Source: Pseudobdellovibrionaceae bacterium
Lineage (GTDB): Bacteria; Bdellovibrionota; Bdellovibrionia; Bdellovibrionales; UBA1609
Length of the DNA: 63,604 nucleotides
Reading direction: 5' to 3'
Assembly (NCBI GenBank): GCA_025354795.1
Contig: JANXMF010000081.1
Location: forward strand, 1 to 63,604
Both the position numbers and the translations under genes were made by a program. Shown here piece by piece: positions 1 through 63,604 of this stretch; the first letter of the stretch is position 1; each line of letters starts with the position of its first letter. The notes under the pieces were generated by a model, which did not search any database, was not told the DNA's origin, and saw only the letters and a list, made by a program, of their open reading frames with translations.

Positions 1-197
1 GTTTCGACTTTGGGCTGGTTGGCAGGGTTCACTTGAGCTTGTGGAGCAGTACCGGCAGCGGGCAGAGCTGAGTTGGCCGGTGCGGGTTTGATCACTGCAT
101 TCGGGTTGGGCGTCGGCGTACCGGAACTGAAATAGAAGTTCGCGAACAACGCCAGTGCCCCGATGACGAGGCCGAAAACCACTAGCTTATTCCCCAT
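1..197 (-). CDS. Hypothetical membrane-anchored protein, truncated by window start
   Basis: Minus-strand reading from CAT at 195-197 gives MGNKLVVFGLVIGALALFANFYFSSGTPTPNPNAVIKPAPANSALPAAG..., open to base 1; N-terminal hydrophobic segment then Pro/Ala-rich region. Confidence 0.7.
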   Translation of the reverse strand, partial: MGNKLVVFGLVIGALALFANFYFSSGTPTPNPNAVIKPAPANSALPAAGTAPQAQVNPANQPKVE

Positions 198-277
198 GAT
201 ATTTTCCAGACGTCAGACCCCTTTCACTCAATGGTAAACAAAGCCTGAATGGGGAGCAACCTTAATCACTAAGGGAC

Positions 278-811
278 CTAACCCAAAAATTTGAAGGTCT
301 TTTCATTGAAAAAATCGGGTGCTAGTTTTGCACTTTTGCATTTCGGGCAAGTGAGGTCTGCGGGAAGCGTGATGGAAGGGCGCTGACCAGGTTGCGCGTA
401 CTGGTAGTCTTTGCCTCGCGTCAATGTGAGCGTGCTTTCGTTGCCACAGCTCTCACAGGCGAAGGGTGCGCGAAAAGATTCAATGGTCATGCTTTTAGAC
501 AAAAACCCCATGACGATATTGGCTTGCGAGGCAATCATGGAGGGGCAGTTCACCAATAGCACCGCACAATTGTTGGGAATGCGCAAAGTCCACAAAATCC
601 AATTCTTAACACCGATAGAATTGATGGAGTGCACGTTGGTCAAGTCCACGGTGAGCGCAGTGATACCGGCCAGAGGCAGGATAAAAAGCGGCGTACTCTC
701 ACCAATGGAGCCATCCAAATTCGCTCGGATTCGGGTGTCCTCACGCTCAAGCTTCACGCTCTCACCTTTTTCGTATCCTTCTAGTATATAGTGCGGATCC
801 CTTGGTCTCAA
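278..811 (-). CDS. STAS-like domain protein with C-terminal zinc-ribbon-like Cys pairs
   Basis: 177 aa ORF; 'LTVDLTNVHSINSIGVKNWILWTL' resembles STAS core; CxxC pairs (CESC, CPKC). Confidence 0.65.
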   Translation of the reverse strand: MRPRDPHYILEGYEKGESVKLEREDTRIRANLDGSIGESTPLFILPLAGITALTVDLTNVHSINSIGVKNWILWTLRIPNNCAVLLVNCPSMIASQANIVMGFLSKSMTIESFRAPFACESCGNESTLTLTRGKDYQYAQPGQRPSITLPADLTCPKCKSAKLAPDFFNEKTFKFLG

Positions 812-921
812 TACTAAACACCGAAGAGTCCCAAATTGCGGCGAACGGGTGGCGCCAGTCGTTTTTGCCTTAGGGACGCGGTAAACTGTTGGGGGCGACC
901 CGCACTAACCAGGGAGTTTCC

Positions 922-1284
922 ATGCTGCACAGTCGAGCTTTCTCAAAATGGTTTATTTTTATTGGCGTGGCGATGATTTGGACCTTAAATGGATGTGGTA
1001 CTTTTTCACGTTCGCGGGAGCAAAACTTGTATCAAGTGCATCTAGGCCAAAGTAGGGTGGAGCTGGTCGAGGCGCTGGGAGAACCGGCGCGCGAGAGCCA
1101 GGATGGTGGTCAGGAGAAATGGTTTTACCAAGTTTATTCCTATGACCGCAGGCAAACTTATCCTTACACCGCGATTTTTGAACACGGCAAATTGACCCAT
1201 TGGGATTTTGACACCAGCCGCACCACTGAAAACCTGCATGCGCACGAATCGCGCAATCCGTCTTCGCAGGATCCACGCTATTGA
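922..1284 (+). CDS. Small lipoprotein, SmpA/BamE-like
   Basis: ATG at 922; signal peptide with lipobox LNGC; 'HLGQSRVELVEALGEPARE...EKWFYQVY' resembles SmpA/OmlA fold. Confidence 0.6.
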   Translation: MLHSRAFSKWFIFIGVAMIWTLNGCGTFSRSREQNLYQVHLGQSRVELVEALGEPARESQDGGQEKWFYQVYSYDRRQTYPYTAIFEHGKLTHWDFDTSRTTENLHAHESRNPSSQDPRY

Positions 1285-1970
1285 TGAAGCGACTTTCTTT
1301 GCTCTTTCTCGTGATGTTTGTGATGGGAGCGGGCAACGGCTCTCACGAAGTTGAAACCAATTCCGTTCACATGGCGAGTGCACCGGGCTGGGTCACTCGG
1401 GTCAAAGTGGACAAAGTCATCGATCACATTCAAATGGTGCTCGAGTGGGACATTCGCCGGATAGAAGCCTACTGGCATTCCGATGCCACCGAATTCGCCA
1501 AAGGCCACGGTCGCGGTCCGTTGGTGATGGCCTACTCCCTAAAAGATAAAAATGCCATCCATCTCGGGCCCAAGGTGACCGACGCCAACTTCAACGCTTA
1601 CTTCGGTCATGAATTGGTGCATATCATCGCTTATCAAAAGTACAAGCAAGCGATTCCGAAGTGGCTAGAAGAGGGCTTGGCCAATTATTTAGCCAAGACC
1701 GCGAAGGTCGACTATCATTGGTTGTCCAGTCAGGCAGCGCCTAAAGATGTGCGTGAGCTCACTCATCCCTTTGACGGCAGCGAGGATCGTCTTCGCTATC
1801 ATTACATGGCTTCGCAGGCTTTGGTGGAAATGATCGCGGCCAAATGTGATTTGGCCAATTTGTTGCGTTTGAGTGTGGGTGAAAAGATGGATGGGTACTT
1901 GGACACATATTGCGAGATTAGAGATTTGAATGCCGCGTTTAAAGCTTGGGTCGCCAAACGCGGCAAGTGA
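1284..1970 (+). CDS. Putative zinc metallopeptidase (gluzincin/peptidase MA-like)
   Basis: Signal peptide; HELVH followed by 'WLEEGLANYL', an HExxH...E arrangement; TGATG overlap with upstream gene. Confidence 0.65.
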   Translation: MKRLSLLFLVMFVMGAGNGSHEVETNSVHMASAPGWVTRVKVDKVIDHIQMVLEWDIRRIEAYWHSDATEFAKGHGRGPLVMAYSLKDKNAIHLGPKVTDANFNAYFGHELVHIIAYQKYKQAIPKWLEEGLANYLAKTAKVDYHWLSSQAAPKDVRELTHPFDGSEDRLRYHYMASQALVEMIAAKCDLANLLRLSVGEKMDGYLDTYCEIRDLNAAFKAWVAKRGK

Positions 1971-1971
1971 G

Positions 1972-2454
1972 TTAGCGTGCGGCGACTTTGGCGCTGATCG
2001 GGGTGAAAGTCAGATCAATCTTACCCTTACCTTGCGCTTGGACCGTGTCACCCACCGGCACCAAATGGTCAGTCTCAAGCAGGCGGGTAAAAACCGCGTC
2101 ATGGATTAAGGAAAGATTCTGATTGCCGCAATGATCAATCAAGGCCGTCGATTTCCAGTAAATGGACTCTTCGTTGTCACTCGAGATATTGCCTTTCATC
2201 GTCCGGCACGGGGATTTCAACACAAAGTGTTTACCTTTGGCATCTTGTGAAAACACAATGGTGATGGTTTCCGGGATGGCTTGGGGTTTGGTGACACAAG
2301 CCGAGCTGGGATTGCGCATCTTTTCCAGATCGCAGCGGGTGCCGGAACTGTAATGCGAAACTTTAAAGGCTTTGCCCACGGGGAGGTTCGCAGCCAGAGC
2401 GGATTGGCACAAGATGTTTATCGCTATTAAATTAAATAAGTTTAATAATTTCAT
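1972..2454 (-). CDS. Hypothetical secreted protein
   Basis: 160 aa ORF with signal peptide MKLLNLFNLIAINILCQSALAA; GAGG ribosome-binding site upstream. Confidence 0.6.
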   Translation of the reverse strand: MKLLNLFNLIAINILCQSALAANLPVGKAFKVSHYSSGTRCDLEKMRNPSSACVTKPQAIPETITIVFSQDAKGKHFVLKSPCRTMKGNISSDNEESIYWKSTALIDHCGNQNLSLIHDAVFTRLLETDHLVPVGDTVQAQGKGKIDLTFTPISAKVAAR

Positions 2455-2763
2455 CGCAACCTCGGTTTAATTCCGCTTAACGGGTGGGATACGCTCTCTA
2501 AAGCAAGATTCGTGCAAAGCCCTGGCCGCGGCAAAAGCCGCGTGATTTCGCGGGCGCCCCTGACCGTTTCCTAGACACATGTCGAGCTACTCCTAACACC
2601 TGTTTCAGAGTGAGACGAAGCCGCCGGAGCACGCGGACCGAGCTTCCTTATGACCAATGTCGCAATTTAAAAATTTGAGTCCGTTTGCACACTTTGGTCG
2701 CATCGAAATACGTGAGTGAATCCCCGATAAAACCAATGTGCATATATAGATAGGAAATAATAG

Positions 2764-5367
2764 TTGAAGCGTGAGAATCGCACCGACCGAATTTTAGTTC
2801 TCGTTGCTCTTGCCATTTTCATAATGGCCAGCGGGCTATTTTATTTCGACGGTTGGATCTGGGGGAACCGCCACAGCCGCAGTGATCATATCGGCGTGCT
2901 GGCTTCGCGCTCCGGTGACGTGCGCATGAAATTCAACGGCGAACTCAAGTGGCAAAAAGCTTCGAATGGCCAAGATTTAATTTACAATGATGCGGTTTAT
3001 GCCGGAGCCGGCGCGCGCGCCCAGCTACAACTGGGTGAGAGCGAAATGACAGTCTCTGAAAATACCCTGATTGTGCTTCGCCGCGACCAGAACGTAAACT
3101 TCATGAATTTAGCGTACGGCAATCTGTTCGGCAACATCGCCAAAAACGAGAAGGTGATTATCGACACCGGCGAAGGCAAGCCGATCGAATTGACCACCTC
3201 CAGCCGCACCTCGATTGTGCTTAAAAAAACTGGCCGCCACACCGAGCTCGAAGTTGTTTCGGGCGATGCCAAAGTTAAAATCGACGGCAAAGACACCCAC
3301 CTCACAAAATCAACACGGGTCATGGTGGACGAAAAGAACACCAGCAAAATGGAGCCGGTGGCACTGCAGCTCGTGCATCCGCTCAGCTCTCAGGTCGTTT
3401 ATTCCGGCGCCCCGACCACGATTCCCTTCGCGTGGAAGTGGAACACTGGCCGCACACCCACCCGCGACGAGCGCTACACCGTCGAATTTTCCGAGTCTCC
3501 AGCCTTTGCGGAATTGAAAGCCAAACGCGACGTGCGCGGAGCCTTAACTACCAACCTTCCCGTAGTTGAATCGACCAGCCTATTTTACCGCGTGCGCGCG
3601 CCCGGCGGCGTACTCTCCGGTATTGAAAAAATAAATTTTGTGCGCATGGGAAAACCAATAATTATCAAGCCCGTGGTTCAAGACCGCATTCTCACCAGTC
3701 GCGATAGCAAAGCGCCGGTGGAGATCGTGTTCGAGCGGCCGCCCAACTCCAGTGTTTTTTACCAGATCGCGCGCGATGCCGAATTTCAAGGCGTGGTGGT
3801 GGCGGAGAACACGCCGCAAGAGAAGCGTGTGCAAGAACTGCCCGCTGGACGTTACTTTGTGCGCGCCAAAGGCGGCTTTGGTGGCACGCACTGGACCGAT
3901 TGGACTGAGCCCGTGCCGTTCACAGTAGAAACCCGCCAAGACATTTTGCCTTTGGTGCAAATGCGCGACAAAACGCGAGTGATTATTCCCAATCGTGACT
4001 ATCCGCCGGCGCTTTACCAAAGCGCTGCACCTAAGGTGGAAAATTACCTTGCGGGCCGGGGGTTGCTGCGCAACTTCTTCGCGGTTCCGGCCGGCGGCAT
4101 GGATGAATTGCGCGTGCAGTTTGAAAACGCTGAGGCGCGCGCTCAACACGACAATTCGTGGCCGGTAAATCGCATCCATCCGGCACAATATAAATTCAAG
4201 TACCAATACAGCAAAGAAGGCTGGCAACTTTCGCCCTGGTCGACGCCCAAGAAATTGGAGATCTCGATGGAGCCGCCGCGACCGGTGGGCAATGTCCGTT
4301 ACGGCAACACCGACGTGAAGAGTGGAATGACCGAGGCTGAGTGGGATTTCACGCCGTTGCTGTTCGCACGCTCTTATGACGTCGAGATTTCCCACGATCC
4401 TTATATGCGCGCGCCCACCGAACTGAAGGTAGAGCGGCCGATGGTCAAAACCCAGTTGCGTGGCGACAACTATTGGCGCGTGCGGGCGCGCGATGCCCAG
4501 GGCCACATCATCAGTGAATTCTCGCAAACTCAAAAGCTCCTGGCCATGGTCCCGCAATTTTTAGCCAAAAACGATCTCACGCCGAAGCCTCCGCCTGAGC
4601 GCAAACCCGCGGCCGTGGAAAAAACGGTCACGCGCATTGAGCACAAGGGCGACGTCCCGTATGATAAAAATGGTTGGTGGATGTGGGTCGGCGGTGGTGA
4701 AAACTACGTCAATTACCAGCAGTCGATGCAGGCTATCGGTACTCTTAGCGATCAGCACCTCAGAGGCCCGAGTGAATATTTAGAAGCCGGATACAGCGGC
4801 CACAGCGGCACGGGCGGAGTCATGACGTTTAAGTCCACCCTCGGCGAACTCGATCCGGCCAACGCCGCGATCGACAGCACCGTCTATAAATGGAAGACGT
4901 TTTCACTCGAGGGGACCAGCACTCATCTCTCCAAATTCACCTTTGTCGGCATGCCCATCACCTACGGTTTTCGCGCCGGTCTCCAACAGCACCAACTGCC
5001 ATTCGTAGTGTTCAACACCTCCGATGGCTCGCTCAGCATGCGCTCAAACACCATGAACAACGCTTCACTCGGCACGACCGCCGAAATGGTGCGCCGACGC
5101 TGGACCTATTACTGGATGATTCGCTACCAATATCCGCTGTCGAGCTCCGCCAGCGGCAGTTCACAGTTTGCAATCAAGCCGGTCTTTGATTTCGACGGTT
5201 CAATCGGCACATCCTACAATCTGACCCGCCAGTTGAAGCTTGGCCTGTTTTGGTATGGGCAATGGCATCAGTTTAATTTTGATTACGGCGATGGCGAGCA
5301 GTCCTACACGGGGTTCCAGTCGTTGTTCTATTCTAACGTCGATTTGCGTTTGGGATTTGATTTTTAG
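2764..5367 (+). CDS. FecR-domain protein with long extracytoplasmic region and probable C-terminal outer-membrane beta-barrel
   Basis: TTG start with AGGAA upstream; N-terminal TM helix; FecR-like 'GVLASRSGDVRMKFNGELKWQKASNGQDLIYNDAVYAGAGARAQLQLGES...'; C-terminus alternating and ending LRLGFDF. Confidence 0.75.
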   Translation: MKRENRTDRILVLVALAIFIMASGLFYFDGWIWGNRHSRSDHIGVLASRSGDVRMKFNGELKWQKASNGQDLIYNDAVYAGAGARAQLQLGESEMTVSENTLIVLRRDQNVNFMNLAYGNLFGNIAKNEKVIIDTGEGKPIELTTSSRTSIVLKKTGRHTELEVVSGDAKVKIDGKDTHLTKSTRVMVDEKNTSKMEPVALQLVHPLSSQVVYSGAPTTIPFAWKWNTGRTPTRDERYTVEFSESPAFAELKAKRDVRGALTTNLPVVESTSLFYRVRAPGGVLSGIEKINFVRMGKPIIIKPVVQDRILTSRDSKAPVEIVFERPPNSSVFYQIARDAEFQGVVVAENTPQEKRVQELPAGRYFVRAKGGFGGTHWTDWTEPVPFTVETRQDILPLVQMRDKTRVIIPNRDYPPALYQSAAPKVENYLAGRGLLRNFFAVPAGGMDELRVQFENAEARAQHDNSWPVNRIHPAQYKFKYQYSKEGWQLSPWSTPKKLEISMEPPRPVGNVRYGNTDVKSGMTEAEWDFTPLLFARSYDVEISHDPYMRAPTELKVERPMVKTQLRGDNYWRVRARDAQGHIISEFSQTQKLLAMVPQFLAKNDLTPKPPPERKPAAVEKTVTRIEHKGDVPYDKNGWWMWVGGGENYVNYQQSMQAIGTLSDQHLRGPSEYLEAGYSGHSGTGGVMTFKSTLGELDPANAAIDSTVYKWKTFSLEGTSTHLSKFTFVGMPITYGFRAGLQQHQLPFVVFNTSDGSLSMRSNTMNNASLGTTAEMVRRRWTYYWMIRYQYPLSSSASGSSQFAIKPVFDFDGSIGTSYNLTRQLKLGLFWYGQWHQFNFDYGDGEQSYTGFQSLFYSNVDLRLGFDF

Positions 5368-5512
5368 AAACTGGGCTCATCAACAATGCCGTTTTACGTC
5401 CCCCACTTCACCAATTTACATTGTGCAGACTCGTACTCAATCGAAATCACTGCTGAATTTGCCAGGCACGAATCCTGAATTACAATAACCACCACCTGCC
5501 AAGGATGGCTGT

Positions 5513-6181
5513 GTGGATTTTTTCACGGAGGAAGAATTGCCCAAAATCGCCGATGGCTGGCTACGTAAAATCATGGCTTCGATTTTTCTCTCAGCCGCCA
5601 TTCTCGCCATCGCCAATCTCGAGACCATCTGGCGGGAATATTTGCATGCCGAAGTCGACTATAAGATCACCAGACCCGAGAAGAAAACCAAGGCCGCAAT
5701 CCATCTCAAGCTCGACAAAGTCGCGGGTGATTCCATCGATCAAGGCTTTGAAGCGAGCCTTGAACAAGATGCCCTGAACGACGAAAATCCCTTCGCCAAA
5801 TTGCGCGACCTTGAGCCCGTGCAACGTATCTTGCGCAAAGGCATTGCCCACTATCACCGCGACACTTATCGCAGCTCGGAGTACCAGCAAGAGAGTGGCT
5901 ACGATTTAGTAGTGTATGCGATCCAACAAAAGGACGGGAGCGCCTCGACTATTCTAGCGTATCTGGAGCGCAACAAAATCTTGACCGTACACGATGTCGG
6001 ATCCGCCGATGACCGTGTTTCCGTCGTGGTCTTTGTTGTCGGCGAGGGTGAGGGTTCCGACTACGCTTTGTACCGTAACGGCGACGCGAAAGAGCAATCC
6101 AAACTGTCTTTGGCGGAGGCCGAAACCCTCATCAACCGCCGGATTAGCGCCGGGGTGCCCTTTTTCTCTGTAGCGCGTTAA
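5513..6181 (+). CDS. Hypothetical protein with one TM segment
   Basis: GTG start preceded by AAGGA; 222 aa. Confidence 0.55.
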   Translation: MDFFTEEELPKIADGWLRKIMASIFLSAAILAIANLETIWREYLHAEVDYKITRPEKKTKAAIHLKLDKVAGDSIDQGFEASLEQDALNDENPFAKLRDLEPVQRILRKGIAHYHRDTYRSSEYQQESGYDLVVYAIQQKDGSASTILAYLERNKILTVHDVGSADDRVSVVVFVVGEGEGSDYALYRNGDAKEQSKLSLAEAETLINRRISAGVPFFSVAR

Positions 6182-6359
6182 GTACAGTCCTGAATTCTTT
6201 ACACATTTTGGCTATTTTGCTGGTTTTGGCGGCACCAAAAGTGTCTGCATTTATACTCTTGACGGCTGTAAAAGACTCGATGCATAACTTGTTCTCGCGG
6301 TGGAGCACTCTCCGTCACGAATGAGTGGAAAACTAAAAATAACTAAAGGATTACTGCAA

Positions 6360-7343
6360 ATGTTGAAAGCAATGCTTGGAACACTTGTGTTCGCGCTGTC
6401 TCTCTCAAGTCATGTATATGCTGCTGATGAAAATTCGTCGGAAAGCAAGACGTCGGTAAAAATTGACGATGCTGCTGGCAGACGCAACTCCGTTGCAGGC
6501 GATATCGACGAAGAGATTACCAACGCTAAATTGCGTGCGGAGTCTGGCTCGAAGTCGAAGTTCTCGATGTCGGTGGAAGCGACCTACACCGGCGGTTCCG
6601 TGTCGCGTCCGTTTGGCGAGAATCGTCCTGACATTAAAGGTATCCCCGGCGCCCAAAAATCAACCAGCGCCAATATCGGTGTGAATGCCCGTTACCGCAT
6701 GAATAAGAACGATAGTATCACTGCAGGTACTAGCTTTGGCGTCATGACTCCCTTTCAAGGTCGAGTCAATTCGAAGCGCAAACAGTTCAACGTTTTTGAC
6801 CCGAACGTGGCTTACAATCGCGTTGGCAAAGTCGGTGATTTGCAAACCACCGGCCTATTGCAGTATTCGCCTGGTACCTCAAACGAGGCCCGCGATGCGG
6901 ATCGCACCCATGCGGTTTCGGCGCAATATGTAGCGATGAAGGCCTTCCAAAATGGTATCAGTATCGGTGCAGCCTTCGAAGCTGACTACTACGTATATAG
7001 CACGGGTGCCGGCAAGAGTAAGAACGCGGACAACTCGTTGCTAACCGGAATGTATGGAAACGATGGCCGCGCACAGTGGGAACTTGGTATTTTTCCTTTG
7101 GCTGAATATGCGATCAATGATCGTTACTCCTTGCGTACAGTGTTCGGTTATTTCAACTGGTATCACCTCGTTGGAGACGCCAATCGGGCACGTTTGTTAC
7201 AAGCATACGTCTACCAGTCCATTGGCATTGGCGTTGCGGTAACTCGCGATGTCTATCTGTATCCAAACGTTCAGTTCCTCCCGGGCGAAATGCGCGCGAA
7301 GGACACCAACGTTGCATTGAATGCAACTCTCAACGTATTCTAA
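6360..7343 (+). CDS. Probable outer-membrane beta-barrel protein
   Basis: ATG 6360 after AAAGGA; signal peptide MLKAMLGTLVFALSLSSHVYA; aromatic-rich alternating strands ending NVF. Confidence 0.65.
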   Translation: MLKAMLGTLVFALSLSSHVYAADENSSESKTSVKIDDAAGRRNSVAGDIDEEITNAKLRAESGSKSKFSMSVEATYTGGSVSRPFGENRPDIKGIPGAQKSTSANIGVNARYRMNKNDSITAGTSFGVMTPFQGRVNSKRKQFNVFDPNVAYNRVGKVGDLQTTGLLQYSPGTSNEARDADRTHAVSAQYVAMKAFQNGISIGAAFEADYYVYSTGAGKSKNADNSLLTGMYGNDGRAQWELGIFPLAEYAINDRYSLRTVFGYFNWYHLVGDANRARLLQAYVYQSIGIGVAVTRDVYLYPNVQFLPGEMRAKDTNVALNATLNVF

Positions 7344-7364
7344 ATAAAAGCGTTGTTGAAGTAG

Positions 7365-7396
7365 AAAAAACGGCAGCTAAACGCTGCCGTTTTTTT
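7365..7396. terminator. Rho-independent terminator, probably bidirectional
   Basis: AAAAAACGGCAGC-TAAAC-GCTGCCGTTTTTTT between convergent genes. Confidence 0.92.
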
Positions 7397-7403
7397 ATGC
7401 CTT

Positions 7404-8213
7404 TTAGCCGGCCTCTTGGAAGCGGCCGTTGAGAATTTTAAAAACAAATTCTGATCCAAGCTGCCGAACGAGCCGCGCTTGCACGGTGCTTTGCAATTCC
7501 TCAAAGCGCAGCTCGCACAGCCATGATTCGAGCCCCGGAGGATAGGTGTTCGAAAGGCTACGCATGAGAATCTCGTCGCCGTTGATTTTGACAATCTTAG
7601 CCCACGGTCCGAGCCCTTGGAAGTTCACCAAGATCGGCAAACGGACGGTCACAAGCACCCCTAAATGGGGGGTTGGCTGGAAATCGGACTCCGCAAGGAC
7701 CTGCGCCGGGGCTGCCGGACGGGGCACCCAATCGGTCACTTTCGGCCATGCGGGTTTTGGTAAAACCCACCCGAACTTTGGCGTTTGCAGAGAAGGCATT
7801 TTGGGGCTCGGCACATAGGCCGTGACCTGTTGATGAAACTCCTGGACGTAGACCAAAATAAATATCGCGACATTGATAATCATGGCGATGACCGCCTGAG
7901 GTAGGGCGGTGCGTGCGTCGGCCGTAAATGAGAATGAGTTATAAATAATAAATAGCCCTAACAGAGCAAGCACCAGCGACCAGCTCGAGCGGCGGCCCTT
8001 CACCATCATGGCTCCAATCACGAGACTGCCTAAATTGAGAAGCCAGTAGCTCAGAGGTAAGTGCGTCGCGACCGCGCTAAGGCCTTTCCAATTCCAGATG
8101 TCCGTGCGTTTTTGCACAGCCGCAATCAACATCAAATTGCAAAATGGAGAAAGTAAGAACAGCACTCCACCGACTTGGATTGTGCGTTCCCGGCGGAGCA
8201 GCTTCGCGGTCAT
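7404..8213 (-). CDS. Multi-pass membrane protein with C-terminal soluble (PilZ-like?) domain
   Basis: Four or so hydrophobic helices; C-terminal region with 'LGVLVTVRLPILVNFQGLGPWAKIVKINGDEILMRSLSNTYPPGLESWLCELRFEE'. Confidence 0.55.
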   Translation of the reverse strand: MTAKLLRRERTIQVGGVLFLLSPFCNLMLIAAVQKRTDIWNWKGLSAVATHLPLSYWLLNLGSLVIGAMMVKGRRSSWSLVLALLGLFIIYNSFSFTADARTALPQAVIAMIINVAIFILVYVQEFHQQVTAYVPSPKMPSLQTPKFGWVLPKPAWPKVTDWVPRPAAPAQVLAESDFQPTPHLGVLVTVRLPILVNFQGLGPWAKIVKINGDEILMRSLSNTYPPGLESWLCELRFEELQSTVQARLVRQLGSEFVFKILNGRFQEAG

Positions 8214-9079
8214 GCGACGTCCGCGCCCGGCTTTTTCGAGTCGGGTATGAAGCGCATCTGCGCCACCACCTGGGGTTCGGATTCGTCAACGACCGGCGCT
8301 TGACTCACAACCGGCGCCTGGATCGGATCATGTTGCGGCTCAAACGCCTGCTGTGGATCCTTAGCGCGCATCTTGCGTCGGAACTCCAGGGCCTGGCTGG
8401 AGGCGATCACTAAGCAAATAGCCAGCGGATCAAACACGAAGATCAGAATTAGAATTAAATATTTGACCACTTGATCCACTTCAAGATTAAACGCTCGCGC
8501 AATGTATATGATCGGGCCCACTTTACGTTTGAGATCGACATTTTGCACTTCGGTCTTTGTAGTCGTCGCATTAATTTGTTCGATATTGCGGCTGAGCCGC
8601 GCAAGCTCGGGCTCGGCCTCTTTTCGCGCCGTGAGTTTTCGGGTGATGCGGCTGGCAGGGATTTCTTCAACGGCGCGATTGATGCGCTCGACCTCCGCTT
8701 GCGCCCGGATGAGCTCACCCTTTAACGAGGCGAGCTTAATATTTTCGGTATCGAGCGCGGTAGTGGCGCCTTGATAAGCGTTCGAAAAAAATCCAAAGAT
8801 GCCCATGCTTGTGATTAGACTCAAGATCACCACCGCCAACGAAAGGTAGCTCTTAAAAATCCTGTTCTGCAAACGCCAGGTTTGGTGCAAGTAGGCCGCA
8901 ATGACAAACTTGGCCAATTCGAGCGACGCCATGGCTGCAACAATGGCGGTGGACGCACCAGAAAAAAGCTGGCTTAAGCCGAAGACTGAAAAACTAGCTC
9001 CCAGCGTCGACACTGAAACCGCGGTTAAAATAACGCCAATCACGCACCATAGGGCTACCATATGAAGAGTTATCGGCAA
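8210..9079 (-). CDS. Membrane protein with central coiled coil
   Basis: TM helices flank a charged coiled-coil (ENIKLASLKGELIRAQAEVERINRAVEEI); 4-bp overlap with downstream gene. Confidence 0.6.
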   Translation of the reverse strand: MPITLHMVALWCVIGVILTAVSVSTLGASFSVFGLSQLFSGASTAIVAAMASLELAKFVIAAYLHQTWRLQNRIFKSYLSLAVVILSLITSMGIFGFFSNAYQGATTALDTENIKLASLKGELIRAQAEVERINRAVEEIPASRITRKLTARKEAEPELARLSRNIEQINATTTKTEVQNVDLKRKVGPIIYIARAFNLEVDQVVKYLILILIFVFDPLAICLVIASSQALEFRRKMRAKDPQQAFEPQHDPIQAPVVSQAPVVDESEPQVVAQMRFIPDSKKPGADVA

Positions 9080-9277
9080 AAACGAAGGTGAATTCGCCGT
9101 CCTTGTGTCCAGAACGGCAGCTCGATTAATGTATAGATTTGCCTCAAAAGAGAACCAGGTAGTACTTAGGTAACTTGTCCTTACCGCGACTGGTCGACCC
9201 CCGGGCTTGAAGGGCCTATCGACTTTAGGCTATTCTTTTTGTCCGAATCAAAACGCAAACGCAAAAGGGGAAGTCAT

Positions 9278-9886
9278 ATGAAATTTTTTAATCTGATTCT
9301 ATTGGTAGCTTCGATATCGGCCTGGGGTGATGCCACCTATAAGCCAGGGACCTTTCAAATTGACCCGGCCCATAGCAAAGTGGGTTTTGAAATTCCACAC
9401 TTGGTGATTTCCACAGTAGAAGGGCGTTTCACGGCTTTTGAAGGCAACGTGATCTTAGATCCCAAGTTTGAGAAATCATCGGTGAAGGCCACGGTTGAAA
9501 TCAGTTCCATCGACACCGGCGACCCCAAACGTGATGAGCACTTAAAAAGTCCGGACTTTTTTGATGTCGGTAAATTTAAGACAATGGCTTTCGTGAGTAA
9601 GTCGATCACAGGGACACCTGAGTCGTTTAAGCTCAACGGTTCGCTCACTATTAAGGGTAAAACCAATGCAGTGACCTTTGATGGTAAGTATTTGGGCATT
9701 GTGAATGACGGCAATGGTAAGGAAAAGGCAGTTTTTACCGCTACTGCTAAGATCAAGCGCGCTGAGTATGGATTAACTTGGAATAAGCTGGTCGAAGCCG
9801 GACCAGCCGTTGGCGATGAATTGACGATTCAGCTCAAGATCCAAGCGGGCCGCCCCGCGGCCGCCAAAGCACCGGCTAAAAAGTAG
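9278..9886 (+). CDS. YceI family periplasmic protein
   Basis: 'FQIDPAHSKVGFEIPHLVISTVEGRFTAFEG...SSIDTGDPKRDEHLKSPDFFDVGKFKTMAF...LTIKGKTNAVTFDGKY' is characteristic of YceI. Confidence 0.93.
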   Translation: MKFFNLILLVASISAWGDATYKPGTFQIDPAHSKVGFEIPHLVISTVEGRFTAFEGNVILDPKFEKSSVKATVEISSIDTGDPKRDEHLKSPDFFDVGKFKTMAFVSKSITGTPESFKLNGSLTIKGKTNAVTFDGKYLGIVNDGNGKEKAVFTATAKIKRAEYGLTWNKLVEAGPAVGDELTIQLKIQAGRPAAAKAPAKK

Positions 9887-9898
9887 CCGGTCCGCGCC

Positions 9899-10969
9899 CT
9901 ACCAGCTGCGCATGTAACCAATCTTTGCGCCAAGGAGTGAGGACTTAGTGTCCCACTTGTCGGTGATGTTACCGACCTGGCCGCTGATCTGAGCCGTGCG
10001 TAGGCGGTATTCCGCAAAAACCTGGATAATATTATGTTCGGTGACACTCCACTCGGCGCCGGCATCGCCATAATAACTGTAGTTGGATTTTGAAGTGAGG
10101 TAGCCGGAGTTGCCAAGGCCCGTTCCATAGTTGAAGCCGATGATGGCTTTGAATAAGAACTTGTCGGCAAAAGGTTCTTGGTAGTCGGCATTCACTCCAA
10201 TTATGATGTCTTGAACTTTGCTGAGATTCAAATTGGTGCTAGTGCCCTGCACGAAGTTGAGAATCGGGTAGCCCTCATTGCCGATCTGAAAACCAGGGCA
10301 GATTTTGCGGTAGTACGAAGTCTTGCCTATGTAACAATAATTTCCTTTCACCGAGTAGTCATCAAAGCTTGTAGTGGAGGCCAAAAACCTAAAAGGTAGC
10401 ACGACGCCGGCTTCCAGATTCATTGAGTAGTGCATGTAATCGAGTTCCATAGACCACAGCGGGTTGATTTGAATCCGGTAGCCCGTCCCTAGAGCCAGAG
10501 TGGGACTGCGGAAATTGTAAGTAGAGCCGCCGTAAGACCAACTTGAGGACAGGGTACTTGGCTTAACATAAAGCCCGGCTTGGTGTTTTGGATAGCCAGG
10601 GTAAGTCTTAAAAGCAACAGCGTCGGGGGTCGTCTCGGTATACTCGGGGCGGGGCGTGCCGGGGGCGGATTCGCCGGGGTCACTGAACTGCATCGCTGGG
10701 CGCGGGTCTGTCGGTGCAGGGGCAGAGTCAACGTTGAATTTCAAATATTCTGAGCTCGAGTTACTTTCCGGCGGCGTGCTGGTGGCTTTTTCCAGCGGCA
10801 TAGAGTCAGGAGCTTCGATCACTACAGGTGCGGGGGCCGCGGCTTTTTTCTTCTTCGCGGCTTTGGTTTTTTTCACCGGCGATGGTGCAGTAGGCGTCTG
10901 GCCCAATGCGAGCGGTGAAACCAAGAGTAGGCTGAACAGCAGCGCGAAGATGGATTTGCTTTGCAACAT
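9899..10969 (-). CDS. Outer-membrane beta-barrel protein with Pro/Ala/Lys-rich N-terminal linker
   Basis: Likely start MLQSKSIFALLFSLLLVSPLALG; barrel-like alternating sequence; C-terminus ends RSW. Confidence 0.6.
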   Translation of the reverse strand: MLQSKSIFALLFSLLLVSPLALGQTPTAPSPVKKTKAAKKKKAAAPAPVVIEAPDSMPLEKATSTPPESNSSSEYLKFNVDSAPAPTDPRPAMQFSDPGESAPGTPRPEYTETTPDAVAFKTYPGYPKHQAGLYVKPSTLSSSWSYGGSTYNFRSPTLALGTGYRIQINPLWSMELDYMHYSMNLEAGVVLPFRFLASTTSFDDYSVKGNYCYIGKTSYYRKICPGFQIGNEGYPILNFVQGTSTNLNLSKVQDIIIGVNADYQEPFADKFLFKAIIGFNYGTGLGNSGYLTSKSNYSYYGDAGAEWSVTEHNIIQVFAEYRLRTAQISGQVGNITDKWDTKSSLLGAKIGYMRSW

Positions 10970-11168
10970 TATGATTATGCCCCCGTGGATATTTGATAAA
11001 AGCGTAGCATCGGGGATCCATTCTTTCCAGCCTATACCACTGGTTGAACGGCCGGGCGAAAAATCTAGACCATTGTTTGAGTACGACAATTGCTCTTTGC
11101 AGATCCCCTTGTCTTTGTTACGATAAATGCAAAGTTCACCACTTGAACGGCGCCGGGAGGCTTCAACT

Positions 11169-11879
11169 ATGTTTATGCGACTTAGAATTCCACTGCTGCT
11201 AATACTGTCCGCACTGGCCGGCCCACTTGCGCAGGCCGAGCCGATGGAAATCTACTGCACCATTCGCAGCAGCGGCGCCAATCTCAATTGCCAGGTGACG
11301 GGCAAAGAGCGAAAAGTTATGAACGTCGAGCAAATCGGAAATTTCATTGATGCCGCCGAGGTCGCGTCCTACATCACCCTTAAGAGTCGCAAGGGAATGG
11401 AGCGCACTTACATGATCGACGCCCGCTCGCCGCAGTTTAAGCGCTTCAACGACGTGAAAAAATCGGCTTCGATCTCAGAAATTTCCAAGGCCAAGTCGGA
11501 TCTGTTCAATGAGATCGAAAGAAAAGTCATTAAAGTTTCTGACGACCTGGACGGGCAAGCCGGTGCGGCCGAGCTGATCCTGTACGATTCGTCCTTCACC
11601 TATGATAAGTTACGGCGTGAAAACCGCACCATGACGGCGGAGCTCGAAGGCTATCGCAACAACAAAGATAAAGTGTGCACCAACACTCCGGCGTTTGAAC
11701 AAATGTCTAAAGTGAAGTCGCATTTGCAACAGACGTTGTCTAATATTATATATGCTTTCCAAACGCCCGATACCTGCATGGCCGATTACAAGGTATTTAA
11801 GGATCGCGATGGTTCAGTGGATCTTCGCCAATTGGACACGATTACCGATCACTTTAAATCGAGCTGCAAAAAGCACTAA
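11169..11879 (+). CDS. Hypothetical secreted protein
   Basis: Signal peptide MFMRLRIPLLLILSALAGPLAQAEP; 236 aa from this start. Confidence 0.6.
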   Translation: MFMRLRIPLLLILSALAGPLAQAEPMEIYCTIRSSGANLNCQVTGKERKVMNVEQIGNFIDAAEVASYITLKSRKGMERTYMIDARSPQFKRFNDVKKSASISEISKAKSDLFNEIERKVIKVSDDLDGQAGAAELILYDSSFTYDKLRRENRTMTAELEGYRNNKDKVCTNTPAFEQMSKVKSHLQQTLSNIIYAFQTPDTCMADYKVFKDRDGSVDLRQLDTITDHFKSSCKKH

Positions 11880-11882
11880 AGT

Positions 11883-13856
11883 GTGCTGACGAAGAGACTT
11901 TCACCGCGGGCCCGCACGTGGCTCGCGTTACTAGCCACACTCACTCCCATTTTCATTGTTTATTTGGCGACCATATCCACCTTTGTGGGGGGGGGTGACA
12001 GCGGCGAATTGATCGTCGATGCCTTGCATCTGGCAGCACCCCATCCCCCCGGATATCCGACCTACACCTTTTTTGCGCATTGGTTTACGTATTTGCCAAT
12101 TTCCACCATGGCTTGGCGAGTGGGCTTTTTCTCGTTATGCGCTCAGATTCTCTGCGGTGCCGGTTTGTTTTTTCTGGGCAAATCTTGGCTAAAGAAAACT
12201 TGGCTGGCGGCGGCGGTCACTTTACTCTTTTGTCTTGCGCCTTTGACTTGGTATTTCGCGGTCGAGGCCGAAGTGTTCGCACTCAACAACCTATTTGCGG
12301 TGCTTCTGCTGTGCGCGTTTTACAAATACCACCTTGAGCGTACGCCCAAATGGGCCTACGTCACCTGTGGCGTGCTTGGGTTGGCCTGTACCCATCACCT
12401 CACCATCATTTTCTTTGCGGCTCCGTTTGTAGCGGTATTTTTTTGGCAGGATCGCAAAACCTTGCTGCGGCCGGGGGTTTTTCTAATTGGCGTTTTGTTT
12501 TTCGCGCTGGCTCTGACTCCTTATCTCTTTATGTTTTACCTGGGAAGACAGCGTTTATTGATCGCCTGGGGCGACTTGTCAAACTTCGAGGGCTTCTTAA
12601 CCCACGTGCTCCGGCGCGAATACGGCACCTTTCAGCTGGCCACCGGGGACAAGGAAAATTCGACTTTTCTACCCAAGCTTTATTATTTTGGCCGCGAAAT
12701 GCTGATTCAAACATTTTTTATCGGCAGCGTGCTTTGGGCGTGGGGCGTACTTTGCCTACGTAAGCGGGGAGAGCAAGCTGAGTTTGCGAGGCTGGTGGCC
12801 TTTGCTCTCGCATTTTATGTTTTGTTGTTTCAGTACCTGAGCAATTTAGACTTGAGTTTTTTATTGTTCTACCATGCCCAATCCCGCATGTGGATGTTGC
12901 CTTTGCTGTTGATCGTGCTCTTAATGGGCTGGGGACTGAGCAACCTCGAACAGCAGTGGCAGCACCTCACGCCGATGTTGGCCGCGGCCGTCGCTGTGGT
13001 TATTGCTACAAGTGTGGCCTGGAACTGGCGTCAACAGGACCGATCCGAGCGCGACTTTTTTTCGCGCCTTGGTCACGCGATGATCGACAACGTGGACCCC
13101 AACGCCGTCATCCTGATGCGTGAAGATGTTTACGTCAATACCCTCCGCTACCTCCAGTTCGCCGAGAACGTGCGGCCCGATGTCCACGTCATTCCGCTCG
13201 ATGCCATGTGGTGGCCCTGGATGAAGGAACTGGTGGAGGGGAACGTGCCAGGGTTCAAAGTGCCGGGTTTGGTTTTCCGACAGCGGGCCGATGGTCCCGG
13301 GCAGTATATTTTGAAGGATCTGTTGATGGCCAATATCGATCGATTTCCCCTTTACGTCGCTAAAGTTTATCCCTATGAAGAGCAACAGCTTCATGACGAG
13401 GTGAATGGTTTTTCTTTCGGTTTTCACTCACGGGTGAAGCGCTTTGGCCAGGATTTTTCATTGGAGGAGGTGAAGCGTGAGACTGAGGGGTTTTTGCAGC
13501 TCAAAATTCCAAGCCTCGCGGAACATCGTTTCGAGTCGTGGGAATCTTATGTTGAACTTAATTACTATGATACCAAGTTCCCGCTGGGAATACTGCTGAC
13601 GAGCCGCTCGAAGAACCGTGTGGACTGGCTGCTGCTGGCCGCCGAAGTCTTTGACGAGGTTGCCGAGAACAACGCGACCTACAGGTTGCAGTCGCTTAAT
13701 AATTTGGGCGCCATCTATGCATCGCTGATCCCCGTACTGCCGGCCTATAAAGCCCTGGCTGTGACGGCTTGGCAAAAATACTTGGCGTTGACTCCGCCCG
13801 GGAGCGAGGAAAACAAGACTGCAAGAGTGGCACTCGAACAGCTGGGGGCGAAATAA
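11883..13856 (+). CDS. DUF2723 (protein O-mannosyltransferase-like) multi-pass membrane protein
   Basis: 'GGGDSGELIVDALHLAAPHPPGYPTYTF' motif and GT-C-like multi-TM architecture followed by C-terminal soluble region. Confidence 0.8.
   Translation: MLTKRLSPRARTWLALLATLTPIFIVYLATISTFVGGGDSGELIVDALHLAAPHPPGYPTYTFFAHWFTYLPISTMAWRVGFFSLCAQILCGAGLFFLGKSWLKKTWLAAAVTLLFCLAPLTWYFAVEAEVFALNNLFAVLLLCAFYKYHLERTPKWAYVTCGVLGLACTHHLTIIFFAAPFVAVFFWQDRKTLLRPGVFLIGVLFFALALTPYLFMFYLGRQRLLIAWGDLSNFEGFLTHVLRREYGTFQLATGDKENSTFLPKLYYFGREMLIQTFFIGSVLWAWGVLCLRKRGEQAEFARLVAFALAFYVLLFQYLSNLDLSFLLFYHAQSRMWMLPLLLIVLLMGWGLSNLEQQWQHLTPMLAAAVAVVIATSVAWNWRQQDRSERDFFSRLGHAMIDNVDPNAVILMREDVYVNTLRYLQFAENVRPDVHVIPLDAMWWPWMKELVEGNVPGFKVPGLVFRQRADGPGQYILKDLLMANIDRFPLYVAKVYPYEEQQLHDEVNGFSFGFHSRVKRFGQDFSLEEVKRETEGFLQLKIPSLAEHRFESWESYVELNYYDTKFPLGILLTSRSKNRVDWLLLAAEVFDEVAENNATYRLQSLNNLGAIYASLIPVLPAYKALAVTAWQKYLALTPPGSEENKTARVALEQLGAK
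11987..11995 (+). repeat. G9 homopolymer inside the DUF2723 CDS
   Basis: ...CTTTGTGGGGGGGGGTGACAGC... encoding FVGGGDSG. Confidence 0.95.
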
Positions 13857-13882
13857 AAAACCCGGTTGGGACCGGGTTTTTT
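13855..13882. terminator. Rho-independent terminator, probably bidirectional
   Basis: AAAAAACCCGGT-TGGG-ACCGGGTTTTTTT between convergent genes. Confidence 0.92.
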
Positions 13883-13909
13883 TGAGCAACGATTTGACGC
13901 CGTGGCAGA

Positions 13910-16900
13910 TCAATCCGTATTCAAGCCGCGACTGACTTCGACCCAACCCAAAAATCCGTTAAGTGTGGTGCACATCAAGGTGAGTGTTGCCGGTTTTCCT
14001 AATGTAGTGACATAGTTGGTTGCCGTACCATTTAACAAGATTTTATCAGCGCCCATCCCTGCGGTAGTGGTGTCCACGAATGTAATCGTGAATGCTGCAG
14101 CGGCCGAGTTGAGTAGGAACGTGACGATTTGCCCCGGCTTGACCACGCCAGTGCTGCAACCTGTGATAGTCGCAATCGCGCCGGAGTTGGACCCGACGGA
14201 AAGTGACTGAACGTTTTGGCCAGTGGCTGCAAACGTTATGGCTGCTCCAACCGCAGTCGCGGCCGGAGTCGTGGTGTAGTAACCACCATTGGTGTTCACG
14301 CCGCTAAGTACGATGGCGCCACTGCTTTGAAATTGGATCAAGTCCGGGCTTGTCGCGCTCGAGGCGATACCGGCTTGCGAGAGGATATTGATGGAAGTGT
14401 TACCTGCACCGGACGAGCCAACGAATGTGGCTGTTGGTACCGTCGCAACCCCAGAACTTCCGGTCACCATAAACGTTTTGCCCGTTGTCTGGGTTGCTCC
14501 GCCGGATACACTTAATCCACCACCAGTTGTGATCGCACCGGCGCGAACCGCCAGAGCCATACCTGTGGTTGCCGCACTTGAGCCGACAATGGTCGCGGTG
14601 TTTGCGGTAGTTGCGGTACCACCACCAGAGACACTCATTGCGCCGGCAGTCGCCAGCGCGCCACCCGTAACGGCAAGAGCCACCCCGGAAGTTTGACCTG
14701 AGCCGCCGATAATATTCACGGTGTTGCCCGTAGTCTGCGAGGCGCTACTGGTGAAGCGTGCGACGTCGACGGTCGTATTGCTGCCACCGACGACACTCAA
14801 AGCGCCCGATGAAGCTCCTGCTCCGCCAGTGATGGCAAGAGCGACACCCGTTGTTTGAGCCGAACCACCGATAATGTTTACTGTGTTACCGGTGGTTTGC
14901 GCTGTTCCGGACCTAAACGATGCGGTGTCGACGGTGGTCTCCGAGTTTCCACCCATGACACTAAGGGCGCCAGCGGTTGTACCTGCACCGCCGGTCACTG
15001 CCAGCGCGACACCAGTGGTCTGAGCCGAGCCGCCGATAATGTTTATGGTGTTACCAGTGGTTTGCGCAGTCCCGGACCTAAACGACGCGGTGTCGACGGT
15101 GGTCTCCGAGTTTCCGCCCATGACACTAAGAGCACCGGCGGTTGTACCCGCACCAGCGGTGACCGCGAGTGCGACACCAGTGGTCTGAGCCGAGCCGCCG
15201 ATGATGTTCACGATGTTACCCGTAGTTTGTGACGCGCTTCCTGTAAAACGTGCGACGTCGACGGTCGTATTGCTACCACCGACAACGCTTAAGGCGCCTG
15301 ACGTGGCCCCTGCGCCGGCGGTGACCGCGAGTGCGACGCCAGTTGTTTGAGCTGAGCCGCCTATAATTCTAACTGTGTTACCGGTAGTTTGCGCAGTCCC
15401 GGACCTAAACGATGCGGTGTCGACGGTGGTCTCCGAGTTTCCGCCCATGACACTAAGAGCACCGGCGGTTGTACCAGCGCCCGCGGTCACTGCCAGAGCT
15501 ACACCAGTGGTCTGTGCGGCGCCGCCGAAGACGTTCAGAGTATTACCTGTAGTTTGCGCCGATCCCGACATAATTCTTGCGACATCCACGGTCGTTGCAC
15601 TGCTACCACCCATGATGCTCAAGGCACCAGCTGTGGTTCCTGCGCCGCCAGTAACAGCCAGAGCCACACCCGACGTGTGCGCCGAAGAACCTGTGATAGA
15701 GGCCGTGTTTCCGGTCGTAGCCGTGGTGCCACCCGAAACTAGAAGTCCAACCGCTGCGACATCAGTTCCTGGCGTGATCGATACGGCCGTGGCACTTGCG
15801 CCGTTACCGCCCAACACTTTGAGAGCATTGCCAGTTTGCGCCGCTCCACCGATTATGTTTACGGTATTTCCAGACGTCTGTGAAGCTCCAGAAACAAACT
15901 TGGCCACATCCGCCGTGGTTGCGGTACCGCCGCCGTTGACACTAAGAGCTCCGGCATTAGCTGCACCCGCCGCGACCGCAAGAGCCACTCCGGTTGTAGC
16001 AGCGCTTGAGCCAGTGATTCCGACTGTATTTCCGGTCGTTGCCGCCGTGCCACCGCCAATACTTAAAACACTGGTTGTCGTGCCGGTGCCTGCGTTGAGG
16101 TCAGCGGAGTCGTTGGCGCCCCCGGGAGTGATTGTCAAAGGAACTCCAGTTGCGCTTGTCATTGCGACGTTACTGGTGATTGAGGTCACGGCGGTGAGTG
16201 AAGTGATGTCTCCATTCGCGCCCGAGGTAGCGGCAGCCGTCCAGCTCAAAGTGCCGGAACCGTTGTTCTTTAAGAAGCCAGTGCCTTGGGCGGACGGAAA
16301 GGTGATCCCGTAAGTCGTAATAGCCGAACCACCGCTGATCGTCAGCGCGCCACTCGTACTTCCGTTCAATATGAGAGGATTGTTAAAAGCAGTGGAGGCG
16401 CCAGCAAGAGTCAGCGCGCCCGAGGGGTTTAGTGTCAGCGTTCCGGTTGGGTTAATTACCGCGGAGGCGCCCGTAATAGTCAGAGCGCCTGTGGGATTCA
16501 GAGTCAAAGAGCCAGTTGGAGTAACAGACATATTGCCCGGAAAACCCAAACTACTGATATCCGTGTTCGAGCCTTTAGCAGCGGCACCCAGAGCACCCAG
16601 AGAGGGTGTGCCCCAAGTCGGAGCGCCGCCGGCACCGGAGGTCAACAACTGGCCCGCAGTTCCCGCGCCAGAATTGCGCAACATGGTTCCATCTGAGTAG
16701 ACAATTCCACCCGCAGCTGCGGAAGCTAGAGTCAAGCTTCCGGTACCACCCTGATTGGCGGCAAGAGCCGTAGTGAGTCCAGTGATGACTAAGATGTCGG
16801 TGTTAGTGCCACGACCGGCGCCACCAAGAGCGGCGAGAGCGGCAGGGGCTGCGATTTGGCCGGTACCACCTTGAGCGATTGAAAGTGCAGTGGTCAAGCC

Positions 16901-19333
16901 AGAGAGTGAAGTGATATCGGTATTCGCACCGCGAGCGGCGGATCCAAGGGCTTGCAAACTGGGTTGTCCCCAAACCGGAGTGCCTGCACCAGCGGAGACT
17001 AGAACCTGCCCTGATGTCCCGACGCCGACATTTACCAATTTAGTACCATCGCTTGATACCATACCACCTGCCGTCACGGCGAGGGCGTTGTTGTTCGTAC
17101 CGCCTTCAGAAATCGGCAGTGCGGTGGTTAAACCTGTGAGCGACAATATGTCGGTGTTGGTTCCACGACCGGCGCCACCAAGAGCGGCGAGAGCGGCAGG
17201 GGCCGCGATTTGACCGGTACCACCTTGAGCAATGGAAAGTGCAGTCGTCAAGCCCGCAAGTGAAGTGATATCGGTATTCGCACCGCGAGCCGCGGATCCA
17301 AGAGCTTGCAAAGTAGGTTGCCCCCAGACCGGAGTCCCAGCACCAGCGGAGAGTAGAACCTGTCCTGACGTCCCGACGCCGACATTTACTAATTTAGTAC
17401 CATCGGTTGAGACTACTCCGCCTGCCGTGACGGCGAGTGCGTTGTTGTTCGTACCACCATTGGCGATGGGCAAGGTGCCGCTGACAGAGGAGGATAACGA
17501 AGCCGTAGTCCAAGATGTCACGCCGAAACCATTCGTCATTAAGATTTGGTTGGCCGAACCCGCACTCGAGGGAAGTTGCATGGTCCAAGACGTCGGATTG
17601 TTCGGCGACGTGATCGCCACATTGCCCGAGCCGTTGACTAGACTTAAACCGTTAGCATTTGTGAGTTGCACGAAGCCAGCACCGGTCGGTGCAAGGATTA
17701 CGTTTCCGGTACCGGATTGAATTGTGGTCGAGGACGCGCCACCGGTGTTACCAAATATCGATGCACCCGTGCCTGTGCCTCCCATAGTCATTAGACCCGA
17801 ACCAGTGGTGAGAACTGAGACCGCGCCATTAGCGCCCGTAGGATTAATATTCACTGTGGTTGTAGCTGCGCCACCGACAGAGAGAGTGCCGGTTGGATTT
17901 AAGCCGGTAATATCAGAGTTCGCGCCGCTGGCCGCAAGACCGGCACCAGACAAGGAAACCCAGGTCGGGGCACCTGCGCCGTTAGCTTGCAGAACGCGTC
18001 CGGCGAGGCCGGCACCGGTATTTTGAAGGCTGGTGCCATCGGTCCAAATGACTCCGCCGTTGGTAACGGGGAGTGCGGCGTTGTTGGTACCACCATGAGC
18101 GATTCCGAGAGTACTGGTAATGTTAGTGGGGTCTGATAAATCCACCAACTGCCAAGTGGTAGTTCCACTGCCGTTAGTTTGCATGAATTTTCCGGCTGTG
18201 CCGCCATTGGGAGGCAAAAGGAAATTGTAGGGGGCGGGGCCTGAGGGCGCATTCAGCGTGATGCTCGATCCACCATTGATTAAATTCAGACCGTTGGACA
18301 TAATCCGCACGAGGCCGACTCCGGCGGGAGATAGCAAAATGCCTCCGGTGCCGGACTGAATAGTATTCGAGCTCGCACCTCCGGCGTTACCAAAAAGGGT
18401 GTTTCCGCTCGAGCTCATGCTGCCGATGGAAACCACGCCGGTGCCGGTGCCTGGGGTCATTACGACGCCGCCGCTCGTGGTGCCAGCAGTAAAAGTCACA
18501 TCGCCACTTGCACCGGTAACGGTGCCAGTGATTCCCCCAGTTCCAGAGCGCAAGATGGCGCTAGCCGCACCGGAGTTATCACCGATCGTGGTCGAGTTTC
18601 CAGCTGAAGATTGATAAATTATAGACGTTGAGCCGGTGATCGAGCCAGTGGCTGAACCTGTACCACCATTGCCAACGCCGACTTGACCCGACAAGGAGGT
18701 GCTAGCAGGAAGCGGTGGAATCATGTTGAGCGCCACCAAACCACCCGCATCGGCCTGAACCAATTTGTTGGCGGCGCTGGCTTGAGTGTTGGCGTAAACA
18801 GTAGTTGCGTCGAGACCAGTGAAAGTTACGGAGCCGGCCTTAACACCTTTTGCGATCTCCGCGATCATAGCCGTGGGAACTGCGCCAATGACGATATCGT
18901 AACTGGGATTTGACCCATCAATGGCATCGCGAGCCACCACACGAACCATGATTTCGCCATTTCCACCGGCTAACAAAAGTGCCGCCCCGAGAGTAAAGCT
19001 TCCCGCGTTGGTATAGTTGCTGGCAAAGCCCGTACAGGCTCCGCAAGCTGTTAGATTCGCGCCCGCGCCGCTAAGGGCGGTGCTAAACACACCTAGTTTA
19101 ACGGGGGTGGCGACTTGAGTTCCCCACACCGCCACGTTGTTGACAAACACCCCATAAGCCATGTTGTAGCCAGAGGGGAATCCCGCCGCCGCACTATCCG
19201 TGACCGGCGTGTTATTGGCTTTGCGCAACAAACCCTGCACATTGAGTGTGTCTATCACCGGCGTGGCGTGTGCTATCCCACACAGACCCGAGAGGATCAC
19301 TGAAATGATGGTTAGGTGGTTGAGTGTTTTCAT
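13910..19333 (-). CDS. Giant modular repeat protein, phage-tail-fibre-like adhesin candidate
   Basis: 1807 aa; signal peptide MKTLNHLTIISVILSGLCGIAHA; repeated GGTG/GGTN fibre motifs; 55-aa tandem array; C-terminal 'GQIVTFLLNSAAAAFTITF...ATLTLMCTTLNGFLGWVEVSRG'. Confidence 0.85.
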   Translation of the reverse strand: MKTLNHLTIISVILSGLCGIAHATPVIDTLNVQGLLRKANNTPVTDSAAAGFPSGYNMAYGVFVNNVAVWGTQVATPVKLGVFSTALSGAGANLTACGACTGFASNYTNAGSFTLGAALLLAGGNGEIMVRVVARDAIDGSNPSYDIVIGAVPTAMIAEIAKGVKAGSVTFTGLDATTVYANTQASAANKLVQADAGGLVALNMIPPLPASTSLSGQVGVGNGGTGSATGSITGSTSIIYQSSAGNSTTIGDNSGAASAILRSGTGGITGTVTGASGDVTFTAGTTSGGVVMTPGTGTGVVSIGSMSSSGNTLFGNAGGASSNTIQSGTGGILLSPAGVGLVRIMSNGLNLINGGSSITLNAPSGPAPYNFLLPPNGGTAGKFMQTNGSGTTTWQLVDLSDPTNITSTLGIAHGGTNNAALPVTNGGVIWTDGTSLQNTGAGLAGRVLQANGAGAPTWVSLSGAGLAASGANSDITGLNPTGTLSVGGAATTTVNINPTGANGAVSVLTTGSGLMTMGGTGTGASIFGNTGGASSTTIQSGTGNVILAPTGAGFVQLTNANGLSLVNGSGNVAITSPNNPTSWTMQLPSSAGSANQILMTNGFGVTSWTTASLSSSVSGTLPIANGGTNNNALAVTAGGVVSTDGTKLVNVGVGTSGQVLLSAGAGTPVWGQPTLQALGSAARGANTDITSLAGLTTALSIAQGGTGQIAAPAALAALGGAGRGTNTDILSLTGLTTALPISEGGTNNNALAVTAGGMVSSDGTKLVNVGVGTSGQVLVSAGAGTPVWGQPSLQALGSAARGANTDITSLSGLTTALSIAQGGTGQIAAPAALAALGGAGRGTNTDILVITGLTTALAANQGGTGSLTLASAAAGGIVYSDGTMLRNSGAGTAGQLLTSGAGGAPTWGTPSLGALGAAAKGSNTDISSLGFPGNMSVTPTGSLTLNPTGALTITGASAVINPTGTLTLNPSGALTLAGASTAFNNPLILNGSTSGALTISGGSAITTYGITFPSAQGTGFLKNNGSGTLSWTAAATSGANGDITSLTAVTSITSNVAMTSATGVPLTITPGGANDSADLNAGTGTTTSVLSIGGGTAATTGNTVGITGSSAATTGVALAVAAGAANAGALSVNGGGTATTADVAKFVSGASQTSGNTVNIIGGAAQTGNALKVLGGNGASATAVSITPGTDVAAVGLLVSGGTTATTGNTASITGSSAHTSGVALAVTGGAGTTAGALSIMGGSSATTVDVARIMSGSAQTTGNTLNVFGGAAQTTGVALAVTAGAGTTAGALSVMGGNSETTVDTASFRSGTAQTTGNTVRIIGGSAQTTGVALAVTAGAGATSGALSVVGGSNTTVDVARFTGSASQTTGNIVNIIGGSAQTTGVALAVTAGAGTTAGALSVMGGNSETTVDTASFRSGTAQTTGNTINIIGGSAQTTGVALAVTGGAGTTAGALSVMGGNSETTVDTASFRSGTAQTTGNTVNIIGGSAQTTGVALAITGGAGASSGALSVVGGSNTTVDVARFTSSASQTTGNTVNIIGGSGQTSGVALAVTGGALATAGAMSVSGGGTATTANTATIVGSSAATTGMALAVRAGAITTGGGLSVSGGATQTTGKTFMVTGSSGVATVPTATFVGSSGAGNTSINILSQAGIASSATSPDLIQFQSSGAIVLSGVNTNGGYYTTTPAATAVGAAITFAATGQNVQSLSVGSNSGAIATITGCSTGVVKPGQIVTFLLNSAAAAFTITFVDTTTAGMGADKILLNGTATNYVTTLGKPATLTLMCTTLNGFLGWVEVSRGLNTD
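14480..16070 (-). repeat. Tandem array of about 165-bp (55-aa) units, with some 162-bp units, about nine copies
   Basis: Marker TGTCGACGGTGGTCTCCGAGTTTCC recurs at about 14926, 15091 and 15418 (spacings 165 and 327); 'TTGVALAVTxGAGTTAGALSVMGG' recurs in the protein. Confidence 0.9.
16801..17485 (-). repeat. Tandem duplication of a 354-bp (118-aa) fibre module
   Basis: Near-identical copies begin at about 16801 and 17155; protein 'ALAVTAGGxVSxDGTKLVNVGVGTSGQVLxSAGAGTPVWGQPxLQALGSAARGANTDITSLxGLTTALSIAQGGTGQIAAPAALAALGGAGRGTNTDIL'. Confidence 0.92.
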
Positions 19334-20281
19334 CTAGTGAGACCTCACTTCATTCGTTATGGAATTAAATCCGGTCAATAGGTCAAAGCTGGGGTTTGGT
19401 GACGTAGCCGTATTGCTGATGGTGGCCGCTGGATAGATATCCACCGCCGACTCTAGGGTTAGAGGACTCCCGCCACCGCTAGAGTCTGTAAAGTGTCCGC
19501 CCGAAATAACACCCGGGCCGATGAGATCCATAGCAGGAGTAAACTGAATAATTTTAGTGATGCCAGAGGAGATGTTGCCGGCCAAATCCACCGCGCGGAA
19601 AGTGTTGGACACTTGACCGCCTGGAATCAAGGTTACAGTGTAAGTCCAGGCGCCAGCCGAGCAGGCAATGGGCACGAGGGCATTGGGTCCATTGATATGG
19701 TCCACGTCAACCGCGCAAGTGCCGGTGATATCCAGGGTCGCATTCGAACCGGTGTAGGTATAGGTCGCTGCGCCCGCCGACGGCGTCGAAATCACCGGAG
19801 TCAGAGGGGCCACGTTGTCAATGTGCACGTTGAAAGTCTTGTCTGAGCCGGTGATGATCGCGCCGGTCACATCGTAAGCGGTGGCGGTCAAAGTTTTGTC
19901 GGCATCTAAAGGGCCGGTGAAAGATTTACTCCAAGTGAAGTTGCCGTCCTCGGGGCAAGTCGCAATCTCGGCAAAGAGTGTACCGCCTTCACTGAATTGA
20001 ACGGTGTCCACGCCGCGGGTGCAGACACCTGAGACTGTGACGTCGAGACCTAAAATATAGGTACGGTTGCTTGCGATAATAGGGGTCCAGCTGGGGCCAG
20101 CCGCGGTGGGATAGACTAAACTAATCGTTACGGTTCCGCCCGCAACGCTGGTACCGCCGCCGGCCGAAATTCCACCGCCGCCAGTACAAGACAAAGTCAC
20201 AAGACTCGCAAATAGCGACATCAGTGTGGCTCGCACCTGGTGATTCCGCACAAAAGTTTTATAGCCTTTCAATCTCATCAT
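19334..20281 (-). CDS. Lipoprotein with Ig-like domains
   Basis: Lipobox LVTLSC followed by Gly-rich linker; repeated 'NVHIDNVAPLTPVIS...LDITGTC...WTYTVTL' Ig-like pattern; immediately upstream of the fibre gene. Confidence 0.7.
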   Translation of the reverse strand: MMRLKGYKTFVRNHQVRATLMSLFASLVTLSCTGGGGISAGGGTSVAGGTVTISLVYPTAAGPSWTPIIASNRTYILGLDVTVSGVCTRGVDTVQFSEGGTLFAEIATCPEDGNFTWSKSFTGPLDADKTLTATAYDVTGAIITGSDKTFNVHIDNVAPLTPVISTPSAGAATYTYTGSNATLDITGTCAVDVDHINGPNALVPIACSAGAWTYTVTLIPGGQVSNTFRAVDLAGNISSGITKIIQFTPAMDLIGPGVISGGHFTDSSGGGSPLTLESAVDIYPAATISNTATSPNPSFDLLTGFNSITNEVRSH

Positions 20282-20291
20282 ATTTTCCTAA

Positions 20292-21602
20292 TCAATCGCC
20301 GTAGTGGCCGCAGTCGCGTTTAATGAAAACTGAGGAGCCAGTGCCATTTAAAACTTCGACCCAACGACTACCGTGGTCTTTGGCCAAAAGCCGTTTGCCA
20401 GAGCCAAAAAAGCCCGCGGCTTCTTTCGCACCGGGTTTGCCAAAAGCATTGCAATTTTTGTCGGTGATCCAAATACGTCCGCCGTCCACCAAATGCGATG
20501 CTTCTTCGGCAGCCGCGAGACCGCGCGCTTGATGGCGCACTTTTTCAGCCCTAAACGATTTTTGGTCGGAGCCCTCGACCGTGCTGGTGAGAGCGCTGCG
20601 TGCGGTCTCCAGTGCCAACGAAGACTTCAACACCAGTCCGTCGGTATTGGTGCTTTGTTCGATGCTTTGATCGCGGCTTTCTTTTAAGCGCGAAGCATAG
20701 TCTTTAATTTTCAAGACTTCCGATTCGAGACGGATATTTTCAGCCTCATTGCCGATGCGTTTTTTATTGGCGGCCAAAATATCGGATTCATAACGGGCAA
20801 CGTCACCTTGTACTTTGCGGCTGGTGTCGTTGCGGCCTTGCTCGGCTTTGGCTAGATCCTGTTTCGATTGCGTCAGTTCCTTTTGCGCTTGCTCAAAACG
20901 TTTCTTGGTTTCCGCGAGTTGCGCCAAGGCATCGTCACGTTGGCGCATGTGCTCGGCCGCGGCCATTTTGGTTTGCACCCACTCGGCGCGCACCTTCATT
21001 TCATCCGCGTCAAGAGCCGCGCGTTTGGCTTCGGCTTCTTGCACCCGCGTTTCACCGCGGGCAATTTCGTTGCGGAAGCGCTCGATGTCCATGGCCATGG
21101 TGTAAACTTCTCGCTCGGCCTTTTGGCGAGTGGCCGCTAGGGCGGCGAGTTCTTCGGTCAATGCTTTTTGTTTAGCCGCGAGTTCGGTGCGTTGGGTCTC
21201 CAAATAATAAAGAGTGGCTTTGCTGGATTCCTGGAGCTGTTGATGTTCGGCCTGATACGAGGAAAGGTCGCCATTGACATGTTGTAAGTCCACAGCCAAG
21301 AGATCGAGTTCGCTTTGCGCTTTCTCCTGGCGCATTTTCAAGCCTTCGATTTGAAAACGGTGATTGGCCACTTGGGTTTCGACATCGCGGCGTTGTTTTT
21401 CGTAGAGATCGCGATCTTGAACCGCCTTTTGCTCCATGTCTTCGGCTTTCTTCTGCTCAATTTGCTGCTGATTGTAGATTTGGACCAATGAAGCTTCAGG
21501 GTAGTATTTGGCTTTGATGGCGTCGTTCTGAGCAAACGCTGCTGAGCCACTGCCCAACACCATTGCGCCAATCAAGGCTTTCAGATTTCGCAGGTGGTTC
21601 AT
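20292..21602 (-). CDS. Periplasmic coiled-coil protein with C-terminal SH3-like domain
   Basis: Signal peptide MNHLRNLKALIGAMVLGSGSAAFA; about 300-residue coiled coil; C-terminal 'LLAKDHGSRWVEVLNGTGSSVFIKRDCGHYGD'. Confidence 0.65.
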   Translation of the reverse strand: MNHLRNLKALIGAMVLGSGSAAFAQNDAIKAKYYPEASLVQIYNQQQIEQKKAEDMEQKAVQDRDLYEKQRRDVETQVANHRFQIEGLKMRQEKAQSELDLLAVDLQHVNGDLSSYQAEHQQLQESSKATLYYLETQRTELAAKQKALTEELAALAATRQKAEREVYTMAMDIERFRNEIARGETRVQEAEAKRAALDADEMKVRAEWVQTKMAAAEHMRQRDDALAQLAETKKRFEQAQKELTQSKQDLAKAEQGRNDTSRKVQGDVARYESDILAANKKRIGNEAENIRLESEVLKIKDYASRLKESRDQSIEQSTNTDGLVLKSSLALETARSALTSTVEGSDQKSFRAEKVRHQARGLAAAEEASHLVDGGRIWITDKNCNAFGKPGAKEAAGFFGSGKRLLAKDHGSRWVEVLNGTGSSVFIKRDCGHYGD

Positions 21603-21868
21603 GTCTTGTTTCCCTTTCGCCCACAGAGTTCTCATGTCTCCCTTTCGGCCATACATATTGGCGGCTTGAGTCTAGGGTGTAGGAATGAGTCAAGGTTTCG
21701 AACAGTTGACGCTGGTCGTGTAAAACTGGAGCGTGCGGCGAACGCATTTATTTGAACTGACGACTGGCGACCGCCTAATTCACCGATACATATTAAGAAC
21801 TCTTAATTGAATGGATTCCGGGATAGAGCTATGGTCTACCACTAGGACTTTCGCCGTGGAGACCACTT

Positions 21869-22834
21869 ATGAAACATAATGCTTTATCCAAGCCTCTGGT
21901 ATTTTTGCCGAATCTCATTTTGATCATGGGTCTCGGCGCGTGTCGTTCGAATCCAAATAAAGCCGAAGCGATACAGACCCAACTCGACCAACCGGCAGCA
22001 GTGAGTAGCGGTCAAAATGTTGGTTTGAAATCCGGCGAAATGGTGGTCCTGAGCAAAGTGCAAATTTCCGAGCGCTTGCGCGATCTGCAGAATGCGGTTT
22101 ATTCGCTCGAAGATCGCGTTTATGGCACGCGCAAACTCGGGAGCCTGGGTTTGTACGGTGATCTTAAAAGTTGCATGCGGCGCAATGCCTCCCATCAATA
22201 CGGTGGGAGCGGAACTTTGGTTTGGACCGAACCGCTCGACCGGGTCACTGATAAGGAAGACGATCTGAAATTGGGTCTCGACGAGAAAAAGGACCTGGTC
22301 GGGGTTTCTGAAGAGTACCTAAAGGATCGGCTACAGCGTTTTCAGGGCTACAAAATGATATTGCAAAAGCGCAGCGATGAGTTTGAGGAAAAGATCGAGC
22401 AATGCAAAGCGGACCTCGCAACCAAGACCCAGGATACCTCGCAGTCCAGTAAAGTGATGGTCAGTGAGGCACCCAAGGTTACCCAAGACAAAGCCGCCAT
22501 TAATACTTATATGTGTAGCTACGTGCGGCCCGGGGCGAGTCTGAGGACACTGATGATGAACGCCTTCGCTCACGGTTGGCTGTCGCTCTCCGATTTTAGT
22601 TTAGATCAGAATCTTTTGGGCGGCTCGGCTAAAGATGTGAAAGGCGAAACCAAAACTAATGCATTTTTATTTAGTGGTTGGAAATTGGCCTTCGATTCCG
22701 CGCCGATCACCGTGGGCCAGCTACTCGACGAAGGCAAGGATGCAAAATTGGTCGCCTGGGTTTATGATCACAAGGCCGAGGTGTCTCGGGCCGCAGCGTG
22801 CCTGCCTCAGCCCGAAGGCGTTTGGAATCATTGA
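21869..22834 (+). CDS. Hypothetical lipoprotein
   Basis: Signal peptide with lipobox LGAC; 321 aa. Confidence 0.6.
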   Translation: MKHNALSKPLVFLPNLILIMGLGACRSNPNKAEAIQTQLDQPAAVSSGQNVGLKSGEMVVLSKVQISERLRDLQNAVYSLEDRVYGTRKLGSLGLYGDLKSCMRRNASHQYGGSGTLVWTEPLDRVTDKEDDLKLGLDEKKDLVGVSEEYLKDRLQRFQGYKMILQKRSDEFEEKIEQCKADLATKTQDTSQSSKVMVSEAPKVTQDKAAINTYMCSYVRPGASLRTLMMNAFAHGWLSLSDFSLDQNLLGGSAKDVKGETKTNAFLFSGWKLAFDSAPITVGQLLDEGKDAKLVAWVYDHKAEVSRAAACLPQPEGVWNH

Positions 22835-24078
22835 GGCGGGTCGGACCGCAAATCCGTTAGCGTTTTCTCCAGACCTTCCACTCGCAATATTTTTGCCTCG
22901 CCGGAATCCAGGAGCTTGCATTGGACCTCGCCCCGCGCCCATTCATCGGGTCCTACCACCACTGCCGCCCAACTGTTTTGCCCGGCCGCGCGTTTCATAC
23001 GTTTCGACAGATTGCCAGAAAACCCAATTTCACAGGTTAAACCCGCGGCCCGCAAACGATAACAGAGTGCAAACGCTTCGGCTTCCATTGAACCATGCAC
23101 GGGAATGACTGCCACCGGCCTGGTTTTCACCCCCTCCAACGGCGAAAGTAGAGCCAGGCGTTCCACTCCCGCTGCCCACCCAATGCCTGGAGTCGCAGGT
23201 CCACCCATGGTCTCGATCAACTGGTCGTAGCGCCCGCCCGAAAGCAAAGCATCTTGCGCGCCCAGAGCGCTCGATTTGAATTCAAACACGCAGTGCGTGT
23301 AATAATCGAGGCCGCGCACCAAAAATGGATTGAGATGAAATTTCAAACCCAGTGCTTGCAAAGAATTGGTCACGGTCGATAAGAATTCGCGACTGGTGTC
23401 GTTGTAATAGTCGGAAATTAGCGGCGCATTTTTAAGCAGCGCGCGATCGCCCTCGTCCTTGCTATCGAGAATACGCAGCGGGTTCAGGCCGAGGCGCCTT
23501 TGACTGTCGGCAGAGAGCTGAGTGTGGTGCCGGGTCAGATACTTGACCAGACTTTCGCAGTAGCGCGCGCGACTCTCAGGATCGCCAATGGAATTGATTT
23601 CCAGTTGTGCTTCAATTTTCAAGCCGCGCAAAATTTCAAACGCGAGAGTCAGGCACTCGACGTCGGCATAGGGCGACGCTACGCCAATGAGTTCCGCGCC
23701 AAGCTGATGAAACTGCCGCTGACGGCCCTTCTGTGGTCGCTCGTAGCGAAACATCGGGCCCGCGTAATAAAGTTTCAGTGGAGTTTTCTGGCTTAAACCC
23801 TCGGAAATAAACGCGCGCGCGATGCCTGCGGTGCCTTCGGGACGCAAGGTCAGCTCTTCACCATTGCGGTCTTTGAAGGTGTACATTTCCTTGTTGACGA
23901 TGTCGGAGGCTTCGCCCAGCGTACGCTTGAACACTTCGGAAAATTCGAATATGGGTGTCGACATTTCATGAAAGCCGAAGCGTGCAGAAATCGATCTCGC
24001 GCACTCGACGATCATGTTATGCTTGGCTTGGGCTTCGGGCAAAAGGTCTTGGGTGCCTCGGACACTTTGTAATGACAT
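22828..24078 (-). CDS. hisS: Histidyl-tRNA synthetase
   Basis: Class II aaRS motifs 'VRGTQDLLP', 'LRPEGTAGIARA', 'YYAGPMFRYERPQKGRQRQFHQLGAE', 'LSGGRYDQLIE'. Confidence 0.95.
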   Translation of the reverse strand: MSLQSVRGTQDLLPEAQAKHNMIVECARSISARFGFHEMSTPIFEFSEVFKRTLGEASDIVNKEMYTFKDRNGEELTLRPEGTAGIARAFISEGLSQKTPLKLYYAGPMFRYERPQKGRQRQFHQLGAELIGVASPYADVECLTLAFEILRGLKIEAQLEINSIGDPESRARYCESLVKYLTRHHTQLSADSQRRLGLNPLRILDSKDEGDRALLKNAPLISDYYNDTSREFLSTVTNSLQALGLKFHLNPFLVRGLDYYTHCVFEFKSSALGAQDALLSGGRYDQLIETMGGPATPGIGWAAGVERLALLSPLEGVKTRPVAVIPVHGSMEAEAFALCYRLRAAGLTCEIGFSGNLSKRMKRAAGQNSWAAVVVGPDEWARGEVQCKLLDSGEAKILRVEGLEKTLTDLRSDPPQ

Positions 24079-24107
24079 CCGAGTACTTTAAAAGAGCGGG
24101 TTAAAAA

Positions 24108-24761
24108 ATGAAACCAAAGATTTACGATCTGACCCCTAAAATCTCGCCATCACTAGGGGTTTTTCCCGGTGATCAGGGTTTTGAGCGGCAGGTGGCGCTT
24201 AGTTTCAAGAGTGGAAATCATCTCGAGCTCTCGAGCATAAAAACCACGCTTCATCTCGGGGCCCACGCCGACGCCCCAAGTCACTATGCGGCGGGAGGCG
24301 TGAGCATCGCCGAGCGCGAGGTTTTGCGCTACTTCGGCCTGTGCCAAGTGATGCGGGTTTCGGGACTTGGACCTAAGCAGCGAGTGACCCCGCAGCACCT
24401 GCAAACGTCGGTGCAGGCGCCACGGGTTTTGATCGATACCCAATCCTTCGCCAATCCGGAGCAATGGGACGCCGACTTTTGCGCGTTTTCGCCCGAGCTT
24501 TTAAACTGGCTTGCGGACAGAGGTGTTCGCCTCGTCGGCATTGATACGCCGTCCGTCGATCCCGAGGATTCTAAGTTGCTCGAGGCCCATCAGGTTCTCT
24601 GGGCAAGGGATTTTGCGGTGCTTGAGGGGCTATTGTTAAAAGATGTTCCAGAGGGACTTTACACTTTATCGGCGCTGCCTCTGCCGATCGTGGACGGCGA
24701 GGCTTCACCGGTGCGTGCGGTATTGTTTCCGCGCCTTCAAGAGGTGGTGGACTGGGAGTAA
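24108..24761 (+). CDS. kynB: Kynurenine formamidase (cyclase family)
   Basis: 'LHLGAHADAPSHY' metal-binding motif; 'LVGIDTPSVDP' and 'LKDVPEGLYTLSALPLPIVDGEASPVRAVLFP' typical of KynB; adjacent to kynA. Confidence 0.85.
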   Translation: MKPKIYDLTPKISPSLGVFPGDQGFERQVALSFKSGNHLELSSIKTTLHLGAHADAPSHYAAGGVSIAEREVLRYFGLCQVMRVSGLGPKQRVTPQHLQTSVQAPRVLIDTQSFANPEQWDADFCAFSPELLNWLADRGVRLVGIDTPSVDPEDSKLLEAHQVLWARDFAVLEGLLLKDVPEGLYTLSALPLPIVDGEASPVRAVLFPRLQEVVDWE

Positions 24762-25834
24762 ATAAATCCCAATTCGCGCTCGACCTCTTTTGGCAACTGC
24801 GGAATCTTTGAGCGCGGCACGAAGAACGTAGTGAGTTGAAAGAAATCCTGAAAGATCTTGTGCTGATCGGTGGCGTCCTTCAAGTATTGATAGCCGCTGG
24901 AGCCGCCCGTTCCCACCTTCGAACCCAGCATGCGCTTGGCCATTAGAGCATGGCGGTGACGCCAAGTGGTGAACCACTCGTCGACATCCATCAGCGCTGT
25001 GAGCAGACGAAAGGGCAGCTGCAGTGCGGGCTGGTCGCGGTAAAGCTGAATCAGAAGAGCCGCGTGTAAAGCCGTGTAAGAAAGGCGCCACTGGGAATGC
25101 TTATGGGCCTCGGCAAAACTGCTCTCATCAAATAGTGCCCGAAAATTTCCGAGCGAGCCCTCGAGGATCAGGCGATTGCGTTCCTTGTCGGCGTCGCCAA
25201 GCGCTGGATTCTGCTCAATGATCGTCATATCTTGCAGCAGCGCGGATTCGACCGTCGCTTTGTAAGTCTGCCAAAAATCAAACCCGCGCATTTTCAAAAA
25301 CGGCGTGCGCTCGAGCCACTTTTCCACGCGGTCGAAGAGGCTAGCCTCGCCTTCAATTTTATTGATTGTGCTGCGCTGAGCGGGCTGAAGCGATTGATCA
25401 AAATCGGTCTGATTGTATTTCAAGCGATTTTCACGGCGCAGGCCCAGTCGCGTTTCAATGGTGCGAAATTGCAAGCTCTGAAAACCAGAGGCAGGAATCA
25501 ACATATCGCGGAATTCCAAAAAATCCAGCGGCGTCATGGTTTCCATAATGCGCACTTGATCGACCATGTGTTTTTCAATCTCAACCACGCGTTGCAATCG
25601 CGACACGATCAGGTCCATCCATTTTTCATCAAGATGTTCCTGGGAGAAAATGGCGAGGACCGAATCAATCTCAGTGAGAATTTGTTTGAACCAAAGTTCA
25701 TAAACCTGGTGAACCACTATGAATAACATTTCATCATGGGCGGCGCGGCCCTGGCTGTGGCTCTCGGCCTTCTGGCAGCTCAACAGTTTTTCCAGCTGGA
25801 GGTAGTCGTGGTAGTTCATTTTTCGCGAAAACAT
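24737..25834 (-). CDS. kynA: Tryptophan 2,3-dioxygenase
   Basis: 'YHDYLQLEKLLSCQ...HDEMLFIVVHQVYELWFKQIL', 'RHALMAKRMLGSKVGTGGSSGYQYLK' typical of TDO. Confidence 0.95.
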   Translation of the reverse strand: MFSRKMNYHDYLQLEKLLSCQKAESHSQGRAAHDEMLFIVVHQVYELWFKQILTEIDSVLAIFSQEHLDEKWMDLIVSRLQRVVEIEKHMVDQVRIMETMTPLDFLEFRDMLIPASGFQSLQFRTIETRLGLRRENRLKYNQTDFDQSLQPAQRSTINKIEGEASLFDRVEKWLERTPFLKMRGFDFWQTYKATVESALLQDMTIIEQNPALGDADKERNRLILEGSLGNFRALFDESSFAEAHKHSQWRLSYTALHAALLIQLYRDQPALQLPFRLLTALMDVDEWFTTWRHRHALMAKRMLGSKVGTGGSSGYQYLKDATDQHKIFQDFFQLTTFFVPRSKIPQLPKEVERELGFIYSQSTTS

Positions 25835-26874
25835 TCTCTCACCTCACGAATTGCATCGACCAAACGAGTATTGGTCTCGGGCTGCCAGTCAAAACTAATC
25901 ATCCAGCGACAAAGATTTTGCTCCACATCCCACACATAAAAAAAGAATCGCTCACGCAACGGCCCGATCCACGCTTTCGGCAGGCGCACAAACAGGGCGT
26001 TGCTCTCGACCGCATGCTGCACTTGGATTTCAGGAATCTCGGCGAGCCGCGCGGCCAGGTCCTGGGCGGTTTTGGTCACGTGGCGGGCGATCTCAAGCCA
26101 TAGGTCCTGGTGGAGGTAAGCATAAAATTGCGCTGCTAAAAAACGCGTCTTACTCGAGAGTTGCATGGCTTGTTTGCGATAAAACTTAAAGTGCGCCTTG
26201 GCCAGCGGCGAGAACAGCAGCACAGCCTCAGCGCCCAGCAAGCCGTTTTTGGTGCCGCCAAATGACACGACATCGACGCCGATATCCGCGGTCAGGGCAC
26301 GCAAACTGCAATTCAAAAAAGCCGCGGCGTTCACCAGCCGAGCGCCGTCAATATGTAACATAAGATTTTTACGCGTCGTCCATTCTCGCCAAGCGCGGAG
26401 TTCGGGCAAGGTGTAGCAGACGCCCAGTTCAGTGGGCTGAGTGAGGCTCACCATTCGCGGTTGGGAAAAATGTTGGTCACCTTGGCGCTGCAAGCGAGTA
26501 TGGAGTTGCTCGGGACGGATGCGGCCGTCTCTTGACGGCACCGTCATCACTTTGCAGCCGACAAATTTTTCTGGCGCGCCACATTCGTCCTGTTGCAAAT
26601 GCGCGGCTTCAGAAGCGATCACCGCTTCAAAACTTTTGACTAGACCGCTCAGGCTTAAAACATTGGCGGCGGTGCCCGTGAAAACATACTGGGCTTCAAC
26701 TGTATCCCCAAAGAGGCGTTTGAATTCGAGCGCCGCCAGCTTTGAAACTTCATCCAGGCCATAGGCATGGGCATGCCCGCGATTGGCGGCCACCACGGCT
26801 TGCAAAATTTTGGGATGAACGCCGGAATGATTGTCGCTGCCCAAGCTGGTGGCGAATTCCAAGTCCTCAAACAT
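25816..26874 (-). CDS. Low-specificity threonine aldolase-like / beta-eliminating lyase family PLP enzyme
   Basis: 'SDNHSGVHPKILQAV...GTAANVLSL...HIDGARLVNAAAFLN...VDVVSFGGTKNGLLGAEAV' (PLP Lys in GGTKNG). Confidence 0.85.
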   Translation of the reverse strand: MFEDLEFATSLGSDNHSGVHPKILQAVVAANRGHAHAYGLDEVSKLAALEFKRLFGDTVEAQYVFTGTAANVLSLSGLVKSFEAVIASEAAHLQQDECGAPEKFVGCKVMTVPSRDGRIRPEQLHTRLQRQGDQHFSQPRMVSLTQPTELGVCYTLPELRAWREWTTRKNLMLHIDGARLVNAAAFLNCSLRALTADIGVDVVSFGGTKNGLLGAEAVLLFSPLAKAHFKFYRKQAMQLSSKTRFLAAQFYAYLHQDLWLEIARHVTKTAQDLAARLAEIPEIQVQHAVESNALFVRLPKAWIGPLRERFFFYVWDVEQNLCRWMISFDWQPETNTRLVDAIREVRECFREK

Positions 26875-27793
26875 GATGTAAAAATCCGTGCGCCAACTGC
26901 GCCGCCAATTTGGCGGTGCCCCCGCCAGTGTCGAGGGGAGGGGACACTTCATAGACTCCCATGACGCGCAAATCGAGATGTTGAAACAGATATTGTAAAA
27001 ACGGCCAAAAACTTTGCGGCGATAAGCCGACGGGCCACGCGGCGCTGGAGCCGGCGGCATAAGGCCAGGCAAAGGCATCGATATCCACCGCTAAAAATGT
27101 GGGGCGACCCTCGGAAACAATAGTATCCAAAGCCTTCACACTATAGCTAAGCGGGGAAAGATCTGAACTTAAAATTTCATCCAACGTAACGATGGTTCCG
27201 CCTTTATGCTCGACATATTCGCGATGTTTTTTGGCATTGCACTGAGCCTGGATGCCATATTCGACAAATGCAAAACGATGGGGGCCTTCGAGCAGGCGGA
27301 AAAACGGCGTGCCGCTGCTGGGGCCGTGATTTAGGTTGCGCACATCGAGATGGGCGTCGATATTTATGATCAACGGATCTTGTTTAGCAAAATGGGCCAA
27401 AAAAGCCGCGCCATCGGGATAGGCGTAGTCATTGCCTCCGCCCAAAGTGAGCACCCGTTGACCACGCTCTAGTAAGCTAGCCACTTGGACTTGCGCCGCG
27501 AGGTGGCGTCCGTCGAGTGTGTCCTTGCGCTGCAGGTTGCCGAGATCTGAAAAAGTCCGCAGACGACCCCGTGCATTCGGCGTCGTTCGATAAAGCCAAT
27601 GGCGAATCTCATTGGGGCCAGCTGCGGCGCCTAGGCGACCTCCGTTCAGCGCAATACCCTCATCGTCCGGATAACCTAAAATGCACAACTCAGCGTTTTC
27701 ACTTTGCACTTGAACCAGATCGCCAAGACGGGGATCGTCAGGGTCATTTTTGCTAAAGAAAAGTTTGGAGGGGCACGGATCGAAGTCGCTCAT
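26867..27793 (-). CDS. Arginase/agmatinase/formimidoylglutamase family hydrolase
   Basis: 'GGRLGAAAGPNEIR', 'LGGGNDYAYPDG', 'NIDAHLDVR', 'SGTPFFRLLEG', 'VDIDAF'. Confidence 0.8.
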   Translation of the reverse strand: MSDFDPCPSKLFFSKNDPDDPRLGDLVQVQSENAELCILGYPDDEGIALNGGRLGAAAGPNEIRHWLYRTTPNARGRLRTFSDLGNLQRKDTLDGRHLAAQVQVASLLERGQRVLTLGGGNDYAYPDGAAFLAHFAKQDPLIINIDAHLDVRNLNHGPSSGTPFFRLLEGPHRFAFVEYGIQAQCNAKKHREYVEHKGGTIVTLDEILSSDLSPLSYSVKALDTIVSEGRPTFLAVDIDAFAWPYAAGSSAAWPVGLSPQSFWPFLQYLFQHLDLRVMGVYEVSPPLDTGGGTAKLAAQLAHGFLHHV

Positions 27794-27896
27794 CGGTCTT
27801 CTAGAAATGACGAATCCCTTCATCCAAGTCCACCAAAAGCGCGCAACGCGATGCATTTGGATGACAAAAAAGCCGAATTCAGTCACTTCATTGGCA

Positions 27897-28352
27897 ATGG
27901 CTCATCTCCAGTTGTCGCAAGTCATCCCCGCGCCTCGCTTTGACGTTTACGATTTCATGGTGTCGCCGGCGCACTTGGCAGAAATGCTCAACCCAATCAT
28001 TGACGTCCAGTTGTTGAGCCCGGAAGTGCCGCTACAGCGGGGTAGCGAATTTAATTTTCAGATGACCCGGCTTGGCCTCGCCCAAAACGTGCGGCTCAGG
28101 ATAGAGGACGTGCTGCGCGGCTCACGCCTGACCTATCGTCAAGTGGAAGGCCTGTTTGCGGGTTGGACCCACACCACCAAATTCAGCGAGCACTTGGAGG
28201 GCGAAACTCTGGTCACCGATATTGCCGACTACACACTGCCCTTCGGATTGCTTGGCAATATTGTCGATGATTTATTTACTAAACGCGATATGCGAAAGCT
28301 CCTCGAACACCGCTTGCGTCAGGCGCTAAACCATTTTGTAAGTCTTAAGTAA
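27897..28352 (+). CDS. SRPBCC-family (START-like) protein
   Basis: 'VIPAPRFDVYDFMVSPAHLAEMLNP...TKFSEHLEGETLVTDIADYTLPFGLLGNIVDDL'. Confidence 0.7.
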   Translation: MAHLQLSQVIPAPRFDVYDFMVSPAHLAEMLNPIIDVQLLSPEVPLQRGSEFNFQMTRLGLAQNVRLRIEDVLRGSRLTYRQVEGLFAGWTHTTKFSEHLEGETLVTDIADYTLPFGLLGNIVDDLFTKRDMRKLLEHRLRQALNHFVSLK

Positions 28353-29306
28353 ATTCTGCAAGGCCTGCAGGTGGCCCAGTGGATAAAGCCCGACCTTATC
28401 GAAAAACAAAGTCTTAAAGGCTTCCTTAGGGCTCATCTGTTCAAACGCCAAGAGCCGGTCAAACGCGTTCACGGTGGCCACCACGATCACCAGCGGATCC
28501 ATTTCGCGCTCTTGCAGGCCCTTGGGGAAACCGGTGCCCTTAATATTTTCTTCGTGCTGTGTGATAATATTAATCACCATCTGGTCGACAAACTTGGAGC
28601 CTTGCAGTCGGTGCGCTCCTTGAGTCGGGTGATTGCGGTAGATCGCGCGCGCCTCATCACTCATGGTGTCGCTGGCGGCGATACTTTCGTAAAAATGCGA
28701 GAGATCTAAATCGATGTCATGAATTAAGCTTCCCAAAGCCATCAGATGGAGCGGATTGCCGTCACGCATGTCCGTGGTCTGCGCCACCGCCACACTGAGA
28801 ACCGCGACGTTGACCCCATGATGTGAAATACTTTGATCGACATTGGTCAGCTGTAAGATCGCCGCCGCACCTTCGGGCTCGCCCTGCAAAAATTCGGTGA
28901 AGCGCTGAATGGAGCTGCGCGTGTGAGTGTAAATAAACTCATCGAGTGGGTCTTCCATGTACTTTTCCGCGAGCGCCTGTTGGAATCCCTGAATCACTTC
29001 GGCGCGCAGACCAATGGCCTTTTTGGAGTTGCGGTCATAGGCGGCGTCAATACTCTCTTCCAGATATTGCGTGTAAGGCACTACATCGTCGCGGCGAATG
29101 TACATTTTCTTCAGTTTCTTGGTCTTTAGCCGGGTCAGGCGTTTACCTTCAAACGAATCGCCTTGGCGACAATACAAAATATGTTTGCCGGCGACTCGTA
29201 CAAATGCATCAAAGGGAATTTTTAAATCGCCGCGTAGGCTGGCCACGCGAATGGCGGTGTATTCCGCAGCGACATCCGAGGTTTTTTCGTTATTTGCCAT
29301 GTGCAT
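28326..29306 (-). CDS. HD-GYP-like domain protein with variant catalytic motif
   Basis: 'ISHHGVNVAVLSVAVA', 'LIHDIDLDL', 'ITQHEENIKGTGFPKGL'. Confidence 0.8.
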   Translation of the reverse strand: MHMANNEKTSDVAAEYTAIRVASLRGDLKIPFDAFVRVAGKHILYCRQGDSFEGKRLTRLKTKKLKKMYIRRDDVVPYTQYLEESIDAAYDRNSKKAIGLRAEVIQGFQQALAEKYMEDPLDEFIYTHTRSSIQRFTEFLQGEPEGAAAILQLTNVDQSISHHGVNVAVLSVAVAQTTDMRDGNPLHLMALGSLIHDIDLDLSHFYESIAASDTMSDEARAIYRNHPTQGAHRLQGSKFVDQMVINIITQHEENIKGTGFPKGLQEREMDPLVIVVATVNAFDRLLAFEQMSPKEAFKTLFFDKVGLYPLGHLQALQNLLKTYKMV

Positions 29307-29333
29307 TTATTTTGGTCTACAGTCCCACGCATA

Positions 29334-30380
29334 TCAACCGTTGAGTTGTTTTAATGTCCATTCTGCGAGCTCTTGGTGCACCGGCGATTGGCGTAAAGCC
29401 TCCACTTCGGGCCGCAATTGTCTGAGACGCAGATTGCCAATGACGTAGAGGGCGTTGCGCTTGAGGCCATTGGCCCGCGCGCGTGAGTAGGGCAGCGCCG
29501 CGAAGGTTCTGGCTAAAGTCTTGTTCGACTGAGTCAGTAGCCAGCGTAACTCAGGCACCAATGCAGCGGGGTCGAGTTCTTGCGTGCGCATAGCCTCCTT
29601 GCGCATAGCCTCGCGGCCAAAAACTTTTTCATTCCATGGACAAACGGTTTGGCAAATGTCGCAGCCAAAAAACCAATCCCCAAGTCCCGCGCGCAAGGCC
29701 TCTGGAGCCGCCGCTTTCGCTTCGATAGTCCAATAGGAAATGCAGCGGTTCGAATCGAGCACCCGCGGCGCTTGAAAGGCACCGGTCGGACAGGCCGTGA
29801 GGCAGCGATTGCAAGTGCCGCAAAAATCCGTCATGGCTTTTTCCACACCCGGAGCGCGCATCGAGGTGAAAATTTCACCGATAAAAAACAGACTGCCTTT
29901 TTGCCGGTCGATCAAACACGAATTTTTTCCCACCCATCCCAGCCCCGCTCGCGCGGCCAGATCCCGCTCCAAAATCGGCGACGAATCCGTGAAACATAAG
30001 AATTCTTCTGCCGGAAAATCTACTTGCAGTGCACGCCGTAAGTCCTCGAGTTCAGAGCGGAATTTAGTGTGATAATCACCACCACGAGCATAGAGAGCCG
30101 TGCGCAGATTAAGCAGTCCGTTGGCCGGGTAGGGGTGAGGAAGATAACCTTTGGTCACCACAATCGCGGCATGGGCTTTGGGCGCGAGCAATTGTGGATC
30201 CGCCTTTTCGGGCAGGTGGCGTTGCAAGTAATCCATGTCGGCCTGATGTCCAGCTTTTAACCAGTCCATGTAAAGACCCAGCGAAAGTGGCGCTTTTAAT
30301 TCCACCAAACCAAAATCCTGAAAGGAAAACCGGCTAACAGTCTGCGCAAGCTTAGCGACAAAATCCATTCGCACAGGCAT
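29334..30380 (-). CDS. queG: Epoxyqueuosine reductase
   Basis: Two 4Fe-4S motifs 'CGTCNRCLTACPTGAF' and 'CDICQTVCPWN'; HEAT-like C-terminus. Confidence 0.93.
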   Translation of the reverse strand: MPVRMDFVAKLAQTVSRFSFQDFGLVELKAPLSLGLYMDWLKAGHQADMDYLQRHLPEKADPQLLAPKAHAAIVVTKGYLPHPYPANGLLNLRTALYARGGDYHTKFRSELEDLRRALQVDFPAEEFLCFTDSSPILERDLAARAGLGWVGKNSCLIDRQKGSLFFIGEIFTSMRAPGVEKAMTDFCGTCNRCLTACPTGAFQAPRVLDSNRCISYWTIEAKAAAPEALRAGLGDWFFGCDICQTVCPWNEKVFGREAMRKEAMRTQELDPAALVPELRWLLTQSNKTLARTFAALPYSRARANGLKRNALYVIGNLRLRQLRPEVEALRQSPVHQELAEWTLKQLNG

Positions 30381-30389
30381 AATCTGACT

Positions 30390-31631
30390 ATGTCACCACG
30401 TCAAAGCCTCAGCTATGCGATGCCCTTGCCTCCGCTTGAGAAACACCCGGCCTATGCGCCCGCCGCCCTCGTGCTCGCCAAACTCACCAAGCTTGGCCAC
30501 CTGAGCGCTTTTGCCGGCGGTTGTGTACGGGACGCTTTGCTAGCACACACTCCAAAAGATCTGGATATTGCGACGGCGGCACCGCCCGAGGTGGTGGAGC
30601 AGATTTTCCCACGCACGCTTGCCGTGGGCAAAGCCTTTGGCACCATAGTCGTTATAGAAGACGGACATAATTTCGAAGTCACCACGTTTCGCAAAGATGG
30701 CCCCTATGCGGATGGGCGCCATCCCATTCACGTGGAGTTTAGCGATATGAAAGAAGATGCTTGGCGCCGAGATTTCACCGTCAACGCGCTTTTTTACGAC
30801 CCCGAAGCGGGCGAAGTTGTGGATCACGTGGGTGGCGTGGCCGACTTAGCGCAAGGACTGCTCCGCACCGTAGGCCATGCCTCGGAACGATTCAGTGAAG
30901 ATCGCTTACGCATGTTGCGAGCCGCGCGTTTTGTGGCTCAGCTTGGCTTTCGCATGGAAGATGAAACCGCCGATGCCATTCGCGCCCAGTATCAAGAATT
31001 GGAAGGTGTCGCGAAAGAACGCATATTTAATGAATTGAAGCGCCTGCTAGAGTCGGAATATATCACTGAGGGCTTGCGCACTTTGCGCGCCACCCATCTT
31101 TCGCGCGTAATCTGGCCCGAACTCGATGCCCTAAACTTGGAGCGTTTTGTCGATTTTGTGCCGCCAGTGAATTGGCAAAACGCCTTTGCCGCGGTCGCCC
31201 TTTTAGTGGGCGCGAAAAACGTAGAAGAGCGCCTACAGAGTTGGAAGGTGCCACGCCAGGGGCTAAAGAGTGTCCTTACGCAAATACACGATTGCAAAGT
31301 TTTGATGAACCCCGCTTCTTCGCGCGCCGACCGCGCCCGAGTTTTGGGCGGGGATCAGTTCCTTGAAATCTTGCGCCTCGCCGATGGTTTCTTGCCGGGA
31401 AATCCAGATATTCTCACCGGGTGGATCACAGAGTTTTTGTCGATCACGGGCAAAACGGCAACACTGCCTCATCCACTTTTTAACGGTCATGATCTATTGA
31501 AGTTGGGGGTTGAGCCTGGTGAAAAAATGGGCGAAATGCTGAAGGTCCTTTATGCTGGGCAATTGGAAGGGCAATTCGCTTCGAAGGCGGAGGCGCTTAA
31601 GAAGATTCAGGCGATGATCAAGGGAATTTGA
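30390..31631 (+). CDS. cca: CCA tRNA nucleotidyltransferase / poly(A) polymerase family
   Basis: 'AFAGGCVRDALLAHTPKDLDIATAAPPEVVEQIF', 'RRDFTVNALFYDP', 'EDRLRMLRAARFVAQLGF'. Confidence 0.88.
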   Translation: MSPRQSLSYAMPLPPLEKHPAYAPAALVLAKLTKLGHLSAFAGGCVRDALLAHTPKDLDIATAAPPEVVEQIFPRTLAVGKAFGTIVVIEDGHNFEVTTFRKDGPYADGRHPIHVEFSDMKEDAWRRDFTVNALFYDPEAGEVVDHVGGVADLAQGLLRTVGHASERFSEDRLRMLRAARFVAQLGFRMEDETADAIRAQYQELEGVAKERIFNELKRLLESEYITEGLRTLRATHLSRVIWPELDALNLERFVDFVPPVNWQNAFAAVALLVGAKNVEERLQSWKVPRQGLKSVLTQIHDCKVLMNPASSRADRARVLGGDQFLEILRLADGFLPGNPDILTGWITEFLSITGKTATLPHPLFNGHDLLKLGVEPGEKMGEMLKVLYAGQLEGQFASKAEALKKIQAMIKGI

Positions 31632-31675
31632 GGGGATCGGGGAAGCCTGCTTGCTTTCGGTCGGGCGCAGCCGGT

Positions 31676-31867
31676 TTATTTTTTAACCGAGCCTTGAATC
31701 TTCCGTTCAGTCCCTTTGTGCTGGCGCCAATCGTAGTCCCGGCTCTTTGCGAACCGATCGTTCCAGGTCTGCCATTTTTGCGGTGGAAATTTGTGTACGA
31801 TATTGCCATCGGCATCGAAGATATCCGGACTTTTGCCAAACAAAAAATCTAAGATTCCCACGTTCAC
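31676..31867 (-). CDS. Small hypothetical protein
   Basis: 63 aa, GTG start preceded by GAGAGAACGAG; soluble, composition looks coding. Confidence 0.45.
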   Translation of the reverse strand: MNVGILDFLFGKSPDIFDADGNIVHKFPPQKWQTWNDRFAKSRDYDWRQHKGTERKIQGSVKK

Positions 31868-31919
31868 CTCGTTCTCTCTATTGGTAACGGATATCTACCA
31901 ATCAGACAATGAGATTACA

Positions 31920-32210
31920 CTACTGGCATTCAAGATTTACACAAGCCAGCGCCAAATCATCCTCAACATCGGCAGCCACTGAGCGGCGCTGGGCGAAATA
32001 TTGATCGATCAATTGGGTTCCGCAATTCAAGCGGGCTTGCTCTTTAGCTTCCCTCATGGTGGCACCGTGGCCAATAGCGGTGCCGTAACCAGTGACAATG
32101 CGACAGGTCGCATTTCGCTTTGGAGCCACGTTGGTCGCGGCAGTTGCACGGCTTGCAATCAGAATCAGAAGGACCGCCGCTACTAAAATTGAAAAGGTAC
32201 GCATATGCAA
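31920..32210 (-). CDS. Small secreted protein
   Basis: 96 aa with signal peptide MHMRTFSILVAAVLLILIASRATAA and three to four Cys. Confidence 0.5.
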   Translation of the reverse strand: MHMRTFSILVAAVLLILIASRATAATNVAPKRNATCRIVTGYGTAIGHGATMREAKEQARLNCGTQLIDQYFAQRRSVAADVEDDLALACVNLECQ

Positions 32211-32466
32211 TTCTCCTCAATTCTATAAGAGAGCAAATTACGCTCCAACTTGGGGTTTTGAAGGCAGGCTTAAACCCATAGATTAATTAGGTAAATTAGA
32301 TGTCCCGGAGGGGCGGGGGCGGGCGTATAGGCCAGTTCGCGGGGCAAGGCCCCAAAAGCGGCTGGTAATTGTCAAGATTCTAGGCAGTTGCCCCTTGCGC
32401 TCTTTGCCTCGCCCGCCGCCCATATTAGTCTTGTGGTCAAATCAGATTCGCAGTACAAGGCAGAGC

Positions 32467-34398
32467 ATGGTACACAGTCGGCGTCATATTAACCCGCGGC
32501 TCCGTTTAGCCATGATTAAGATGCGCTACCCGATCGCTGTATTCAATGTCGCGGTTGTGTTGTTGATGCGATTCTTCGCTGCTGACTATGTTGGGAGCGA
32601 TCTCCCGCTGTTTTTTATTTTTGCCATCACTTTAACCTCAATTGTGGGTGGCTTGCTGCCGGGAATATTGGCGACTCTACTAAGTGGAGCCATCGGGACT
32701 TATGTTTTTACCCCGGCGATTTTTTCGGTCGTTGCGACCTCACCCAGTCTGCACCAAGTGCACTTGGTGGCATTTCTCATTGAGGGTCTTTTGGTCAGTG
32801 TGGTTTGTGGGCAACTCCTTAGCGCCAAAAATCGGATGGACGCAAGCGTTGAGATTTTTCACACGCTGTTTGAGTTTGCCAGTGTGGGTGTCAGCCAGGT
32901 GGATTTGCGCACGGGGCGTATCGAAAATGCCAATCAAAAACTGTGCGAGATCACCGGCTATACCTTGGCTGAATTGTGTGAATTGACTCCCGTGCAGTTG
33001 GCCCATCCCGAGGACGGCCAAACCAATCTACAGCCGTTTCAGGATTTGCTTGCGGGTCGCACCCGTCAATACGTAAGCGAGACTCGCATCTTACGCAAGG
33101 ACGGGCAAGGCGCCTGGCTGCGGGTGAATGCACAACGACTGACGTCGACAGCCGATCAAAGCGAACGTATTTTCAATATTGTTCAGGATATTACGGCCCA
33201 AAAAAATTCCCAAGAAGAGTTGGTGCGCGCTAAAGAGGCGGCTGAGGCTTCCAATTTAGCCAAGAGTACTTTTTTGGCTAATATGAGCCACGAAATTCGC
33301 ACGCCGCTTGGCGCGATTATGGGTTTTTCAGAATTGATCGCCGATCCGTTGGTTACGGGTTCAGAAAAGCAGTGTTACCATGGCGCCATTCAGCGCAACG
33401 GCGAGTTGTTGGCCAACATCATCAGCGACATCCTCGATCTCTCCAAGGTTGATGCCGGCAAAATGGAAGTGCATGTGGTGCCGGTGGCTTTAAGCGAGAT
33501 ACTCAATGACACCAAAACCCTGCTTGGTCTTCAGGCCAGCGAAAAGGGCGTGGCGTTGAAAATTCAAGTGGACGACAACGTGCCCGAAATCATTCGCACC
33601 GACCCTTTACGCCTGCGCCAAATCCTCAGCAACGTGGTCGGCAATGCCATTAAGTTTACCTCGAAAGGTTCAATCTCGGTCGCGGTCAAACGCGGGCGTT
33701 TGGATGATCATGACCGGCTGCTGTTTGTGGTGGAAGACACCGGCATGGGTATTGAGAAAGACCAAGTGGGAAAACTCTTTACACCATTTTCGCAAGCGTT
33801 TCCTGGTCCCGTGCGCAGCGCGGGCGGAACGGGCCTCGGGCTGGTGCTGGCTCGGCGCCTTGCGAATTTACTGGGCGGCGATGTCGATTTGACCCAAACC
33901 GAAGTCAATTGTGGCAGCACGTTCGCGGTGTCGGTAGATCCGGGGCCGATCCTCGGCATTACCTATGTTGAAGCTCGGCGGGGTGAACAACAAAACTTAC
34001 GCTTGCAGGCGACTCCTCGCCTGGATGGGACCAAGGTCTTGCTGGCCGACGATGCAGTGGACAATCAAATCCTGGTCGCGCATATATTAAAATTGGCGGG
34101 AGCGACAGTGGACGTCGCTAGCAATGGTCGTGAGGCCATCGAGCGGGCGCGACTCGAACGCTACGATGTGGTGTTGATGGATATTCAAATGCCAGTGATG
34201 GATGGTTTCGAAGCCACCGCCGAACTCAGGCGCGAAGGCTATGGTGGAAAAATCATCGCGTTAACGGCATTTGCCTTGAGCGGTGAGAAGCAACGATGCT
34301 TGGACAATGGCTTTGACGATCACGTCAGCAAACCCATTAACCGCGGGGTCCTCATCGAGGGCATTCGGCGGTTGCGCCCGGTCTCGCCGGGAGTTTAG
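32467..34398 (+). CDS. Hybrid sensor histidine kinase (DUF4118-like TM region, PAS, HisKA, HATPase, REC)
   Basis: 'FLANMSHEIRTPLGAIMGFSELI', 'NVVGNAIKFTSKG', 'EDTGMGI', 'GGTGLGLVLARRLANLLGG', REC 'DVVLMDIQMPVMDGFEATAELR'. Confidence 0.93.
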   Translation: MVHSRRHINPRLRLAMIKMRYPIAVFNVAVVLLMRFFAADYVGSDLPLFFIFAITLTSIVGGLLPGILATLLSGAIGTYVFTPAIFSVVATSPSLHQVHLVAFLIEGLLVSVVCGQLLSAKNRMDASVEIFHTLFEFASVGVSQVDLRTGRIENANQKLCEITGYTLAELCELTPVQLAHPEDGQTNLQPFQDLLAGRTRQYVSETRILRKDGQGAWLRVNAQRLTSTADQSERIFNIVQDITAQKNSQEELVRAKEAAEASNLAKSTFLANMSHEIRTPLGAIMGFSELIADPLVTGSEKQCYHGAIQRNGELLANIISDILDLSKVDAGKMEVHVVPVALSEILNDTKTLLGLQASEKGVALKIQVDDNVPEIIRTDPLRLRQILSNVVGNAIKFTSKGSISVAVKRGRLDDHDRLLFVVEDTGMGIEKDQVGKLFTPFSQAFPGPVRSAGGTGLGLVLARRLANLLGGDVDLTQTEVNCGSTFAVSVDPGPILGITYVEARRGEQQNLRLQATPRLDGTKVLLADDAVDNQILVAHILKLAGATVDVASNGREAIERARLERYDVVLMDIQMPVMDGFEATAELRREGYGGKIIALTAFALSGEKQRCLDNGFDDHVSKPINRGVLIEGIRRLRPVSPGV

Positions 34399-34419
34399 TT
34401 TCATTCGCGAGAGGTAATT

Positions 34420-34896
34420 ATGTACATCACGGTGGTGCAAAAACGCAAAAGTGCGGTCGGCGCCGGTTCGTTTTTGTTTTTTATGCTCTTATTCATGTCG
34501 CTAGCCTATAGTATCTCAGTTTATAAAACAAAAATGGTTTGGTTCGGGCTCAGCGCTTGCCTTATTTCTCTCTCTGGGATCTTGCATGCGGTGTGGAAAA
34601 AGGAACTGCTAATGCAGATTGATGATGTCGGAATTTACGATCGCCGCTTGGGCATCGGCAAAATAAAATGGGAGGATGTGGCCGAGGTGCAACTGCAGGT
34701 GACCGAAGAAAATCGCTTCCTGTGTTTTCGCATGCGCAATCCCGAGCCCTACCTGGCGCGGCTGAAGGGCAAGGAGCGTGAGCGGGTGCTCTATCATCGG
34801 GGCCTGGGGTTTCAGGGCTTCAATATCGATGTAAGTCCTGTGGACGTCAATTTGCTCGAATTGAAAAAACTGATTGATGTGCGGGTAGGCCGTTAA
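34420..34896 (+). CDS. Small membrane protein (PH-like domain)
   Basis: Two TM segments then 'IDDVGIYDRRLGIGKIKWEDVAEVQLQ'. Confidence 0.55.
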   Translation: MYITVVQKRKSAVGAGSFLFFMLLFMSLAYSISVYKTKMVWFGLSACLISLSGILHAVWKKELLMQIDDVGIYDRRLGIGKIKWEDVAEVQLQVTEENRFLCFRMRNPEPYLARLKGKERERVLYHRGLGFQGFNIDVSPVDVNLLELKKLIDVRVGR

Positions 34897-34975
34897 GGCT
34901 CAAGTCTGGTGCCGCATTGGGGGAAACTGGACCTTCTTGGCGACCACGGCGTGAACGGCCTGCCATTGCACGCTG

Positions 34976-35452
34976 CTATTTGTAAACAATTTCCACGATC
35001 TCCGCGTTCAGCAGTCCCGCCGGTCGGTGGATCTCAATCTCATCGCCCTGAGCCTTGCCAAGCAGCGCCTTAGCCATGGGCGACTTCCAACTGATTTTGT
35101 TGGCTCCGGGCTCGATTTCATCCTCGCCTACAATTTGATAAACTTTGCGTACGCGATCCTCGTCCTCAATGGTCACGGTGGCGCCAAAAACCACTTTGTC
35201 GCTTTTCACTTCACTGGGGTTGACGACTCTGGCGCTTTCAATGCGGTCGCGCAAAAACTTAAGGCGCTTGTCGATTTCGCGCAGCCGGCGTTTGCCGTAA
35301 ATGTAGTCGCCGTTTTCACTGCGATCGCCATTGCCTGCGGCCCACGCCACGGTTTCCACCAGCTTCGGGCGCTCACCATGAAATAATTCGGTGAATTCCG
35401 CTTGCAACTTTTTGAATCCTTGCGGAGTTATGTAGTTGGGAATTTCACTCAT
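34976..35452 (-). CDS. greB: GreA/GreB family transcription elongation factor (GreB-like)
   Basis: 'YITPQGFKKLQAEFTEL...DRSENGDYIYGKRRLREIDKRLKFL...ISWKSPMAKALLGKAQGDEIEI'. Confidence 0.9.
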   Translation of the reverse strand: MSEIPNYITPQGFKKLQAEFTELFHGERPKLVETVAWAAGNGDRSENGDYIYGKRRLREIDKRLKFLRDRIESARVVNPSEVKSDKVVFGATVTIEDEDRVRKVYQIVGEDEIEPGANKISWKSPMAKALLGKAQGDEIEIHRPAGLLNAEIVEIVYK

Positions 35453-35476
35453 GACTCAAAGTTACCTGGAGTGGAG

Positions 35477-36136
35477 ATGATGAGCAACCTATTCAATCCG
35501 ATACTCGCACAGTGGTTCAAGGGCCTGAACGTACCGGTGCCGCCGGTGGACTGTGAGCGCTGCACCCTCGCCGGTCTCGAGCCGGCGCAGGCGCAACGTT
35601 GGGCGCGCTACAAGTGCTGCACCTTTCAACCTTATGTCGCGAATTTTTATTGTGGTGCAATGCTGGAAGCTGGACTGTCGCCATTTAGAGACCGGGCCAT
35701 TTTCCAGGCGATCGGGGTTGTGGCCACCCGCGCGTTTCGCGGTTTCAATTCAGCCACTCCTGAGGCGGACAAAGGTGACGCCAATCTTTGCACCTTTTTT
35801 AATCGCGAAGAGCGCAACTGTGGCATTAGGGATTTTCGTCCGGGTGAGTGCGGGCTCTATTTCTGCGGGCCCGGTTCGGCAGCGCGCGAACAATTGGCTC
35901 AGCAAGCATTGCACCTTGAATCGGGCATCGCACAGATGGCGCTGGCGCACTTTGGCTATTCTCCGCGCGCGATCTGTGTTCAGCTCGAGCATCTCAATGC
36001 GCCGTCTGAAGGTTTGGTCTCACTCTCACGCCCAGAGGCGGAAGAGATTTACCGCTTCTCATGGGCTTGGCTCCAACGCCTAGACCGCTCCGAAGTCTTG
36101 TCGTGGACCAGTTTTACGGGTAAGACTGGCCTGTGA
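35477..36136 (+). CDS. YkgJ-like cysteine-cluster protein
   Basis: 'CERCTLAG...YKCCTFQPYVANFYCGAML...ERNCGIRDFRPGECGLYFC'. Confidence 0.6.
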   Translation: MMSNLFNPILAQWFKGLNVPVPPVDCERCTLAGLEPAQAQRWARYKCCTFQPYVANFYCGAMLEAGLSPFRDRAIFQAIGVVATRAFRGFNSATPEADKGDANLCTFFNREERNCGIRDFRPGECGLYFCGPGSAAREQLAQQALHLESGIAQMALAHFGYSPRAICVQLEHLNAPSEGLVSLSRPEAEEIYRFSWAWLQRLDRSEVLSWTSFTGKTGL

Positions 36137-36555
36137 CTATAGCTGAGCGCCAACATCAGATCGTGCAGGAATTCCACAGTCTCACGGATTGGGAAGACCG
36201 CTATAAAAAGCTAATCGAGCTCGGCAAAGCTATGTCGGCGATGCCGCTCACGCTGCAACTGGATGACTACATGGTCAGAGGTTGCCAATCCAAAGTTTGG
36301 ATTCACGCCCGTTTGGAGAACGGAAAAATCATCTTTACTGCCGACAGTGATGCACTTTTGGTGCGCGGGCTGGTGGCGCTGCTGATGCGCATCTATTCCG
36401 ACGCGACGCCTGATGAGATTCTCGCCACCGCTCCCGATTTTGTTAAAGCCATTGGTTTGGAGTCCAAGCTATCTCCCAGCCGCGCGAATGGTTTGTTCGC
36501 GATGATCAAACAGATTAAGTTTTACGCGTTGGCGTTTCAAAGCCTAGCCAAATAG
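36133..36555 (+). CDS. sufE: SufE family Fe-S cluster assembly protein
   Basis: 'DWEDRYKKLIELGKAM...DDYMVRGCQSKVWIHARLENGKIIFTADSDALLVRGLVALL'; overlaps upstream gene by 4 bp. Confidence 0.9.
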   Translation: MTIAERQHQIVQEFHSLTDWEDRYKKLIELGKAMSAMPLTLQLDDYMVRGCQSKVWIHARLENGKIIFTADSDALLVRGLVALLMRIYSDATPDEILATAPDFVKAIGLESKLSPSRANGLFAMIKQIKFYALAFQSLAK

Positions 36556-36593
36556 CGGGCGTTGAGGTAAGTTTTTATACGAAGAGGTGGGCA

Positions 36594-37028
36594 ATGAATA
36601 ATCAAACCGAAGTGATTGCTTGTTTAAACGAGATTCTCGAATGTGAACTCGCGGGAGTGGTTCGCTACACCCACTATTCGTTGATGGTCTTTGGTCACAA
36701 TCGCATTCCCATAGTGAAGTGGTTGCGCGAGCAGGCTATGGAATCTCTCGCGCACGCCGGTATCGCTGGTGAACATATCACTACCCTTGGCGGACATCCG
36801 AGCTTAAAAATCGGCAAGCTGACCGAGACCCATAAACACTCGCTTTCCGATATTTTGTCGGAGAGTCTTGAGCACGAAAATGTGCAGGTGAAAAATCTGC
36901 GGCACTTACTCAAGCTGGTGGAGCGCGAATCGATCTATTTGGAAGAGTACGCCCGCGCCATGATTTGTGAGGAAGAGCTGCACATCTCGGAAGTCGAAAA
37001 GATGTTGCGCTCGCAACCAAAAGGTTAA
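36594..37028 (+). CDS. Bacterioferritin-like ferritin
   Basis: 'CLNEILECELAGVVRYTHYSLMVFG...EQAMESLAHAGIAGEHITTLGGHPSL...YARAMICEEELHISEVEKML'. Confidence 0.88.
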   Translation: MNNQTEVIACLNEILECELAGVVRYTHYSLMVFGHNRIPIVKWLREQAMESLAHAGIAGEHITTLGGHPSLKIGKLTETHKHSLSDILSESLEHENVQVKNLRHLLKLVERESIYLEEYARAMICEEELHISEVEKMLRSQPKG

Positions 37029-37729
37029 AGCGAGGCGTGCACTCGGTGCGAATCGTCGTTGTCCTCAAGCGCCTCAAGTAGTTCCAAAACTTCTTTTTTC
37101 TGCGCCTCATCGATCTTGGTTGGGTCTTTCGCTTTGAACGAAAGTTCACTCACCGTCACTTCCCAACCGCGGCCTTGCAGTGCCGCACGCACCGCATCCA
37201 GATCCTCAATTCCCGCGTAAAACACATAAATTCCGTCTTCTTCTTCTTTATAAACTTCATTGGCGCCCACTTCGATGGCTTCTTCCTCAGGGTCGCCGAC
37301 CTGGGCTTTTTTGCCATGAATCATTCCCACGCGCTCAAACATCCACGCTACGGCTCCGCTCTCCCCTAAATTCCCACCATTGGACTTAAACAGGTTGCGC
37401 AGTTCTGAAACCGTGCGATTGCGATTGTCGGTCTGGCACTCGACAATAATGCCCACGCCATGGGGGCCATAACCTTCGTAAACGATCTCTTCAACCACAC
37501 TGCCGTCATCGAGTTGGCCGGTGCCTTTTTTAATGGCGCGTTCAATGGTTTCTTTGGGGCAAGAGGCTTCGCGGGCTTCGGCTATTGCTAACTTCAGCCG
37601 AGAGTTGGCTGCGGGGTCGCCGCCACCTAATTTAGCGGCCACCGCGATTTCGCGTGCGAGTTTGGTGAACACCGCGCCTTTTTTTTGTGCGGCATCGAGT
37701 TTGCCGGCTTTTTTCCATGATTTACCCAT
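37025..37729 (-). CDS. yebC: YebC/PmpR family protein
   Basis: 'GKSWKKAGKLDAAQKKGAVFTKLAREIAVAAKLGGGDPAANSRLKLAIAEAREASCPKETIERAIKKGTG'. Confidence 0.93.
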   Translation of the reverse strand: MGKSWKKAGKLDAAQKKGAVFTKLAREIAVAAKLGGGDPAANSRLKLAIAEAREASCPKETIERAIKKGTGQLDDGSVVEEIVYEGYGPHGVGIIVECQTDNRNRTVSELRNLFKSNGGNLGESGAVAWMFERVGMIHGKKAQVGDPEEEAIEVGANEVYKEEEDGIYVFYAGIEDLDAVRAALQGRGWEVTVSELSFKAKDPTKIDEAQKKEVLELLEALEDNDDSHRVHASL

Positions 37730-37784
37730 AAACTCTCCCAAATAAAATCGATGATGGCTCAGGAAGCTGGGGTTGGGCAAGCGC

Positions 37785-38540
37785 TTAAAAGGTTTCGCCG
37801 CTCCGTAAGAAGCGCCACTGGCCCTCCGGGAGTTTGCCAAGCGCGATCTGCCCAATGCGCACTCGTTTTAGCCCGAGCACGCGCAAGCCAACGGCTTCGC
37901 ACATCTTGCGAATTTGGCGTTTCATACCTTCTTTTAAAACAAAGCGCAGCTGCTCGTCGTTGATCCATTCCACCTGCGCCGGCTTGAGCGCGCGACCCTC
38001 GATGACCAGACTGCCGTTGCGCAAGCGTTGCAGATCGTGGTTCGCAAGCTGGCCCGCGACGCGCACGATGTATTCCTTTTCGACCGCTGAATTCTCACCA
38101 ATGAGTTTCTTGGCCACCACTCCATCTTGGGTGAACACCAGCAGGCCTTGCGAATCAATGTCGAGGCGGCCGGCCGTGGCAATACCTCGCAGGTGGCTTG
38201 CATGAAGTGGCTTTTTATCGCCGGGATCTTGATTGGTGGCGGTAAGTAGCTTGATGGCGGCGTCATAGCCGTCTTCGGGTTGGGATGAAACATAACCTTT
38301 GGGTTTATTGAGGAGGATCGTGACCTTCTCACTTAAAATCTGGCGCGCGCGCGGCAAAATTTCGAGCGTCACCGAAGGCAGCACTTTGCTGCCAAGCTGG
38401 TTGACGATCTGACCATCGACTTTGACGAGACCAGCGGCGATAAGTTCGTCGGCTTCGCGGCGCGAACAGAGTCCACGCGAACTCATTAATTTGCTGAGGC
38501 GAATCGGTTCATTCACTGAGCGCACTTCGCCCACTGACAA
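37785..38540 (-). CDS. RsuA/RluB-family pseudouridine synthase
   Basis: S4 domain '[31 protein letters not shown]'; '[20 protein letters not shown]'; '[27 protein letters not shown]'. Confidence 0.92.
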
Positions 38541-38853
38541 AACGGTTTTTGCGCGTCTCTTGCAGCGCCAGCGCGAGAATTTTCCCCTGCAGGGGCGTGG
38601 TTTGCAGACGGTCGTAAATCCACTCCACCAACCATTCGCCAGTGGAATGGGTAACGAGCTTAGTGAGATCGTGTCGGTCTAGCTCCGGCAAGATCTTAAC
38701 TTCCACTTCGTTTTGGGCCAAGGCTTGATCTCGCGGCGCCGTCGTGACTTCCAGATAATACTGATGCCCATGACGCTTTTCTTTGCGCGCTCCAGTGATG
38801 AGACTGTGCGTGCCACGAAAACTAAAGCGGGTGGTGGTGGCGATCAAGGCCAT
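38509..38853 (-). CDS. PTPS/QueD-superfamily protein with EX2HGH motif (PTPS-III-like)
   Basis: '[31 protein letters not shown]...[16 protein letters not shown]...[10 protein letters not shown]'; start overlaps the upstream PTPS gene by about 10 bp. Confidence 0.78.
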
Positions 38854-39257
38854 ACGTCCACCCATAAATCTTCGTTCTCATAGAGGCGAATCTTCACCAC
38901 TCGCACCTGTGGTGCTTTGAGTGTGCGCGTGAGCCGTGCAAGTAAGTAGCTCGCCAGATTTTCAGTGGTCGGCACGGTGGATTTAAATTCCGCTTGGGTA
39001 AAATTCACGTGTTGACCGGCAATTGGCGCCAGCACCTCATCCAAAAGTTGATCAACGTCGGTGAGATTCAAAACCATTCCGGTGTGTGGGTCTACTGGAC
39101 CTTCGAAATAAGCTTCGAGTTCATAATTGTGGCCGTGCCCGGTGGCGGTGAAGCAGGCGCCGAAAGTTTCTCGATTGCGCTCAGCCGACCATTCTTCCAC
39201 CGCATAACGATGCATGCATTGAAAGCCCTTGCGCCGGGCTAAGCGCGTGACCGTCAT
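38844..39257 (-). CDS. 6-pyruvoyltetrahydropterin synthase-like protein with CX5HGH motif (PTPS-II-like)
   Basis: 'FGACFTATGHGHNYELEAYFEGPVDPHTGMVLNLTDVDQLLDEVLAPIAGQHVNF...VPTTENLASYLLARL...VKIRLYENED'. Confidence 0.9.
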   Translation of the reverse strand: MTVTRLARRKGFQCMHRYAVEEWSAERNRETFGACFTATGHGHNYELEAYFEGPVDPHTGMVLNLTDVDQLLDEVLAPIAGQHVNFTQAEFKSTVPTTENLASYLLARLTRTLKAPQVRVVKIRLYENEDLWVDVWP

Positions 39258-40006
39258 AGCGATATGCCGCCGTCAACAGTCAAGATGGTTCCGGTTGTCC
39301 ACTCCGAACGCAGCAAGAATTCACAGGCTGCGGCGATCTCCTCAGGGCGTCCCATGCGGCCAAGCGGTTGTGCTTGGTGCGCACTGACGCGCGCCGGATC
39401 GTTTGCGGGCAAGCGGTGAAAATCATGAATCGGGGTATCCACCAGCCCGGGGCATAAACAGTTCACTCGAATCTGGTCAGGGGCCCACTCAAGCGCGAGA
39501 GTTTTGGTCCAGTTAATCATCGCCGCTTTCAGCGCCGAGTAGGCGGCGGTACCGGCAATCGGTCGTTCACCTAAGGTTGAGCTAATATTCACGACGGCCG
39601 AGGAGTGGGCGGCCTTGAGGTGCGGATAGAGTTCCCGGGTTAAGCGCACCGCCGACAAAAGGTTGCCGTTGAACTGCCGTTCCCAAATGGCGTCGGAGGT
39701 CTGTTGGAAACTCAACCGATCAAAGATCCCGGCATTATTCACCACACCAAGTAGGGGGCGGCCGCAAGATTTTAACCATAAACTAATTTCATTTATTGTA
39801 GCATGGGTCTCATCCGCTCGCGCCAAATCGACAGTCGAAAAAGAAAATGCATTGGCGGGAAAAGTGCTCGCCACTCCTTGGAGTTTGGCGCGGTCACGGC
39901 CCAGCCCGTAAACCAAATGACCCAGTGCGGCGAGATGGCTCGCAATCGCAAGTCCTATTCCACCTCCGGCCCCAGACACTATGAAAGCCCCAAGCCTATT
40001 TGACAT
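39254..40006 (-). CDS. Short-chain dehydrogenase/reductase
   Basis: 'IVSGAGGGIGLAIA', 'NNAGIF', 'YSALKAAM' (YxxxK), 'NCLCPGLVDTP'; 4-bp overlap with downstream PTPS-II-like gene. Confidence 0.92.
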   Translation of the reverse strand: MSNRLGAFIVSGAGGGIGLAIASHLAALGHLVYGLGRDRAKLQGVASTFPANAFSFSTVDLARADETHATINEISLWLKSCGRPLLGVVNNAGIFDRLSFQQTSDAIWERQFNGNLLSAVRLTRELYPHLKAAHSSAVVNISSTLGERPIAGTAAYSALKAAMINWTKTLALEWAPDQIRVNCLCPGLVDTPIHDFHRLPANDPARVSAHQAQPLGRMGRPEEIAAACEFLLRSEWTTGTILTVDGGISL

Positions 40007-40168
40007 GGCGCCGAATCTAACAAACACCTCCCTAAAACTCAAGGACGGTCACTGAACGCGAACAAAATGAATGTGGTTTTCGACGGTGCCGACGTATTGA
40101 AAGCCTTCCAATGTCGAACTGCCGTCCGCGGTCGTCTTTAGCGTCACGGTGAGCGCGCCAAAACTGAG

Positions 40169-40390
40169 TTAAGCCGCTTTCTTCTTCATCATAAAAGCCT
40201 GATACTTGCGATCAAAATCCGCCGGCTTCTCACCCTTCTTATTCACTAGACCCTCCTTAAACCACACAAAGTGGTCCGCGCAGAAACCCAATTTATGAGT
40301 CTTGCCGGTGCATTTTTCCACGCAGCACGAAGTAGGGGTCATCTGAATCACGTTGGAGGGGGCGGGGGCGACAGTTTTTTCTTTGGCCAT
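40169..40390 (-). CDS. Small Cys-containing hypothetical protein
   Basis: 73 aa from MAKEKTVAP...; 'CCVEKCTGKTHKLGFCADHFVWFKEGLV'; basic C-terminus. Confidence 0.6.
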   Translation of the reverse strand: MAKEKTVAPAPSNVIQMTPTSCCVEKCTGKTHKLGFCADHFVWFKEGLVNKKGEKPADFDRKYQAFMMKKKAA

Positions 40391-40443
40391 TTTCAACTCC
40401 TGATTTGAAGGTCTTCTTCTCATCGGAAGGATCCACCCCGACC

Positions 40444-42006
40444 TCAAGGCTCGGGCTTGACCTCGGTCAGGTCGGTTAAATCCAGTTGGTTTAACTCATT
40501 GAGATCCCAGCCTTTAAATTTAGGCTGGACCAAGATCGTGAAAAACATTTCGCCTAGCGGAATCAAGCGGTGGCTGTTTAGTAAAATCTCAATCGCCTTG
40601 CGGCATTCCACTTTGCGCGCCGAGGGTGTCGCGGCGGCGCGCAAAGAAGTCACTGCCTTCTCGTACTCGGGGCTGTCAAAGCGGATGTAGTTTTCAGGAC
40701 TGCCCTTTAAAAAAAGCTCGACGGCCGCCAGACACGTCGGACGATCGAGGCTCACGCCTTTGCGGAAAATGGCAGGCGGGGAGGCGCGCAGGCGTTGCAG
40801 ATACACACCTTGTTCTTCGCTGTGGAGCTCCACGCTCAAGCCCAAATGCTTTTTCCACTGACCTTGAAACCATTCTGAAATCCGGGCGATGTCGTCACCG
40901 CCGAGCAAACTGAAGTGTAAAACCAACTTATCAAGCGGATCTTGTTTAGCGAGTAGTTTGCTCTCGGTCGGGTTAAATTTGAGGCAGGTGGAGCGATCTA
41001 AAAAACGCGCCGGGAGACTCGGGCAGCCCGGTGGTCCCACGGTCACGAACAGCTTCATAAAGCTCATAAAATCGACGCCATGGCTCAAGGCTTGGCGCAA
41101 TTTATCATGACCCTCGAGCTGCGGACCAAATCCAACATAGTCAAAACGCGCCTGCGGCACTTGCATGAAGTCAGGAGTGTCGCGATAACGAGCGGTGTCC
41201 TCAGACGTCAGACGTCGCAAAAAATTTAATTTCCCGCTTTCATAAAGACGCAAGGCGGTGCCGTCGTCTTCGACAAATAGCACTTCCAGTTTCGGGCGCT
41301 TGCGATTGGCGGGGAGAGCATAAGCTAGGTTTGGGTCCAGGTGCACATAGTGGCCAGGTTTCCATGCGCTGATCTTATACGGCCCACTAAATAACATTTG
41401 TGGACTACGCTTGCGCTCGAGAATCCCCGTGGGTGGGGTGGGTGCCAGGGCAGAGTTGATCAGTTTGTATTCGAATTCGGGGTCTTCTTCGGCAAATTCA
41501 AAACGCAAAGTATAGTGGTCGAGGGCTTTCACGCCCAGTTTTTCCGGCGGCACGTCGCCGCGGCCAATCGCCTGCGCGTTTTTAAGCAGCAATAGCAGTT
41601 CACTCTGGTGGCTTTTGACGGAGGGGTCCATCACCCGCACAAAAGATTTCACATAGTCTTCCGCCTGGACTCGGCGTCCATCGCTCCAGCGGTGTTGGGG
41701 ACTCAAACGGCACGTCAGCTTGAGCGCCGCGCGAACGCAGTCTTTGGCGCCTTCTTTTATCAAGCCCTTTTGGCTGTGATAGCGGTAAAGCCCGCGAAAA
41801 ATATTCTGGTAGACGTAGTTGCCGCCGCTAAAACCCACCATTTGGCTATCAAGGGAGTGAGGCTCGGTCAGAAGATGGAAACGAAAACTCTCAGCCGCCA
41901 CCGGCCGTCCCACCAACAACAAGAAAAGGAGTTGAATCGCGAGCATCGTGGCCAAACTTTGATTGAACTTGGAAACCCCGTCAAATGAAACATAACGATT
42001 GGGCAC
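40444..42006 (-). CDS. Peptide ABC transporter substrate-binding protein (OppA/SBP_bac_5 family)
   Basis: Signal-like N-terminus; 'LTEPHSLDSQMVGFSGGNYVYQNIFRGLYRYHSQKGLIKEGAKDC...RWSDGRRVQAEDYVKSFVRV'. Confidence 0.85.
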   Translation of the reverse strand: MPNRYVSFDGVSKFNQSLATMLAIQLLFLLLVGRPVAAESFRFHLLTEPHSLDSQMVGFSGGNYVYQNIFRGLYRYHSQKGLIKEGAKDCVRAALKLTCRLSPQHRWSDGRRVQAEDYVKSFVRVMDPSVKSHQSELLLLLKNAQAIGRGDVPPEKLGVKALDHYTLRFEFAEEDPEFEYKLINSALAPTPPTGILERKRSPQMLFSGPYKISAWKPGHYVHLDPNLAYALPANRKRPKLEVLFVEDDGTALRLYESGKLNFLRRLTSEDTARYRDTPDFMQVPQARFDYVGFGPQLEGHDKLRQALSHGVDFMSFMKLFVTVGPPGCPSLPARFLDRSTCLKFNPTESKLLAKQDPLDKLVLHFSLLGGDDIARISEWFQGQWKKHLGLSVELHSEEQGVYLQRLRASPPAIFRKGVSLDRPTCLAAVELFLKGSPENYIRFDSPEYEKAVTSLRAAATPSARKVECRKAIEILLNSHRLIPLGEMFFTILVQPKFKGWDLNELNQLDLTDLTEVKPEP

Positions 42007-42099
42007 AATAATATCCCCAATCGTGTTTCACAATGAGACACCAAACTTAAGTTTCTCTAGCCTCAGGTCGATACGATTTGAGTAAGGTGGTGCCTCGTA

Positions 42100-42651
42100 A
42101 TGAGTAAACACATTCGCTATTTCGCCGTCGCTGCACTTTTGGGCCTTTTGGTGTTCGAGTTTAATGGCTGCGGTTTTGGCGCCCCCCCACATGCAGAAGG
42201 TGAGCCCAGTGTGAATTGTATAAATGCCAACTGCATCACTTCCAATGCGGTGGACATGTCGGTAACGCCGCATGTTTTCAATGGCTCCTACTCAGTGCAA
42301 GCCGCGGTGCCTGATTTCAACGTCGCCGGAGATTGCAACGAAGCCGGCTTCATCTATAATTTTATGCGCTGGCAGCTGGTCTTAAACGGTGCGCTGGTGC
42401 GTGATTCTGGAATGGTGCCGGTAGGCGCCTACACCGCGGATTCACAGTGCGTGAACGGGCGTTTTTTGCTTTATGTTTATCTACGCCCTGTTGCGCAGGA
42501 TAATATGGATCGCTCCGGACTGCTGACTGAAGGCGGAACAAGGGCTTCTTACCAGCTCAACATTTTGTTTTTTGGTTCAGATACGAATTCGACCCAGCTG
42601 TCGCAATGGTCTATGGCTCAAACCAATCTTATATTGCAAATCGTTCAGTAA
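42100..42651 (+). CDS. Hypothetical lipoprotein
   Basis: Signal peptide and lipobox FNGCGFG; 183 aa. Confidence 0.6.
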   Translation: MSKHIRYFAVAALLGLLVFEFNGCGFGAPPHAEGEPSVNCINANCITSNAVDMSVTPHVFNGSYSVQAAVPDFNVAGDCNEAGFIYNFMRWQLVLNGALVRDSGMVPVGAYTADSQCVNGRFLLYVYLRPVAQDNMDRSGLLTEGGTRASYQLNILFFGSDTNSTQLSQWSMAQTNLILQIVQ

Positions 42652-42653
42652 CC

Positions 42654-43727
42654 CTAACGCCGCGCTAGGGTCTCATCATATATTTTTTGAAAATGTGGCA
42701 GCACTTCCACGCTGAGGTCGGGAAATTGCAGTCGATTGAGCGGAAACTGGCGCAGCGCCTGCGGCTTCTCAAACGGTAAAATCGTGTTCAAATTGCTGAG
42801 CGAGGCATGGACCACGCCTCCACCGACATGCTGATGGGTTTCCAGCGCGGCTTCGGTGGTGAGCAGCTCATTGATCAGGCTCATAGCCAGCTCAGGCTGA
42901 GTCGCGTTTTCGCCTACACCCAAAACGCCAACATCTAAAGTTGCCCCATCGTCCGGCAACCAAAAGTGATAGAGCGAACCTGAGCCCAGCCACTGCGCCA
43001 CCCGGGCCACAGGCAACTCGACCCAATCCGCGCCCGCCACTAAGACTTCTGCAGTCGCGGCTGCAGACCCCGGCTTTAACACATGAGCGAGGCTCTGAGT
43101 GAAATGCTTTAGCTCTTCTTGAAAGGCCTTTTGCGCTTTGCCTTCTTCTTCCTCTAAGTGTTCTTCCATCTTGACGCCAAATCGTCCTAGGATTTGCAGC
43201 ACGTTGAGTTCATCTCCCCACAGGGACACTTTGTGGTCATGGAGAGTCTGTTTCCAAGTGGATGACGACGGCGCCTCGTGTTTGCCAAAAAATCCGTAAA
43301 GGTTCCAGAACAGCGGCACCGAATAATCAAACTCGGGGTCATAAGGGAGTCGGGCGAAATCCACCGCCAATAGTTTCAGGTTCGAGAGGCTCTGAAAATT
43401 CATTTTTTTTAACCAATGACTGCGCTCCAGACTTTTGACTAGCAGGGAGCTGGTGCAGATAACGTCCACTTTGCCTTCTGAATTGGCCATCTGCCGCACA
43501 AATTCACTGGGCGTGGCGTAGGTCCACTGTTGAATTCGCACATGATGATCCAGTGAGAATTTTTGCAGCACATTGTCGGACAGCCACTTTTCGGCGCAAA
43601 GAATGCGTAGCGGTGCCGCGCGGGCCAATTGCCGTGCATTCTTACGATCAGTCCAGATTCCCCATGCGATTCCTAAACAAAAAAACACTGTGCCCAAAAA
43701 GAGTAAATACTTCGAATATATTTTCAC
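42654..43727 (-). CDS. Spermidine/putrescine-type extracellular solute-binding protein (PotD-like)
   Basis: N-terminal TM; 'PLRILCAEKWLSDNVLQKFSLDHHVRIQQWTYATPSEFVRQMANSEGKVDVICTSS...VPLFWNLYGFFGK'. Confidence 0.7.
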   Translation of the reverse strand: MKIYSKYLLFLGTVFFCLGIAWGIWTDRKNARQLARAAPLRILCAEKWLSDNVLQKFSLDHHVRIQQWTYATPSEFVRQMANSEGKVDVICTSSLLVKSLERSHWLKKMNFQSLSNLKLLAVDFARLPYDPEFDYSVPLFWNLYGFFGKHEAPSSSTWKQTLHDHKVSLWGDELNVLQILGRFGVKMEEHLEEEEGKAQKAFQEELKHFTQSLAHVLKPGSAAATAEVLVAGADWVELPVARVAQWLGSGSLYHFWLPDDGATLDVGVLGVGENATQPELAMSLINELLTTEAALETHQHVGGGVVHASLSNLNTILPFEKPQALRQFPLNRLQFPDLSVEVLPHFQKIYDETLARR

Positions 43728-44035
43728 GTCCCCATGGTAAGAGGGGAACGCCCTACGGTCAAAGACCTATAAGCGCGGCTTAAATTTCCCATCGAATCTT
43801 ACTTCTGGTCTAGCTCGGACATTTTGCTTCTGGCCTTTTTTATTTGGGTTGTTGCTTGCGGACGTTACGGGCCCTTGGTCCTGATCGCCGGCCATAGTTT
43901 TGTGCATGAATTTTTTTCTTGTTTTTTAACGCAAGAGTCTTCACGATCTAAGTGTGGGGGGGCGATGGAAGGCAGGAGCGCTAGTCGAAGCACGGAAGCT
44001 TCACATCGCCTTTTTTAAAGGCCCGCGAAAACCCT

Positions 44036-45418
44036 CTACAACTCAACCATTTCTGTACTGAAAGCTTCATCAGCCTGGCGAATTTTGACTTCGGGGCGAA
44101 GTCGCACGAGCTGTGAATCCACTTCAATTATTTTCCCCAAGCCCGTAATTTTGTTAATCAATGCATTGAGCCGATGCACACCCATGCGCAACCGATGATA
44201 GTGTTCTGGACTAAAAGACGTTTGCCATAAGAGATGAATGGCTTCGTCGACACTCAATTCCGCTTTGCCGGCAAGACCCTCCACCAATTGCATGCCCATC
44301 TTTTTCTTGGTCAAGTCGATCAACCGGCCCTGGACCAGCACCGAGCGTCGCTGTGACGAGAATTCCAGGCGAATTTCGGGAGGTTGCAAGGCTTGTTTCA
44401 AGCGCAAGTTCCACAGGCCTTGCGAGCGCGGATCGAGCGAGCGGATGATCAACTGAATCTTGCGGTTGATCTCGAGACGGCTGGCGTGGCTCGACTCCAT
44501 ATTGGCGGCCAGACAAAGCAGTCGCAGATAAGAAGCCCACGGCAGCTGGGAGGCGAGCAGAGAGAGCTGGTGGATTTTAGCCGCAGCTTCAAGTGATCCT
44601 TGCACAAGTTTGCGTATGAATTCTTCAAATGGATCAAACTTTTTGAAACTATTCATCTTTTCCAAAACCGCAGGGCTTAAGGTCAGGTCTTGGGTTATGC
44701 AGCCCTCAATGAAATCAAAATACATCAGGCGCTGATCGATCTCAGCCACCACAGCGGGGATTTGCAACAGCCGCTGATGTGCATGATCGGCGCCAATAAG
44801 GCGCAATTCGATCAACATCAGCGAATGCTCAAGCTCAATCACCGAATCTTGCGTGAGGCCTTTGCGGGACACACTGATGAGCTCACGGTAGAATTCGCTA
44901 AGATGACGGTTTGGTTCATAAAGTGCGTGCCACCGGGCCTTTTGCAGGAGTCCACGAATTCGTTGCGTAGAAGTTTCAGTATGCAACAGAGCGCGTTCAT
45001 AAAACTCGAGAGCCGGCAAGAGGCGAGCCTCTTCTTCGAGCGCCTTACCAATCATAAGTTCACATTCGAAACGTGAAGTTGGTGAAAGTTTATCCTTATG
45101 TTCCACAATTAGACTCTCAAGATGACTAAGGTTGGCGCGAAAGCCGCTCATATCTTGAAGGTGGTACTGGCAAATCATCAGATCTCTTAGTAACATAACA
45201 TTTGATCCCAAGTATTGCCTCGTGAATTCCAAATGTTGAAGTGCTGCAAGCACCTCACCACGATGAAAAAGCACCAGGCCTTGATAGTGGCTATGACGGC
45301 GTTTCTCGGCCGTTGCTTCGGGCTTTAATTGCTGAAGCTGCTGCTCGGCGGATTCAAGCTCGCCGTTTAAGATACTTACAAAAACGTCAGTTAAGCTCTT
45401 ATCTGGAATCATCTGCAA
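44036..45418 (-). CDS. TPR-like protein with C-terminal winged-helix-like domain (possible transcriptional regulator)
   Basis: Helical repeats over about 340 aa, then 'RRSVLVQGRLIDLTKKKMGMQLVEGLAGKAELSVDEAIHLLWQTSFSPEHYHRLRMGVHRLNALINKITG'. Confidence 0.6.
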   Translation of the reverse strand: MQMIPDKSLTDVFVSILNGELESAEQQLQQLKPEATAEKRRHSHYQGLVLFHRGEVLAALQHLEFTRQYLGSNVMLLRDLMICQYHLQDMSGFRANLSHLESLIVEHKDKLSPTSRFECELMIGKALEEEARLLPALEFYERALLHTETSTQRIRGLLQKARWHALYEPNRHLSEFYRELISVSRKGLTQDSVIELEHSLMLIELRLIGADHAHQRLLQIPAVVAEIDQRLMYFDFIEGCITQDLTLSPAVLEKMNSFKKFDPFEEFIRKLVQGSLEAAAKIHQLSLLASQLPWASYLRLLCLAANMESSHASRLEINRKIQLIIRSLDPRSQGLWNLRLKQALQPPEIRLEFSSQRRSVLVQGRLIDLTKKKMGMQLVEGLAGKAELSVDEAIHLLWQTSFSPEHYHRLRMGVHRLNALINKITGLGKIIEVDSQLVRLRPEVKIRQADEAFSTEMVEL

Positions 45419-45838
45419 ACAACCCGGGTTTCGGTTTTTAATTTCGTAATCTGGGGATCTTCTAACATAAGTTTCGCAAGTGCAGAAATGTTCACATTTA
45501 TTTGTTTCAAGTTTTCTGGAATTGACTAAATCTCTCCATTCTTTGGTTTTCCTTTCTTGACACGAGGCGGCCTTCTTCCCAGAAGACGCTTATTTAGGGA
45601 GCCTGAGTCCATCTGGGGGAAATATCAGGCGGGGCTCAGGCTTTCTTTTTATCACGGCGGGTCATTGCGCGATTAAATTCCAGCTCACCTCTAATCCACT
45701 TTGCTTAAGTTCACCCTCCCAACCCGTGATCGGTGCCCAAATTCGTCGCCCTGTAAAAAAGTTCGCCACCACAACCGCCCCCTAACCTAATATACGCTAT
45801 CCCCAAAATTGCATTTCTCCTTACTCGGAGAATAACCC

Positions 45839-47512
45839 ATGACTTTGACCAAACTCCTATTTGCGGTGATATGCGCGCTCAGCCTTGCGAGTTGCATGGG
45901 CTCGCGTAAGGTCCATGAGGGGTCGACGGAGTTCAATGATAACGGCAATGAGCCCGACAAAGACACCGGTAAGGGCGATGCAAGGCCCGAGCTGCTCAAG
46001 AGCGGCGTATTGCATGGAACCATTCCTGAGTTCAAAATTCCTGAGTCTGTGCGCCAGCAAATTGCAAAATTTCAACCCAATCTGATTCCGGTCCAGACCA
46101 CGACCTTTGAGGTTGCGGAGGCCACGCTTAAAGTCGACGCCAATCAGAATCGGGTGCTTTTCACAGGCTTGCTGAAGATTCCAAATCATGCGGATGAGGC
46201 GATTGAGCTCGGCTGTACGATTGATAAGTCTTCAGATCCCTGGACCTGTTCGGACTCCGACATGTTTCCGGTGGATGAGAAAATCGCGGCGCAGAGGCGT
46301 TTGCAGGCCACCTTCAAGTGCGTGGACACCTATCGCTGTGAAAAAGTGGGTATCGACCTTTATGTCGTGGTGGATGGCAAAATGCAGGGGCCTAAGACTT
46401 TTCAGGCGGAGAAGTTTCAAATTCGGCGCGCCAGTTCGGGGGATGAACAAGGCGAAGACGACGATGAAGTAAAACCCAAAACACCGCCGACTCCGCCAAC
46501 CCCTCCCGCTCAGCGCCCAGCACCACTCAAGCCTGGAGTTCCGCCGCCAACAACGCCCCCTAAGCCCGCACCGTATACACCCCCCCCGGGGGGATTTATT
46601 CCGCCACCGCGAACTCCGCAGCCGGGCGGTAAGCCTAAGGTGCCGCTGGCACCTCTGCCCACCAGTGTGGCGCCCGAAGAGGATTTGAGCGAAAGTGAAG
46701 TCGGGGCATTGATTGATGATCCCAATGCCGCCGTCGAACTCACGCAGCCGATGCGCATGCCCACCCCCAAACCTGGCAAGTACTCCATTCCGGAAGTGGC
46801 GCAGCTCAAGCCCGATACGCGCGAAGGCATTCCCAATCAGGCGATTGGTTCTCATACGTCCGGCCACTTGCGCCAGTCCAAACAGTTGCCTAATTCCGGA
46901 TCTGGCTTCGCCTCACGCTTTCATGCCGGTCATGATTTTGGTGCGAATATAACCGTTGATTTACTCACTCAGGCGTTCGCACATATTGCGCAGATTTTTC
47001 CGGAACAGCCCCCCATTATGGTGGGGAATATTGCCAAGCGAACGGGTGGTCCAATATCACCTTCCACTGGAAAGGGTTCGGTCAGTCATCAGACGGGTCT
47101 GGACGTAGACATTGCCTATCCCTCAAAGGTGGGTGCGCCCAGTTTTTGGCCGGCGTGTACGGACGGCGCCCTTCACTTCAAAGCGCAAAACCATTGTCCC
47201 GCGGGGGCCCAAATATCCAGCGATTTTGATTTGCCACGATTTTGGCTGATGATTAAGCAGTTGACCTGCGCCAGCAACAAACCGGTGATAGCGATGTTTT
47301 TGGATGCAGAGCTTAAGAAGCACGTTTGCCGCTATGTTCAGGATTTGCAGAACGAAGATATCAGTAGTCCGCAATCCTGCGGCTTTCGCGCGCTCCAGGC
47401 GCTAAAGCACGAAGGCGGCCACAACAACCACGTGCATGTGCGTTTTGCTTGTCCCGGCAATCGCGACTGTCAGAATTCCTGGGTCACGCTGGCAAATCGT
47501 TCGGGTTGCTGA
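45839..47512 (+). CDS. Lipoprotein, penicillin-insensitive murein endopeptidase MepA-like (M74/LAS), with Pro-rich linker
   Basis: Lipobox SLASC; 'GNIAKRTGGPISPSTGKGSVSHQTGLDVDIAYP' and 'HEGGHNNHVHVRFACP'; Pro-rich stretch 'PKTPPTPPTPPAQRPAPLKPGVPPPTTPPKPAPYTPPPGGFIPPP'. Confidence 0.85.
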   Translation: MTLTKLLFAVICALSLASCMGSRKVHEGSTEFNDNGNEPDKDTGKGDARPELLKSGVLHGTIPEFKIPESVRQQIAKFQPNLIPVQTTTFEVAEATLKVDANQNRVLFTGLLKIPNHADEAIELGCTIDKSSDPWTCSDSDMFPVDEKIAAQRRLQATFKCVDTYRCEKVGIDLYVVVDGKMQGPKTFQAEKFQIRRASSGDEQGEDDDEVKPKTPPTPPTPPAQRPAPLKPGVPPPTTPPKPAPYTPPPGGFIPPPRTPQPGGKPKVPLAPLPTSVAPEEDLSESEVGALIDDPNAAVELTQPMRMPTPKPGKYSIPEVAQLKPDTREGIPNQAIGSHTSGHLRQSKQLPNSGSGFASRFHAGHDFGANITVDLLTQAFAHIAQIFPEQPPIMVGNIAKRTGGPISPSTGKGSVSHQTGLDVDIAYPSKVGAPSFWPACTDGALHFKAQNHCPAGAQISSDFDLPRFWLMIKQLTCASNKPVIAMFLDAELKKHVCRYVQDLQNEDISSPQSCGFRALQALKHEGGHNNHVHVRFACPGNRDCQNSWVTLANRSGC

Positions 47513-47539
47513 TATTCTTAAAGCCCACGAGGTACCGGC

Positions 47540-47992
47540 ATGCGACTTAGCTTATTTTCCATTTTAATACTTTCTTGCTCACTGACTTTTGGCCGCGCCG
47601 TTGTGCGCAAAGCGACCAAGACTTCCGGCGGGCCGCTTTATTCGGTGGAGCTTGTGGCTCAGGTGAGTCAGACGCCCCGGTCTGAGTTGGAGTCCAAGAT
47701 CAGCATGGATAAAGATGTGCAGGCCTGCCTGCGGACGACACTTTTGAATGTGGGCGACGATTTCAAGGTTGAAATTAGCGGTCAGGTCGAGCCAACAGGG
47801 GCTTTGACCGGTATTGCGGTGGATTGCATCTATCCGAACCTCAAGTCTTGCCTGCCAATGGCTGTGGGCCAGCTGAAACTCGATTCGGGTGCTGAGGGCC
47901 CCTTTAAAATGGAGATTTCCAAGCTTCGCATCACCGGAACTCACGTCAAAACGTTCTTACTGGATTTGAACGAACCTAAAAAAATGCAGTAA
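47540..47992 (+). CDS. Hypothetical secreted protein
   Basis: Signal peptide MRLSLFSILILSCSLTFG; 150 aa. Confidence 0.6.
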   Translation: MRLSLFSILILSCSLTFGRAVVRKATKTSGGPLYSVELVAQVSQTPRSELESKISMDKDVQACLRTTLLNVGDDFKVEISGQVEPTGALTGIAVDCIYPNLKSCLPMAVGQLKLDSGAEGPFKMEISKLRITGTHVKTFLLDLNEPKKMQ

Positions 47993-48072
47993 CTCTTGAC
48001 GAGTCCAACGGAAACCTTTAACTCTTTGAATTCGCCTGGAAAAGGTCAGTTTAAATTTCTTAAAGGAAGCGC

Positions 48073-48378
48073 ATGGCAAAATTGAGTTCGATCAATAAAA
48101 ATGAACGCCGAAAAGTGATGTCAGAAAAATTCGGACGCTACCGGACAGAGTTGCGCAACAAAGCCAACAATCCGCATGTGACCGAAGACGACCGTGCTGA
48201 AGCGCGCTTGAAACTGCAAAAGTTGCCACGCGATACTTCACCTTGTCGAGTGATCACTCGCTGTTCATTGACTGGCCGCTCGCGTGGCAATTACCGCAAA
48301 TTCGGTTTGTCGCGGATGGCCTTTCGCTCTTTGGCCCATCGAGGTTTGTTGCCCGGTGTGACCAAGGCGAGCTGGTAG
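48073..48378 (+). CDS. rpsN: 30S ribosomal protein S14 (long form)
   Basis: 101 aa; 'RDTSPCRVITRCSLTGRSRGNYRKFGLSRMAFRSLAHRGLLPGVTKASW'; AAAGGAAG ribosome-binding site. Confidence 0.95.
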   Translation: MAKLSSINKNERRKVMSEKFGRYRTELRNKANNPHVTEDDRAEARLKLQKLPRDTSPCRVITRCSLTGRSRGNYRKFGLSRMAFRSLAHRGLLPGVTKASW

Positions 48379-48396
48379 TCCTGCGCCCCTCACAAA

Positions 48397-48972
48397 ATGA
48401 TTGAAATTATCTCGGGCACGGATCGCCCCAATTCCAATTCTCTTAAGGTTGCCCAGTGGTTACTGGGTAACTATAAAGCCCTAAAACAACCCGCGCAATT
48501 GCTCGACCTATGTCAACTCAACCTAAATGACGTGGCGGGAGGTCCTTACTTTAAGGGCGCCGGTGGAACCTTTCGCGACGCCGTTGCGCGGGTGAACGTC
48601 GCCGAAGGTTTGGTCATGGTGGTGCCGGAGTACAATGGTTCCTTCCCAGGTATATTAAAACTGTTTATTGATTACTGGCGCTATCCCGACAGTTTTGAAC
48701 ATCGCCCGGTGGCCTTTGTGGGCCTTGGCCTACGCTGGGGCGGATTGCGACCGGTGGAACATTTGCAGCAGGTTTTTGGCTATCGCAATGCCTACGTTTT
48801 TCCCAGTCGGGTGTTTATTCACAATATCAAAGAGGCCTTTAAAGAGGGCGAGATCGCCGATCCCATGATCGCGGATCTGTTGAAAGTGCAAGCCCGCACC
48901 TTTATAAAATTTATTCGCTCGCTCAAAGCCGAGGGCCTTGACGCCAATTCCTTGATCAAAGCTAAACAGTGA
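48397..48972 (+). CDS. NAD(P)H-dependent FMN reductase family
   Basis: 'ISGTDRPNSNSLKVAQWLL...GLVMVVPEYNGSFPGILKLFIDYW'. Confidence 0.88.
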   Translation: MIEIISGTDRPNSNSLKVAQWLLGNYKALKQPAQLLDLCQLNLNDVAGGPYFKGAGGTFRDAVARVNVAEGLVMVVPEYNGSFPGILKLFIDYWRYPDSFEHRPVAFVGLGLRWGGLRPVEHLQQVFGYRNAYVFPSRVFIHNIKEAFKEGEIADPMIADLLKVQARTFIKFIRSLKAEGLDANSLIKAKQ

Positions 48973-49370
48973 AGCGCCTTCAGGTCGCGGCTGGAATTAT
49001 TGAAAATCAAAACGGCCAAATTCTCCTAGCCCAACGGCCGACCGGCAAACATCTGGCCGGGATGTGGGAATTTCCGGGCGGCAAAATCGAAGCCGGTGAA
49101 AGCGTTTCTGAGGCGCTGAAGCGGGAACTTAAAGAGGAATTACACCTCGACGTTGAGGTGCTCGAGGCGCTGGGCCAGTTTCCTTACGCCTATGAATGGG
49201 GTAGCCTCGACCTGCACGTGCTAAGGGTGCGGGCGTTGAGTGCGCCACTGGCCACGGAGCACGTACGCCAGTTTCGCTGGGTACGTCCGCGCGAGATTGC
49301 GGTGGTGGAGCTGGCCGGCGCCGATCGTGAACCGTTGAAAGTCTATCTTTCCTCGCCGTCTGTCCGATAA
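48969..49370 (+). CDS. NUDIX hydrolase, MutT-like (8-oxo-dGTPase)
   Basis: 'LLAQRPTGKHLAGMWEFPGGKIEAGESVSEALKRELKEEL' Nudix box; overlaps upstream gene by 4 bp. Confidence 0.92.
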   Translation: MKRLQVAAGIIENQNGQILLAQRPTGKHLAGMWEFPGGKIEAGESVSEALKRELKEELHLDVEVLEALGQFPYAYEWGSLDLHVLRVRALSAPLATEHVRQFRWVRPREIAVVELAGADREPLKVYLSSPSVR

Positions 49371-49415
49371 ACTTTGTCCAGGAATTCTCCGATAGCCAAT
49401 GGAACGGGGAGTGCC

Positions 49416-49946
49416 ATGTCCGTACGCAATTTGATCGCGGAAAAATTAATGTGGGAAAGCCTACGCCGATGGAAGAACACCTCGCCTGAACTCGACCGCA
49501 TTCAATTTTTGAAAACCGTGCCCTTTTTCAATGAACTCTCCAATTGGCAGTTAAAAAAGGTCGCCGAGATCGTCTTTTTACGCACCTATGATCCGGCCGA
49601 ATATGTGTTTGAACAAGGGCAGCCGGGCGCCGCGATTTTTCTGATCATGGATGGGCAGGTCGCCGTTGAAATTTCCAAAGAGGGTCTGACGACCAGTCTC
49701 GCCACTCTTGAACGTGGCGCCTTTTTCGGTGAGATGGCCTTGCTCGATGAATCTCCACGCTCGGCCTCGGCGCGAAGTGTGGATGGATGTAAGACTTTAG
49801 CTCTCTATAGAAATGATTTAAACCGTTTGATTCACTCTGATCCGGCGACGGCGTGCCATATCTACCGGGCTCTAGCCCGCATTGTCGGTGATCGTTTGCG
49901 CTCGACCAACGAATTGGTGCAAGCCGCGGAAAAGTTAGCGGCATGA
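49416..49946 (+). CDS. Cyclic nucleotide-binding domain protein
   Basis: 'PFFNELSNWQLKKVAEIVFLRTYDPAEYVFEQGQPGAAIFLIMDGQVAVEI...GAFFGEMALLDESPRSASARSVD'. Confidence 0.88.
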   Translation: MSVRNLIAEKLMWESLRRWKNTSPELDRIQFLKTVPFFNELSNWQLKKVAEIVFLRTYDPAEYVFEQGQPGAAIFLIMDGQVAVEISKEGLTTSLATLERGAFFGEMALLDESPRSASARSVDGCKTLALYRNDLNRLIHSDPATACHIYRALARIVGDRLRSTNELVQAAEKLAA

Positions 49947-51238
49947 AGCGCACGGTAAAAATGACGCTAAAAGAGCGCGAGCGGCAAGTTCGCCGCCAAA
50001 TTTTTCAAAGCTGCTTTTTAGTCGCATGTGTGGCGGTATTTGTTTTCCTGATCTGGAAGTTAAAGGCGCTTTTGTTGCCGATTGTGGTGGGAGCGTTGCT
50101 AGCGTATTTGTTTCGCCCGATCAAAGATCGCTTTCAGCTGTCGTGGTTGCCGCATGAACTGCGGGTATTAAGCCTTTTTGCCTGCGTGGGATTTTGCCTT
50201 TTCATGGTTTTTAATAAAGCTCGCCAAATGATCCCAGATGAAAAGCAGAAACTTGAGATGAAGGTCCGGCTCAAGTACAAGATGAACGAAAAATTCCAAG
50301 AGCTCTTTGGCGCCGGCAACGCCGAAAAACGTCCGGGCCCGATCGCGCAACTTATCGCCAAAGAGGTGGGCCCGGCCTTTGGCCAGGTCAATCAAATGCT
50401 CGACCTTGATGCCGATGAGAGTGACCGTTTTCAGAAATTCAGCAAGGGCTTTAAAGGCCAGCCGCCCACAGAGAAAAGATTTATAGAATATTTTGAGGCC
50501 AATCAAACCGCCAGCACCTATAAAGTCGTGATCCGCGAACCGGCGGCGGTACCGGAGGCGGCCGTACCGGCTCCGGCCGCGACGCTTGAAGCTGAGCCCA
50601 AAGCAAGTCTGATCGAGAGTCTTTCGATTTGGATTTTGGCGCCATTGATCTTTCTGTTTCTGGGCTTCGACAACGGACAGATGCGACGTTACTTCGTCAG
50701 CCTGGTGCCCAATCGCTATTTCGAACTCTCGCTCACGGTGCTCGACATGCTCGACGATGCCATCGGTAAATACTTGCGCGGCACTTTGCTTGAATGTTCC
50801 TTGGTTGGTGCCACCTTGGCAGTGGGCCTATTTTTATTAGGCATGCCGTTTTCATTGGCATTGGCGGTGGGGATTGTTTCCGGATTGGCCAATGCGATTC
50901 CATTTCTGGGACCGCTCATCGGCCTTGTCATTGCTCTGGCTTATTCGCTGATCGGTGAAAACATCGTGTCTTTGATTCCTGGACTCAACCCTCAAGATTT
51001 GGCGATCTACGTGGTGGTTTTAATCGGGGTGACGCATGTCCTGGACAACGTGGTTTATTCACCCATAGTTTTAGGTAACGCCGTAAACCTCCATCCACTG
51101 GTGGTTATTATCGCAATCATTGGCGGATCTGAACTCATGGGCGTATGGGGAATGCTCTTGGCCATCCCGACCGTGGTCGTGGCAAAGACCGCGGTTGAGA
51201 CGCTCTTTAAAGAATTAAAAGACTACCGAATTATTTAA
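49943..51238 (+). CDS. AI-2E family transporter (UPF0118)
   Basis: Multi-TM; 'LFLLGMPFSLALAVGIVSGLANAIPFLGPLIGLVIALAYSL...VVLIGVTHVLDNVVYSPIVLGNAVNLHPLVVIIAIIGGSELMGVWGMLLAIPTV'. Confidence 0.9.
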   Translation: MKRTVKMTLKERERQVRRQIFQSCFLVACVAVFVFLIWKLKALLLPIVVGALLAYLFRPIKDRFQLSWLPHELRVLSLFACVGFCLFMVFNKARQMIPDEKQKLEMKVRLKYKMNEKFQELFGAGNAEKRPGPIAQLIAKEVGPAFGQVNQMLDLDADESDRFQKFSKGFKGQPPTEKRFIEYFEANQTASTYKVVIREPAAVPEAAVPAPAATLEAEPKASLIESLSIWILAPLIFLFLGFDNGQMRRYFVSLVPNRYFELSLTVLDMLDDAIGKYLRGTLLECSLVGATLAVGLFLLGMPFSLALAVGIVSGLANAIPFLGPLIGLVIALAYSLIGENIVSLIPGLNPQDLAIYVVVLIGVTHVLDNVVYSPIVLGNAVNLHPLVVIIAIIGGSELMGVWGMLLAIPTVVVAKTAVETLFKELKDYRII

Positions 51239-51417
51239 CCTTTTCGCACTGATATAAATAAAGAACCTTTTTGCCGGCAAAAAGCGGTTTGGCTTTTGGC
51301 GTAAGATAAGTGACGAAAACCTCCTCTGAATTCTTTCCTAGACTTTTATACACTAAGTCGCAGTAAAAAATGACGAGCGAAACATAATATAACTTATAGG
51401 AACTTCCGAGGTCTGGC

Positions 51418-51993
51418 CTAGAGCTTCTTTAAACCAATAAAATAGGTCTCATAGCTACCCTTACGAACCGCCTCGGGTTTAAGTCGCTTACTTTGCGCAA
51501 ATTTGCGCGCCAGCTCCTTGCTTAACTTTTCCGCGTCTGGGCCTTCGAATAGCTTCATCACCAGATGGCCGCCTCGTCGTAAATAGGGTTCGGTCATACA
51601 CAAAACTTGTTGGCAAAGCTCGGCGCTGCGGGCCTGATCGACGCTACGAATTCCAGTGGTATTTGGAGCCATGTCACTCAGTAAACAATCCACTAAACGC
51701 GCATGAAGGATTTTTTCATCGAATTTAAACACGTCCATTTCATAAAACTCGGCATTAGGCGCCTTGAATTCGATCGGCTTTAAATCAAGGCCCACCACGC
51801 GGCCGTTAGCGCCCACGACTTTACATGCCACCTGGCTCCAGGCCCCTGGCGCGGCACCTAGGTCGAGGACAAAATCGCCGGGGCTTAGCAACCGAAACTT
51901 TTTTTGCACTTCATCCAGTTTGTAAGCAGACCTAGCCAAATAGCCTTCGGCTTTGGCTTTGTGAAAAAATCGGTCCTTCGGGTTGAATGCCAT
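51418..51993 (-). CDS. rlmE: 23S rRNA 2'-O-ribose methyltransferase RlmE/FtsJ
   Basis: 'FHKAKAEGYLARSAYKLDEVQKKFRLLSPGDFVLDLGAAPGAWSQVA...LLSDMAPNTTGIRSVDQARSAELCQ'. Confidence 0.93.
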   Translation of the reverse strand: MAFNPKDRFFHKAKAEGYLARSAYKLDEVQKKFRLLSPGDFVLDLGAAPGAWSQVACKVVGANGRVVGLDLKPIEFKAPNAEFYEMDVFKFDEKILHARLVDCLLSDMAPNTTGIRSVDQARSAELCQQVLCMTEPYLRRGGHLVMKLFEGPDAEKLSKELARKFAQSKRLKPEAVRKGSYETYFIGLKKL

Positions 51994-52084
51994 GCTCCCC
52001 TTCTAGCCCACATCGACGTCCAGACTCAAGTCTATTAAGGTCTTTAAGCATCAATAAGTCCTGATGATTTTCCGATAAAGCTCT

Positions 52085-52792
52085 ATGGTTTGGCAAAAAA
52101 CAAAAAAACCAGAGGACGAAGATTGCTCGCCCGTGCACACGTTGGCCAGTCAGCTCGGAGTCGAACGGCGCGCGAGCGTGCGCGTGCAGTACCCCCAGCA
52201 CGCGCACGTTTGTCATTTGCCGCTGATTAGTTTCAAAGAAAATAAACTAAAAGTGCATGACATCAGCGTGGGCGGCTGTTGCATCGTTGATGCGGAAGAG
52301 GCACTCGGATCGTCAATTGGCCATGAGGTCGCACTCGATCTGGATTGGACGTCGGCGCGCGAAACCATTCAGTGCCGTATTGTCGCGCGCGTGCATGATC
52401 GGCGCCACATCCATTTTGTCGACCTTTCACCGCGGCGGAAAACATTTTTAAACACGGTTTTGGCACCCGGTAGCCGCGGTCAATCGCTGCGCAAACACGC
52501 GGCCCCGAGTCCGCGCGGGCCAGGAATGGAAGCCCAGGAGTTGTGGAGTTCTATGTTAGGCGACGCCGTGGTACTGGAGAATGCGGTGCACCGGTTGGCG
52601 CAAGTTCAATTGAGCCACCAATTGTATTTCATCTTTCGAGAGTCACGCCCGGTTAAGGAAAACAATGATCCCGTGGGCGAAAATGAGTTTGGCCAACTGA
52701 TCTTATTTTTAGCTAATATCCAATCGCCCAGCACAGGGATCAAGAATCTTTCGGCACTGTTTGAAAATCTATTTACCGGTGCGACGCGATGA
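52085..52792 (+). CDS. PilZ-domain protein
   Basis: 'ERRASVRVQYPQHAHVCHLPLISFKENKLKVHDISVGGCCIVDAEEAL', an RxxxR ... D/NxSxxG-like arrangement. Confidence 0.75.
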   Translation: MVWQKTKKPEDEDCSPVHTLASQLGVERRASVRVQYPQHAHVCHLPLISFKENKLKVHDISVGGCCIVDAEEALGSSIGHEVALDLDWTSARETIQCRIVARVHDRRHIHFVDLSPRRKTFLNTVLAPGSRGQSLRKHAAPSPRGPGMEAQELWSSMLGDAVVLENAVHRLAQVQLSHQLYFIFRESRPVKENNDPVGENEFGQLILFLANIQSPSTGIKNLSALFENLFTGATR

Positions 52793-54840
52793 GTACCACC
52801 AACTTGGAAAATTTCCGTCCCAAGCTGCGACCTGGACGAGTGATCCCCCACGGCTCTCGCCTTATCTTTGAGACTGACGATCCCTATAATCAGATCATTT
52901 TGCCGATGGCACTAGCGGACTTGGTATTACTCTGCAGCGGTCAATTCACCGTGCGCGAGATCATTCAGAAGATATATAAAAGACAAGGGGCCGTACCGTT
53001 TAAGGCGATCCTTAAAGCCATTCACGTTTTGCAGCAGGGCGATTTTTTTGTAAACGGCAACGAGCTCGCGCTCAATTCCCATCTGCGCTCGTGGATGGAG
53101 CCCGGCCGCCAACCCTTCGCGCTGTCGTGGCGCTTTGGCCAAAGTATCGTGGCCGCGCAACGCAAGCCTGGCGTTTACTATGCCGTCACGTTGACCTTAT
53201 TGGTGTGCTCGCTGCTCGGTTTGCAATCCTTTCCGAGCGATCCGCTCCGCTATATCATGGATTGGATAAACGTCGCCGACTTTCCCGCGACTTTAATTAT
53301 GCTTTTAATTTGCAGTTCGGTAATTCAAAGTGTGCGCCATCTGTGTCGAGGAATTCAACTCCTTCTTCACACCGGCAAGGCCTACAATGTGGCGGTGCAA
53401 ATCAGCCCATGGGGTGTACATTTGCATGTGGGCGACGAAGCCAATGATTTTTTGAATAACCGTCTTTATTCCGGCATGTTTTATGTCAGTCAGATCGTGC
53501 TGGGCTGGGGAGTCGCGTTTTTCGCACTCCCCTATTTGGGGCCCGAGTGGCGCGAGCCGCTGATTGTCTTAAACATTGGGTTGACGTTTTGGGAATTAAA
53601 CCCCTTCGTAAACAGTGAAGGTTTACGCTTGATCCAGTCGCTGTTTTTGAATGCGAAACGGGAGACGTTGCCCTGGCACTTTGAGGTGAGTTCGCTCATT
53701 CGCACACTGCACTCAAGGACCCTGCGCAATGATCGGGACTTCGCACGCGTGTGTTTTGCCTTGGGTTCAGTGTGGCTAGGGATCATGTTTTACTTACTCT
53801 ACGACGCGGCCAAATACTTCGGCCCCCATGTGCTCGACCATATCATTCATCTGCGTCGCGATGCCCTCGCTCCGGCGATTAGCTTGGCGATTTGGATGGC
53901 AGCGCTCTATTTTACGGTCCAGGCCCTGATCGAAACGGTGGTAGCCTCGGCGGTGCGGCCCCGTTGGCCCAGTTTGCGCGGTAAACTGCGTAAATTGAGT
54001 CCGCTCTCGATGCGGCACCCAAGTCAGATCGAAATCGCAGAAAAAATCCAGGACCTACCGGTGTTCTCGCATTTGCAAGGGGCCAGCCTCGCGCGCGTCA
54101 TCGATCTTTCTCAGGTCCTCGAATTTCCCGACGGCGCCGCAATTATTAATCAAGGTGAGCCCTCCCTCACACTTTATGTATTGCTTGAAGGAGAAGTCGA
54201 CATCTCGCGGACTTTCGGCAACCAAAGTGAACGGCTGATTGAAATGGCTGGTATTTCCATTTTTGGCGAAGCCGCACTTTTGGACGACTCCCCGCGTGCG
54301 GCCCAGGTGCGAGCCAAAGGTCCAACGCTGGTATTGCAAGTGCCGATCTCAGTGATCCGGCGGATCGCTGAAGAGTCTCACGTCATTCGCCATCTCGAGG
54401 ATTTTCGCAATGCCATCTTGGTCAATCAGTTCTTCGCGTCCTCGCCCATCTTCCGCAGTCTTTCCATCGAAACCATCGAGTTTCTGTGCAGCCGCGGCCA
54501 ACTCGAGTATTTTGATCGCAGCAAGACGATCTTTAACCAGGGCGATGTGAGTGATTCGATTTATCTAATCCTGCGCGGCTCAGTGTATGTGATGGTTCAT
54601 GGAGTGCATGTTAAACATCTAACTCAGGGCAACTTTTTTGGTGAGATTGCCTTGCTTGCAAATGTCCCGCGCACCGGTAAAGTCAGTACGGTCGAGTCGT
54701 GCGTGTTTTTTAAGATTCCCGCCGATTCGTTTTGGGAAGTGCTGGTCCAGCACATAGATCTGGGCGTAATTATCGAGACAATTTCCGAGGGGCGCTTGCG
54801 TGAGGATCTGGAAGTACTGCCGGCGCGAGTGAATGAGTGA
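52789..54840 (+). CDS. Membrane protein: PqqD-like N-terminus, degenerate M50-like membrane domain, two C-terminal cyclic nucleotide-binding domains
   Basis: 'ALADLVLLCSGQFTVREIIQKIYKRQG' PqqD-like; 'SVRHLCRGIQLLLHTGKAYNVAV' and 'FWELNPFVNSEGLRLIQSLF' aligning with M50 motifs; CNBs 'FGEAALLDDSPRAA' and 'FFGEIALLANVPRTG'; 4-bp overlap with PilZ gene. Confidence 0.75.
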   Translation: MSTTNLENFRPKLRPGRVIPHGSRLIFETDDPYNQIILPMALADLVLLCSGQFTVREIIQKIYKRQGAVPFKAILKAIHVLQQGDFFVNGNELALNSHLRSWMEPGRQPFALSWRFGQSIVAAQRKPGVYYAVTLTLLVCSLLGLQSFPSDPLRYIMDWINVADFPATLIMLLICSSVIQSVRHLCRGIQLLLHTGKAYNVAVQISPWGVHLHVGDEANDFLNNRLYSGMFYVSQIVLGWGVAFFALPYLGPEWREPLIVLNIGLTFWELNPFVNSEGLRLIQSLFLNAKRETLPWHFEVSSLIRTLHSRTLRNDRDFARVCFALGSVWLGIMFYLLYDAAKYFGPHVLDHIIHLRRDALAPAISLAIWMAALYFTVQALIETVVASAVRPRWPSLRGKLRKLSPLSMRHPSQIEIAEKIQDLPVFSHLQGASLARVIDLSQVLEFPDGAAIINQGEPSLTLYVLLEGEVDISRTFGNQSERLIEMAGISIFGEAALLDDSPRAAQVRAKGPTLVLQVPISVIRRIAEESHVIRHLEDFRNAILVNQFFASSPIFRSLSIETIEFLCSRGQLEYFDRSKTIFNQGDVSDSIYLILRGSVYVMVHGVHVKHLTQGNFFGEIALLANVPRTGKVSTVESCVFFKIPADSFWEVLVQHIDLGVIIETISEGRLREDLEVLPARVNE

Positions 54841-54851
54841 GTGGCGCCCTC

Positions 54852-55247
54852 TTACTGCGTGCACATCACTTCGGCGCGAATTGAGCGACGGAGGGTCTCG
54901 CCATTGCGGCTGACTTTTATCGGCACGGAAGTTGGCTTTTCATAAATCTCAACCAAATCCTCGTTGTTCCAAGTTTCGACAGGGACCGAGTCAATCGCCT
55001 CGATGATATCGCCCACTCGCAGTCCCGATTTTTGCGCTGGAGAGTGCGGAAGAACCTTGGTAATCTTATATAGCGCTTGACAGTCATCCATCACGCGGGC
55101 CTCATCGAAACCAAAGCGCGGCAGACAACCCGGTTCGCCTGCCATTTTGAGCGGCTCCGCGGGCGGTGAGACTTGTAGGCTCTGCAAACTTTCGTTAATT
55201 TGCTGAAGCACTGCAGGCCAGTGACGAGTAAGCATACGATTTAACAT
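54852..55247 (-). CDS. PDZ-domain protein
   Basis: 'YKITKVLPHSPAQKSGLRVGDIIEAIDSVPVETWNNEDLVEIYEKPTSVPIKVSRNGE'; start at MLNRMLTRHW preceded by GAGG. Confidence 0.7.
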   Translation of the reverse strand: MLNRMLTRHWPAVLQQINESLQSLQVSPPAEPLKMAGEPGCLPRFGFDEARVMDDCQALYKITKVLPHSPAQKSGLRVGDIIEAIDSVPVETWNNEDLVEIYEKPTSVPIKVSRNGETLRRSIRAEVMCTQ

Positions 55248-55420
55248 GATTAACCTCATTGGCAACGAAGCATACCGCGCGGCTAGTGCAAACTTCAATC
55301 GGGTGTGAAAAGTACACTTGGTCTTTTGCATCAAATGAAATTAATTTATGAGAAGCCTTGCCACCCAAAGTATTTGAGCGGGTCGTTCCCCCCGAGTCCC
55401 CAAGAACCTGGCAGACAGGC

Positions 55421-56734
55421 CTAGGCTACTTTTTTACCGGCGCCGACGCGCTCACGAATCGGCGTGTAATTGGTCTTCGTCGGACCAGTATACACCTGGC
55501 GAGGACGACCAATCTTCGTTGTACCCGACTCGTTCATTTCCTTCCAATGCGCAATCCATCCCGGGAGCCTTCCAATCGCAAACATGCCCGTAAACATATT
55601 CACTGGAATATTCAAGGCGCTATAGATAATGCCGCTATAGAAATCGACATTGGGATAGAGTTTTTTATCGATAAAATACTGGTCTTTTAGGGCCGCGGCC
55701 TCAAGCTGTTTTGCGATATCGAGCAATGGATTGTTTAGTCCCATTTTAGCCAGTACTTTGTCGCAGGCCTTTTTGATGACGGTGGCGCGCGGGTCGAAAT
55801 TCTTGTATACGCGATGTCCGAAACCCATTAGTCGGAAATCCGAATTCTTATCTTTGGCGAGGGCCACGTATTTACCTACATTGCCTCCATCCTTGTGAAT
55901 GGCCTGCAACATCTCCATCACCGCCTGATTCGCGCCGCCATGAAGTGGGCCCCACAGAGCGCAGATTCCGCCACTTACCGAGGCGAACAAATTGGCGGCC
56001 GAACTGCCGATCATGCGAACCGTGGACGTGCTGCAGTTCTGCTCGTGATCAGCGTGCAGAATCAAAAGCAGATTGAGCGCTTCAACCACCTCCGGTGAAC
56101 ATTTGTAGGGCTCGGCTGGAACCGAGAACATCATGTTGAGAAAATTGGCACAGTAGTCGAGGTCATTGCGCGGATAAACACGCGGCTGAGCGATCGAAGT
56201 CTTGTATGCGTAAGCCGCAATCGTCGGAAGTTTCGCCATCAGACGCGTGATGCTGATATTGACCTGCTCAGGGCTGGCCGGATCGAGGGAATCTTGATAA
56301 AAAGTCGACATCGCGCACACGGCGGCCCCAAGGACAGCCATGGGATGAGCGTCGCGCGGAAAGCCGTCAAAGAGCTTAACCATGTCTTCGCGCAGCATGG
56401 TGTGGTAGCGAATGTCATCGGTGAATTTGTCGAGCTCCGGTTGGGTTGGGAGATGACCATAAATTAAAAGATAAGACACTTCAAGAAAGGTTGATTTCTC
56501 GGCCAGCTGTTCAATCGGAATTCCGCGATATTGCAGAATGCCTTTCTCACCGTCCAAAAAAGTGATGGCACTTTTGCAGGTTGAGGTATTGGCGAAGCCG
56601 TTGTCCATGGTGATGTAGCCCGTTTGATCGCGCAACTTGCCGATGTCGAACGCCTTTTCCTTTTCACTGCCTTCAATCACTGGGAATTCCCAAGCCTTGC
56701 CTTCAATTTCCACTTTCACATTTTTGTTGCTCAT
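55421..56734 (-). CDS. gltA: Citrate synthase
   Basis: 'GILQYRGIPIEQLAEKSTFLEVSYLLIYGHLP', 'LILHADHEQNCSTSTVRMIGSS', 'LMGFGHRVYKNFDPRA', 'LYPNVDFYSGIIYSAL'. Confidence 0.96.
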   Translation of the reverse strand: MSNKNVKVEIEGKAWEFPVIEGSEKEKAFDIGKLRDQTGYITMDNGFANTSTCKSAITFLDGEKGILQYRGIPIEQLAEKSTFLEVSYLLIYGHLPTQPELDKFTDDIRYHTMLREDMVKLFDGFPRDAHPMAVLGAAVCAMSTFYQDSLDPASPEQVNISITRLMAKLPTIAAYAYKTSIAQPRVYPRNDLDYCANFLNMMFSVPAEPYKCSPEVVEALNLLLILHADHEQNCSTSTVRMIGSSAANLFASVSGGICALWGPLHGGANQAVMEMLQAIHKDGGNVGKYVALAKDKNSDFRLMGFGHRVYKNFDPRATVIKKACDKVLAKMGLNNPLLDIAKQLEAAALKDQYFIDKKLYPNVDFYSGIIYSALNIPVNMFTGMFAIGRLPGWIAHWKEMNESGTTKIGRPRQVYTGPTKTNYTPIRERVGAGKKVA

Positions 56735-56918
56735 TGATTCTCCGCTGGATGGTGGGCCAGTGTGGTTCATCGGACGATCGAGGCTTGAATTTGAGCAGAT
56801 TTTGGGGCTGTTTTTAGATACCTTTATTTTACCAGTACTTAATGCAGAGCATAATTTTCCAATGCGAATGCTTAGCATCTATAGAAAGTCTAATTGAGCA
56901 GTATATATGCCAAAAAAA

Positions 56919-57245
56919 TCACTCGGGCGCAGTGACGTGAACTACGAGCCCATCCCCTCGCACCAGTCGCACTTCGCGCAGCTCAGGGGCCTTTGCCGCC
57001 ACTTCCTGCGCAAGCCACGCCGCGAGCCTAACTGAAGTCGGTTCAAAACCAAGGTCCACGTCCACCCCTAAAGCTCGGTGATCGACACGCCCAAGAACTT
57101 CCTTTAAGCAAAGCTCAACCTTCGCCGGCGCAAAGCCTGGTGCAAATCCAAACTCCACTCTGTAGTTGAAACCTTGACCGTAATCACCGGCGGAGCTTGA
57201 GGATTTTTGGCCGACTGCCATGGAGCGGACCAGGAAATGCAGCAT
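56919..57245 (-). CDS. PTPS/QueD-like fold protein lacking the canonical HGH zinc motif
   Basis: 108 aa; 'AGDYGQGFNYRVEFGF' where PTPS has HGHNY; 'VDHRALGVDVDLGFEPTSVRLAAWLAQEV'; TGATG coupling to apt. Confidence 0.55.
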   Translation of the reverse strand: MLHFLVRSMAVGQKSSSSAGDYGQGFNYRVEFGFAPGFAPAKVELCLKEVLGRVDHRALGVDVDLGFEPTSVRLAAWLAQEVAAKAPELREVRLVRGDGLVVHVTAPE

Positions 57246-57772
57246 CAAAGGTGCATAAGACTTTGAGCCTGAGCTTTTAATTTCTTGCGCCCACTCAGGA
57301 AGCCAAGCTCCATTAAAAACGCAAAGCCCGTGACGGTAGCGCCAGTCTCTAAACACAAAACCTCTGCCGCACTCGCAGTTCCACCAGTGGCGAGCACATC
57401 ATCAACGATGCACACATGGTCTTGACTCGACAAAGCATCCACATGGATTTGCAGCGTGTCTCTGCCGTACTCCAAATCGTAAGAATGAGAAAAGGTCGAA
57501 AAAGGAAGTTTGCCGGGTTTACGCACCAATACCAAACCAAGACCAAGATGATTGGCTATAGCGGCGCCCAAAATAAAACCGCGACTTTCAATCGATGCCA
57601 AACAGGTGCTATGGGGCGGAACCAATTTTGCCAAGTGAGTGGTGAGCGAACGAAACGCTTGAGGATCGGCGAGCAACGGCGTGATGTCCTTAAACAATAT
57701 TCCGGGTTTGGGAAAATCCGGTACGTCGCGGATCAATTCCCCAAGCTGAGAGACGCTATGACTGGTATTCAC
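57245..57772 (-). CDS. apt: Adenine phosphoribosyltransferase
   Basis: 'IRDVPDFPKPGILFKDITPLLADP', 'IESRGFILGAAIA', 'LVRKPGKLPF', 'VCIVDDVLATGGTA'. Confidence 0.95.
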   Translation of the reverse strand: MNTSHSVSQLGELIRDVPDFPKPGILFKDITPLLADPQAFRSLTTHLAKLVPPHSTCLASIESRGFILGAAIANHLGLGLVLVRKPGKLPFSTFSHSYDLEYGRDTLQIHVDALSSQDHVCIVDDVLATGGTASAAEVLCLETGATVTGFAFLMELGFLSGRKKLKAQAQSLMHL

Positions 57773-58149
57773 TCAAAACTCCATTTTTTAAAGCCCTTGG
57801 CCTCAGCCTTTTTGAGCGTCTTTGCCGGGATTTCATAGACATTTGCCATGCCGGTGGTTGAGCCACACACCTGGATGTGCATTAGGCCGTCGTTTTTCTT
57901 CACCGACGACGACACCATGATGCCTTTAAGATCCTTGGCCATAGTGTCGAGATCAATGGGCTTGCCCATGCCGCATTGAAGGCTTCCATCATACTTATAA
58001 ACCAGCACATGATCGGCATCGGTCAATACCGGTGAGGCGGCCGCCGCTGGCGGCGCGAGTGGTTGGGCTGCAGCGGGCGCATCAACCTGACGGCGGCAAT
58101 GTCCTTGCGCGCAGCCTGCCAAGAGTAGGCTTATGAACAGAACCTGCAT
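57769..58149 (-). CDS. Hypothetical lipoprotein
   Basis: Lipobox LLLAGC; 4-bp overlap with apt start. Confidence 0.6.
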   Translation of the reverse strand: MQVLFISLLLAGCAQGHCRRQVDAPAAAQPLAPPAAAASPVLTDADHVLVYKYDGSLQCGMGKPIDLDTMAKDLKGIMVSSSVKKNDGLMHIQVCGSTTGMANVYEIPAKTLKKAEAKGFKKWSFE

Positions 58150-59276
58150 TATTCCCATGGCCAATCCTTAGCAAAACGTCGCCACTGCACGCGTAAAGCA
58201 AAAAGGTTTGCATCGTGGGACATAAAGTAAATCTCATTTTTCTTCGGATCCACAGTGGTGCGCGAGGTGACTCCGCGTCCTGGCTCGAACTCATTGAGCA
58301 ACTCGCCATTGCGGGAATCGTAAAAGCGCAAACCGCCCGCCAACTCACCAACGACTATGGTGCCATGGTAAAGTGTCGGGCCAGTGGCAACGCCACCAGG
58401 ATTTTCCTTTTGCCACAATACTTTGCCCGAGCCCTTATCCAAGGCATAAGTCTTGCCACTGGTGCTGGAATAATAAATCGTGTTGTTTTGTAAAATCACT
58501 TCTTCATAGCCACCATCTTCAAGCGTCCAGTAGATCTTGCCATCGGCGCGGCCCACGGCGTACAGACCGCCGTCGTAGCTTGAGACATAGACCATATCTC
58601 CATCGAGCACCGGCGTGGCATCCACGTCGCGAAAACGTTTGTTGTGGTTTAAATTTGCCTCCCACACCACGGTACCGGAAGACTTATTGAGCGCCACCAG
58701 GGAACCGTCGGAAAACCCCATCAACACCAAATCGCCACTCACCGCGGGTTGCGAAGCCCCGCGCACAGAAATATTGCCGGCCTCGCGGCGATTGTAAATC
58801 CACATGAGCTTGCCGGTCTTGGCATTGAGCGCGTGGGCCACATTGTTGCCGCCTAATATATAGAGCACCCCGGATTTAACCACAGGCTTTCCAAGCCCTT
58901 CAGCCTTTAGCGGATAAGTCCACATCACCTTGCCGGTCTCGGGCACCACCGCATAAAGCAATCCATCGCTAGCGCCGAAAAAGAGAAGGCCTTCGGCCAA
59001 GTAACCGCCGCCTTCGGAACCATCTTTGATCGGAATCCGCCACTTCACATGAGCCGTGTTGCGGTCGTAGGCAATCACGGCATCAATTGAGTTCCCCACG
59101 ATCACTAATTTGTCGAGCAAGATCGGCGCAAAGCGGTGGATGCGGCGTCCGCCTAAAAAATCCTGATCCGGAGTGTCGCGCACCCAGCGCTTTTCCACCA
59201 CCAGCTTATTCGGTGCGACCTTGACGCTTGAGCATCCACAGAGCACGAGAAGAGCGCTAATTAAGAGAATACGCAT
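58149..59276 (-). CDS. bamB: Outer membrane assembly lipoprotein BamB-like (PQQ-like beta-propeller)
   Basis: MRILLISALLVLCGCSS lipobox; repeated 'GKVMWTYPL', 'GKLMWIYNR', 'GTVVWEANL', 'GKIYWTLED', 'GKVLWQKEN' blades; downstream of YfgM-like gene. Confidence 0.85.
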   Translation of the reverse strand: MRILLISALLVLCGCSSVKVAPNKLVVEKRWVRDTPDQDFLGGRRIHRFAPILLDKLVIVGNSIDAVIAYDRNTAHVKWRIPIKDGSEGGGYLAEGLLFFGASDGLLYAVVPETGKVMWTYPLKAEGLGKPVVKSGVLYILGGNNVAHALNAKTGKLMWIYNRREAGNISVRGASQPAVSGDLVLMGFSDGSLVALNKSSGTVVWEANLNHNKRFRDVDATPVLDGDMVYVSSYDGGLYAVGRADGKIYWTLEDGGYEEVILQNNTIYYSSTSGKTYALDKGSGKVLWQKENPGGVATGPTLYHGTIVVGELAGGLRFYDSRNGELLNEFEPGRGVTSRTTVDPKKNEIYFMSHDANLFALRVQWRRFAKDWPWE

Positions 59277-59289
59277 GAAACCCCTAGTC

Positions 59290-60015
59290 TTATTTTTTGA
59301 GTTCGAGCAAACGCAAGTACTGCTGCGCGGTTGCGGAAGCCTCGCTCTCCGGAAATTCGCGGCCAAGCCTTTCATAGGTCTCGCGGGCCTTAGCACTTTC
59401 GCCTTTTAAGCCGAGGCTGACGCCCATTTTAAGTAGCGACTCCGGATGAAAGGGTTTGAGCTCCGGTGAGCTCAACACCGCTTGATAAGCCTCAGTCGCA
59501 GCCTCATACTTTTGATTCTCGAGCAGCATCAGCCCGCGGTGCATATACCAAAAACCTTCCAATATGTCGCCCTTGGTCGGGCGATATTTGGGTAAATCAA
59601 GGACCGTCAAAGCATCCGCGAATTGCGCTTGTTCGGCTAGAAGATAGGCTAGATTCAAGGACGAAACCAAAGCCGCTTTGGTGTCGGCATGGGCGCTAAT
59701 TTCGGCTTTAATTTTGGCCACCAACGGGGCGTAATCCTTGGCATAGTCGGGTGGAGTTTTGGCGGCAGTGGGAGCTTTGCTTTCAACCTGCAGCTTTCTT
59801 AAGCTCGCCTCAGGCGCGTAAAGGGCCTCTGCTGCTTTTTGCTCCTGGCTTGACTTAATATAAGTGTAAGACACCATCGATACGGAGACGATCAGCACCA
59901 AACCGACAAGCGAAACCACAACCTTGAAATGGTGTTCAATAAAGTTAAATAGTTTATCTGAAGTGGAAACAAAAAAATCAGGACTCTTAAGATTCTGCAC
60001 TTCTGCTTTTTTCAC
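59290..60015 (-). CDS. YfgM-like TPR membrane protein
   Basis: N-terminal TM plus TPR-like repeats; order yfgM-bamB is conserved in proteobacteria. Confidence 0.7.
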   Translation of the reverse strand: MKKAEVQNLKSPDFFVSTSDKLFNFIEHHFKVVVSLVGLVLIVSVSMVSYTYIKSSQEQKAAEALYAPEASLRKLQVESKAPTAAKTPPDYAKDYAPLVAKIKAEISAHADTKAALVSSLNLAYLLAEQAQFADALTVLDLPKYRPTKGDILEGFWYMHRGLMLLENQKYEAATEAYQAVLSSPELKPFHPESLLKMGVSLGLKGESAKARETYERLGREFPESEASATAQQYLRLLELKK

Positions 60016-60026
60016 TGGCGTAGCTC

Positions 60027-61148
60027 CTATTTTTGTCGAGTGGTCATTTCTTTTAAGGTCGAAAACGGACGTGCCATGCGGCCATGATGATGCTGGCGAA
60101 GATTGGCGATGGATTTGATGCGCTTTTCCGCCAGCGTATCGGCCGCGCGGTGAGTGGCGACGCCCTCACTCCGGCTGATGCTAAAGACTTGCAGAAGATT
60201 ATCGTACACTTGCATGGTCTTTTCAAACGCGCGCTCGCGGGAATAGCCCTCAAGCTCCACGAACACGTTCATCAGCCCGCCGGAGTTGATCACGTAATCA
60301 GGCGCATACAAGATGCCAAGCTCCATCAGCGCATCGCCGTGACGGTGCTCGGCCAATTGGTTGTTGGCACCGCCGGCAACGATTTTGCATTTCAATTTGG
60401 AGATCGTTTGATCATTGATCACTGCACCCATCGCGCACGGAGCGAACACATCACAATCACTGGTCACAACTTTGTCGGCATCCACTGACGTAACATTAAA
60501 CTTGTCACAAATGTGCGTCACTTTTTCCTTATCGATGTCGGCAACCGTTACGGTCGAACCCTCTTTAACCAAATATTCAACCAGGTGAGAGCCCACGCTC
60601 CCAAGCCCCTGTACGGCCACGCGCAAGCCTTTGAGCGAGTCGGTTTGTAGCTTATCTTTGACCGATGCTTTGATCCCCATCAAAACACCATGAGCCGTAA
60701 AAGGTGAAGGATCGCCGGAGCCTCCAAATGACACCGGAATACCGGTAACATAGGGCGTTTCCATAAAGATATAGGCCATGTCGTGAACGGTGGTGCCGAC
60801 GTCCTCCGCGGTGATATATTTGCCGTTTAGAGAATTCACGTAGGCGCCAAAAGTGCGAAACAAGGCTTCGGATTTATGCTTTTTTGGATCGCCAATGATG
60901 ACGGCTTTGCCCCCGCCCAAATTTAGTCCTGCTGCCGAAGCTTTGTAAGTCATCCCCTTTGAAAGCCGCAGTACATCTACCAAGGCGTCTTCTTCAGACT
61001 GATAGGGCCACATGCGCGTACCGCCGAGAGCCGGTCCAAGTGTCGTGTTGTGGACTGCGATAATCGCTTTGAGTCCGCAATCGCGGTCGTGGCAATACAC
61101 AATCTCTTCGTGATCCCCATGCTTTTCAATCAATTCAAATGTCAACAA
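60027..61148 (-). CDS. Leu/Phe/Val dehydrogenase (Glu/Leu/Phe/Val dehydrogenase family)
   Basis: 'TTLGPALGGTRMWPYQSEEDALVDVLRLSKGMTYKASAAGLNLGGGKAVI', 'AVQGLGSVGSHLVEYLVKEG'. Confidence 0.93.
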   Translation of the reverse strand: MLTFELIEKHGDHEEIVYCHDRDCGLKAIIAVHNTTLGPALGGTRMWPYQSEEDALVDVLRLSKGMTYKASAAGLNLGGGKAVIIGDPKKHKSEALFRTFGAYVNSLNGKYITAEDVGTTVHDMAYIFMETPYVTGIPVSFGGSGDPSPFTAHGVLMGIKASVKDKLQTDSLKGLRVAVQGLGSVGSHLVEYLVKEGSTVTVADIDKEKVTHICDKFNVTSVDADKVVTSDCDVFAPCAMGAVINDQTISKLKCKIVAGGANNQLAEHRHGDALMELGILYAPDYVINSGGLMNVFVELEGYSRERAFEKTMQVYDNLLQVFSISRSEGVATHRAADTLAEKRIKSIANLRQHHHGRMARPFSTLKEMTTRQK

Positions 61149-61373
61149 AGGAGCCTCCCTCGCAAGCTACCGCACAGTACACCGTGAAATTTTAGCCTGG
61201 CAAGAATAGAGGGTAATGTGGGTCGAGCCAAGCAAAAATTCGGCGGCCTCACTAGCCCCACGTATCCAGATGACGCACACGCCTATTTGTTTCATTCTGG
61301 CACGGATTTAAGTTTCGCCGGCCTTTGGTCGATATGTCCAATACGGACAGCATTTGAAAATTATCTTTTGGAG

Positions 61374-63604
61374 ATGAACGTGGCACGTATAAAAGTCAGG
61401 CTTTGGTTTGTACCCCTATTGGCATCGCTGGCGATCGTCGGTTGCACGCGCGACAAAGCGTCTACCGCGAGGATCAGTATCCAACTTCCCGCCGGCAGTT
61501 CAGTCGGCGCCCCTGCCGCGAAGTCCGCGTACCGGGGTCTAGCAAGTCGTGATACGCCCATCCCCGCCGGCACGAAAAGGATCGAAGTCATTGTCCTTAA
61601 TGTTAGCCCTACCTCAGGTGCGAGTTTTTCCGCCATTTTCCAAAGCTGGAGTCATGATCATGGCACCCCCATGCCTGTTGGACAGACTCTCAGTTTCGAT
61701 CTACCCACCGGCTCTGGCTGCATCGTACAAGTCTTGTTAGTTGAGAAAGACAGCGACGGTAATATGATTTTTAACTACGACGACAAAACCGTCACTCTCA
61801 CGGGTGAGAGTGTTCCTGTAGATTTGGCCCCGGTTCCCATAGGTGGTGCGGGCGCAGGCGATGGCAGCATTATGGGTCGCTACCTAACGGGCACCAACAC
61901 CGGCCCAACGGGCATCATTGATGTCGCGTTCACGCCCGGTAGTGGTAAACCTCCGATGATCGTGGAAAAGTCTGAGATATTTGGTGGCTACTTCAGCACC
62001 TTTGGCTTGCAAAGTCGTGGTTTCACTTACACCGTTGAGGGTGGCCCAACCCTATTTACCAATTTCGCAATCTCGGCATTGAATTCTAAGAACGCCGCTT
62101 TCCCCAACGCATCAACTATGGTTTATGTGCCAAAAACCTATCGCTGCAATGCCGATTTTGGTCAGACGGTGGACCAAGCTTGTCCTCTTCCGACGGATTT
62201 TGAGTCCAATCAAGCGCGTCTATTGCTGATGGGCTATTTCGGTCCGGGCGTTACAAGTGCTAACAAGATGTGTTTTGATGCCGTCACGGGAACTGCAGTG
62301 GATGTTTCGACTTATGCTTATAGCGATGTGTCGGCAACGCCCCTCAATCTCAAGTGGAAAACATCACCAGTGCTTTCTAGTCCAAGCGGCACCGTGGCTG
62401 GAATTGTAGGTACCGCCGGGGTCGGTGGTGGATTGAATTACAGTGGATCCAACTGCCCAGGTTTAGCTTTTCAAGACTTTATGCATTTGACCACCAACAA
62501 CGTCGCTAGCGGTGATTCAGCCTTGCAGTTTAGAGGCCCCTTTCAATCGACTGCCGGTACCAATGGCGGCGGGAGCTTTCTTCAATTTGCAACTGTAACG
62601 AGTAAGCTTGGCGTCACTTGGACTTATCTTCCTGGCGCGGCTTCCGATATTACCGGCAGCGAAGTTTTCTATCTCCCGCAGACAGATACCAGCACCATGA
62701 ATGGAAGTTATAACCAGCCCTATCATATTTCAAACGGCAACGGCTTTCTGTGCGATCAGCTCAGGTCAAACTTTGGATTTACAACAGCAGGCCAAGTGCC
62801 CGCAAGCGCCAATAGCATACTCATTCCAGGCTTAACAGCTGCAAGCAATGTCGAAATCGTGGTTTGCCCTTTTAAAACTGTTGCTGGAAAAACCACTTAC
62901 TTTACGAGTGGTGTAGATGGAAACCCGAGCGGAATGATGGGCGCACCGGGAAAAGGCCCGGCTTACCTACTCAAACTCGTGAGCGGCGGTTCGGAAACTC
63001 CGGCGTCACCAGTTTTAGCGTCGAATCAATCGCAGGGTCTCAACACCTGCAAAAAATATGATGTTCGTTTAGAGGACGCCGCTGGCCCGACTCTCGCACC
63101 CGCGGCCTTTAATATTACGCTTTTTTCAGACCCTAATGGCAGCGGCCGGTCAATGGGTCTTTACTCCAATTCGGGCTGCTCCACGGTACTTCCAAGTCTA
63201 CTTATGGCAAAAGACGCCAACACGGTGAGCTTTTATGCTAAGAGCCCGACGGCTGGCGGAGTTTTGTCCATTCGCGCAAACACCAATGCCGCCTTTGGCG
63301 TTGGTCAAGGCTACTGGAATATCTACGCCGTCGACACCGGCGCGACACCCGATGCACTTGCAATTAGCGTTATGTCATTTAATCCCACTCCCAACTTAGC
63401 GGTGGGCGAGTGTTATCCGGTGCAGTTCAGTGTTGTGGACAATTCAAGTCCTCCACTACCTGCCGTTTCCGCAACCGCTTTGGACGGCTTTACCCCTCAA
63501 AGCGGCGGCGGCGATTTTTTTGTTGAGCCCGATTGCTCAGGCGCGGCGATTGCCACCCCTATCGTGATTCCTCAAAACGAGTCTGAAGTGACCTATTATT
63601 TTAA
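61374..63604 (+). CDS. Large lipoprotein, truncated by window end
   Basis: ATG at 61374 after GGAG: MNVARIKVRLWFVPLLASLAIVGCTRDKAS... open to the window end (absent from the ORF track because no stop is reached); Thr/Ser/Gly-rich surface-protein composition. Confidence 0.8.
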   Translation, partial: MNVARIKVRLWFVPLLASLAIVGCTRDKASTARISIQLPAGSSVGAPAAKSAYRGLASRDTPIPAGTKRIEVIVLNVSPTSGASFSAIFQSWSHDHGTPMPVGQTLSFDLPTGSGCIVQVLLVEKDSDGNMIFNYDDKTVTLTGESVPVDLAPVPIGGAGAGDGSIMGRYLTGTNTGPTGIIDVAFTPGSGKPPMIVEKSEIFGGYFSTFGLQSRGFTYTVEGGPTLFTNFAISALNSKNAAFPNASTMVYVPKTYRCNADFGQTVDQACPLPTDFESNQARLLLMGYFGPGVTSANKMCFDAVTGTAVDVSTYAYSDVSATPLNLKWKTSPVLSSPSGTVAGIVGTAGVGGGLNYSGSNCPGLAFQDFMHLTTNNVASGDSALQFRGPFQSTAGTNGGGSFLQFATVTSKLGVTWTYLPGAASDITGSEVFYLPQTDTSTMNGSYNQPYHISNGNGFLCDQLRSNFGFTTAGQVPASANSILIPGLTAASNVEIVVCPFKTVAGKTTYFTSGVDGNPSGMMGAPGKGPAYLLKLVSGGSETPASPVLASNQSQGLNTCKKYDVRLEDAAGPTLAPAAFNITLFSDPNGSGRSMGLYSNSGCSTVLPSLLMAKDANTVSFYAKSPTAGGVLSIRANTNAAFGVGQGYWNIYAVDTGATPDALAISVMSFNPTPNLAVGECYPVQFSVVDNSSPPLPAVSATALDGFTPQSGGGDFFVEPDCSGAAIATPIVIPQNESEVTYYF

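Follow-up and report, generated by a model that had tools for sequence, protein, structure and literature searches.

A modular MAT-like fibre gene of a Pseudobdellovibrionaceae bacterium and the adjoining lipoprotein gene proposed to encode its anchor

The locus analysed here raises the question of what kind of surface fibre is encoded by a reading frame of 1807 codons, and by what the base of such a fibre might be held on the cell. The window, that is, the whole stretch of DNA that was analysed, comprised 63,604 nucleotides. An earlier note, made from the letters of the sequence, had taken the frame for a secreted trimeric adhesin comparable to the MAT proteins of Bdellovibrio bacteriovorus. 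Our results partly supported this reading, and the main finding was the conserved gene neighbourhood of the fibre, which had been missed there.

Layout of the fibre and its phage-type modules

The long secreted frame was confirmed on the minus strand, with the ATG at 19333 and the stop at 13910. Its signal peptide ended in an A-x-A site (MKTLNHLTIISVILSGLCGIAHA followed by TP), which was also present in most relatives. The fibre gene and its parts were as follows.

13910..19333 (-): secreted modular fibre protein of 1807 aa, MAT-like, without S74 domain
19265..19333 (-): Sec signal peptide, residues 1-23 (AHA followed by TP), assigned by inspection
18818..19264 (-): base domain at the N-terminus (residues 24-172), remotely homologous to the N-domain of MATs
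16766..17473 (-): two tandem GGTN/GGTG modules of 118 aa each, phage-tail-fibre type, residues 621-856
14414..16111 (-): T/G/A-rich repeats of ~14 residues with a higher period of 55 aa, residues 1075-1640
13913..14266 (-): tip at the C-terminus (residues 1690-1807), an orphan by all searches made

The base domain (about residues 24-172), which was followed by the first stretch of the shaft, and the tip (about 1690-1807) were non-repetitive. The two 118-aa modules (621-738 and 739-856) were followed by a half module, and the large repeat region noticed before was found again as about 560 residues of ~14-residue repeats. The GGT[GN] motif occurred 8 times, with a mean of 2.1 and a maximum of 9 in 2000 shuffles, and its count alone was rejected as evidence since it was only mildly above composition. 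The repeated GGTG/GGTN blocks of the earlier note were nevertheless upheld by the longer motif 'G-A-N-T-D-I-T-S-L' (5-6 copies versus about 0 in shuffles) and by the DNA repeats of the gene (354 bp x 1.9 at 90%; 165 bp x 4.4). The two module copies were identical at 109/118 positions of the protein and 303/354 positions of the DNA, and their codons showed 35 synonymous and 9 non-synonymous differences, which implied that the module protein was under constraint and was not a random repeat. No meaningful Pfam or NCBIfam match was obtained in whole-protein scans of the fibre, and the S74 domain (PF13884) was absent from it in the Pfam scan; the S74 genes of the same genome were located elsewhere than the fibre locus. 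AlphaFold2 single-sequence models made without alignments had pLDDT values of 32 for the base and 38 for the tip, too low to be informative.

The module region matched a tail fibre of PHROG 11393 (E 1.4e-11), the SU10 phage tail fibre in PDB 7z47 (8e-4), an Acinetobacter phage tail protein, and 19 viral contigs of IMG/VR with a best identity of 62%. The best viral match was an ORF with '...TGTLPIANGGTNNNALGVTDGG...TPTWENPP', located after recognisable phage tail genes. The shaft motifs '...GANTDITSLTGLTTALSIAQGGTG...' and 'LPIANGGTNNN...G.PVW' were the same in the fibres of PHROG 11393 and PDB 7z47 and in the fibre of the window. These matches bore out the modules that had been called phage-tail-fibre-like, and supported the view that they are of the genuine phage-tail-fibre kind. 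The sequence in common covered only part of the shaft, whereas the fibre of the window carried in addition a signal peptide and a bacterial base domain and lay at a chromosomal bacterial locus. A tail fibre of a prophage or tailocin, or a degraded remnant of one, could account for modules 62% identical to a phage ORF, but it would not be expected to carry a signal peptide, to be syntenic across two families, or to show mostly synonymous codon differences between its repeat copies. No phage or prophage tail operon was met around the fibre and no phage genes were recognised among the ORFs of the window that were scanned, which were housekeeping and envelope genes; this neighbourhood already argues strongly against such an origin, which we consider hardly credible.

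Homologues of the tip were searched for in phages, the PDB, the order and IMG/VR, and none was convincing; two matches in the order (E 0.004-0.008) were taken as noise.

The base domain and the MAT superfamily

The MAT superfamily of Bdellovibrio bacteriovorus, including its NS74 group, has been described (PMC10769870). As a reference set we used S74 MAT proteins from two Bdellovibrio-like genomes, G048 and G053, which, together with G081, were taken to be Bdellovibrio from their 17-23 MAT genes. In an hhalign comparison of the base domain, homology to the MAT N-domains was found over 134 colinear columns (Prob 94.1, E 1.3e-7). With the signal peptide removed, Prob was 59.6 and the score was 33.4, whereas none of 60 column shuffles scored above 18.3. 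When the profile comparison was restricted to the 14 MAT bases of highest similarity, it was not significant (Prob 0.7), and significance arose once divergent MAT subtypes were included. The MAT base 'TYQGRILKSDGTPLEYNNVSF...GVFDVPIG.G...IRSVPFA..A..A' aligned end to end with 'VQGYMKKANNTAVSDGTY...NGLFS..LTGAG...DI.I.SVP.A..A..A' of the window family. Profile A9, built on the window family, directly matched MAT-type proteins of G003:C24 (2.2e-8), G050 (1.1e-5) and G070 (3.9e-5), which were also recognised by the MAT profile A10; the window protein itself was not among the A10 matches at E<=0.01. On the basis of the profile comparison and the A9 cross-matches, the fibre was placed in the MAT superfamily, where it would represent a divergent branch lacking S74, related by remote homology at the profile level.

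Like MATs of the NS74 group (PMC10769870), the fibre had a signal peptide followed by a homologous base domain of ~130-150 aa, a long repetitive shaft, a variable C-terminal tip, large size and phage-fibre-like modules. The domain of ~130 aa directly after the signal peptide was recognised by profile-level homology, and its beta-rich nature in the window protein is putative. Six relatives shared residues ~1-175 (to ~230 in G029) and differed in shaft and tip, so that one end was conserved and the other diversified. Unlike MATs, the fibre had a base of only remote similarity, a coupled lipoprotein gene and a five-gene block, and its tip matched none of the solved MAT tips, whereas a control search with a classical MAT did find them. 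The MAT comparison drawn before thus held at the superfamily level, through the remote homology of the base, and failed for the classical type, since the protein lacked S74, had a divergent base and was coupled to a lipoprotein gene. The length that had been called unusual was not so, as related MAT-type open frames reached about 1800-4000 aa. With the trimeric autotransporter adhesins of the YadA type the fibre had in common that it was a long, secreted and repetitive protein of a diderm bacterium; it differed from them in that Pfam showed neither an anchor nor a head domain of the YadA type, and in its proposed anchoring, which would be N-terminal and through a separate lipoprotein.

Two candidate observations were set aside. 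The capping-loop motif of MATs was uninformative, because the reading of it that was used also failed on 19/19 control MAT ORFs, and a weak N-domain match in G056 was rejected, with housekeeping genes in its neighbourhood.

In the Bdellovibrio-like genome G081, 22 MAT-type base domains were present, with open frames of up to about 4000 aa. At L161:2866-7394 (G000:C180, about 13865-18393), three tandem ORFs of 494, 524 and 490 aa combined a type IV prepilin N-terminus (N_methyl, 2e-4 to 5e-6) with a C-terminal phage-type S74 chaperone domain, as pseudopilin-tail-fibre chimeras, and a similar chimera (GFGLIE plus S74) was found in G006 (L118).

The lipoprotein gene and the conserved block

The fibre gene was accompanied by four further genes of a conserved block.

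19334..20281 (-): 315-aa Ig/FnIII-like lipoprotein, proposed cognate anchor; its stop codon immediately precedes the ATG of the fibre gene
20292..21656 (-): exported coiled-coil protein of 454 aa, SH3-like at its C-terminus; its gene is the first in a three-gene unit
9899..11089 (-): predicted outer-membrane beta-barrel protein
11127..11879 (+): 250-aa exported protein, the best conserved member of the block (51-60% identity)

The lipoprotein gene was directly upstream of the fibre gene with a gap of 0 nt, and the coiled-coil/SH3 gene followed 10 nt beyond it. In 59 related genomes, the fibre base, the lipoprotein and the coil each gave a convincing match in one common set of three (G000, G003 and G029) and in no others; for the lipoprotein, two partial matches within large proteins came up as well. 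Profile searches added the pair in G081, G074 and G095, then in G305, G311 and G353, and weakly in G087. The lipoprotein gene was immediately upstream of the fibre gene in 10/10 genomes, which belonged to several families across the phylum, with a lipoprotein match of E 7e-18 or better in nine of the ten, the tenth (G087) being weak. As judged by a pattern, not by a trained predictor, a lipobox was present in all nine lipoproteins with a complete N-terminus (9/9 evaluable) compared with 9.5% of background ORFs.

The beta-barrel and 250-aa genes lay in the same block as the pair in G000, G003, G029, G081 and G074, and in G095 these two and the coil gene were found about 10 kb from the pair on the same contig. 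The less complete genomes G119 and G082 contained the 250-aa and coil genes without the pair, with the barrel only partly evident, so that the trio may serve an independent function. Such a block of an outer-membrane barrel, a periplasmic coiled coil and an exported protein could also belong to an envelope-spanning machine, gliding or TonB-energised, of which the fibre would be the adhesive part that grips a substrate and not prey, with the lipoprotein and the 250-aa protein among its components; a TonB_C-family protein beside the coil gene in G029 and G095 fits this. We consider it improbable, given that no TolQ/R-type motor proteins or known Glt homologues were identified and no TonB-like gene was recognised by Pfam among the scanned neighbours in the window. 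The TonB_C-family genes adjoining the coil genes were located at L102:4348-5187 and L201:9624-10475.

Together with those of its five nearest relatives, the fibre of the window gave a series of 438, 456, 457 (G095), 516, 1085 and 1807 aa, and these six syntenic proteins had the base in common and differed in shafts and C-termini. A secreted matrix or surface-layer polymer, in which the repeats serve as structural spacer and no receptor is bound, would suit the extreme T/G/A repeat content and a tip without known relatives, but is very unlikely in view of the modular layout of base, shaft and tip and the exchange of tips among the syntenic relatives.

To see whether lipoprotein genes also adjoin other MATs, the upstream neighbours of 60 MAT-type genes were surveyed in three Bdellovibrio-like genomes. 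A lipoprotein gene lay next to and upstream of 0/45 classical (YQGR) MATs and 8/15 divergent MATs, a difference with a hypergeometric estimate of about 3e-6 that ignores relatedness and rests on classes defined after part of the data had been seen. The ends of the divergent MAT and lipoprotein genes mostly overlapped by 4-8 nt, and these lipoproteins, about 95 or 190 aa long, differed in size and sequence from that of the window. A lipoprotein upstream of a MAT-type gene also occurred in G090, G059, G121, G070, G355 and G072. Two other MAT-type genes were detected by profile in the genome of the window, and the second MAT-type gene (G000:C88) is probably paired likewise, as a 247-aa ORF with a VGC lipobox that the search pattern had missed lay upstream. 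These upstream genes suggest that divergent MAT bases have cognate lipoproteins as partners. The classical MATs, which are the best studied experimentally, had no neighbouring lipoprotein gene, which implied that an adjacent anchor lipoprotein is not a general need.

The last point, together with the homology of the base to MATs and the frequency of lipoproteins in these genomes (the 9.5% of ORFs given above), would agree with an ordinary divergent MAT/NS74 adhesin that is only co-regulated with the lipoprotein and the other neighbouring envelope genes and does not partner their products physically. We regard this as rather unlikely, because the genes are separated by 0 nt here and overlap by 4-8 nt elsewhere, all ten loci of this base type are paired (one weakly) in several families, and in other MAT subtypes this position is taken by lipoproteins that differ in size and sequence.

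Proposed anchoring and display of the fibre

From the observed sequence architecture, homology and gene pairing, the best explanation, to which we give a probability of roughly 0.55, is a MAT-like fibre anchored by a co-translated lipoprotein, with block partners and a binding tip. The chain would be exported by Sec, trimerise along its repetitive shaft and be displayed with its base at the outer membrane, where the co-translated lipoprotein would bind the base and thereby anchor the fibre. The outer-membrane beta-barrel and the coiled-coil/SH3 protein may act as partners in translocation or cell-wall docking. The exchangeable tip would bind a surface, with a glycan of prey or of some other cell as the likeliest target, and the shaft may grow and shrink through tandem duplication. 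Prey recognition by the fibre is plausible by analogy with MATs; the presence of only two other MAT-type genes in the genome was counted against a firm reading of a predatory lifestyle.

In the 2024 MAT paper (Caulton et al., PMC10769870), a surface element for the fibre base was postulated and the anchor was left unidentified; neither lipoproteins nor operons were mentioned in its main text. Judging from sequence, we propose that the lipoproteins are cognate outer-membrane anchors of MAT-type fibres. More tentatively, and at somewhat under even odds, a dedicated co-translated lipoprotein may dock each non-classical MAT fibre on the outer membrane across Bdellovibrionota, with several apparently unrelated lipoprotein families doing one job, and the five-gene block of the window may be a complete fibre-display apparatus. 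If this is true, the dedicated lipoproteins would be the element postulated in that paper (PMC10769870). The conserved lipoprotein-fibre gene pair offers a concrete and testable anchor candidate, and a single syntenic locus shows the diversification of the fibre from 438 to 1807 aa.

Two further genes of the window were observed. The gene set HisS-cyclase-dioxygenase-aldolase had its match in L004, a named MAG of Bdellovibrionales, which places the genome in a Bdellovibrionales-like order. At 22828-24078 (-), HisS had its best relatives outside Bdellovibrionales mostly in Alphaproteobacteria (about 50-59% identity), so an old transfer is possible; the contigs reached by the HisS search contained no block genes. 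At 11883-13856 (+), a TMEM260-like protein O-mannosyltransferase (PF11028, 5e-18) was convergent with the Ser/Thr-rich fibre gene, which makes glycosylation of the fibre possible. The O-mannosyltransferase gene was not at the corresponding place in G003 or G029, and in G095 a large polytopic glycosyltransferase-like membrane protein (L174:5861-7639) was encoded convergently with the fibre.
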